Of a stretch of 41,283 nt of DNA, positions 1 to 41,283 are shown in pieces. Source of the stretch: Robiginitomaculum sp. (GTDB lineage: Bacteria > Pseudomonadota > Alphaproteobacteria > Caulobacterales > Maricaulaceae); contig JALWSB010000165.1 of NCBI GenBank assembly GCA_027080345.1, forward strand, positions 1 to 41,283, given 5' to 3'. The stretch's first letter is position 1; every line of letters starts with the position of its first letter. The translations under genes were made by a program, and so were the position numbers. The notes under the pieces were generated by a model. The model had not been told where the DNA came from, did not search any database, and saw only the letters and a program-made list of their open reading frames with translations.

Positions 1-240
1 AAAAATCGCCCCCAGCAAAAACACAATAAAGAATTTGGCAAAAACGGCGGTAAAGCCCGCCATATAAAGCGTCGCATAATTGCTCTGGCCACTGTGCGCC
101 AAAGCGGGCAATAAGGGCAGCGACGAAGTCAGCGCCACCACCAGCGCACATAGCGGCCCGGCAACCAGAATGCTCCAGCCTTTCATGGCCAGATAAATCA
201 GCAAAACCAGCGCCGCCCCAAGACCCAACACACTTATCAT
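1..240 (-). CDS. GntP-family permease, N-terminal fragment (runs off the window start)
   Basis: Reverse-strand ATG at 240 opens MISVLGLGAALVLLIYLAMKGWSILVAGPLCALVVALTSS..., open to the window edge; hydrophobic and resembles GntP-family N-termini. Confidence 0.6.
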   Translation of the reverse strand, partial: MISVLGLGAALVLLIYLAMKGWSILVAGPLCALVVALTSSLPLLPALAHSGQSNYATLYMAGFTAVFAKFFIVFLLGAIF

Positions 241-254
241 CAGATTTTTCCTCG

Positions 255-1076
255 TTATGCCTGACCGCCATAGGCAATAAAGCCCGGATTAAGCCAAGGC
301 TTTTCTTGCGTCTTTTTGGCGTAAAGAAAGGCCGCACCGTCCAAAGTTTCCACGCGCCCACCGGCCGCTTCCAATATCGCCTGCCCGGCGGCGGTATCCC
401 ATTCCATGGTTGGCCAATGGCGTGGATAAACATCCGCCTCGCCCGCCGCCAATAAACAAAATTTCAACGATGAGCCGGCGCTGACCATGGTTTTGATATT
501 ATGCGCCGTTAACCAGTCATCGGTTTGCGGCGGCCGGTGTGAATATGATGCCACCGCAGCGAGGTTTTGCGGATCCGGGCGGCGCACCTGCATGATTGTG
601 CGCGCTACCTCTTTTGCCGTATCGCAAAGGCGGCAATCAATATGTCCCTGCCAGGCCCCTTGCCCCGCCTGCCCGCCAAAAACGCGCCCGCTCGCCGGGG
701 CGTAGATGAGGCCAAAAACCGGGCGTTTTTGATGGATCAGACCGATATTGACGGTAAAATCCTCACCGCCGCCAATAAACTCTTTGGTGCCGTCCAGTGG
801 ATCAACAAGAAAAAACGTCTCGCCGGTTTGTGGGTTATGCCCGGCCTCGACCGCCTCTTCGGCAATCACCGGAATATCCGGTGCGGCGCGGGTTAAAGCG
901 GCCAGCAATATGGCTTCGGCACGCTCGTCCGCAATGGTAACCGGTGAGCCATCGCCCTTTTGCCGCGCTTTTGGCCCCGCATCGCGCACCTCAAGAATAG
1001 CCCGCCCTGCCGCCAGCATGGCGTCCAGTAAAATATCAATCTGGTCAGGGCGCATAATGCTTGTCATGACTGTCAC
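255..1076 (-). CDS. cysQ: 3'(2'),5'-bisphosphate nucleotidase (inositol monophosphatase superfamily)
   Basis: EEAVEAGHN...[14 protein letters not shown] metal-binding motif and C-terminal [19 protein letters not shown]; next to cysNC. Confidence 0.9.
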
Positions 1077-2938
1077 AAATAGCCCTTGTTTTGCAAAATC
1101 TCAAAAATATCCTGCGCCAAATCTTGCGCGCTGGCGGTTTCCGTCTGCACCCGAATATCGGCATTTTGCGGCTCTTCATAGGCTGAATCAATGCCGGTGA
1201 AATTCTTGATCTCGCCGGCCCGCGCCTTTTTATAAAGGCCCTTGGTATCGCGTGCCTCGCACACCGCCAAAGGCGTATCGACAAAAATTTCCAAAAACTC
1301 GTCATCATCGACCAAAGCGCGGGCCATTTGCCGCTCGGCGCGAAATGGCGAAATAAACGACACAAGAACGATCAAACCGGCATCGACCATAAGCCTGGCG
1401 GTTTCGCCAACCCGGCGAATGTTTTCCACCCGGTCTGCGTCAGTAAAGCCCAGATCTCGATTAAGCCCGTGGCGCACATTATCCCCATCAAGAAGATAGG
1501 TATGCGCGCCTTTTTCCATCAACAGCTTTTCCAGCCGGTTGGCGATGGTTGATTTGCCCGATCCGGAAAGTCCGGTAAACCACAAAACACACGGCTTTTG
1601 CCCCTTCATGCCGGCCCGCGTGCGCTTGTCCACATCCAAAGCCTGCCAGTGCACATTATCCGCCCGGCGCAAGCCATAAGCGATCATGCCCGCACCAACG
1701 GTTTCATTACTCATTTTGTCGACAAGGATAAAACTACCCAAGGTCCGGTTGTTTTTAAAAGCATCAAAAACCAGCGGCCGGTCAATTGAAATATTGCAAA
1801 ACCCGGTATCATTAAAGCCCAGCGTGCGCCCGGATAAATGTTCCAGACTGTCATAGCTGACAATATATTTCAGCGCGCTGATGGTGACATTGGCGCTTTG
1901 CGCCCCCAGCCGTATTTCCAGCTTGCGCCCCGGCAGGAGCGGCTTTTCATGCATCCATAAAATATGCGCCGCCATCTGGTCGCTGACCTCCAGCGGGTCA
2001 TCGGCGGCGCACAACACATCGCCGCGCCCCAGATCAATCTCGTCGGCCAATGTTACGGTGACAGATTCGCCCGCCTGTGCCATCTGCAAATCTTCGTCGG
2101 AACCGACAAGGCGGGCAATATGGCTGACCTGCCCTGAAGGGACGGCGCGCACCGCATCACCGGGCGCTAATGTTCCACTGGCCAACATGCCGCCATAGCC
2201 GCGAAAGTTTTCGCCCGGACGTATGGCCAATTGTATCGGCAGGCGCAAAGGCGCGGCGGCGCAAGATTCATTGATTTGCACTGTTTCCAGATGCGAGAGC
2301 AGGCACGGCCCCTTATACCAGGGCATGGACGCGCTGGATGTGGCAATATTATCGCCGCCACGCGCCGATACGGGAATTGCCGTAACCTCGACCCCGCCCA
2401 GTTTGTCGGCAAACGCAGCAAAATCACGTTCAATGGCGCGAAACGCCGCTTCCTCAAAATCCACCAGATCCATCTTGTTGACCGCCAGCACCAATTGGCT
2501 GATCCCCATCAGCGCGACAATGCTGGCATGGCGGCGGGTCTGGGTTAAAAGCCCGGCGCGGGCATCGACCAGCAAGACCGCCAGATCAGACGTAGACGCC
2601 CCGGTTGCCATATTGCGGGTGTATTGTTCATGACCGGGGGTGTCGGCAACAATGAATTTACGCGCTGGTGTGGAAAAATACCGATAGGCCACATCAATGG
2701 TGATGCCCTGTTCGCGTTCCGCCATCAACCCGTCAACCAGCAAGGAATAATCCAGCGTATCGCCAGCCCGCCCAATTTTTTTGCTTTCGCGTTTTAAAAG
2801 ATCAAGCGCATCGTCACTGACCTGATCACAATCATATAAAAGCCGACCGATCAGCGTGCTTTTGCCATCATCAACACTGCCGCAGGTAAGAAACCGCAAC
2901 ATATCTTTGTCTTTTTGCGGGGTCGGAAGAGCGGGCAT
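1073..2938 (-). CDS. cysNC: Bifunctional sulfate adenylyltransferase subunit 1 / adenylylsulfate kinase
   Basis: N-terminal GTPase motifs ([34 protein letters not shown]) fused to an APS kinase domain ([35 protein letters not shown]). Confidence 0.95.
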
Positions 2939-3840
2939 TAAAAATAACCTTCCTGTTTTTTCTTTTCCATGGAGCCGCTCTGGTCATGATCAATCAGGCG
3001 GCCGTGGCGCTCTGAATGGCGGCTGGCCTCCAGCTCATCAATAACCTCCTCCAGTGTTGCCGCCTCTGATTCTACCGCTGCGGTCAAAGGATAACAGCCC
3101 AGTGTGCGAAACCGTACCTTGCGCTGTTGCACATGCTCGCCAGGCTTTAGCGTCATGCGCGCATCATCGACCATGATCAACAGGCCATCACGCGCCACAA
3201 CCGGGCGTTTTTTGGCAAAATAAAGCGGCACCAGCGGAATGTCCTCCAGCGCGATATAGCGCCACACATCGGCTTCGGTCCAATTGGACAAGGGAAAAGC
3301 ACGAATGCTTTCGCCCGGCTTTATGCGGCCATTATAAAGGCGCCACAATTCCGGGCGCTGGCGTTTGGCGTCCCAGCGCTGGTTTTTGCTGCGAAAGGAA
3401 AACACCCGCTCCTTGGCCCGCGAGGCCTCTTCATCGCGGCGCGCGCCACCAAACGCGGCATCAAAGCCATGCATAGCCAACGCCTCTTTCAAAGCCTGGG
3501 TTTTCATCACATCGGTATAAAGCGCACTGCCGTGATCGAACGGGTTGACCCCGTCGCGCCGGCCTTGCGCATTGGTATGGACAATTAATTCCAGCCCCAG
3601 TTTTTTGACCAGCGCATCACGAAAGCTGATCATCTCTTTGAACTTCCAGCCGGTATCCACGTGAAGAAGGGGAAACGGCAAAGGCCCCGGCGCAAATGCC
3701 TTCATCGCCAAATGCAGCAAGACCGCCGAATCCTTGCCGATGGAGTATAAAAGAACCGGATTTTCAAACTGCGCCACCACCTCGCGGATAATGTAAATGC
3801 TTTCCGCTTCCAGCTGGCGCAAAAATGTGGGCTTTTCCAT
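2938..3840 (-). CDS. cysD: Sulfate adenylyltransferase subunit 2
   Basis: [49 protein letters not shown]...; the ORF-track start at 4536 is an upstream over-extension. Confidence 0.93.
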
Positions 3841-3984
3841 AAAGGGTCTTTTCGATATGCGGGGCGCACCCCGCGTGCCAACGGATATGCCTGTTTTAAA
3901 GCCGTACCCGGCAATGACAAGGCATGACATGGATTGTACATTGCCCCGCCCCTTGATAAACCTGCGCCAACAAGGTGGTTTCAC

Positions 3985-4546
3985 ATGCATATTCGTTTTC
4001 TGGAATGACCGGGCCTGTGCCTGATTGAGCCAATAAAGCATGAGGACGAACGCGGGTTTTTCTGTGAAACCTACAAACAAGCCGCGCTTGCCGAAGCGGG
4101 CATTGATATTGCGTTCGTGCAGGACAATAATTACGGCCCCTGCCAGTTTCCTGAAAAGCTGATCCCGACGGTTATCCTCAAAGCCATGGCCGGCAAAGCG
4201 GTGCCGGTTCATGGTGATGGTCTGAATGTGCGCGACTGGCTTTATGTTGATGACCATGCCGATACGCTGTTGACCGTTTTGCAAAACGGGCGCATTGGCC
4301 AGACCTATAATATTGGCGGCAATAACGAACAAACCAATCTGGCGCTGGTCAAAATGATTTGCCGCAAACAAAGCCCCTACCGGCAATCCGACCGCCGCCG
4401 CGCTTGGCGTCTCGGCGGTATTTATTGAAACCCACCCCGACCCGGACAATGCCCCGTCCGATGGACCAAACATGATTGCCTTGCGCAATTTTGAAACGCT
4501 GGCCGCCGACCTGATCAAATTCGATGCCCTGGCCAAAAGCCTTTAG
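3985..4546 (+). pseudogene. Chimeric scar: rfbC 5' remnant, rfbB internal remnant and kdsA 3' remnant
   Basis: Frame 1: [47 protein letters not shown] (RfbC-like, in-frame TGA at 4006-4008), continuing as [52 protein letters not shown]...[20 protein letters not shown] (RfbB-like). Frame 2: [51 protein letters not shown] (KdsA C-terminus). Confidence 0.85.
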
Positions 4547-4584
4547 CGTAGAATCCATTATCAATCAGTGTCTGGGTTCATGAC

Positions 4585-5787
4585 CTAAAACACCTCGAAC
4601 AGGCCCGCCGCGCCCATGCCGCCGCCAACACACATGGTGCAGACGACATATTTGGCGCCGCGGCGTTTACCTTCGATCAGCGCGTGACCAACCATGCGCG
4701 CGCCGGACATGCCATAAGGGTGGCCAATAGAAATCGCCCCGCCATTGACGTTCAAAAGTTCATCAGGAATGCCCAGCTTATCGCGGCAATAAAGCACCTG
4801 CACGGCAAACGCTTCGTTAAGCTCCCAAAGGCCGATATCATCCATTTTCAGACCATTGGCGGCCAGCAGTTTTGGCACCGCGAAGACCGGGCCGATACCC
4901 ATTTCATCCGGGTTGACACCCGCCGCCCAAATGCCGCGATAGGCCCCCAAAGGCTCAAGCCCCCGGCGCTCCGCCTCTTTGGCTTCCATCACCACAGCGG
5001 CCGATGCGCCATCGGAAAGCTGTGATGCATTACCGGCGGTGATAAATTCGCCTTGCTTGATTTCCATGCCATCCTTGAACACCGGTTTCAGACCCGCCAG
5101 CGCTTCGGCGGTGGTGCCGGGGCGGTTGCCTTCGTCTTTTTCCAGTGTCACCTGATGTTCCAGAATTTTACCGGTTTCCTTATCCATGTATTTCATCACG
5201 CTGGGCAAGGGGACAATCTCGTCATCAAAACGTCCCGCCTCTTGCGCCGCGGCGGTGCGCGCTTGCGAACGCGCGGCGTATTCGTCCTGCGCCTCACGCG
5301 AAATATTATAGCGCCGCGACACCACTTCCGCGGTTTCCAGCATGGACATATAAAGCGTCGGCATGTGTTCCTTGATCCATGGATCGCGGGCGCGGAAGGT
5401 GTTCATGTGTTCATTTTGTACCAGCGAAATGCTCTCGCCGCCGCCGCCCACGGCAATGGTCATGCCATCGCAAAGGATTTGCTTGGCGGCAATGGCGATC
5501 CCCATCATGCCCGAAGCGCATTGGCGATCAACGCTCATGCCCGCCACGCTATCCGCGATACCACCCCGGATCAGCATTTGCCGGGCCGGGTTTTGACCGC
5601 CAGAGCCTTGTTGCATGGCGCACCCCATCACCACATCATCGACTTCGGCCCCTTCAAGGCCGGCGCGTGAAATAGCGTTGCGAATCGCGTGGCCACCCAA
5701 TTCCTGTAACTGGGTATTGTTAAACGCCCCGCGATAGGCCTTGCCTATGGGGGTGCGGGCAGTGGATACGATAACGGCTTCACGCAT
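4585..5787 (-). CDS. Acetyl-CoA C-acyltransferase (thiolase)
   Basis: [22 protein letters not shown]..., [49 protein letters not shown]. Confidence 0.93.
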
Positions 5788-5912
5788 GGGACTCTCCTTT
5801 GGGATACAATTTTTCGCGCAAAGCCTAGCCGTACTTTCACCCCGCACGCAATCCCTTTACCGCGCATTAAGACTTTTGGGAGTCAGATGGACCCGATTCA
5901 TGGGAGTTTTTC

Positions 5913-6863
5913 GTGCGCATCCGGTTTGCTGTTTTTATTATGGCGATGGCCCTGACGGGTGTGTCAGCGGCGCGCGCCGAGGTGCGTGACATCACCCTTG
6001 GGATTAACGGAACCACCGCCCAGAGCGCGCTGATTTTCGATACTGCGCCGCAAGACGTATCTCTGGACGTGGACGGAACCCACATCACATTACTGCTGAA
6101 CGGGATGAGCGCCCGCGCCCGCACGATCAGTGCCCCGGATCCACATCTGGTTCGCGCGGTGACCATAGCCCCGGTTATTGCGGGTCTGAATGTACGCTAT
6201 ACATTAAGCCAACCACCCCTTGAGGCCCACGCGAACATCATTGGCAATACGGTGCGCCTGAACTTGCGTTTTGCCCATGACATCCGCGCCCAGCACGCCG
6301 TGATCGGCTTTGGCCCGGCGCGCACGGCAAGCGCCGCGCCCCATCATGCACCGACCAAAACCGCCAGCGCCAAACCGGCACCAGTCAAGCCACATCATGA
6401 CCAGCATGCCGCCCCGCCAGCCGCCCATAATACCACCCACGAGCCAATACCAAAAGCGCTCCTCGCGCCTGTCAAACCGGCCCCGGTCGGCAAAGGCCTT
6501 GTCCGCGAGGCCTCTTTACGCGCCGCGCCGGGCCTGAACGCCAAAGCCTGCGCCAGCGCCCAGGCCGCTATCAGCGCCGACCCCTGGGCGCTTGACAAGC
6601 TCTCGGTTTATGGGGCCTGCCTGGCCCGTGACGGGAAAAGAGATCAGGCCCGCGAGGTTTTTGAGCGGCTCTTGACCTTCGATCCGGACACGATGAGCGC
6701 CTATGTCGGGCTGGGAGCTATCGCGCAAGACGCAGGCGATATCAAAGCGGCCCGCGAATATTATCAGCAGGCGCTGGAGCTTGGCAGAACCGATGCGCAG
6801 GCGGCAAAAGTACAGGCGATGATTCAAAGCCTGCCCAAATCTGAGCCCGAAACAACACATTAG
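5913..6863 (+). CDS. Secreted/periplasmic tetratricopeptide-repeat protein
   Basis: GTG start with upstream GGGAG; signal-like MRIRFAVFIMAMALTGVSAARAE; Pro/Ala/His-rich linker; C-terminal TPR-like AYVGLGAIAQDAGDIKAAREYYQQALELGR. Confidence 0.65.
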   Translation: MRIRFAVFIMAMALTGVSAARAEVRDITLGINGTTAQSALIFDTAPQDVSLDVDGTHITLLLNGMSARARTISAPDPHLVRAVTIAPVIAGLNVRYTLSQPPLEAHANIIGNTVRLNLRFAHDIRAQHAVIGFGPARTASAAPHHAPTKTASAKPAPVKPHHDQHAAPPAAHNTTHEPIPKALLAPVKPAPVGKGLVREASLRAAPGLNAKACASAQAAISADPWALDKLSVYGACLARDGKRDQAREVFERLLTFDPDTMSAYVGLGAIAQDAGDIKAAREYYQQALELGRTDAQAAKVQAMIQSLPKSEPETTH

Positions 6864-6865
6864 AC

Positions 6866-6881
6866 TTGACGTTAACGTCAA
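6866..6881. promoter_or_regulatory. 16-bp perfect palindrome TTGACGTTAACGTCAA, candidate MerR/LiuR-type operator
   Basis: Perfect inverted repeat ending 18 bp before the MerR-family start codon. Confidence 0.65.
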
Positions 6882-6899
6882 CGTTATCTACAAAGCGCC

Positions 6900-7355
6900 A
6901 TGCCTGATCATGTGTGCAACACGTATACGATTTCCGAGCTCGCCAGTGAATTTGGCGTGACCGCCCGCACATTACGGTTTTACGAGGACAAGGGGCTTTT
7001 GACCCCTTGCCGCGAAGGGCACAGCCGCATATTCGACGCCGCCGACCGGGCCCGTCTGCGCCTGATCCTGCGTGGCAAACGGGTTGGTTTTGCACTTGAT
7101 GAAATTCGCGAAATGCTCGACATGGAATCCATCACCGCGGGCAATCCGGGGCATATGGATTTGTGGATCAAGCGCTTTCAACAGCGTATTGAGGCCTTGA
7201 AACAGCAACGCCGCGACATTGACGAAGCCATTGAAGAGCTGGAAACCGGGTGCGCCTGGATGGAAGCGCGCCGCGCCGACCAGGAGCCTTCCGATGAATT
7301 AAAATCCCGCGCCCGCGCTTTTGAGGCGCTGGCCCGCGCCCGCCTTGAACATTGA
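6900..7355 (+). CDS. MerR-family transcriptional regulator (LiuR-like)
   Basis: YTISELASEFGVTARTLRFYEDKGLLTPCREGHSRIFDAADRARLRLILRGKRVGFALDEIREML. Confidence 0.9.
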   Translation: MPDHVCNTYTISELASEFGVTARTLRFYEDKGLLTPCREGHSRIFDAADRARLRLILRGKRVGFALDEIREMLDMESITAGNPGHMDLWIKRFQQRIEALKQQRRDIDEAIEELETGCAWMEARRADQEPSDELKSRARAFEALARARLEH

Positions 7356-7375
7356 CGATCTATTAGGAGAACCCC

Positions 7376-9157
7376 ATGCCCACTTACACACCGCCCGTTC
7401 GCGACATGCAATTCTTGCTGCACGAAGTGTTGGATATTGCCCAATACGGCGATCTGCCCAAATTCTCCGAAGCGCCACGCGATCTGGCCGATGCGATACT
7501 GGATGAAGCGGCCAAATTTGCCCAAGGCGTATTGCAACCACTCAATCAGGTTGGCGACCAAAAAGGCTGTGTGCGTAATGATGATGGCTCAGTCACCACA
7601 CCGCCGGGCTTTAAAGACGCTTTTGACCAGTTTGTGGAAAATGGCTGGCCGCTTTTGGGCGCCGATCCTGAATTTGGTGGTCAGGGTCTGCCCGGAGTTT
7701 TGGGCATTGCTGTTTCTGAAATGATGAGCACCGCCAACACCGCTTTTGCCATGTATCCGGGCCTGACCCGCGGCGCGGTCGAAGCCATTCTGGCCGGCGG
7801 TACGGACGAGCAAAAACAAAAATACCTGCCCAAAATGACCGCATGCGAATGGGGCGGCACAATGAATTTGACCGAGCCGCATTGCGGTACGGATCTTGGC
7901 CTTCTTAAAACCAAAGCGGTGCCGCAGGCCGATGGCACATATGCCATAAGCGGGCAAAAAATATTCATCTCCTCGGGAGAACACGACCTGACAGATAACA
8001 TTATCCACATGGTGTTGGCGCGGATCGAAGGCGCGCCGGCAGGCACCAAGGGCATATCGCTGTTTATCGTGCCAAAAGTACTGGTGAATGATGATGGCAC
8101 GCTTGGGGAGCGCAATGGCGTTTCGTGTGGTTCTATCGAACACAAAATGGGCATTCACGGCAATTCCACCTGCACAATGAATTTTGACGACGCCACCGGT
8201 TATCTCATAGGCGAGGAAAACAAGGGCCTGCGCCTGATGTTTGTGATGATGAATGCGGCGCGCCTTGGCACTGGTATGCAGGGACTTTGCCAGGCCGAAG
8301 TCTCTTATCAAAACGCTGTTGAATACGCCAAAGACCGGCTTCAGGGGCGCTCTTTGACCGGCCCGAAAAACCCCGATGGCCCGGCCGATCCGATCATTGT
8401 CCACCCGGATGTGCGCCGCATGTTGCTGGAGGCCAAATCGGTGACCGAAGGCTGCCGGGCGTTTTTATACTGGACGGCGCTGCATGGGGATTTGGAAGAC
8501 TTGTCACCGGACGAAAAGGTGCGTGAAAAGGCCGGCGATTACATGGCGCTGCTGACCCCGGTGATCAAAGCCTATCTGACGGATCGCGGTTATCATAACG
8601 CCACCAATGCCCAACAGATTTATGGCGGTCATGGCTATATCGAAGAATGGGGCATGTCGCAATTTGTCCGCGATGCGCGTATCGGCATGATCTATGAAGG
8701 CGCTAATGGCGTGCAGGCGCTGGACCTTGTTGGCCGCAAACTGGCCATGCACGGTGGGCGACCGATTATGACCTTTATTGGCGAGTTGGATGCCTTTATC
8801 GCGCAAAACGAAGATGATGCTGACCTGAAACCCTTTATCGATGGCATGCGCACCACCCGGGGCCAGTTGAATGATGCGACCACATGGCTGATGGAAAATT
8901 CGCTCTCCAATTTTGATAATGCCGGGGCGGCCAGCCACGACTTTTTGCACCTCTTCGCCCTCACTGCACTTTCCTACATGTGGGCGAAAATGGCCAAGGT
9001 GGCGCTGGCCAAAAAAGATGAAGAAGCTTTCTACGCGGCCAAGCTGAAAACCGGGGCATTTTTCCTGAGCCATATTCTGCCCGCTTCGGCCATGCATCTG
9101 GCGCGGATTGAAGCTGGTGCCGATCACCTTATGGCGCTGGATGCGAGCGAGTTTTGA
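7376..9157 (+). CDS. Acyl-CoA dehydrogenase (long, ~593 aa form)
   Basis: MNLTEPHCGTDLGLLKTKA, QIYGGHGYIEEWGMSQFVRDARIGMIYEGANGVQALDLVGRKL, C-terminal extension. Confidence 0.92.
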   Translation: MPTYTPPVRDMQFLLHEVLDIAQYGDLPKFSEAPRDLADAILDEAAKFAQGVLQPLNQVGDQKGCVRNDDGSVTTPPGFKDAFDQFVENGWPLLGADPEFGGQGLPGVLGIAVSEMMSTANTAFAMYPGLTRGAVEAILAGGTDEQKQKYLPKMTACEWGGTMNLTEPHCGTDLGLLKTKAVPQADGTYAISGQKIFISSGEHDLTDNIIHMVLARIEGAPAGTKGISLFIVPKVLVNDDGTLGERNGVSCGSIEHKMGIHGNSTCTMNFDDATGYLIGEENKGLRLMFVMMNAARLGTGMQGLCQAEVSYQNAVEYAKDRLQGRSLTGPKNPDGPADPIIVHPDVRRMLLEAKSVTEGCRAFLYWTALHGDLEDLSPDEKVREKAGDYMALLTPVIKAYLTDRGYHNATNAQQIYGGHGYIEEWGMSQFVRDARIGMIYEGANGVQALDLVGRKLAMHGGRPIMTFIGELDAFIAQNEDDADLKPFIDGMRTTRGQLNDATTWLMENSLSNFDNAGAASHDFLHLFALTALSYMWAKMAKVALAKKDEEAFYAAKLKTGAFFLSHILPASAMHLARIEAGADHLMALDASEF

Positions 9158-10323
9158 TGATGGATAACGCTTTGGATTTCCCCCTGCCGGACTGGTACAC
9201 CGAAGAAGACATCAACATTTTTCGTGATGCCACTTTTGGTTTCTACGAACGTGAATGCGCCCCCCATTCGGAGCGCTGGCGCAAACAGGGCATCGTTGAT
9301 CGCGAAACCTGGAACAAAGCCGGGGCGATGGGTCTTTTATGCGCCTCCATGCCCGAAGAGTATGGCGGCGCGGGCGGTGATTACCGCCATGAAATGATCA
9401 TTATGGAAGAGCTGCACCGCGCCGGGGTCGATGGCTTTGGCATTTCCTTGCACAACGCCATTGTCGCCCCCTACATCCTGCATTACGGCACCGAAGAGCA
9501 AAAACGAAAATGGCTGCCCAAACTGGCGTCCGGCGAAATGGTCGGGGCCATTGCCATGACCGAGCCGGGGGCCGGATCAGATTTGCAGGGCATACGCACC
9601 CGCGCGCAAAAAACCGGTAATGGCTATGTGCTGAACGGCGCCAAAACCTTTATCACCAATGGCGGCACCGCCAATCTGATCATTGTTGTTGCCAAAACCG
9701 GCGCGGATGAAGGGGCCAAAGGCGTCTCCTTGATGGTCGTTGAAACAGACGGCGCGGAAGGCTTCAAACGCGGGCGCAATCTCGACAAGATCGGCAATCA
9801 TGCGCAAGATACCTCCGAGCTTTTCTTTGATGATGTAGAGCTGCCGGCCGATGCGCTTTTAGGCACTGAAGAGGGCCAGGGCTTTTACCAATTGATGGAG
9901 CAATTGCCGCAAGAACGCTTGAACATTGCGGTACAGGCTGTGGCCGCCATGGAACATGCCTTGCGCGAAACCATATCTTACGCCAAAGAACGCACGGCTT
10001 TCAAAAAACCGATCATGGCGTTTCAGAATACCCAGTTCAAACTTGCCGAATGCAAAACCAAGGCAACTGTGGCCAAAACCTTCACCTATCATTGCGCCGA
10101 ACGCCTCCTCAAAGGCGAGCTCGACGCCACCACCGCCTCGATGGCCAAATACTGGGTTTCGGAAGTCGAAGGCGAGGTTATGGACGAATGCCTGCAACTT
10201 TTTGGCGGCTATGGCTATATGGAAGAATACCCCATCGCGCGGATGTTTACCGACGCCCGCGTGCAACGCATTTACGGTGGCACCAACGAGATCATGAAAC
10301 TTCTGATCGCGAGGTCGCTGTGA
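9154..10323 (+). CDS. Acyl-CoA dehydrogenase
   Basis: AIAMTEPGAGSDLQGIRT, FGGYGYMEEYPIARMFTDARVQRIYGGTNEIMKLLIARSL; ATGA-type overlap with the preceding gene. Confidence 0.93.
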   Translation: MMMDNALDFPLPDWYTEEDINIFRDATFGFYERECAPHSERWRKQGIVDRETWNKAGAMGLLCASMPEEYGGAGGDYRHEMIIMEELHRAGVDGFGISLHNAIVAPYILHYGTEEQKRKWLPKLASGEMVGAIAMTEPGAGSDLQGIRTRAQKTGNGYVLNGAKTFITNGGTANLIIVVAKTGADEGAKGVSLMVVETDGAEGFKRGRNLDKIGNHAQDTSELFFDDVELPADALLGTEEGQGFYQLMEQLPQERLNIAVQAVAAMEHALRETISYAKERTAFKKPIMAFQNTQFKLAECKTKATVAKTFTYHCAERLLKGELDATTASMAKYWVSEVEGEVMDECLQLFGGYGYMEEYPIARMFTDARVQRIYGGTNEIMKLLIARSL

Positions 10324-10332
10324 TGGCAATTG

Positions 10333-10379
10333 CCCCCTCCGTCGGCTTCGCCGCCACCTCCCCCGCTTGCGGGGGAGGA
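10333..10379 (+). repeat. Palindromic repeat, copy A
   Basis: ccccctccgtcggcttcgccgccacctcccccgcttgcgggggagga; 45/47 identical to copy C. Confidence 0.85.
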
Positions 10380-10409
10380 AAACAGAGCGGGCGACCTTTG
10401 CTCCCCCGT

Positions 10410-10452
10410 CCTCATCCTGAGGTGCCCGGCGCAAGCCGGGCCTCGAAGGAGG
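10410..10452 (+). repeat. Dispersed palindromic repeat, CTCATCCTGAGG...TCGAAGGAGG type
   Basis: cctcatcctgaggtgcccggcgcaagccgggcctcgaaggagg; related element at 22169-22210. Confidence 0.7.
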
Positions 10453-10505
10453 GGAGAGCTGGCCGCGCAGCGGTCTTAAGGAGACAGGCCCGTTTCTTAT
10501 TCAAT

Positions 10506-10574
10506 CGTCATTCCGATGAAAATCGGAATCCAGAACAAAGTCACAACTGGATTCCGGCCTCCGCCGGAATGACG
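10506..10574 (+). repeat. Palindromic repeat, GTCATTCCG...CGGAATGAC type
   Basis: cgtcattccgatgaaaatcggaatcc...ggattccggcctccgccggaatgacg; related copy at 15022-15089. Confidence 0.75.
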
Positions 10575-10619
10575 GCCACCTCCCTTAGTTGCGAGGAAGG
10601 AAAGGTAAGCCTCTTTTTA

Positions 10620-10665
10620 TCCTCCCCCGTTCACGGGGGAGGTGCCCTGAAAGGGCGGAGGGGGG
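10620..10665 (-). repeat. Palindromic repeat, copy B, inverted relative to A and C
   Basis: Reverse complement ccccctccgccctttcagggcacctcccccgtgaacgggggagga aligns with copies A and C. Confidence 0.8.
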
Positions 10666-10668
10666 ATC

Positions 10669-11139
10669 ATGCGTGAAGCAGAAACCAACGCAAGAAAACT
10701 GGCTCGGCAATTACGCACGAACATGACAAAAGCCGAAATTATACTTTGGGCACAGTTAAAAGGCCGAAGGGTGAACGGGAACAAAATTCACAGGCAATTG
10801 CCAATTGGCCCCTATATTGCTGATTTCGCCTGCAAGACCGGAATGCTGGTTATTGAGGTGGATGGGGCAACCCATTCAACAAATGCGCAAATTAATCATG
10901 ATGCACAGCGTACAAAATTTCTGGAAGCGCAAGGCTGGCAGGTTTTGCGAATCAGCAACTTAGACATTTATGAAAACCTCAATGGCGTTTTGGAAGCTAT
11001 TGCTTCTAAACTCCCCCCTCCGTCGGCTTCGCCGCCACCTCCCCCGTTTACGGGGGAGGAGACCTCCCCAATGACTGACGCTTATATTTATGACGCTGTG
11101 CCTTATGCAAACCGATTTTCTGGCGGAGGAAAAACATGA
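10669..11139 (+). CDS. DUF559 domain protein (Vsr/restriction-endonuclease-like fold)
   Basis: ARQLRTNMTKAEIILWAQLKGRRVNGNKIHRQLPIGPYIADFACKTGMLVIEVDGATHSTNAQINHDAQRTKFLEAQGWQVLRISNLDIYENLNGVLEAI; C-terminus is encoded by repeat C and a copy of the thiolase 5' end. Confidence 0.88.
   Translation: MREAETNARKLARQLRTNMTKAEIILWAQLKGRRVNGNKIHRQLPIGPYIADFACKTGMLVIEVDGATHSTNAQINHDAQRTKFLEAQGWQVLRISNLDIYENLNGVLEAIASKLPPPSASPPPPPFTGEETSPMTDAYIYDAVPYANRFSGGGKT
11014..11060 (+). repeat. Palindromic repeat, copy C
   Basis: ccccctccgtcggcttcgccgccacctcccccgtttacgggggagga. Confidence 0.85.
11058..11100 (+). repeat. Direct repeat copy 1: RBS and first 10 codons of the thiolase gene
   Basis: ggagacctccccaatgactgacgcttatatttatgacgctgtg, 41/43 identical to 11547-11589. 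Confidence 0.93.
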
Positions 11140-11567
11140 AGTGTGCAAAACACAATAGCAAGGCAGCGGTCGGCATATGCAAAAGGTGCTATCGAGGAAT
11201 ATGTGCAGATTGCGTCAATAAGTTGGGTACAGATTTTGGCATATATTGCAGCAATAAATGCAAAACTGCATCTATTAATATAGAAAAACTAGTTAGAAAA
11301 AATGTAGAAACAAACACAAAAGTATCATATGTTCATACAATAACCATGTATTTGCTCTTTATTGTTTCAATTATTCTTATGTTCTACGGATTATTTGGAA
11401 CTTTAACAGGTACATGGCCATTAATTGTAGTTTTTTTAATTGGATTGTTGTTCTTTGGTTTTGGACTTGCCTATGCGCGCTGGATCAAGGCAACCAGGTC
11501 AATCGGCAAAAAAATAGATCAAGAGCGTTCAACCTCAACCGGACAAGGAGACCTCCCCCATGACTGA
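11136..11567 (+). CDS. Small B-box-type zinc-finger-like membrane protein
   Basis: [29 protein letters not shown]...IYCSNKC Cys/His-rich N-terminus and two hydrophobic segments; AT-rich codon usage unlike the flanks. Confidence 0.6.
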
Positions 11568-11589
11568 TGCTTATATTTATGACGCTGTG
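11547..11589 (+). repeat. Direct repeat copy 2: native thiolase start region
   Basis: ggagacctcccccatgactgatgcttatatttatgacgctgtg. Confidence 0.93.
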
Positions 11590-12765
11590 CGCACCCCGCG
11601 CGGCAAAAAGAAAAATGGTTCTTTGCACGAAATTACCGCTTTGCAACTGGCCACCCAGCAATTGCAGGCGGTGCGCGACCGTAACGATCTGGACACCTCA
11701 CTCGTCGATGACGTGATTTTGGGTTGCGTCACCCCGGTTGGTGAAGAAGGGGCGAATATCGCCCGCTCGGCGGTGATCAATGCCAATTATGCCGAGACAA
11801 CGGCGGGCTTCCAGATCAACCGCTTTTGCGCCTCGGCGCTCGAAGCGTGCAATCTGGGCGCCGCCAAGGTGATGTGCGGCGAGGCGGATTTCGTGGTTGC
11901 TGGCGGCGTTGAAGCCATGAGCCGCGTACCCATGGGCTCGGACGGCGGCGCCATGGGTGTGGACCCGGAAATTGCCTTTGATCATAACATCGTGCCGCAA
12001 GGGGTGTCCGCCGACCTGATCGCCACAAAGTATGGTTTTTCCCGCGATGATGTGGACGCATATGCAGTCGAGAGTCAAAAGCGCGCCGCCGCCGCCTGGA
12101 AAGACGGCCGCTTCAAAAAATCGGTTGTGCCGGTCAAGGACCAGCTTGGCCTGACCATATTGGATCATGACGAGCACATGCGTCCGGGCACCGATATGCA
12201 AAGCCTTGGCGGGCTGAACTCCGCCTTTCAGGCATTAGCCGAATTTGTCGGCCTCGACAGCGTCGCCATCCAGAAATACCCGGAAGTGGAATATATCAAT
12301 TTTGTCCACACCGGCGGCAATTCCTCAGGGATAGTTGATGGCGCTTCGGCCGTCCTCATTGGTTCCAAAGAAGCGGGGGAAAAGGCGGGCCTGAAACCAC
12401 GCGCGCGCATGCGCTCCATGGCCTCTATCGGCTCGGAGCCAACCATCATGCTCACCGGCCCGATTTCCGTTACCGAAAAGGCGCTCAGAAAAGCCGGTAT
12501 GGAGGTTGGCGATATTGACTTGTGGGAGCTGAACGAAGCCTTCGCTTCGGTGGTGTTGCGCCACCAGCAATATTTCCACATCGACCCGGCCATCATGAAC
12601 GTCAATGGCGGGGCCATCGCCATGGGCCACCCCCTGGGGGCCACCGGGGCGATGATTTTGGGCACGGTTCTTGATGAAATGGAACGTCAGGACAAAGCCA
12701 CCGGCCTTGCCACCTTGTGTGTCGGCGGCGGTATGGGCACGGCAACGATTATCGAGCGGGTGTGA
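11560..12765 (+). CDS. Acetyl-CoA C-acyltransferase (thiolase, FadA-like)
   Basis: [76 protein letters not shown]. Confidence 0.94.
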
Positions 12766-12805
12766 TGCTCAGCCGTCAAACCAGCTTCACAAGAAGGAAA
12801 AACCA

Positions 12806-15007
12806 ATGAAACATTTTACACTTGAAACCGACAAAGACGGCATCGCCCTCATTACCTTTGACAGCCCCGATGTGAGCATGAATGTCATCTCGCCATCCGT
12901 GGTCGAGGAAATGGAAGAATGGGTTGAGGCGATCACCAATAATGCCGCCATTACCGGCGTGGTCATCACCTCTGGCAAGAGCAATTCTTTTTGCGCCGGG
13001 GCCGATCTTTCCGGCCTTGGCAGCACATTTGCTGATTTGGCCAAACTCTCCGCCGAAAAACGCAATGAAAAACTTTATAACGAGCTGTTCAGGCTCAATG
13101 CGGTTTTGCGCAAGCTTGAAACCTGCGGCAAGCCGGTCGCGGCGGCGATTAACGCGCTGGCGCTCGGCGGCGGGCTGGAAATTACCCTGGCCTGTCACTA
13201 TCGTATCGCCGCATCTGATAATGCCAAACTTAAACTTGGCCTGCCCGAAGCCATGGTCGGCGTTTTGCCCGGCGGCGGCGGCACCCAGCGCCTGCCGCGT
13301 CTGATCGGGGCCATGAATGCCTTCGATCTGATGATGCAGGGCAAAATGATCAAGGCCGACAAGGCGCTGGCGCTCGGCGTCATCCATGAAACCGCCCCCG
13401 GCGCGAAATTGGTGGACAAAGCCACAGCCTGGGTGAAAGCCAACCCGGACGCCAAACAGCCCTGGGACGGCGAAAAATTTCGTCTTCCCGGCGGGGGGCC
13501 CTACCACCCCAAGGGCGCACAAACCTTTATGGGTGTGGCGCCAATGATCCGCAAAAACACCTACGGTAATTACCCGGCCCAGCGTTATATTCTGTCATGC
13601 GTTTATGAAGGCCTGCAGGTCGATATGGACGCCGGATTGCGCATTGAAACGCGCTATTTTACCAAATTGATGCAGCGCCCGGAAAGCCGCAATATGATCC
13701 GCTCGCTATTCTTGTCAAAACAGGCCTTGGAAAAAGGCAGCGCCCGGCCCGCCGGGCAGAAAAAAGGCGCGGTCAACAAAATCGCTGTCATTGGCGCCGG
13801 GTTTATGGGCGCAGGCATTGCCTATGTTTCCGCCATGGCGGGTATCGAAGTTGCGCTGGTCGATATCGACATGGCCGGCGCGGAAAAAGGCAAGGCCTTT
13901 GCGCAAAAAGAGCTGGAGAAACGCGTTAGCCGCAAAAAAATGGATCAGGCCAAGGCCGATGCCATTTTGGCGCGCATCACCCCGACCACCGATTACAGCG
14001 TCATGAAAGATGTCGATCTGGTGGTCGAAGCGGTGTTTGAAAACCGCGAGCTGAAAGCCAAAATCACCAAAATGGCCGAAGAGCATATGCCAAAAGACGC
14101 CATATTTGGCTCCAACACCTCGACTTTGCCAATTACGGGCCTCGCCGAAGCCAGCAAACGGCCGCAAAATTTTATCGGCATCCACTTCTTTTCGCCGGTA
14201 CATAAAATGATGCTGGTCGAGCTGATCGTTGGTGAAAAAACCTCTGATTACGCCATCTCGCGGGCGCTCGACTTTGTCACCAAAATCCGCAAAACGCCGA
14301 TTGTGGTTTCTGACACGCGGGGCTTTTACGCCAATCGCTGTGTGATGCGCTATATCGAACAGGGCATGGCGCTCCTCTCCGAAGGGGTGTATCCGGCGCT
14401 GATCGAAAACGGCGCGCGCATGGCCGGCATGCCGGTCGGGCCGCTTTCATTGCAGGACGAAGTGGCGATCGATCTTGGTTATAAAATCATCAAACAAACC
14501 GAGGCCGATCTTGGCGACGATGCCTTCAAAGGCCCGACCGCGCCTATTCTCATCGCCATGATCGAAAAATATGATCGCAAGGGGCGCAAAAACGGCAAAG
14601 GCTTTTATGATTACAGCGAGGATGGCAAAAAACGCCTGTGGCCGGAGCTTTCGCAATTTGCCCTGAACGGGGTTTTGCCCGAAGACAAACAGCCCACACC
14701 GGCCTATATCAAAGAGCGTATTTTATACGCCCAGGCGCTGGAAGCGGCGCGCTGTATGGAAGAAGGCATCGTCAAAGACCCGCGCGAGGCTGATGTCGCC
14801 TCTATTTTGGGGTGGGGGTTTGCGCCCTATACCGGCGGTGTTTTATCTTACATCGACACCATTGGCGCAGCGAATTTTGTCAAACGCGCCGATGAATTGG
14901 CCAAAATCAGCGCCGACATGTATGGCGTGCCGGACCTTCTGCGCGACATGGCCAAAACCGGCGAGACGTTTTACAGCCGCTTTGGCAAGGACAAAAAAGC
15001 GGCGTGA
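12806..15007 (+). CDS. 3-hydroxyacyl-CoA dehydrogenase / enoyl-CoA hydratase (FadB/FadJ-like)
   Basis: Crotonase domain (NSFCAGADLSGLG, ALGGGLEITLACHYRIA) plus HAD domain (KIAVIGAGFMGAGIAYVSAMAGIEVALVDID, GIHFFSPVHKMMLVELI); start at MKHFTLETDKDG. Confidence 0.94.
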   Translation: MKHFTLETDKDGIALITFDSPDVSMNVISPSVVEEMEEWVEAITNNAAITGVVITSGKSNSFCAGADLSGLGSTFADLAKLSAEKRNEKLYNELFRLNAVLRKLETCGKPVAAAINALALGGGLEITLACHYRIAASDNAKLKLGLPEAMVGVLPGGGGTQRLPRLIGAMNAFDLMMQGKMIKADKALALGVIHETAPGAKLVDKATAWVKANPDAKQPWDGEKFRLPGGGPYHPKGAQTFMGVAPMIRKNTYGNYPAQRYILSCVYEGLQVDMDAGLRIETRYFTKLMQRPESRNMIRSLFLSKQALEKGSARPAGQKKGAVNKIAVIGAGFMGAGIAYVSAMAGIEVALVDIDMAGAEKGKAFAQKELEKRVSRKKMDQAKADAILARITPTTDYSVMKDVDLVVEAVFENRELKAKITKMAEEHMPKDAIFGSNTSTLPITGLAEASKRPQNFIGIHFFSPVHKMMLVELIVGEKTSDYAISRALDFVTKIRKTPIVVSDTRGFYANRCVMRYIEQGMALLSEGVYPALIENGARMAGMPVGPLSLQDEVAIDLGYKIIKQTEADLGDDAFKGPTAPILIAMIEKYDRKGRKNGKGFYDYSEDGKKRLWPELSQFALNGVLPEDKQPTPAYIKERILYAQALEAARCMEEGIVKDPREADVASILGWGFAPYTGGVLSYIDTIGAANFVKRADELAKISADMYGVPDLLRDMAKTGETFYSRFGKDKKAA

Positions 15008-15021
15008 AGGTAGACTTAAAG

Positions 15022-15089
15022 CGTCATTCCGGCGAAAGCCGGAATCCAGTATAACGTCAGTACTGGACCCCGATTTTCATCGGGGTGAC
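15022..15089 (+). repeat. Palindromic repeat, GTCATTCCGG type
   Basis: cgtcattccggcgaaagccggaatccag...ctggaccccgattttcatcggggtgac. Confidence 0.7.
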
Positions 15090-15120
15090 GAGTAAGTTTG
15101 GTACTATAATTCCATCAATC

Positions 15121-15157
15121 AAAAAGGCATGGGCACATACACATCCATGCCTTTTTT
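15121..15157. terminator. Bidirectional-looking intrinsic terminator
   Basis: aaaaaggcatg gcacatacacatc catgccttttt: about 11-bp stem with A/T tracts. Confidence 0.7.
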
Positions 15158-15278
15158 ATTACTCTCAGGCAAAAAGAGGTCGAGTTCCCGTTCAAGTCGT
15201 AAATATTCACACCCTATTGACTTTAATTTATAAAGAACCATATCGGATTCTTGAACCCAAAACAATGGAGGACAAATA

Positions 15279-15587
15279 ATGTCTATTTCAGAATCCGATT
15301 TATATGATGTTGCTATGCTTACCATGGCTCAGTGTCAAAATGGTGAAATAACTACATCAAATTTAATTATGGAACTTGAAGAATACTTTCTACCAGATGG
15401 TCATGATGCAGCTATCTTAACTGGGAGAAATGACTCACACTTTTCTCAAAAAGTACGAAATATAAAGTCACATAAAACAAGCCCCACAAACCCCATTGCA
15501 CAAGGTTTAGTCGAGGATATAAAGGATGGTATGAAAATAACCGACGCCGGACGCAAATATCTTCGCTCCTTAGGGCACAATATCTAA
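15279..15587 (+). CDS. Small hypothetical protein, possible winged-helix fold
   Basis: GGAGG upstream of ATG; MSISESDLYDVAMLTMAQCQNGEITTSNLIMELEEYFLPD...FSQKVRNIKSHKTS...GLVEDIKDGMKITDAGRKYLRSLG; AT-rich. Confidence 0.6.
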   Translation: MSISESDLYDVAMLTMAQCQNGEITTSNLIMELEEYFLPDGHDAAILTGRNDSHFSQKVRNIKSHKTSPTNPIAQGLVEDIKDGMKITDAGRKYLRSLGHNI

Positions 15588-16171
15588 GATTTGTAACCGG
15601 GTGGAAGCCAATTTAATTCTGTATTCATAGAAGTTGTCTTATCCCAGACAAACCAAGCATAAGCTGTCGTACCGGACCCGCCGGTCCTAATACCGTTCGG
15701 GTAAAAAGTGATACGTTCTGAAAAGACCCACACACGTGTCGGAGGTGTTACTTGAAATATGCTACGGCATCGCTTTGCGCTTTCGAGAAATGCCAATCTT
15801 AGTAGCAATGCTACTTTTTGATCAGCAAGCTCAAGTGCATGATGTAGGAATTGCTCTGCAGAATTATATGGTGGATTAGTAATTATATTTTTAGTTTTTC
15901 TAGATGATGACAAAAAGTCTAAGTTTGCTTCTCCATAACCACGATCATATAAATCAGAGGAGTAAACTTGATTCCCGTTTCGCAGAAGTGTTTCAGACAT
16001 CGCCCCATCGCCGCAGGCACATTCCCAAATTTCACCAGCAAACGTTTCATTATCGATCAATGCGCGAGTTGCCCACTCAGGGGTCGGGTAGAAATCTGGC
16101 CCATCAAGGTCCGCATACCTCTTTACTGGAGGCTGATAAGATCTATTTAATGAATAACCTATATCTGCCAT
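15584..16171 (-). CDS. Orphan SAM-dependent DNA methyltransferase (phage-type, NPPY motif)
   Basis: DGPDFYPTPEWATRALIDNE, IWECACGDGAMSETLLRNGNQVYSSDL, NIITNPPYNSAEQFLHHALEL; AGGAG before MADIGYSLN. Confidence 0.8.
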   Translation of the reverse strand: MADIGYSLNRSYQPPVKRYADLDGPDFYPTPEWATRALIDNETFAGEIWECACGDGAMSETLLRNGNQVYSSDLYDRGYGEANLDFLSSSRKTKNIITNPPYNSAEQFLHHALELADQKVALLLRLAFLESAKRCRSIFQVTPPTRVWVFSERITFYPNGIRTGGSGTTAYAWFVWDKTTSMNTELNWLPPGYKS

Positions 16172-16263
16172 TTTTACTCTCCTACCAATCAAACGACGCT
16201 ACTTTGGTAAATGAATCGTAAATTATGTTGGAAATTCCCGACAATAAAGCGATCTGAACACAG

Positions 16264-16301
16264 GCGGGGGCAAGAGAAATCTTGTCCCCGTCTTTTTGTT
16301 T
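16264..16301 (+). terminator. Intrinsic-terminator-like hairpin
   Basis: gggggcaagagaaatcttgtccccgtcttttt: bulged stem followed by a T tract. Confidence 0.5.
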
Positions 16302-16318
16302 GGCGTCATAATCGCCGC

Positions 16319-16744
16319 ATGGAAAACAAACAACAGACCTTGCCGGACTGGCAGATGATCCGCGAGGATTGGGAAAGCGGCATGCGCAATATCACCTGCG
16401 CGCAAAAACATGGCATCAGCGTTTCCACCCTGTACAGGCATCGGATTCAAGGCTCCTGGCAACGCGGCGGTGTATCGGGGCTGGAGGCCCAGCGCCGCGC
16501 CGTGCAAACTTTGTGCACCGCCCTTGAAGAGGCCTATAAAGCCGGTGATCAGGCCAGCATCAGCCGCCTGGCCAGCGCCCTTTCCATGGCCGCAGGGCGC
16601 CTGACAAGCGCCCATGAACTGGCCGACAAAACCAAAACTTCAGCCGACGATGATGGTCATGACGCGCCCGATGATATGCGCGGGGCGTTGCGTGAGAAAA
16701 TCAGCCAGCTTCTGGCTCAGGATGACGACGCATCCGAGGCATAA
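16319..16744 (+). CDS. Small helix-turn-helix protein (terminase-small-subunit-like N-terminus)
   Basis: MENKQQTLPDWQMIREDWESGMRNITCAQKHGISVSTLYRHRIQGSWQRGG... Confidence 0.55.
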   Translation: MENKQQTLPDWQMIREDWESGMRNITCAQKHGISVSTLYRHRIQGSWQRGGVSGLEAQRRAVQTLCTALEEAYKAGDQASISRLASALSMAAGRLTSAHELADKTKTSADDDGHDAPDDMRGALREKISQLLAQDDDASEA

Positions 16745-18408
16745 ACCACTTTGCCATCCACCACGCTCATCACCACTTTGACATGGGGAATACCTTTTGC
16801 CGGCATGGTCATCAGATCATCGGCAAACACGGAAAAATCGGCGCGCTTGCCAACGCTGATCGTGCCCAGCTCATCTTCGCGAAAAGAGGCGTAAGCGGGC
16901 CACAAGGTCAGCATTTTCAAGGCTGTTACCCGGTCCACCGCCTCTTCCTTGTGCCAGTTTTTACCCTGATAGCCGTTAAGGTCGCGGCGCGTAATGGCGG
17001 CATAAAATTCGATACGCGGATCGCCGCGCTCGACCGGCGCGTCGGAGCCTGCGGGGATAATCGATCCGGCATTAATCAGGCTGTTCCAGGCATAGGCCCC
17101 GCGCAGGCGCTTTGTCCCCACCCGGCGGGCGGCAAAATGAAGATCACCAATGGCGTGAGAGGGCTGCATGGAAGGGATAATACCCAGCTTGGCAAAACGC
17201 GGAATATCAACGGGTTGAAGCATTTGCGCGTGTTCAATACGCCAGCGCGGGTCGGCCACCGGACGCTTGTCTTGCGGCACCGCCGCAAAAGCGGCCGCCA
17301 TCCAGTCAAGCGCCGAGCGGTTGGCCGCATCGCCAATGGCATGAGCGCAAATCTGGATGCCATCGCGCAAAGCGCGCGAGAATAATTGCACGCTTTCTTC
17401 TTCGCCGCGCAGCATCAGGCCAGACGTACCCGGCGCATCATTATAAGGCGCCAGCATGGCCGCGCCGCGCGAGCCAAGCGCCCCGTCCATATAAATCTTG
17501 ACCGCGCGGGTGATCACCCGCCCATTGCCGGCACGGCGCGGGCCACCCGCCAAAAGGCGCATATCGCCTTCGTCAATGGCATTATAAACCCGCACGGGCA
17601 GATCCCCCTGATCGGCCATGTTTTCCAGCACTTGCACATCATCGGCGCTGACCGACATATTGTGTATGCCGGTCCAGCCATAACGCGCCATCACCGCAGC
17701 CCCCTTGACCAGAGCGCTGCGCCGCGCATCGCCACGCGGCTGCGCCACCAATCCGGCCACCAGCCCCATGGCGTTATCGATCAACATGCCGGTTGCGCGG
17801 CCTTGCCTATCGCGCTCTATGCGCCCGCCTTGCGGGTCTTTTGTATCCGAATCGATGCCCGCCGCTTTCAATGCGGCGCTGGAGGCAACCAGCGCATGGC
17901 CATCGGCGCGGCGCAGCAAGACAATGCGCCCCGGCGCGGCCCGGTCCATATCCTCACGGGTGGGAAAACGCCCCTCTATCCAATTGGTCTCAATCCAGCC
18001 GCGCCCGACAATTGCCCCTTGCGGGTGCGCCTTTGCTTCTTTGGCGATACGCGCAATCAAGCCTTCGAGCGAGGGTATGCCTTCCAGATTAAGGGTCATT
18101 TCGCGGCGGCCAATGCCGTAAAGATGCGCGTGGGAATCGGTAAACCCGGCATACATATGCGCCCCGTCAAGATCGATCGTGCGCGCCGGTTTGTACCGCC
18201 CCAGACCTTTCATCGGCCCGGCATAAACAATGCGTCCGTCTTTGACCACCACCGCATCAACAACCGGGCGATCATCCTCGCCGGTATGGATGGTGCCGCC
18301 GCTAAACACCACATCAACCGGCAGATCAAGCGTTTCGAATCGTCCGCACGACAAAACAAACACAGCCAAAACGATGCTGGCGAACCCTTTGGTTAAAAGA
18401 CGCGGCAT
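16717..18408 (-). CDS. Amidohydrolase family protein (YtcJ-like), lipoprotein-like N-terminus
   Basis: DVVFSGGTIHTGEDDRPVVDAVVVKDGRIVYAG, AGFTDSHAHLYGIG, RWRIEHAQMLQ, GSDAPVERGDPRIEFYAAITRRD; hydrophobic leader ending in a Cys. Confidence 0.88.
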   Translation of the reverse strand: MPRLLTKGFASIVLAVFVLSCGRFETLDLPVDVVFSGGTIHTGEDDRPVVDAVVVKDGRIVYAGPMKGLGRYKPARTIDLDGAHMYAGFTDSHAHLYGIGRREMTLNLEGIPSLEGLIARIAKEAKAHPQGAIVGRGWIETNWIEGRFPTREDMDRAAPGRIVLLRRADGHALVASSAALKAAGIDSDTKDPQGGRIERDRQGRATGMLIDNAMGLVAGLVAQPRGDARRSALVKGAAVMARYGWTGIHNMSVSADDVQVLENMADQGDLPVRVYNAIDEGDMRLLAGGPRRAGNGRVITRAVKIYMDGALGSRGAAMLAPYNDAPGTSGLMLRGEEESVQLFSRALRDGIQICAHAIGDAANRSALDWMAAAFAAVPQDKRPVADPRWRIEHAQMLQPVDIPRFAKLGIIPSMQPSHAIGDLHFAARRVGTKRLRGAYAWNSLINAGSIIPAGSDAPVERGDPRIEFYAAITRRDLNGYQGKNWHKEEAVDRVTALKMLTLWPAYASFREDELGTISVGKRADFSVFADDLMTMPAKGIPHVKVVMSVVDGKVVYASDASSS

Positions 18409-18467
18409 AAGAACTCCTTTGCGAAGGCCGGACCTTAGCAGACCGGCGCAAAATACCAAAACCCGGC

Positions 18468-19475
18468 TTATGAACGCACATCAATGGCCCGGCGCAGCAA
18501 TGCCAAAGGCGACCAGGTCATGGCCCGCAAAAGCCGCCATGATGAAACGCGGCGGGCGCGCTGTATCACCCTGCGCTTGGCCAGGACCGGCCCCAAACCG
18601 CCTATCGCATCGCCATACCCGCGCCATGTCGCGACAAATTGTTTTTTGATCACCGCGCGCAGCAAAAACAAAAAGGATACGGCGATAAAAGCAGGCAGAA
18701 AAACAATCAGCGGCACCAGCGGCATACACTTAAAATACGTCCAGACCCGGTTGCGCACCCCGTGATACACCGCAAACGGCGATTGCTGGCCGCTAATCGC
18801 CGAGCCTTCATGGTAGACCACCGCCGCTTTGACCTGAAGCGCCGCGCCGCCCGAAAGCCGCAAGCGAAACGCCAGATCGACATCTTCGTGATAGCAAAAA
18901 AAGTCTTCGTCAAAACCGCCCGCCGCTTCGAACGCATCACGCCGATAAAGCGCGGCGGCGGCGCAGGGGCCAAACACCGTGCCGGTCGGCGGGGTCATCG
19001 TAACCGGATAATTCCAGCCGCCGCGCCAGGCAATGCCATAAGGGGTGTAGACATCCCCCGCCCCGTCCAGCCGGTCATGGTCGCGGGCCATGATCTGCGT
19101 CGAGCCGGCCATACTCATGCCGGGCGCGGTCTCAACCGCCGCCAACAGCGCTTCCAGCCAATTCGGCGCGGCATAGGCATCGGGATTGAGGGTCGCGATA
19201 AACGGCGCAGAGCCTTGCGCCGCGCCCAGATTATTGCCCCGCGCAAAGCCTTTATTTTCTCCAAGGCGCAAAACCGCAAAACGATCATCCAGCACTGGCA
19301 GCGCCTCCAGCGACCCATCGGTCGAGCCATTATCAACAATGATGGCGGAAAAATCGCCCATGCTTTGCGCCTTAAGCGCCGCCACACAATCGCCCAGCAT
19401 GGAGCCGGCATTGTAATTGACAATGATCACATCAATACGGGGGGCTTGCGCTTTGTTCACACCATCTCTTTTCAT
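18468..19475 (-). CDS. Glycosyltransferase family 2
   Basis: IDVIIVNYNAGSMLGDCVAAL, SAIIVDNGSTDGSLEAL, ATLNPDAYAAPNWLE, GFDEDFFCYHEDVDLAFRLRLSG. Confidence 0.92.
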   Translation of the reverse strand: MKRDGVNKAQAPRIDVIIVNYNAGSMLGDCVAALKAQSMGDFSAIIVDNGSTDGSLEALPVLDDRFAVLRLGENKGFARGNNLGAAQGSAPFIATLNPDAYAAPNWLEALLAAVETAPGMSMAGSTQIMARDHDRLDGAGDVYTPYGIAWRGGWNYPVTMTPPTGTVFGPCAAAALYRRDAFEAAGGFDEDFFCYHEDVDLAFRLRLSGGAALQVKAAVVYHEGSAISGQQSPFAVYHGVRNRVWTYFKCMPLVPLIVFLPAFIAVSFLFLLRAVIKKQFVATWRGYGDAIGGLGPVLAKRRVIQRARRVSSWRLLRAMTWSPLALLRRAIDVRS

Positions 19476-19579
19476 ATCAAGGGGGGGCGCAGCCGCCCCG
19501 ATGCAGAAGAATCGACCGGTTGTAACCTTTTTTCAGTCAATTTGTGAAATTGTGCTGTGAATTAAGGGGTGAATGCCAC

Positions 19580-20686
19580 ATGGTTGCGATAAAATTCTTG
19601 CTTGCCGCATTGGTTCTGATGCTTGTCGGTTATGTCCTGCGACGCCCGCCAAAAGGGCATTGGCACGCTTTGGCCGGGTTTGCCAGCAGCTTTATTCTGA
19701 CCGCCGCCGTGATCAATATCGGGGCGGCGCGCAGCGGCATTGTCCGCGACGGGCCATATGCGCAAATTGCCGCCAATGCCCTGCACCGCATCAGCGAAGA
19801 TGACACCCCCTATATCTTGTTTGTCGGCGCCAGCTATTCGCGCAATGCCATAAATGACAAGGCCCTGACGCGCCAGTTCAAGGCCAGGGGCTTTGACAAA
19901 AAAGCCATTACTTTCGCCCTTGAAGGAGCCAGCCTGCAAGAGCGTGATTTACGCCTGCGCCAGTTTCTAAAAGCCGCCAAACGCCCGCCGGAAATTGTTT
20001 TTCTCGAAGCCTCGCCAGAGTTTGACCGCGCCCCGACCCACGGCTTCGTCATTGCCAAATTTTCCGAACGGGTGATCGGCCAGTTTGATCCGCGCGGCAC
20101 CTTATGGGCGGTGCGGGGTCTGGCCAAAGGGAGCCCTGACGGCGCGGCTGATTTTGTTAAAAACACTTTGCTTTTGGGCCTGCACATCCCGCTCAACTGG
20201 TTTAATGTCGGCCTGTTTAACGAGGCGACGACACTGGCCAAAGCGGCACCGCTTTCGTCGTGGGACCCACAAGACACCCCCCGGCGCACGGTTGAAGTGG
20301 CCGATCGCCACCGTGGTTTGTACGCTAAAAACGTCCCCACACCGGCGCTTTTTGCCTGGGGCGAGGCGTTTCGTGCGGCGCAGGAAAAAACCTTGCGCCA
20401 GGCCGGCGTCAACGCCATAGCCTATTATTTTCCTCCCGTTATCGATGCGCAGGAACGCGCCTATTTACGCGCCATTTGCGCCGCCCACCCGCGCACCCCA
20501 TGCATTGCGCCCGATGATCCGCTCATGCTGGCAAAGCTGGATGGCCCGGTCTGGTTTGATGAAGAGCATCTGCTCGCGCCCGGCGCCGCCGTTTATGACC
20601 AATGGCTGGCGGAAAAAATCATCGCATCGGGCATTCTTGGCGCGCCGCATTCCCCCACCCTTTTAGCCCTGAGGCGCAATTCATGA
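19580..20686 (+). CDS. Membrane-anchored SGNH-hydrolase-like protein
   Basis: MVAIKFLLAALVLMLVGYVL leader; YILFVGASYSRNAINDKAL and PVWFDEEHLLAPGAAVYDQWLAEKI resemble SGNH blocks; next to MBOAT. Confidence 0.55.
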   Translation: MVAIKFLLAALVLMLVGYVLRRPPKGHWHALAGFASSFILTAAVINIGAARSGIVRDGPYAQIAANALHRISEDDTPYILFVGASYSRNAINDKALTRQFKARGFDKKAITFALEGASLQERDLRLRQFLKAAKRPPEIVFLEASPEFDRAPTHGFVIAKFSERVIGQFDPRGTLWAVRGLAKGSPDGAADFVKNTLLLGLHIPLNWFNVGLFNEATTLAKAAPLSSWDPQDTPRRTVEVADRHRGLYAKNVPTPALFAWGEAFRAAQEKTLRQAGVNAIAYYFPPVIDAQERAYLRAICAAHPRTPCIAPDDPLMLAKLDGPVWFDEEHLLAPGAAVYDQWLAEKIIASGILGAPHSPTLLALRRNS

Positions 20687-22107
20687 TTTTTACCAGCTTT
20701 ATCTTTTTGGTGTTTTTCGCCGCTGTGTTTACGCTTTACTGGGCGGTGCCAAACCGCCGGGCGCGGCTTTATATCCTTTTGACCGCCAGCGCGATTTTTT
20801 ACGGCTGGTGGGATTGGCGTTTTTTAAGCCTGATCAGCCTGGTCATTGTGTCTTCATGGCTCACCGCCAAATTGATCGACCGGGACGGGGCCAGCCCCCG
20901 CGCCCAAAATATCGCCCTTGCCGGGGGGGTCGGGCTGTCACTGATTGTGCTGGGTATATTCAAATATACCGGCTTTTTTGCGAACAGCATGGCCGATCTT
21001 TTTGCCCTGATGGGCCTGAAGGCCGACATGCCGACATTGCGCATTATTCTGCCCGTCGGGGTCAGTTTTTATATCTTTCAGGCCATATCCTATATGGCCG
21101 ATGTGCGCCGCGGGGTGATGCGCGCCGAACCGCGCCTTAGCCGCGTCGGGTTATATATTGCGTTTTTCCCGCAATTGGTGGCCGGGCCGATTGTCCGCGC
21201 CGCCAGCTTTTTTCCGCAAATGGAGCGGCCCAAACGATTGGGACGCCGGGCGCTGGTCGTGGGCCTTCGGGCCTTTGCCATGGGCTTTGTTTACAAGGCC
21301 CTGCTGGCCGACAATATGGCGCCATTGGTCGATCACGTTTTTGGTAATCTTGATCAATATGGCAATGGCGCGGTGGTGCTCTCGACGCTGGTTTTTGCGG
21401 CGCAGATTTATTTTGATTTTGCCGGGTATTCCTTGATGGCGATCGGCATTGCGCGGCTGTTTGGCTATCATATCCCGCGCAATTTCAACTATCCTTATGC
21501 CGCCACCTCCATCACCGATTTTTGGCGGCGCTGGCATATGTCGCTTAGCTTCTGGCTGCGCGATTATCTTTTTATTCCGCTGGGTGGCTCGCGCCACGGC
21601 AAATTTGCCTATTACCGCAATCTTATGGCCACCATGGTCTTGGGCGGTCTGTGGCACGGCGCGGCCTGGACCTTTGTCGCCTGGGGGGCGCTACACGGAT
21701 TGGCGCTGGTCGTCCATAAATTATGGCTGACCCATGTTAAACCGGCTTTGGCGGACATGGTAACGATCCCACGCTGGTTGGGCTGGCTGGCGGGCTTTGC
21801 CGCCACGCAAAGCCTCGTTCTGGCGGGCTGGGCGATTTTTCGGGCGCAAAACATGCACGATGCGCTGGATGCCCTCTACGCCTTTACCAATTTACGCCAT
21901 GGCGGCGTACAAACCCTTGGCTGGGCGGCGGCGCTGGCGGTAGTGGCGCTGGCCATCGATCAGGCTTTGGGGGCCACACGCTGGCGCCCCAAATGGGCCT
22001 TTTTGGAAAGCCCAACCCTGTGGTGGGCCGGTGCCGGCATGGCCACAGCCATCGCCCTCAGCATCTACCCCCTAAAAGCCGCGCCTTTCGTGTATTTCCA
22101 GTTTTAG
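20683..22107 (+). CDS. MBOAT-family O-acyltransferase (AlgI-like)
   Basis: MIFTSFIFLVFFAAVFTLYWAVPNRRARLYILLTASAIFYGWWD, FFPQLVAGPIVRAASFFPQ, NFNYPYAATSITDFWRRWHMSLSFWLRDYLFIPLGGSRHG, GGLWHGAAWTFVAWGALHG. Confidence 0.95.
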   Translation: MIFTSFIFLVFFAAVFTLYWAVPNRRARLYILLTASAIFYGWWDWRFLSLISLVIVSSWLTAKLIDRDGASPRAQNIALAGGVGLSLIVLGIFKYTGFFANSMADLFALMGLKADMPTLRIILPVGVSFYIFQAISYMADVRRGVMRAEPRLSRVGLYIAFFPQLVAGPIVRAASFFPQMERPKRLGRRALVVGLRAFAMGFVYKALLADNMAPLVDHVFGNLDQYGNGAVVLSTLVFAAQIYFDFAGYSLMAIGIARLFGYHIPRNFNYPYAATSITDFWRRWHMSLSFWLRDYLFIPLGGSRHGKFAYYRNLMATMVLGGLWHGAAWTFVAWGALHGLALVVHKLWLTHVKPALADMVTIPRWLGWLAGFAATQSLVLAGWAIFRAQNMHDALDALYAFTNLRHGGVQTLGWAAALAVVALAIDQALGATRWRPKWAFLESPTLWWAGAGMATAIALSIYPLKAAPFVYFQF

Positions 22108-22117
22108 GCGTCCTTTT

Positions 22118-22148
22118 TGTCATTACCCGGCTTGTCCGGGTAATGACA
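22118..22148. repeat. Palindromic repeat TGTCATTACCCGG-N5-CCGGGTAATGACA
   Basis: Perfect 13-bp arms; further copies near 22536-22562 (+) and 22794-22823 (-). Confidence 0.85.
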
Positions 22149-22168
22149 CGTTGGGAATAAAGCTAACA

Positions 22169-22210
22169 CCTTATGCTGAGGGATTGCGCAGCAATCGTCT
22201 CGAAGCATGG
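22169..22210 (+). repeat. Dispersed repeat, CTGAGG...TCTCGAAG type
   Basis: ccttatgctgagggattgcgcagcaatcgtctcgaagcatgg; same architecture as 10410-10452. Confidence 0.65.
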
Positions 22211-22239
22211 GGTTTTGCTCGCTTTCGTAAAACACCTTC

Positions 22240-22825
22240 GTGTCACCCCGGAAGCCCATGGGCTATCCGGGGCCTATAGTGACGTAATCGATGCCCTATG
22301 GATCCCGGATCAAGTCCGGGATGACACGTAGGGGCCGGGATGACAAGAGGTGGTAAGGGGTAAGCCTTACGTTCGCATGGTTCGACAGGCTCACCATGAG
22401 GTTTTACATACCCCAACACCGTCATTGCGGTACCCGCCTTCGCGGGCACAGGCTCCGGCCGCAATCCATCTTGTGGCATTAAAATAGACCCCGGGCGTGG
22501 GTCCGGGGTGACGAGACTTTGGGATTATTTTGATCTGTCATTACCCGGCTTGTCCGGGTAATCCAGATTGTGACTCACAAGCCCCTCATCCCGGCCTTCT
22601 CCCAAGGGAGAAGGGGAAGAACTGGTCTATTTCATCCGTACATGGCGGTATTCTTACGCCGCTCTGGATACCGGCTTTCGCCGGAATGACGGCCGGATGG
22701 GGAAAGCACGCGCCAAGCCACCCCTGTCTTCGTCACCCTTCGGTTTAACCGGAGGGTCCATGTGGCAAGGCAAAATGCGCGGGGCTTCACAATGGATTAC
22801 CCGGACAAGCCGGGCAATGACACAT
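22240..22825. repeat. Mosaic of several palindromic intergenic repeats (REP/BIME-like cluster)
   Basis: caccccgg...ccgggg, gatcccggatcaagtccgggatgaca, gttcgacaggctcaccatgagg, gaccccgggcgtgggtccggggtgacg, ctgtcattacccggcttgtccgggtaat, ataccggctttcgccggaatgacgg, ggattacccggacaagccgggcaatgaca. Confidence 0.75.
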
Positions 22826-22888
22826 AGAGGAGAATAACGAGGGTGGAGGGGTCCAGAATTTATGAAGAATTTACCGCGATAGTTACCG

Positions 22889-23086
22889 TCACTTGGGCTT
22901 TTTGCTCACGGCGCGCTGCGCCAATTCTGACCCGCCGCCAGCGAAAAGCGCGGCCAGAATCCCCAAAGCGATATTGTCGAAGACCAGCCAGACAAAAAGG
23001 AATACCAACAAAGCCGCGCCCACATTGATCGGGGCGCGGGATTTGGTTTTATGCACGGGTTCAATGTTGTTTTGATCATCTTCCAT
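22889..23086 (-). CDS. Small membrane protein, hypothetical
   Basis: MEDDQNNIEPVHKTKSRAPINVGAALLVFLFVWLVFDNIALGILAALFAGGGSELAQRAVSKKPK. Confidence 0.55.
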   Translation of the reverse strand: MEDDQNNIEPVHKTKSRAPINVGAALLVFLFVWLVFDNIALGILAALFAGGGSELAQRAVSKKPK

Positions 23087-23304
23087 GGCGGGTTCCTTTG
23101 GCGCTATATGAGGTGTGACAATAGTGATTTTGCCACCTCTGGCAAGCATGCCCTTTGGCCTGCCTGCTACAGGACAACAATTCCCATAGCTTGCGCCCGC
23201 ATTTTACACCGCTGCGCGCTTGCCCAATGTGTATTGCGGGGGTATAAGCCGCGCTTCATGCGGGCATAGTGCCCGCCAGCATCCAGATTTAGCGGACCGG
23301 ACCG

Positions 23305-23526
23305 ATGAAAAAAGATATCCACCCCGACTATCACATGATCACTGTGGTAATGACTGATGGCACCAGCTATCAGACCCGTTCGACCTATGGCAAGGAAGGC
23401 GCGACCCTCAATCTTGATATTGATTCGCGCACCCATCCGGCCTGGACCGGTGGTGGACAGCACCTGCTTGATCGCGGTGGCCGTCTCAGCCGCTTTAAAG
23501 ACAAATATAAAGGCTTTGTCAGCTAG
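23305..23526 (+). CDS. rpmE: 50S ribosomal protein L31 (cysteine-free form)
   Basis: [50 protein letters not shown]...[13 protein letters not shown]. Confidence 0.92.
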
Positions 23527-23642
23527 GCCCAAAAGCCCGGTTGACGCCAGCACACCCAGACCGCAAATTATGAGCCATTCCCTTAACGAGGGAATCAGCG
23601 CACCCATGCCTGAAGCGCAGGCGAGAAAAAGGACGGTTTGCC

Positions 23643-25046
23643 ATGTCTGAACCCTATGATCTTGTTATTATTGGCGGCGGTCCGGGGGGCTATAATTGCG
23701 CCATTCGCGCCGGGCAGCTTGGCCTCAAAGTCGCCTGTATTGAAAAACGCGCCACATTGGGCGGGACCTGCCTGAATGTCGGCTGCATCCCGTCCAAGGC
23801 GCTTTTGCATGCCTCGCAAAGCTATGAAGAGGTCAGCACCGCTTTGCCGGCCATGGGCGTTGTCTGTAAAGACTTGAGCCTTGATCTTGGCGCGATGATG
23901 AAGGCCAAAGACGAAACCGTTGACGGGCTGACCAAGGGCATTGCCTTTTTGTTCAAGAAAAACAAGGTCACACATATCGAAGGAACGGGCCGCATTGCCG
24001 GGCCGGGCAGCGTCGAGGTGAGCGATGCCAAGAATAAAAAAAGCACGTTGAGCACCAAAAACATTGTTATTGCCACCGGCTCCGAAGTCACCCCTTTGCC
24101 GGGTATTGAGATCGACGAAAAACGCATTGTTTCGTCCACCGGCGCACTGAGCCTTTCATCGGTGCCAAAATCCATGGTGGTGATTGGCGCGGGCGTTATC
24201 GGGCTGGAGCTTGGCTCGGTCTGGCGGCGGTTGGGCGCAAAAGTCAGTGTGGTTGAATACCTGCCGCGCATTTTGCCCGGCGCCGATGGCGAGGTCGCCA
24301 AACAGGCGACACGAGCATTTAAAAAACAGGGCATTGACTTTCATCTTGGCATGAAGGTCACCGGCGTTGAAAAACTGAAATCAAAATTAAAGCTGAGCAT
24401 GGAACCGGCCGCAGGCGGGGACGCAGCGCAGCTTGAGGCGGATGTGGTTCTGGTCTGCATTGGCCGCCGCCCGATCACGCAAGGGCTGGGGCTGGAAGAG
24501 GCCGGGGTTACAATAGACACGCGCGGCTTTATCGAGACCGATCACTGGAAAACCGGCGCGGCCAACATCTGGGCCATTGGCGATTGCACCACCGGACCCA
24601 TGTTGGCGCACAAGGCCGAGGAAGAAGGCACCGCCTGCGCCGAAGCGATTGCCGGCAAGGCCGCGCATGTCAATTATGACGTCATTCCGGGCGTGGTTTA
24701 TACCGCGCCGGAAATTGCCTGGGTCGGGCGCACCGAAGAAGAGTTAAAAGACGCCGGGATTGCCTTCAAAAAAGGGGCCTTCCCGTTTAGCGCCAATGCA
24801 CGCGCCCGCGCCAATCACCAGAGCACAGGCTTTGTCAAAGTGCTGGCCGATGCCACGACCGACGAAATACTGGGCGTACACATGCTGGGGCCGAATGTAT
24901 CAGAAATGATTGGCGAAGCCGCTTTGGCGATGGAATTTCGCGCCGCTTCCGAAGATATTGCCCGCACCTGCCATGCCCACCCGACCTTGTCCGAAGCCCT
25001 GCGCCAAGCCGCCATGGGCGTCGAGGGCTGGACCATGCAAATGTAA
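23643..25046 (+). CDS. lpd: Dihydrolipoyl dehydrogenase
   Basis: [73 protein letters not shown]. Confidence 0.95.
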
Positions 25047-25057
25047 TTTTGCTCAAC

Positions 25058-25092
25058 AAAAAGCCCCGGACGCAAAACGCCCAGGGCTTTTT
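25058..25092. terminator. Bidirectional intrinsic terminator between convergent genes
   Basis: AAAAAGCCC...GGGCTTTTT 9-bp stem. Confidence 0.75.
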
Positions 25093-25109
25093 CAAGGGGG
25101 TATGTGGGT

Positions 25110-26219
25110 TTATTCCGCCGCCGTGGCGTCTGCATCCGTGTGGCCAAGACCACCTTTGGCAGCAATGGCAGAAACATAAGCTTTGCGCGCATCAAAATCG
25201 GCGGCAATGCGCTCATCATCGGCCTGCATGGCCTCAATATCCTGATCCGCATAGTGCAAAACGCCCATGTCTTCATAGGCGGCGCGAATACGCGGCCCCC
25301 ACAGGCCAATATCCTTGACGACCGGCACGATACGCTGGAACAACAACGTGCGGAAGAGTTTATTGATCTCGCTGTGCTTGGTGTATTCGACGCATTCTTC
25401 CACCGGCATATCAAGGGCCTGGTAAATTTCGCGGCCCTCGAAACGGTCACGCATCAGATAACAGGCCTCGACCAAAAATTCCTCGCGTTCATCGCGTTCG
25501 GCCTGGGTCAGGTGCGGATAATAATCGCGCAAAGTCAGACGGCCAAACGCCACATGACGCGCTTCGTCTTCCATCACATAGGCATTGACCATTTGCGCCA
25601 GCGGGTTTTGCGACACATCGCGAATGGTGGCAAAGGCGGCCAGCGCCAGCCCTTCAATTACCACCTGCATGGCCAGATAGGTGATGTCCCAGCGCGGATC
25701 GCGCAACGCCTGGTCAACCAGTTCCTGTAACGGCTTGGTCATCGGGTAGGACACTTCAAATTTTTGCAGGAGCTTTTTATAGGCTTCGATATGGCGCGCT
25801 TCATCCATGGTCTGGGTCGAGGCATAGAATTTGGCGTCCATGTCCGGCACCTGGCCGACAATCTTGGCCGCGCAAATCAGCGCCGCCTGCTCGCCTTGCA
25901 AAAATTGTGAAATATTCCAGGCCTGCCCATGGCGCATAAACAACGCCCGGTCTTTTTTGCCCATACGATCCCAGATCGGCGTGCCATAAAGCGCTGTGCC
26001 TTCGGGGGGAAGCTGCATGGGGTTATCTTCGTCCAAATCCAGCGTCCAGTCGATGCGTTTGAGCGCATCCCACTGCATATCCTTGCCTTTTTGGTAAAGA
26101 TGCATGAGCTGCGTGCGCCCTTCATCAAATTCCCAATCAAATATGACGTCATATTCCTGTGGTACCGTCCAATGCGAATCAATGTCCGGAACCGCGTAAA
26201 GCTCACGCAAACTCGTCAT
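25110..26219 (-). CDS. Ferritin-like diiron protein (R2-like fold)
   Basis: GEQAALICAAKI, TMDEARHIEAYKKLL, VIEGLALAAF, VMEDEARHVAFGRLTL supply repeated E/ExxH ligand motifs; start at MTSLRELYAVPDIDSHW. Confidence 0.8.
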   Translation of the reverse strand: MTSLRELYAVPDIDSHWTVPQEYDVIFDWEFDEGRTQLMHLYQKGKDMQWDALKRIDWTLDLDEDNPMQLPPEGTALYGTPIWDRMGKKDRALFMRHGQAWNISQFLQGEQAALICAAKIVGQVPDMDAKFYASTQTMDEARHIEAYKKLLQKFEVSYPMTKPLQELVDQALRDPRWDITYLAMQVVIEGLALAAFATIRDVSQNPLAQMVNAYVMEDEARHVAFGRLTLRDYYPHLTQAERDEREEFLVEACYLMRDRFEGREIYQALDMPVEECVEYTKHSEINKLFRTLLFQRIVPVVKDIGLWGPRIRAAYEDMGVLHYADQDIEAMQADDERIAADFDARKAYVSAIAAKGGLGHTDADATAAE

Positions 26220-26286
26220 ATTTATCTCCCTTGTATTATATTCTGGCCAGACTTTTCGCCCGTTGCCGCGCTTATAACACAGTTTT

Positions 26287-26317
26287 TTATAAAAGTGAAC
26301 AGTGTTCACTTTTATAA
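26287..26317. promoter_or_regulatory. Perfect 31-bp inverted repeat, candidate TetR-type operator for the diiron gene
   Basis: TTATAAAAGTGAACA-g-TGTTCACTTTTATAA, 15-bp perfect arms, 68 bp upstream of the minus-strand start codon. Confidence 0.8.
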
Positions 26318-26380
26318 TTCAGGACACACTTTTCCCGGTGATGCCAAACGGCAAATCACGCGGGGGATTCTTCAATTTTT

Positions 26381-27094
26381 CTAGGATTCTATGCGCGTGG
26401 CGGCGACGATCCGGCCTTGCTGTGGGCTTTGGATAAAAATTGCACAGCCGCCGGATTTTGGCATCGGGTGGCTGATATGCTGGGCAGTGCCGGTGAGATC
26501 AGCAATTTTGGTCAGTTTGGACACCATATTGACCTGCACCATGCGCTTACCCTTGTTTTCGCCGCCCATTACCGCAACGTGCTGGACCCCCGGCGCATAG
26601 GCCGCAACCCAGACGCTCAGGCCTTTTTTATCCTGCTTCGAAAGTGCCGAAATATCGATATCGACCACACCGTCTTTCAAGACCGCGCTGATTTGCAGTC
26701 CATTATCCACCGCCTTGTCTTTGGCAATGTCTGCCTTGACGAGCGCCTCATGGGTGCCTTTGACCAGCGCCTTGCCATTAATGACAAATTGCGGCGTATA
26801 CACCCGCGGATTATGCAGCATTTTGCCGTAAACATACTGGCGATCAGTAAAGGCCTGGCTGGCAAACGTATCCGTCCAACCCAGATAATCCCAGTAATTG
26901 ACCGCAAAGCTTAAGGCAACAACATCATCATCCTTGGCGATATCGGCCAAAAGCGCATTGGCTTTGGGGCAATTGGGACAGCCCTGGCTGGTGAAAAGCT
27001 CCACCATCACGCTGTGCGCCTGCGCCCCGCGCCCGCCAAAAGACAGGCTCAGAACCGTGCTGGCACACACCAAAAGGACAAAACGTATTATCAT
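26381..27094 (-). CDS. DUF1223 family secreted thioredoxin-like protein
   Basis: HSVMVELFTSQGCPNCPKANALLADIAKDDDVVALSFAVNYWDYLGWTDTFASQAFTDRQYVYGKML; start could be 27106 or 27094. Confidence 0.88.
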   Translation of the reverse strand: MIIRFVLLVCASTVLSLSFGGRGAQAHSVMVELFTSQGCPNCPKANALLADIAKDDDVVALSFAVNYWDYLGWTDTFASQAFTDRQYVYGKMLHNPRVYTPQFVINGKALVKGTHEALVKADIAKDKAVDNGLQISAVLKDGVVDIDISALSKQDKKGLSVWVAAYAPGVQHVAVMGGENKGKRMVQVNMVSKLTKIADLTGTAQHISHPMPKSGGCAIFIQSPQQGRIVAATRIES

Positions 27095-27169
27095 GCGCTT
27101 ATACAATCATAATTATGCGTTCAGCGCCAATCAAATGGCCGTGAAGCGGGGGTGATCGCGGCGCGCCCC

Positions 27170-29866
27170 CTATCCACGGGCAAGATTACGCAGCACATAA
27201 TGCAAAATGCCGCCATTCTTGTAATAGTCCATTTCATCATCGGTATCGATGCGAACCAGCGCCTCAACCGCACGGGTTTTTCCGTCAGCATTTTCGATGT
27301 TTATCTGTACATTTGATTGCGGGACAATAGCGTCAAGACCGGCAATCGACACGGTTTCATCGCCGCGTAAATGCAGACTTTCGCGGGTTACGCCCCCGGT
27401 CAGTTGCAAGGGTAAAACCCCCATGCCGATCAGGTTGGAACGGTGAATGCGTTCAAAACTTTCAACAATAACCGCCCGCACACCCAAAAGCCGCGTGCCC
27501 TTGGCCGCCCAGTCCCGCGATGAACCGGTGCCGTATTCCTTGCCGCCAAAAATAACCAACGGCACCCCATCGTTCACATACCGCATGGCCGCATCAAAAA
27601 TCGGCTCTGTAACCCCGTCCGGATAGTGTTTGGTAAAGCCGCCCTCGACCCCGTCCAGCATCAGATTGCGAATACGGATATTGGCGAAGGTGCCGCGCAT
27701 CATCACATTATGATTACCGCGCCGCGAACCATAGGAGTTAAAGTCCTTGGGGGCCACCTGATGGGAACGCAAATAATCTCCGGCCGGGCTATCGGCCTTG
27801 ATCGCCCCGGCCGGGCTGATGTGGTCGGTGGTGATCGAATCGCCAAAAAGACCAAGAATACGCGCGCCCTTAATGTCTTCCACCGGCGCAACATCCAGCG
27901 TCATGCCGTCAAAAAACGGCGGGTTTTGCACATAGGTCGAGGCCGGGTTCCAGTGATAGGTCTCGCTTTGCGTCACGTCGATTTTTTGCCAATGTTCATC
28001 ACCTTTAAAGACGTCCGCATAACGCTGGGCAAACATTTGCGGGGTAACGCATTTGCGGACACAGGCGGCGATTTCCGCCGAGCTGGGCCAGATATCTTTA
28101 AGATAAACCGGATTGCCGTCCTGGTCCTCGCCCAGCGGGTCTTTGGTAATATCAACAGTCATTGACCCGGCAATGGCATAGGCCACCACCAATGGCGGCG
28201 AGGCCAGATAATTGGCCTTGATGTCCGGGCCGATACGGCCCTCGAAATTACGATTGCCCGACAGAACCGAACACGACACCAGATCGCCGTCCTTGATAGC
28301 GGCGGCAAAATGATCGGGCAGCGGCCCTGAATTGCCAATACATGTGGTACAGCCATAGCCAACAAGGTTAAAGCCCATGGCATCAAGATCGTCCTGCAAT
28401 CCGGCGCGCGCCAGATAATCAGTAACCACTTGCGAACCTGGGGCCAGCGAGGTTTTCACCCACGGTTTGACCGTCAAACCCCGCGCGCGCGCATTACGGG
28501 CGAGCAGGCCCGCGCCCAGCATAACCGACGGGTTGGAGGTATTGGTACACGAGGTAATGGCGGCAATAAAAATATCCCCGTGGCCAAGCGTATAATCCTG
28601 CCCGTCCAAAGAGACCTGCCGGTCCTTGTCGCTACCTTTACCAAAGACCTCGCCAAGAGCGCGGTCAAAAGCGCTGGCCGCCTCGCCAAGGGCGATACGG
28701 TCCTGCGGCCGTTTGGGGCCGGAAATCGAAGGCTGTGTCTGCGCCAGATCAAAGCTCAGCGTATCGGTATAGGTTGGCTCATCCCCCGGCTCGCGCCACA
28801 GGCCTTGCGCTTTGGCATAGGCCTCGACAAGCGCCACCCGGTCTTTATCGCGCCCGGTTGCCGTCAAATACGAAATGGTTTCATTGTCGATGGGGAAAAA
28901 GCCGCACGTGGCCCCATATTCCGGCGCCATATTGGACAAGGTCGCCTGATCTTCCAATGACAGATGATCCAGCCCGTCGCCATAAAACTCAACAAATTTA
29001 CCGACCACGCCGCGTTCGCGCAGCATTTGCACTACCGTCAAAACAAGGTCGGTCGCCGTCGCCCCTTCGGGCAATTGGCCGTGCAGATGAAAGCCGATCA
29101 CATCGGGGATCAGCATGGAAATCGGTTGCCCCAGCATCGCCGCTTCGGCCTCGATCCCGCCAACGCCCCAACCGAGCGCCGATAACCCGTTAATCATGGT
29201 GGTGTGACTGTCGGTCCCAACCAATGTGTCGGGATAGGCACAGGTCTCGCCACCCTTGTCGGCGGTCCAGACGGTTTGCGCCAGATATTCCAGATTGACC
29301 TGGTGGCAAATCCCCGTCCCCGGCGGCACCGCACGAAAATCGTCAAATGCAGTGGAACCCCAGCGCAAAAACTCGTAACGCTCGCCATTGCGCTCATATT
29401 CACGCTCTACATTGCGCGCAAAACTGTCGGCATGGCCAAAATTATCCACCATCACCGAGTGATCGATAACCAGATCGACCGGCACTTGCGGGTTGATCAC
29501 ATCGGCGCTGGCCCCCAGCTTGACCGCCGCATCACGCATTGCCGCCAGATCGACCACCGCCGGCACGCCGGTAAAATCCTGCATCAACACCCGCGCCGGG
29601 CGAAACGCAATCTCATGATTTGATGAACGTTTTTTGAGCCAGTCGGCAACCGCCTGAATGTCTGCCGCCGTAACGCTGCGCCCGTCTTCGTGGCGCAATA
29701 AATTCTCAAGCAGCACTTTTAGGGATTTTGGCAAGGCCGATATGCCCGCCAGACCATTTTTTTCCGCCTCTTTAAGGTCAAAATACACATAGGACTTGCC
29801 GCCAACATCAAGCGTGCGGCGACAATCAAAACTGTTCTTGGAGGCAAAGCTGTTTTTGGAGGCCAT
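27170..29866 (-). CDS. acnA: Aconitate hydratase AcnA
   Basis: [79 protein letters not shown]-type [40 protein letters not shown]. Confidence 0.97.
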
Positions 29867-30028
29867 GGGTATTTCCTTTTCCACTGTGCTGGTTGTCAGG
29901 GCGGCCCCTGCCGTCACTGACCCTGTGAGTCTTTATTACCAGCAATCCTATGCCACGCGGATCACACAAGGTCTATCATTGCGCCTGCCAAATCAGTAAG
30001 ATTGGCGTCCCTGTTTACGGAGATTGCC

Positions 30029-30562
30029 ATGCGCCGCCTGCTGATTGCCCTGCCGGTTGTTCTGATTATATCGCTTCTGGCCCTGTTTGCCGCCATGATC
30101 GGGCGCGGCGCAAAAACCCCGGCACCCTCGCGGCTTGTCGGCACCAGCGCCCCGGCCTTTACGCTTGATATTCTGAATCATGAGGATGGGAAAACCACGG
30201 CCAGCCTGGCCGATTTCAAGGGCCAGCCGGTAATGGTCAATTTTTTCGCCTCCTGGTGTACGCCGTGCCGCGCGGAACATCCGTTTTTAATGCAATTGGC
30301 CAAACAGGGCGTCACCATTATCGGCATAGATTATAAAGACAAACCGCACGCGGCAACGCAAATGCTTGACGATCTGGGCAATCCCTTTGCCCTTGTGGTG
30401 CGCGACCAGAACGGCCGCACCGGCATTGATTATGGCATAACCGGCGTGCCCGAGAGTTTTATGCTGGATGCGAACGGTATTATCCGCGCCAGTTGGTCCA
30501 GCCCGCTCGATGAAGAGATTATAAAAACCGTCATCCGCCCGGCGCTGGACAGCGCCCGTTAA
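30029..30562 (+). CDS. DsbE/CcmG-like membrane-anchored thioredoxin
   Basis: MRRLLIALPVVLIISLLALFAAMIGRG anchor; VMVNFFASWCTPCRAEHPFLMQLAKQGVTIIGIDYKD; YGITGVPESFMLDANGIIR. Confidence 0.9.
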   Translation: MRRLLIALPVVLIISLLALFAAMIGRGAKTPAPSRLVGTSAPAFTLDILNHEDGKTTASLADFKGQPVMVNFFASWCTPCRAEHPFLMQLAKQGVTIIGIDYKDKPHAATQMLDDLGNPFALVVRDQNGRTGIDYGITGVPESFMLDANGIIRASWSSPLDEEIIKTVIRPALDSAR

Positions 30563-30584
30563 CCTGGCGGCAAGACCTTGATGA

Positions 30585-30610
30585 TTATGGTTAACGGCGC
30601 TTAACCATAA
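30585..30610. promoter_or_regulatory. Inverted repeat of two TTAACCAT half-sites (CtrA-like)
   Basis: TTATGGTTAA-cggcgc-TTAACCATAA, perfect 10-bp arms, 25 bp before the ATG at 30636. Confidence 0.5.
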
Positions 30611-30635
30611 CGGATGCCAGAACGGCAAAACGACC

Positions 30636-30923
30636 ATGAAAGTCACCGGACAATCCTCTTTGATCGCCGCCCAGGCGCTGGCAAGCCAGCGTTCCGCCAG
30701 CGACGCCAAAGCCGCCTCCGCCGCGTTTTTTCGCAATCTCGACAAGGCCGCGCCCAACAAGGCCCCGCAAACCGCGCGCACTACCGATGCGCCAGCGGGC
30801 AAAACCTTGTCATCACAAAATGAGATCCGCAGCCAAGGTGCATTTTTGCGCGAGGCCCCTTTGCGGTCCGCGCAAGACCGAGCGCCCCTGGCACCGGGGT
30901 CTTTGGTGAACATTCTGGTGTGA
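30636..30923 (+). CDS. Hypothetical protein (95 aa)
   Basis: MKVTGQSSLIAAQALASQRSASDAKAASAAFFRNLDK...PLAPGSLVNILV; intact ORF behind a regulatory-like palindrome. Confidence 0.55.
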   Translation: MKVTGQSSLIAAQALASQRSASDAKAASAAFFRNLDKAAPNKAPQTARTTDAPAGKTLSSQNEIRSQGAFLREAPLRSAQDRAPLAPGSLVNILV

Positions 30924-30943
30924 GCGAAAGCGCTTTTCCCGTA

Positions 30944-31375
30944 TCAGGCAAGCAGACGGTTGAGTATTTTCATGATTTGCAACCGCTGTTTTTTCGACAA
31001 GGCCGCGAATATGGCCGCGTCAGTGGCCTGCGCCGCCGCCTGCAAATCCGCATAAAGCGCCGCGCCTTTTTCACTTAAAGAGACCTCTTTGACCCGCCCG
31101 TCACGGCGCGATGCCCGGCGCATGACAAGGCCTGCGCGCTGCATACGCGCCACCATTTCGGCTAGGGTGGAGCGATCTATCCCCGTTGCCCGCGCAAGGG
31201 CCGATTGCGACCGCCCTTCCCCCTCATCAAGGGCGCACATGATGACATACTGGCGATGGCTGGGGGCGTTATGGCCGGCGGCGCGGGCAAAATGCTGGTC
31301 AGCAAAGCGCTGCGCACGGTGCAGCAAATGCGCCGGTGATGACGCCAAGGCGCTGTTTTCGGGGCGAGCGCTCAT
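30944..31375 (-). CDS. MarR-family transcriptional regulator
   Basis: HRQYVIMCALDEGEGRSQSALARATGIDRSTLAEMVARMQRAGLVMRRASRRDGRVKEVSLSEKG. Confidence 0.9.
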   Translation of the reverse strand: MSARPENSALASSPAHLLHRAQRFADQHFARAAGHNAPSHRQYVIMCALDEGEGRSQSALARATGIDRSTLAEMVARMQRAGLVMRRASRRDGRVKEVSLSEKGAALYADLQAAAQATDAAIFAALSKKQRLQIMKILNRLLA

Positions 31376-31923
31376 TCAGATGGTTTGTTGTCGCGTGGCA
31401 TGTATTTGAGCATAAAGGGCGTATTGGCCAGCGCAAAACCAAATACCAGAGGCAGAATACCAAACACCTTGAAATTGACCCACATGCTTTCAGAAAAATT
31501 ACGCCAGACGATCTCATTGACCACCGCCAGCGCGCTAAAAAAAGCAACCCAGCGCCAGGTCAGCACCCGCCAGGCCTGATCAGGAAGGTGAAACGCCCCG
31601 TCAAACACAAATTTGAGATAATACTGGTCAAAAATAATGCCGCCGCCCAAAATCACCGCAAAGACGAGATAGACCACGGTCGGCTTCATTTTGATAAAGG
31701 TCGAATCACCCAGATATAAAGTCAGGCCCCCCAGAACCAGAACCAGAACCAACGTCACCAGCGGCATGACCCGCAGGCGCTTTTCGGCAAGCCAGCCCAG
31801 CAGCAAAGCCAGACTGGCCGCCACCATGAAAATACCGGTTGCCCAGAAAATACCGGCAAATTTATAGGCCACAAAAAAAATGATCAACGGACCAAGGTCA
31901 AACAAAAGACGGCTGGATTTCAT
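31372..31923 (-). CDS. Intracellular septation protein A family (YciB)
   Basis: LLFDLGPLIIFFVAYKFAGIFWATGIFM...IKMKPTVVYLVFAVILGGG...WRVLTWRWVAFFSALAVVNEIVWRNFSESMWVNFKVFGILPL. Confidence 0.92.
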   Translation of the reverse strand: MKSSRLLFDLGPLIIFFVAYKFAGIFWATGIFMVAASLALLLGWLAEKRLRVMPLVTLVLVLVLGGLTLYLGDSTFIKMKPTVVYLVFAVILGGGIIFDQYYLKFVFDGAFHLPDQAWRVLTWRWVAFFSALAVVNEIVWRNFSESMWVNFKVFGILPLVFGFALANTPFMLKYMPRDNKPSE

Positions 31924-31971
31924 GGATGGGGTCCAACGTATTCAAAGCGAATGAAAGCAATAAGGCCTGCG

Positions 31972-32472
31972 TTACTTTTCAATCAGGTAAAGCGGCAAAG
32001 CGGATGAATCCTTGACCGAACGGATGACAATACGCGACAGGGCCGTTTGCACAAGATCCATGGACAATATCTTGTCGCGTAAAAAATCATCATAGGTGTG
32101 CATGTCGGTGGTCACCACCCGCAACACATAATCCACCGCGCCGGTCACCGTGGCGCAGGATAAAACCTCGGGAAATTCCTTTACCACAACCTCGAACTCA
32201 CGCAGATTTTCACGAGTCGGCCGCTCCAGCTTGACCGCCACATAAACCTCGAACGCAAGACCTAACTTGTCCCGATCCAGGATTGTCACCTGGCAGGCAA
32301 TGATCTTTTCTTCTTCAAGGCGCTTGATTCGCCGCCAGCACGGGGAGGAAGACAAACCCACCTTGGCCGCAATATCGGCCACCGACATGGACGCATCCAC
32401 CTGCAGCAAGGCCAGGATTTTGGCGTCAATTTCATCAATTACATTGGTCAAATTTTCCACTCCCCGTGGCAT
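31972..32472 (-). CDS. Lrp/AsnC-family regulator (BkdR-like)
   Basis: IDAKILALLQVDASMSVADIAAKVGLSSSPCWRRIKRLEEEKII...; divergent from the BKD operon. Confidence 0.9.
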   Translation of the reverse strand: MPRGVENLTNVIDEIDAKILALLQVDASMSVADIAAKVGLSSSPCWRRIKRLEEEKIIACQVTILDRDKLGLAFEVYVAVKLERPTRENLREFEVVVKEFPEVLSCATVTGAVDYVLRVVTTDMHTYDDFLRDKILSMDLVQTALSRIVIRSVKDSSALPLYLIEK

Positions 32473-32613
32473 AATTGTATTTTTTCACCGCCCCAATGCA
32501 CTTTTTTGAGGACAAATGCAATAGTATTTGCCATAATAGTGGAGAAATTTGCTAATAATTATAATTTTCAGGGCAATTCATCTCGCCCTGTCCAGGCAAA
32601 GCGGGCTTAAGTA

Positions 32614-33888
32614 ATGACACAAACACCACCCAAAACAGAATTGGCACCACCCAAAACACCGCCAAAAGAGACGCCGGGCTTTTGCGTTCCTGAACCGTCG
32701 GCCCGCCCCGGAGACACGCCTGATTTTTCGGCCATTAGCGCGCTTAAAGACGAAACCGCCGCGCGGCCGGACAGCGATTGCGCGCCGCAAGACACCTTTT
32801 TTATGAAAGACAGCCTGATCCGGGTTATTGGCGATGATCATAAAGCCGCCGGGGCATGGGATCCGCATTTGCCGACCAAGACCTTACGGCAAGGCCTGCA
32901 TCTGATGCTGAAAACCCGCCTTTACGATAACCGCATGTTGAAATTACAGCGGCAGGGCAAAACCTCATTCTATATGAAATCGCGCGGCGAGGAGGCCACA
33001 TCGGTGGCTGCCGGCATGGCCTTGCGCACCTGTGACATGCTGTTTCCCTCATATCGCCAACAGGGGCTTTTGTTTGCCCGCGATCGCGACATGGTCGAGA
33101 TGATGTGTCATTGCCTGTCCAACGCCCGCGATAATCTTAAAGGGCGGCAATTGCCGGTGCATTACACTTGGAAAGAGGGCAATTTCTTTTCCATATCGGG
33201 TAATCTGGGCACCCAGTTTCCGCAAGCGGTGGGCTATGCCATGGCCAGCGCCGCGCGCGGTGAAGACGTGGTCACCGCTTCATGGATTGGCGATGGCACC
33301 ACGGCGGAAGGCGATTTTCATGCCGCCTGCACATTGGCCAGCGTGTATTGCCCGCCGGTTATTTTAAACGTGGTCAACAACCAATGGGCGATTTCTTCTT
33401 TTTCGGGCATTGCCGGGGCCGGATCGGCCAGCTTTGCGGCGCGCGGGGCGGGCTATGGCCTGCCGATTTTACGCGTGGACGGCAATGACTTTCTGGCCGT
33501 TTATGCGGCCACCGACTGGGCCGCGCAGCGCGCCCGCGCCGGTCATGGGGCCACCTTTATCGAACTTGTCACCTACCGCGCCGATGCCCATTCCACCTCT
33601 GACGATCCGGGGCGTTACCGCCCCAAGAACGAGGCCGAGCTATGGCCGCTGGGCGATCCGATTGAGCGTTTGAAAGCCCATCTTATCGCCCTTGGGGAAT
33701 GGGACGAGGCGCGCCATGAGGCGCTGGAAGCGGCCTTGAGCAAGGAAATTCTGGTGGCCTATAAAACCGCGCAAGAGCACGGCACCTTGCGCGATGGGCC
33801 CTGGGCACCCACCCCGACCATGTTCGAGGATGTTTATGCGCAACAACCTTGGCATTTGCGCCGCCAGCGTCAGGATTTAGGGGTCTGA
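32614..33888 (+). CDS. bkdA1: Branched-chain 2-oxoacid dehydrogenase E1 alpha
   Basis: LMLKTRLYDNRMLKLQRQGKTSFYMKSRGEEATSVAAGMAL, SWIGDGTTAEGDFHAACTLASVYCPPVILNVVNNQWAISS, YRADAHSTSDDPGRYRPKNE. Confidence 0.94.
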   Translation: MTQTPPKTELAPPKTPPKETPGFCVPEPSARPGDTPDFSAISALKDETAARPDSDCAPQDTFFMKDSLIRVIGDDHKAAGAWDPHLPTKTLRQGLHLMLKTRLYDNRMLKLQRQGKTSFYMKSRGEEATSVAAGMALRTCDMLFPSYRQQGLLFARDRDMVEMMCHCLSNARDNLKGRQLPVHYTWKEGNFFSISGNLGTQFPQAVGYAMASAARGEDVVTASWIGDGTTAEGDFHAACTLASVYCPPVILNVVNNQWAISSFSGIAGAGSASFAARGAGYGLPILRVDGNDFLAVYAATDWAAQRARAGHGATFIELVTYRADAHSTSDDPGRYRPKNEAELWPLGDPIERLKAHLIALGEWDEARHEALEAALSKEILVAYKTAQEHGTLRDGPWAPTPTMFEDVYAQQPWHLRRQRQDLGV

Positions 33889-34916
33889 TGACAATGAGCA
33901 ATCACGCAAAAATGACCATGATCCAGGCGATTCGCTCGGCCCATGAGGTGTTATTACAAGGCGATGAGCGGGTCTGCGCCTTTGGTGAAGACGCGGGCTA
34001 TTTTGGCGGCGTCTTTGGCTGCACCCAAGGCCTGCAGGAAAAGTTTGGCAAAACCCGGGTGTTTGATACGCCGATCAATGAAGCGGCAATTGTCGCCATG
34101 GCCACGGGCATGGCGGTAAACGGCATGCGCCCGATCGCCGAAATACAATTCGCCGACTATATTTTCCCCGGCTTTGACCAGATTGTTTCGGAATTATCGC
34201 GCCTGCGCTATCGCTCCGCCGGGCAGTTTAGTGCGCCTTTGGTGATTCGCACCCCGTGCGGCGGCGGCATTTATGGGGGCCAGACCCATTCCATGTCCCC
34301 CGAAGCGTTCTTTACGCATATTCCGGGCATTAGCGTGGTCATGCCGTCCAATCCTTATGACGCCAAGGGCCTGCTTATCGCTGCCAGCGAAAGCGACGAT
34401 CCGGTGCTTATTTTTGAACCCAAGCGGCTTTATAATGGCCCGTTTGATGGCGATCCGCACAAACCGGCTTTAAGCTGGTCCGCCCACCCCAAGGGCGATG
34501 TGCCGACCGGCCATTATACCGTGCCGCTGGGCAAGGCCGATATAGTGCGCCCCGGCAATGCCATCAGCATTGTCACCTATGGCACCATGGTGCATGTGGC
34601 GCGCGAAACTGTGCGCGCCGCCGGGATTGATGCGGAGATTATTGATCTGCGGACCCTTGTGCCTTACGACATGGAGACCATCGCCAAATCAGTAAATAAA
34701 ACCGGGCGCTGTGTGGTGGTTCACGAAGCGCCGCGCACCTCGGGCTTTGGCGCCGAGCTGATCGCACAAATCCAGGAAGACTGTTTTTATGCGCTCGAAG
34801 CGCCCATCAAGCGGGTCACCGGCTGGGACACCCCCTATCCGCACGCCCATGAATGGTCGTATTTCCCCGGACAAGAGCGCGTTTTGCGCGCCATAACCGA
34901 AACGCTGGAGGCGTAA
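33888..34916 (+). CDS. bkdA2: Branched-chain 2-oxoacid dehydrogenase E1 beta
   Basis: MTMIQAIRSAHEVLLQGDERVCAFGEDAGYFGGVFGCTQGLQEKFGKTRVFDTPINEAAIVAMATGMA; ATGA overlap with E1 alpha. Confidence 0.95.
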   Translation: MTMSNHAKMTMIQAIRSAHEVLLQGDERVCAFGEDAGYFGGVFGCTQGLQEKFGKTRVFDTPINEAAIVAMATGMAVNGMRPIAEIQFADYIFPGFDQIVSELSRLRYRSAGQFSAPLVIRTPCGGGIYGGQTHSMSPEAFFTHIPGISVVMPSNPYDAKGLLIAASESDDPVLIFEPKRLYNGPFDGDPHKPALSWSAHPKGDVPTGHYTVPLGKADIVRPGNAISIVTYGTMVHVARETVRAAGIDAEIIDLRTLVPYDMETIAKSVNKTGRCVVVHEAPRTSGFGAELIAQIQEDCFYALEAPIKRVTGWDTPYPHAHEWSYFPGQERVLRAITETLEA

Positions 34917-36227
34917 ATGGGATTGTTTTCCTTGAAATTACCCGATGTTGGTGAAGGCGTTGTCGAGGCCGAAATCGTTGAATGGCATATCAAGCCCGGC
35001 CAGACGGTCAGCGAGGACGACCATCTGGTCGACATCATGACCGACAAGGCGACCGTGGAAATCCCCGCACCGGTCAGCGGCGTGATCAAGGAGATCACCG
35101 GCGAACCGGGCGATATTCTGGCCGTTGGCTCGGTGATCGTCACTATTGAGACGGATGCGGCGGCGGCCAGTGATGAGGAGGCTCCCCCCCTTCGACAAGC
35201 TCAGGGTGAGGATAAAGCGAACAAGGCATTGCCTGATTCCAAGCCTACCCCAAAACCACATTCTGAGCCTGGCCCAAAGCCTCATCCCCGGATCCAGTCC
35301 GGGGCAGGCTCTGAGCCTGTCGAAGGATGGGGCGGCGAAGAACGCGGCAGCGCAAGGCCTCTGGCCTCACCGGCGGTGCGCAAACGGGCGCTGGAAGCCG
35401 ACATTGACCTTGCTTGCGTCAAAGGCTCTGGCCCTGCCGGGCGCATCAGCCACCAGGATCTCGATGATTTTATCGCCTCTGGTGGGCGGCAAATGGTATC
35501 ATCCGCAGCGCAAATGGGGCGCACAAAACGCACCGGCATAAACGAACATAAAGTGATCGGCCTGCGCCGTAAAATCGCGCAAAACCTGGCCGCCTCGAAA
35601 CGCAACATCCCGCACTTTGCCTATATTGAAGACATTGAGATGGACGCGCTGGAAAATTTGCGCGCGCATCTGAACGCCACCCGCACCAAGGAGCAGCCAA
35701 AGCTGACCTTATTGCCGTTTTTAAGTCTGGCCTTGATCAAGGTATTGCCGGACTTTCCGCAAGCCAATGCCCATTTTGATGGCGAGGCGGGCATCGCCAC
35801 CCATTATGAAGCGGTGCATATGGGCATCGCCACGGCGACACCAAACGGCCTGATGGTGCCAGTGGTCAAACACGCCGAAAGCATGGATATCTGGGAGCTG
35901 GCGTCTGAAATCACCCGCGTGTGCAACGCCGCGCGCGATGGCAAAGGCACAGCGGATGAACTTACCGGCTCGACCATTACCATTACCTCCCTTGGTGCCT
36001 TAGGCGGCATTGCTTCAACCCCGGTGATCAATGCGCCGGAAACGGCCATTATCGGCGTCAATAAATTGCAAGTGCGCCCGGTCTGGCAGGACGGGGCCTT
36101 CGCGCCGCGCAAAATGATGAACCTCTCATCAAGTTTTGATCACCGCATTGTCGATGGCTATGACGCCGCTTTGATGATCAGCAAGGTCAAGGCCTTGCTG
36201 GAAAACCCCGCCACCTTGTTTATGTGA
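34917..36227 (+). CDS. bkdB: Branched-chain 2-oxoacid dehydrogenase E2 (lipoamide acyltransferase)
   Basis: Lipoyl domain VDIMTDKATVEIPAPVSG, E3-binding SPAVRKRALEADIDLACVKGSGPAGRISHQDLDDFI, catalytic SFDHRIVDGYDAA. Confidence 0.95.
   Translation: MGLFSLKLPDVGEGVVEAEIVEWHIKPGQTVSEDDHLVDIMTDKATVEIPAPVSGVIKEITGEPGDILAVGSVIVTIETDAAAASDEEAPPLRQAQGEDKANKALPDSKPTPKPHSEPGPKPHPRIQSGAGSEPVEGWGGEERGSARPLASPAVRKRALEADIDLACVKGSGPAGRISHQDLDDFIASGGRQMVSSAAQMGRTKRTGINEHKVIGLRRKIAQNLAASKRNIPHFAYIEDIEMDALENLRAHLNATRTKEQPKLTLLPFLSLALIKVLPDFPQANAHFDGEAGIATHYEAVHMGIATATPNGLMVPVVKHAESMDIWELASEITRVCNAARDGKGTADELTGSTITITSLGALGGIASTPVINAPETAIIGVNKLQVRPVWQDGAFAPRKMMNLSSSFDHRIVDGYDAALMISKVKALLENPATLFM
35189..35326. 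repeat. Palindromic repeat element embedded in frame in bkdB
   Basis: CCTTCGACAAGCTCAG (35189-35204) and CTGAGCCTGTCGAAGG (35311-35326) form inverted ends, with ccccggatccagtccgggg between them. Confidence 0.75.
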
Positions 36228-36236
36228 GACCATGAA

Positions 36237-37646
36237 ATGAGCAAAACCATAAAAACCGATGTGCTGATCATTGGCGGCGGCCCGGCGGGCTATCCGTGCG
36301 CCATTCGCGCCGGTCAGCTTGGCCTTGATGTGGTCCTTGTCGATAAAAGCGGTCTTGGCGGCACCTGCCTGAACCGGGGCTGCATTCCCTCAAAAGCGCT
36401 GATCCATGCGGCCACGCGCTATGCGGAGTTGACCACCCATGCGCACGATCCGGCCATGGGCATTTCGTGCGCCAAACCCAAAGTTGATATGCGCGCCCTG
36501 ACCGGCTGGAAAGACGATCTGGTTGACAAGCTGACCTCTGGCGTTGCCGGATTGTTAAAAGCGGCGGGGGTGAATACATTAAACGGCTGGGCGGAATTTG
36601 CCGATGCCAAAACCTGCACCGTGACGCTGGATGATGGGCAAACCGTGACCATCAGCGCCAAAAATGTCGTGCTGGCCACTGGTTCGGTGGAAGTGGAATT
36701 GCCGTTTTTACCGTTTGACGACAACCGCGTCATCTCCTCGACCGGGGCGCTCAATTTGACAAAACTGCCCAAGACCCTGGCCGTTATTGGCGCCGGGTAT
36801 ATCGGGCTGGAAATGGGTATTGCCTTTGCCAAGCTCGGCGTGAAGGTCAGCTTTGTCGAAGCGCTGGACCGTATTTTACCGCTTTATGACAAAGCCATAA
36901 CCCGGCCCGTTTCACGCTGGTTAAAAACCCACAATGTGGATATGCATTTAAATTGCAAAGCCAAGGGGCTAAGCAAAACCGGCCTTCTTTACGAAGACAA
37001 AGACGGCGCAGAACACGAAGTCACAGCCGAAAAAGTCCTTGTTGCGGTTGGTCGCAAACCACTGACCACAGGCTGGGGCCTTGAGACCATGGGCATTGAT
37101 ATGGACGGGGCGTTTGTGCGTGTGGATGAACGCTGCGCCACCTCGATGCGCGGCGTCTATGCTATTGGCGATCTCGTTGGCGAGCCGATGCTGGCCCACA
37201 AGGGCACCAAACAGGGCGAAATGGTCGCCGAACTTCTGGCCGGACATCGCACGCGGTTTGACCCAATTGCCATTCCTGCCGTCTGCTTTACCGAGCCTGA
37301 AATTATTGGCGTTGGCCTAAGCCCGGATGAGGCCAAAGCGGCGGGGCAAGAGATTATCACCGGTAAATTTCCCTTTGCCGCCCTTGGCAAGGCGCTGACC
37401 ATGCAAGGCGGCGCAGATGGCGGCTTTGTGCGCATTACCGCGCGTAAAAGTGATCATGTGATTTTGGGTATTCATGCGGTTGGTGCGCACGCGGCGGAGC
37501 TTTCGGGGGAATTTTCCCTTGCGCTGGAAATGGGGGCGCGGCTGGAAGATATTGCCGGCACCATCCATGTTCACCCGACCCTTGGCGAAGGCTTTGCGGA
37601 AAGCGCTCTGGCGGCCCTTGGTCAGCCACTGCATATTGCACGGTAA
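36237..37646 (+). CDS. lpdV: Dihydrolipoyl dehydrogenase (BKD E3)
   Basis: [75 protein letters not shown]. Confidence 0.94.
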   Translation: MSKTIKTDVLIIGGGPAGYPCAIRAGQLGLDVVLVDKSGLGGTCLNRGCIPSKALIHAATRYAELTTHAHDPAMGISCAKPKVDMRALTGWKDDLVDKLTSGVAGLLKAAGVNTLNGWAEFADAKTCTVTLDDGQTVTISAKNVVLATGSVEVELPFLPFDDNRVISSTGALNLTKLPKTLAVIGAGYIGLEMGIAFAKLGVKVSFVEALDRILPLYDKAITRPVSRWLKTHNVDMHLNCKAKGLSKTGLLYEDKDGAEHEVTAEKVLVAVGRKPLTTGWGLETMGIDMDGAFVRVDERCATSMRGVYAIGDLVGEPMLAHKGTKQGEMVAELLAGHRTRFDPIAIPAVCFTEPEIIGVGLSPDEAKAAGQEIITGKFPFAALGKALTMQGGADGGFVRITARKSDHVILGIHAVGAHAAELSGEFSLALEMGARLEDIAGTIHVHPTLGEGFAESALAALGQPLHIAR

Positions 37647-37736
37647 GCACCGCTTGCAAGAACGCGCCCGCGCGCGTATATCCCGCCTCTCATTTGCACC
37701 GGTACGCATCGGGCGGATGAGCGGAAAAAGAAATAT

Positions 37737-37813
37737 GGCTGGGTAGCTCAGCTGGTTAGAGCGCAGGACTCATAATCCTGAGGTCGGGGGTTCGAGTCCC
37801 CCCCCCGCCACCA
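37737..37813 (+). tRNA. tRNA with CAU anticodon (elongator Met or Ile2), CCA encoded
   Basis: GGCTGGGTAGCTCAGCTGGTTAGAGC GCAGGACTCATAATCCTGAGGTCGGGGGTTCGAGTCCCCCCCCCGCCACCA; cloverleaf traced by eye. Confidence 0.92.
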
Positions 37814-37834
37814 TTTTTCTTGAAAGTGGATTTT

Positions 37835-38953
37835 ATGAAAAGCTTCCATCCCACCCCAAAAACCTTGATGGGCCCTGGCCCTTCCGATGTACCCAGACGC
37901 ATATTGGACGCCATGGCGCGGCCAACCATAGGCCATCTGGACCCTGAATTTATTGCCTTGATGGACGAGATCAAAGCGCTGTTGCGCTTTGCGTTCCAGA
38001 CCGAAAATGCGCTGACATTTCCGGTTTCCGCCCCCGGCTCTGCCGGCATGGAAACCTGTTTTGTCAATCTGGTGGAGCCGGGCGATACGGTGATCGTCTG
38101 CGTTAACGGAGTGTTTGGCGGGCGCATGGTGGAAAACGTCAAACGCTGCGGCGGCGTGCCTGTGATCGTCAATGATGAATGGGGCCAGCCGGTCGATCCG
38201 CAAAAAGTCGAAGAGGCGCTAAAGGCCAATCCGCAGGCTAAAATCCTCGCCTTTGTGCACGCCGAAACTTCGACCGGGGTTTTGTCCGACGCCAAAACCT
38301 TGTGCGCTTTGGCGCAAAACCATGACTGCCTTACCATTATGGATGCGGTCACATCTTTGGGCGGTGTGCCGGTAAAAATCGATGAATGGGGCGTCGATGC
38401 GGTCTATTCAGGGTCACAAAAATGCCTCTCCGTGCCGCCGGGCCTCTCACCAATCAGCTTTGGCCCGCGCGCCATTGCCGCGCTTGAAGCGCGCACAACG
38501 CCCGTGCAAAGCTGGTTTCTGGATTTATCCTTGGTAATGAATTACTGGCAGGGCGAAGGCGGGCGGTCTTATCACCACACCGCGCCGATCAATGCCATGT
38601 ATGGCCTGCACGAAGGGCTTCTCATGCTCCATGAAGAAGGGCTGGAAGCGGCCTTTGCGCGCCACCAAAGCCAGCATGCGGATTTGCGGGACGGGCTGGA
38701 GGCGCTGGATTTTTCATTTCTTGTCGCGCCACAATACCGCCTGCCACAGCTTAACACCGTGCGGTTTCCCGCCCGCGTCAGCGACGAAGCGGCGGTGCGC
38801 AAAGCGCTTCTTGAAAACCACCATCTGGAAATCGGTGCCGGCCTTGGCGCATTGGCCGGCAAAGTCTGGCGCATTGGCCTGATGGGGGCCAGCGCCTGCC
38901 CGCAAAATGTACAAAAATGCCTCGGCGCACTCGAAGAGGAATTAGGCGCTTAA
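37835..38953 (+). CDS. Class V aminotransferase, alanine/serine-glyoxylate type
   Basis: MGPGPSDVPRRILDAMARPTIGHLDPEF, VHAETSTGVLSDAKTLCALAQNHDCLTIMDAVTSLGGVPVKIDEWGVDAVYSGSQKCLSVPPGLSPISF, YHHTAPINAMYGLHEGL. Confidence 0.92.
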   Translation: MKSFHPTPKTLMGPGPSDVPRRILDAMARPTIGHLDPEFIALMDEIKALLRFAFQTENALTFPVSAPGSAGMETCFVNLVEPGDTVIVCVNGVFGGRMVENVKRCGGVPVIVNDEWGQPVDPQKVEEALKANPQAKILAFVHAETSTGVLSDAKTLCALAQNHDCLTIMDAVTSLGGVPVKIDEWGVDAVYSGSQKCLSVPPGLSPISFGPRAIAALEARTTPVQSWFLDLSLVMNYWQGEGGRSYHHTAPINAMYGLHEGLLMLHEEGLEAAFARHQSQHADLRDGLEALDFSFLVAPQYRLPQLNTVRFPARVSDEAAVRKALLENHHLEIGAGLGALAGKVWRIGLMGASACPQNVQKCLGALEEELGA

Positions 38954-39925
38954 CCGCCCCCACAGCCGCAAGCGGCTGACCCCGCCATCGGGAATGATAT
39001 TCAGGCGCACATGACTGATGCGGTCATGCGCGGCAATCTGCGCGGTAAATTCATGCACATGGTCGGCGCGTAATTTTTGCTCTGGCAAAATTACCGGCCA
39101 GTGCGGCGCGGCTTTTAAAATGTCATCGTCCGAAGCGTCCGTCATCAGCGCGCCTTGAATAAACGCCCGGTCCGGGTAATTGCCCTTGAAAAACGCCGTA
39201 TCAATAATGATTTTTTCCAGCACCCCCGCATGAGCAAGGGCGATCACCGCCCAGTCATGGCCCGGTTCGCGGCGGCGGCGGGTTTCCCAGCCATCGCCCA
39301 TATTAACCCCTGCGCCCGGGGCCAGCATGTTTTGCGGTACACCAAAGTGCGCATTGTTACAGCCAACGGGCCGCGCCCCGTCTTCCAAGGCCGCGAGATT
39401 AACAAGCGTGTCCCGCGAAACCGACGACCAGTCTTTGCGTATCTGCCCATAAACCCGCAGGCGCGCCACCCCGCCATCGGGATAGATATGCAACCGCACA
39501 TGGGTAAAGACGCGGGTATCATCAAGGGCGATAAAGTGCTGGCTGTCGCCCTCAAGGGCGCGTTTTGGCACCACTTCCACCCAACCCGTTTGCGGGTTTT
39601 GCTCATCTGAGCGGCAGGCCTCAATAGAGGCGAAGGGTGGAAAATTGCCGGTGAAATGGCGCGTATCAATATCAAAGCCGCAGATCACACCGGGGCGACC
39701 AAGGCGAATGACACAATAATCATGCCCCGGACCACGCTTGCGGCGGCTTTCCCAGCCATCCATCCATTTGCCGTTATCGTCGTATTTATCGTCGATAAAA
39801 ACCGGCTCTGTTGGCGCAATCAGGCGCGCCTTGTCGGCAAAAAAATCATCCGTGGCATAAACCACCTGCGCGCCAAGGCGCGGCTGGGCCAGATCAATAT
39901 TTTGTGTGGCAAAGTCAGGGGTCAT
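38942..39925 (-). CDS. alc: Allantoicase
   Basis: NIDLAQPRLGAQVVYATDDFFADKARLI, DGWESRRKRGPGHDYCVIRLGRPGVICGFDIDTRHFTGNFPPFASIEAC and its repeated second half. Confidence 0.95.
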   Translation of the reverse strand: MTPDFATQNIDLAQPRLGAQVVYATDDFFADKARLIAPTEPVFIDDKYDDNGKWMDGWESRRKRGPGHDYCVIRLGRPGVICGFDIDTRHFTGNFPPFASIEACRSDEQNPQTGWVEVVPKRALEGDSQHFIALDDTRVFTHVRLHIYPDGGVARLRVYGQIRKDWSSVSRDTLVNLAALEDGARPVGCNNAHFGVPQNMLAPGAGVNMGDGWETRRRREPGHDWAVIALAHAGVLEKIIIDTAFFKGNYPDRAFIQGALMTDASDDDILKAAPHWPVILPEQKLRADHVHEFTAQIAAHDRISHVRLNIIPDGGVSRLRLWGRLSA

Positions 39926-40443
39926 GATGTTTGTTCCAGCGCTTCGAGGCGCAGGCGGGCGATTTTATTGACCTCGCCCAGCGCCGTTTCAAACTCGGTC
40001 TCATAAGAATTGCCAAGGCGCGCCGCGAACTGCGCAAGAATACCATGCCGGTCCATGCCCTTGACCGCGACAATAAACGGAAAGTCGAACTTTTGCGTAT
40101 AGGCGGCGTTCAGCGCCCCAAAGCGCGCAAACTCTTCGGCGCTGCATTGATCAAGCCCGGCCCCGGCCTGTTCATTATGTGATTCGGTCGTCAGATTGCC
40201 AGCCAGCGCCGCCTTGCCCGCCAGATCCGGGTGGGCGCGCAAAAGCGCCAACTTTGCATCCCCGTCTGCCTGCGCCAACACAGCGGCCATGGCTTTGGCC
40301 AGATCGGCGGCTCGTGTCGGTACCTTGCCTTTCATGTCCTGCCATACGGCGCGGGCGATCCAGGGCGAATGTTCATACACCCCGCCAAACGCGGCCACAA
40401 AGGCGTCTTCATCAAGCAAGGAAGGGTCTGGTTTCAGGTTCAT
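39922..40443 (-). CDS. uraD: OHCU decarboxylase
   Basis: FGGVYEHSPWIARAVW, LLRAHPDLAGKAALAGNLTTESHNEQAGAGLDQCSAEEFARFGALNAAYTQKFDFPFIVAVKG. Confidence 0.95.
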   Translation of the reverse strand: MNLKPDPSLLDEDAFVAAFGGVYEHSPWIARAVWQDMKGKVPTRAADLAKAMAAVLAQADGDAKLALLRAHPDLAGKAALAGNLTTESHNEQAGAGLDQCSAEEFARFGALNAAYTQKFDFPFIVAVKGMDRHGILAQFAARLGNSYETEFETALGEVNKIARLRLEALEQTS

Positions 40444-41283
40444 TTTTGCCCTGCTTTAAAGGGGTGCTGTGCATGCCAGTGGCGGGCAATATCCACGCGG
40501 CGGGCGAACCAGACATCAGCATGGCTCTTGGCGTAGTTTAGGAATCTCTCCAGCGCGGCGGTGCGCCCGGGCCGACCGGCAATGCGGCAATGGGTGCCGA
40601 TCGACATCATTTTGGGGGTGGTTTTACCTTCGGCATAAAGCGTGTCGAACGTATCTTTCAAATACGTGTAGAACTGGTCCCCGGCATTAAACCCTTGCGC
40701 GGCGCAAAAACGCATATCATTGACATCCAGCGTATAAGGCACCACCAGATGCGGCCCAGATACCATTTCAGACCAAAACGGCAGATCGTCCGAATAATCG
40801 TCCGCATCGTATAAAAAGCCACCATATTCGCTCACCAGATCGCGGGTATTGGGGCTGGTGCGCCCGGTATACCAGCCCAGCGGCCGCGTGCCGGTAATGC
40901 TGGTCAGAATATCCATCGCCTCGGCCATATGCGCCCGCTCAACCTCGATCGGCACATCCTGATAGTTAATCCAGCGCAGGCCATGGCTGGCAATTTCGTG
41001 GCCATCATCCATCATCGCCTGCGCCGCCGCCGGATTGGCCTGCAAGGCTTTGGCCACCGCAAACACGGTTACCGGAATATCCATCCGGCGATAAATATCC
41101 AACAGCCGCCACACCCCGGCGCGGCTGCCATATTCATAAAGTGATTCCATGCTCATATGCCGCGCGCCGGGCACCGGGGCCGCATTGATAATTTCCGACA
41201 AGAAGGTTTCGGCCCCGGCATCGCCGTAAAGCACGCTATTTTCCCCGCCTTCTTCATAATTGAGGACAATCTGAATGGCGATG
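40440..41283 (-). CDS. puuE: Allantoinase PuuE-type (polysaccharide deacetylase fold), 5' end beyond the window
   Basis: Frame stays open past the ORF-track start: ...IAIQIVLNYEEGGENSVLYGDAGAETFLSEIINA...; EIASHGLRWINYQDVP. Confidence 0.93.
   Translation of the reverse strand, partial: IAIQIVLNYEEGGENSVLYGDAGAETFLSEIINAAPVPGARHMSMESLYEYGSRAGVWRLLDIYRRMDIPVTVFAVAKALQANPAAAQAMMDDGHEIASHGLRWINYQDVPIEVERAHMAEAMDILTSITGTRPLGWYTGRTSPNTRDLVSEYGGFLYDADDYSDDLPFWSEMVSGPHLVVPYTLDVNDMRFCAAQGFNAGDQFYTYLKDTFDTLYAEGKTTPKMMSIGTHCRIAGRPGRTAALERFLNYAKSHADVWFARRVDIARHWHAQHPFKAGQK

Follow-up and report, generated by a model that had tools for sequence, protein, structure and literature searches.

An inverted pair of REP-type repeats lies in frame in the lipoyl linker of a branched-chain 2-oxoacid dehydrogenase E2 gene from Robiginitomaculum

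The 41,283-nucleotide stretch of DNA analysed here (the window), for which the nearest named records are Robiginitomaculum assemblies, contains a gene for the E2 component of the branched-chain 2-oxoacid dehydrogenase (BKD) in which two REP-type units lie in inverted orientation within the interdomain linker. This inverted pair very probably entered the gene in frame and was kept since the linker tolerates hydrophilic, unstructured sequence. The relevant features of the window are as follows.

34,917 to 36,227, plus strand: BKD E2 host gene (dihydrolipoamide acyltransferase of the branched-chain 2-oxoacid dehydrogenase), assigned from Pfam domains and neighbour genes
35,160 to 35,357, plus strand: lipoyl-to-E3-binding linker of BKD E2, with disorder predicted from AlphaFold
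35,186 to 35,211, plus strand: forward REP unit CCCCC-TTCGACAAGCTCA-GGGTG-AGG, peptide PPLRQAQGE, matched to the genus REP consensus
35,257 to 35,272, minus strand: probable decayed third REP copy CACATTCTGAGCCTGG, read by eye
35,280 to 35,329, minus strand: reverse composite REP unit CATCC-TTCGACAGGCTCA-GAGCCTG-CCCCGGACTGGATCCGGGG-ATGAGG with exact core; plus-strand peptide PHPRIQSGAGSEPVEG
35,286 to 35,304, no strand assigned: nested hairpin CCCCGGA-TCCAG-TCCGGGG within the reverse unit, with 18 relatives in the genome
22,304 to 22,320, plus strand: CCCGGATCAAGTCCGGG palindrome of a second repeat family, from sequence search
22,381 to 22,393, plus strand: REP core outside the E2 gene, a variant with stem CATGG/CCATG

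The product of the host gene comprises 436 residues, including the linker peptide quoted in the first-pass annotation of this DNA, and the reading frame is uninterrupted across both repeats and the hairpin. Inspection of the Pfam matches places Biotin_lipoyl at residues 6-77, E3_binding at 148-182 and 2-oxoacid_dh at 210-436, and genes for E1-alpha, E1-beta and E3 adjoin the E2 gene. The first-pass annotation had proposed that a palindromic repeat lies in frame in the BKD E2 linker, and the features it relied on are present: the inverted pair CCTTCGACAAGCTCAG at 35,189-35,204 and CTGAGCCTGTCGAAGG at 35,311-35,326, and the CCCCGGATCCAGTCCGGGG hairpin at 35,286-35,304. Its description of a single element with inverted ends and a stem needs refining: the E2 element is two inverted REP units, one holding a nested second hairpin, and not one palindrome.

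The forward unit differs from the genus REP consensus at 3 of 26 positions, a match equalled by none of 300 codon shuffles. The reverse unit is composite, with the second hairpin CCCCGGACTGGATCCGGGG sitting between its core and its tail. A sequence internal to this unit, CAGAGCYTGCCCCGGA, was found in 13 of 18 genus genomes with at most one mismatch (0 control matches); G060 and G023 have it within the E2 linker. At the same tolerance, the relatives of the nested hairpin amount to 18 palindromes in the own genome, with none in controls. The segment at 35,257-35,272 is probably a decayed REP copy, judging by eye from the two PHPE copies that orthologues show there.

AlphaFold on 19 relatives gave pLDDT values below 50 for residues 82-145, the REP segment included, in agreement with the earlier suggestion of a flexible, tolerant linker as the site. 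The linker RNA folds strongly relative to dinucleotide shuffles (z = -4.7). An Rfam scan of the BKD E2 gene matched nothing at E values up to 1, and comparison of the 156-nt linker with a plasmid collection gave short partial matches only, the best-scoring among the matches listed having E = 3e-3.

The two E2 arms pair at 86% over 21 nt, their cores differing at one A/G position. No exact inverted arm in the linker exceeds 9 nt, a length often reached by synonymous recodings of the same peptide. Because the arms are imperfect and a 9-nt arm is common among such recodings, the inverted pair alone is not proof of a repeat, and inverted pairing, which was not significant under synonymous recoding, was dropped as a stand-alone argument. 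The evidence that the E2 repeat is genuine is copy number. The 13-mer core TTCGACARGCTCA occurs in 13 exact copies in the 2.24-Mb own assembly, where base composition predicts ∼0.12 and the reversed-pattern control gives no match. Within the window, a 15-mer allowed up to 2 mismatches occurs three times, against 0.09 expected. The other six genomes with the repeat in E2 contain 22 to 110 exact cores (control matches at most 1), and genus genomes whose E2 is without it contain 0 to 16.

A consensus derived from 136 distinct sites, nearly all of G000, G061 and G063, revealed a REP-like unit of 26 nt that consists of a 5-nt stem, the TTCGACARGCTCA core, the complementary stem and an AGG tail, which 101 of 114 non-genic copies possess. 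The stem occurs as CATCC/GGATG, CATGC/GCATG, CATGG/CCATG and CACCC/GGGTG, and the pairing observed at the three core-adjacent positions of non-genic copies was reached by 0 of 500 shuffles, consistent with covariation. Neighbouring repeats form inverted pairs, as expected of REPs, in 42 of 43 cases, with spacers of 6-175 nt between non-genic cores; in 8 of 8 intragenic pairs the AGG tails face each other, the arrangement seen in E2. Given the 26-nt unit, the covarying stem and the position of 114 of the 136 sites outside scored ORFs, the family is a REP in the broad sense, and the three-genome census thus bears out the first reading of the repeat type as otherwise intergenic. The 3-nt AGG tail is present, but GTAG and CGTC are both missing beside the E2 copies, and CGTC also from the nested hairpin; by this tag criterion the units fall outside the GTAG/CGTC REP super-families. 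Separate 17-nt palindromes elsewhere in the own genome adjoin GTCAT.

The copy near 22,380 with which the E2 repeat had been compared is real. It is a stem variant, CATGG...CCATG, in which the base changes are compensated, and it lies near the CCCGGATCAAGTCCGGG palindrome at 22,304, so that both repeat families are clustered at 22,304-22,393, outside the E2 gene.

Alignment of E2 orthologues together with a tree supported the claim that the insert is lineage-specific. REP-derived linkers were present in 7 of 17 genus orthologues (G000, G060, G035, G061, G053, G023 and G063), each of which fits the 26-nt REP consensus more closely than any of 300 codon shuffles made from that linker. By the same test, a 7-member sister subclade, G064, G045, G067 and the outgroups are non-carriers. 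Linkers free of the peptide did not beat their shuffles, and the case held up by the first-pass annotation against its own proposal, the same peptide coded without a DNA palindrome, was absent. The tree of E2 carriage requires four changes and leaves the basal branches open; one gain followed by losses or swaps is compatible with it. At the corresponding place in the G067 linker, another palindromic sequence, CATCCTGAGGTGCGCCTGCAAGGCGCCTCGAAGGGTGG, was read by eye. REP and non-REP E2 linkers overlap in length, so that the repeats may either have lengthened the linker or have replaced linker DNA.

The forward arms of BKD E2 share 19 of 30 codons, much like the rest of the gene (58%), so that recent homogenisation is not shown for this gene. 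In three forward arms of E2 of PDH, 15 of 15 codons are shared, compared with 60% in the folded domains, which indicates identity of these arms at the DNA level. On these small numbers, the BKD E2 copies look older and decaying, and the PDH copies younger or homogenised.

In-frame placement was also observed in other ORFs. The census covered stretches around repeat sites in G000, G061 and G063 and scored ORFs of at least 100 aa in which coding-like sequence extended for 30 aa or more to either side of the repeat, a rule that misses sites close to the ends of genes. By this measure 22 of the 136 sites were intragenic and all 22 were in frame; they do not represent 22 events, many being of common ancestry. 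All are found in two types of interdomain linker, namely lipoyl linkers and the linker that follows the membrane segment of a TPR family. The lipoyl proteins concerned are BKD E2, PDH E2 and PDH E1-beta. In G045, G053, G059 and G063, the paralogous PDH E2 has these REPs in the linker that corresponds to that of BKD E2. PDH E1-beta of G061 has one REP in its lipoyl linker, and the PDH E2 linker of G061 holds a different palindrome, CCTCTCCCCGCCGGGGAGAGG, one of four occurrences in the G061 genome. A second palindrome type, CCCTCTCCC...GGGAGAGGG, read as SPSPQGEG or SPSPRRGEG, was seen in PDH E2 and E1-beta linkers (L176, L181 and L259).

Proteins of the TPR membrane family are ∼610-790 aa long and combine an LRRRNIFRVAG segment in the N-terminal part with hydrophobic stretches and, in the C-terminal part, TPRs; by eye the REP pair directly follows the last hydrophobic stretch as WQGMRGPILRQAQDE...PHPELVEGSE. 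The family is multi-copy (L356-L380 in G061, G063, G035, G053, G069 and G023), the pair being found in many paralogues and absent from some. In three G023 members (L361, L369 and L380), in-frame tandem expansions of QAQDEVGG/QAQDKV, of ∼3 to ∼7 units, lie beside the REP.

The REP consensus offers two open frames per strand, LRQAQDE or FDKLRMR forward and PHPELVEG or LILSLSK in reverse, the third frame running into TGA. All 22 genic sites are read as LRQAQ or as ELVEG/EPVEG. Since only the hydrophilic open frames are used in this genus, a protein-level filter probably acts on the reading phase of the insert. Eight candidate genic sites in the wider Pseudomonadota use other frames too (e.g. FDKLRANG), which would make the frame preference specific to this genus or to the genes that host the repeat in it.

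A sample of 299 Pseudomonadota genomes contained CCTTCGACARGCTCAGG in 22 cases, patchily distributed and in up to 114 copies. No PF01797 protein (RAYT, Y1 transposase) was found in the own assembly, which is 82% complete, or in G023, which is 99% complete and has 110 repeat copies. Among the Y1-transposase loci of relatives and of other REP-rich genomes, the repeat was absent from the flanks inspected, and RAYT was accordingly rejected as mobiliser of the E2-type REP; on the genomes and flanks covered, the repeats do not qualify as REPINs mobilised by a RAYT. In six genomes (G023, G296, G210, G214, G363 and G102), where repeat copies number 21 to 114, there was no match to PF01797.

Direct observation covers the repeat family and the covariation in its stem, the in-frame site, the lineage restriction, the recurrence in paralogous linkers and, as a prediction, the disorder. 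Beyond these, REPs would have arrived by a copy-and-insert process, and the entry of an inverted pair into E2, with the frame preserved, most likely took place in an ancestor of one genus subclade. Persistence would then be owed mainly to tolerance and not to a benefit for the enzyme, with insertions elsewhere in genes purged by selection. Thereafter the REPs would evolve as part of the protein, their arms decaying or another REP type taking their place, as in G067, with the frame kept. A broader proposal, in which several unrelated palindromic families settle within genes preferentially at lipoyl linkers and at one membrane-protein linker, these linkers being largely built and rebuilt from mobile palindromes that a non-RAYT mobiliser spreads, is tentative and on balance doubtful.

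Selection might instead retain REP-coded linkers for their flexibility or for delivery of the lipoyl domain, or an RNA hairpin might time translation between domains. The equivalent linker is affected in three different 2-oxoacid dehydrogenase proteins, many paralogues of the TPR family have kept the pair at a single position, where in-frame expansions also occur, and the linker RNA folds strongly, all of which would suit a functional repeat. However, the BKD E2 arms are decaying, in G045 and G067 these arms are either missing or replaced, and the stem of the forward copy in the window is imperfect. REP-free genus members and outgroups have linkers of similar length, and the concentration in linkers is explained equally well by tolerance. 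We consider a functional repeat unlikely.

Far less probable is an artefact of metagenome assembly or binning that misjoined repeats into E2. Assemblies do fail at repeats, and the own genome is 82% complete in 202 contigs, but six other genus assemblies have REP-derived linkers that differ in detail and are flanked by intact domains. An accidental or convergent resemblance of Pro/Glu/Lys linker codons to the repeat has, if anything, still less to recommend it and is close to negligible: the linker peptides are of low complexity and the 9-nt arm is ordinary under synonymous recoding, but the carriers' matches to the REP consensus were equalled by no codon shuffle, and the number of copies in the genome argues against chance. 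In-frame entry of a REP-type pair into a tolerant linker is thus the reading preferred here.

REPs within genes are known as such; what is novel is the repeat family, its hosts and its recurrence in E2-type linkers. REPs within ORFs of several species have been published, with flexible linkers or loops suggested as tolerant sites (PMC3733652). The GTAG/CGTC-tagged REPs described there have a short stem-loop and a 3-nt tail, form inverted dimers and are mostly intergenic with some intra-ORF copies, the CGTC type occurring in all orders of alphaproteobacteria (PMC3733652). The E2 unit is alike in all these features of structure and position, but its core is TTCGACARGCTCA, its stem is 5 bp and neither tag adjoins it. 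That paper emphasises DNA replication and repair genes, lipoyl and dehydrogenase proteins being absent from its main text. A literature search found no publication on palindromes in lipoyl linkers, and TTCGACAAGCTCAGG as a literal string had no match in the literature searched. With REPINs and BIMEs the repeats share inverted REP pairs and short spacers, but those are RAYT-mobilised, whereas here no PF01797 gene was found with the repeat in its flanks, and none at all was found in several repeat-rich genomes.

The parallel with the Rickettsia palindromic elements (RPE) that the first-pass annotation had drawn held for behaviour. As far as PMC3733652 conveys the original reports (Ogata 2002; Claverie and Ogata 2003), RPE are in-frame palindromes in Rickettsia proteins. 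In both cases a palindrome lies in frame in real alphaproteobacterial protein genes with the ORF kept open, and in E2 Pfam domains flank it on both sides and the orthologue frames are open, as for an RPE-like in-frame insert. On that account of RPE, the E2 unit would differ in that it is a REP of 26 nt arranged as inverted pairs, in belonging to a genus not known as intracellular and, by the census here, in having its genic copies only in interdomain linkers. The E2 linker provides a counterpart outside Rickettsia to repetitive palindromes turned protein, traceable across 17 genomes of one genus with a REP, without one, with a decayed REP or with another REP type. The case also draws attention to a REP family that is patchy in Pseudomonadota and whose mobilising enzyme is seemingly not the usual one. 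As three different lipoyl proteins are affected, the idea of tolerance by linkers, previously only suggested, becomes directly testable.
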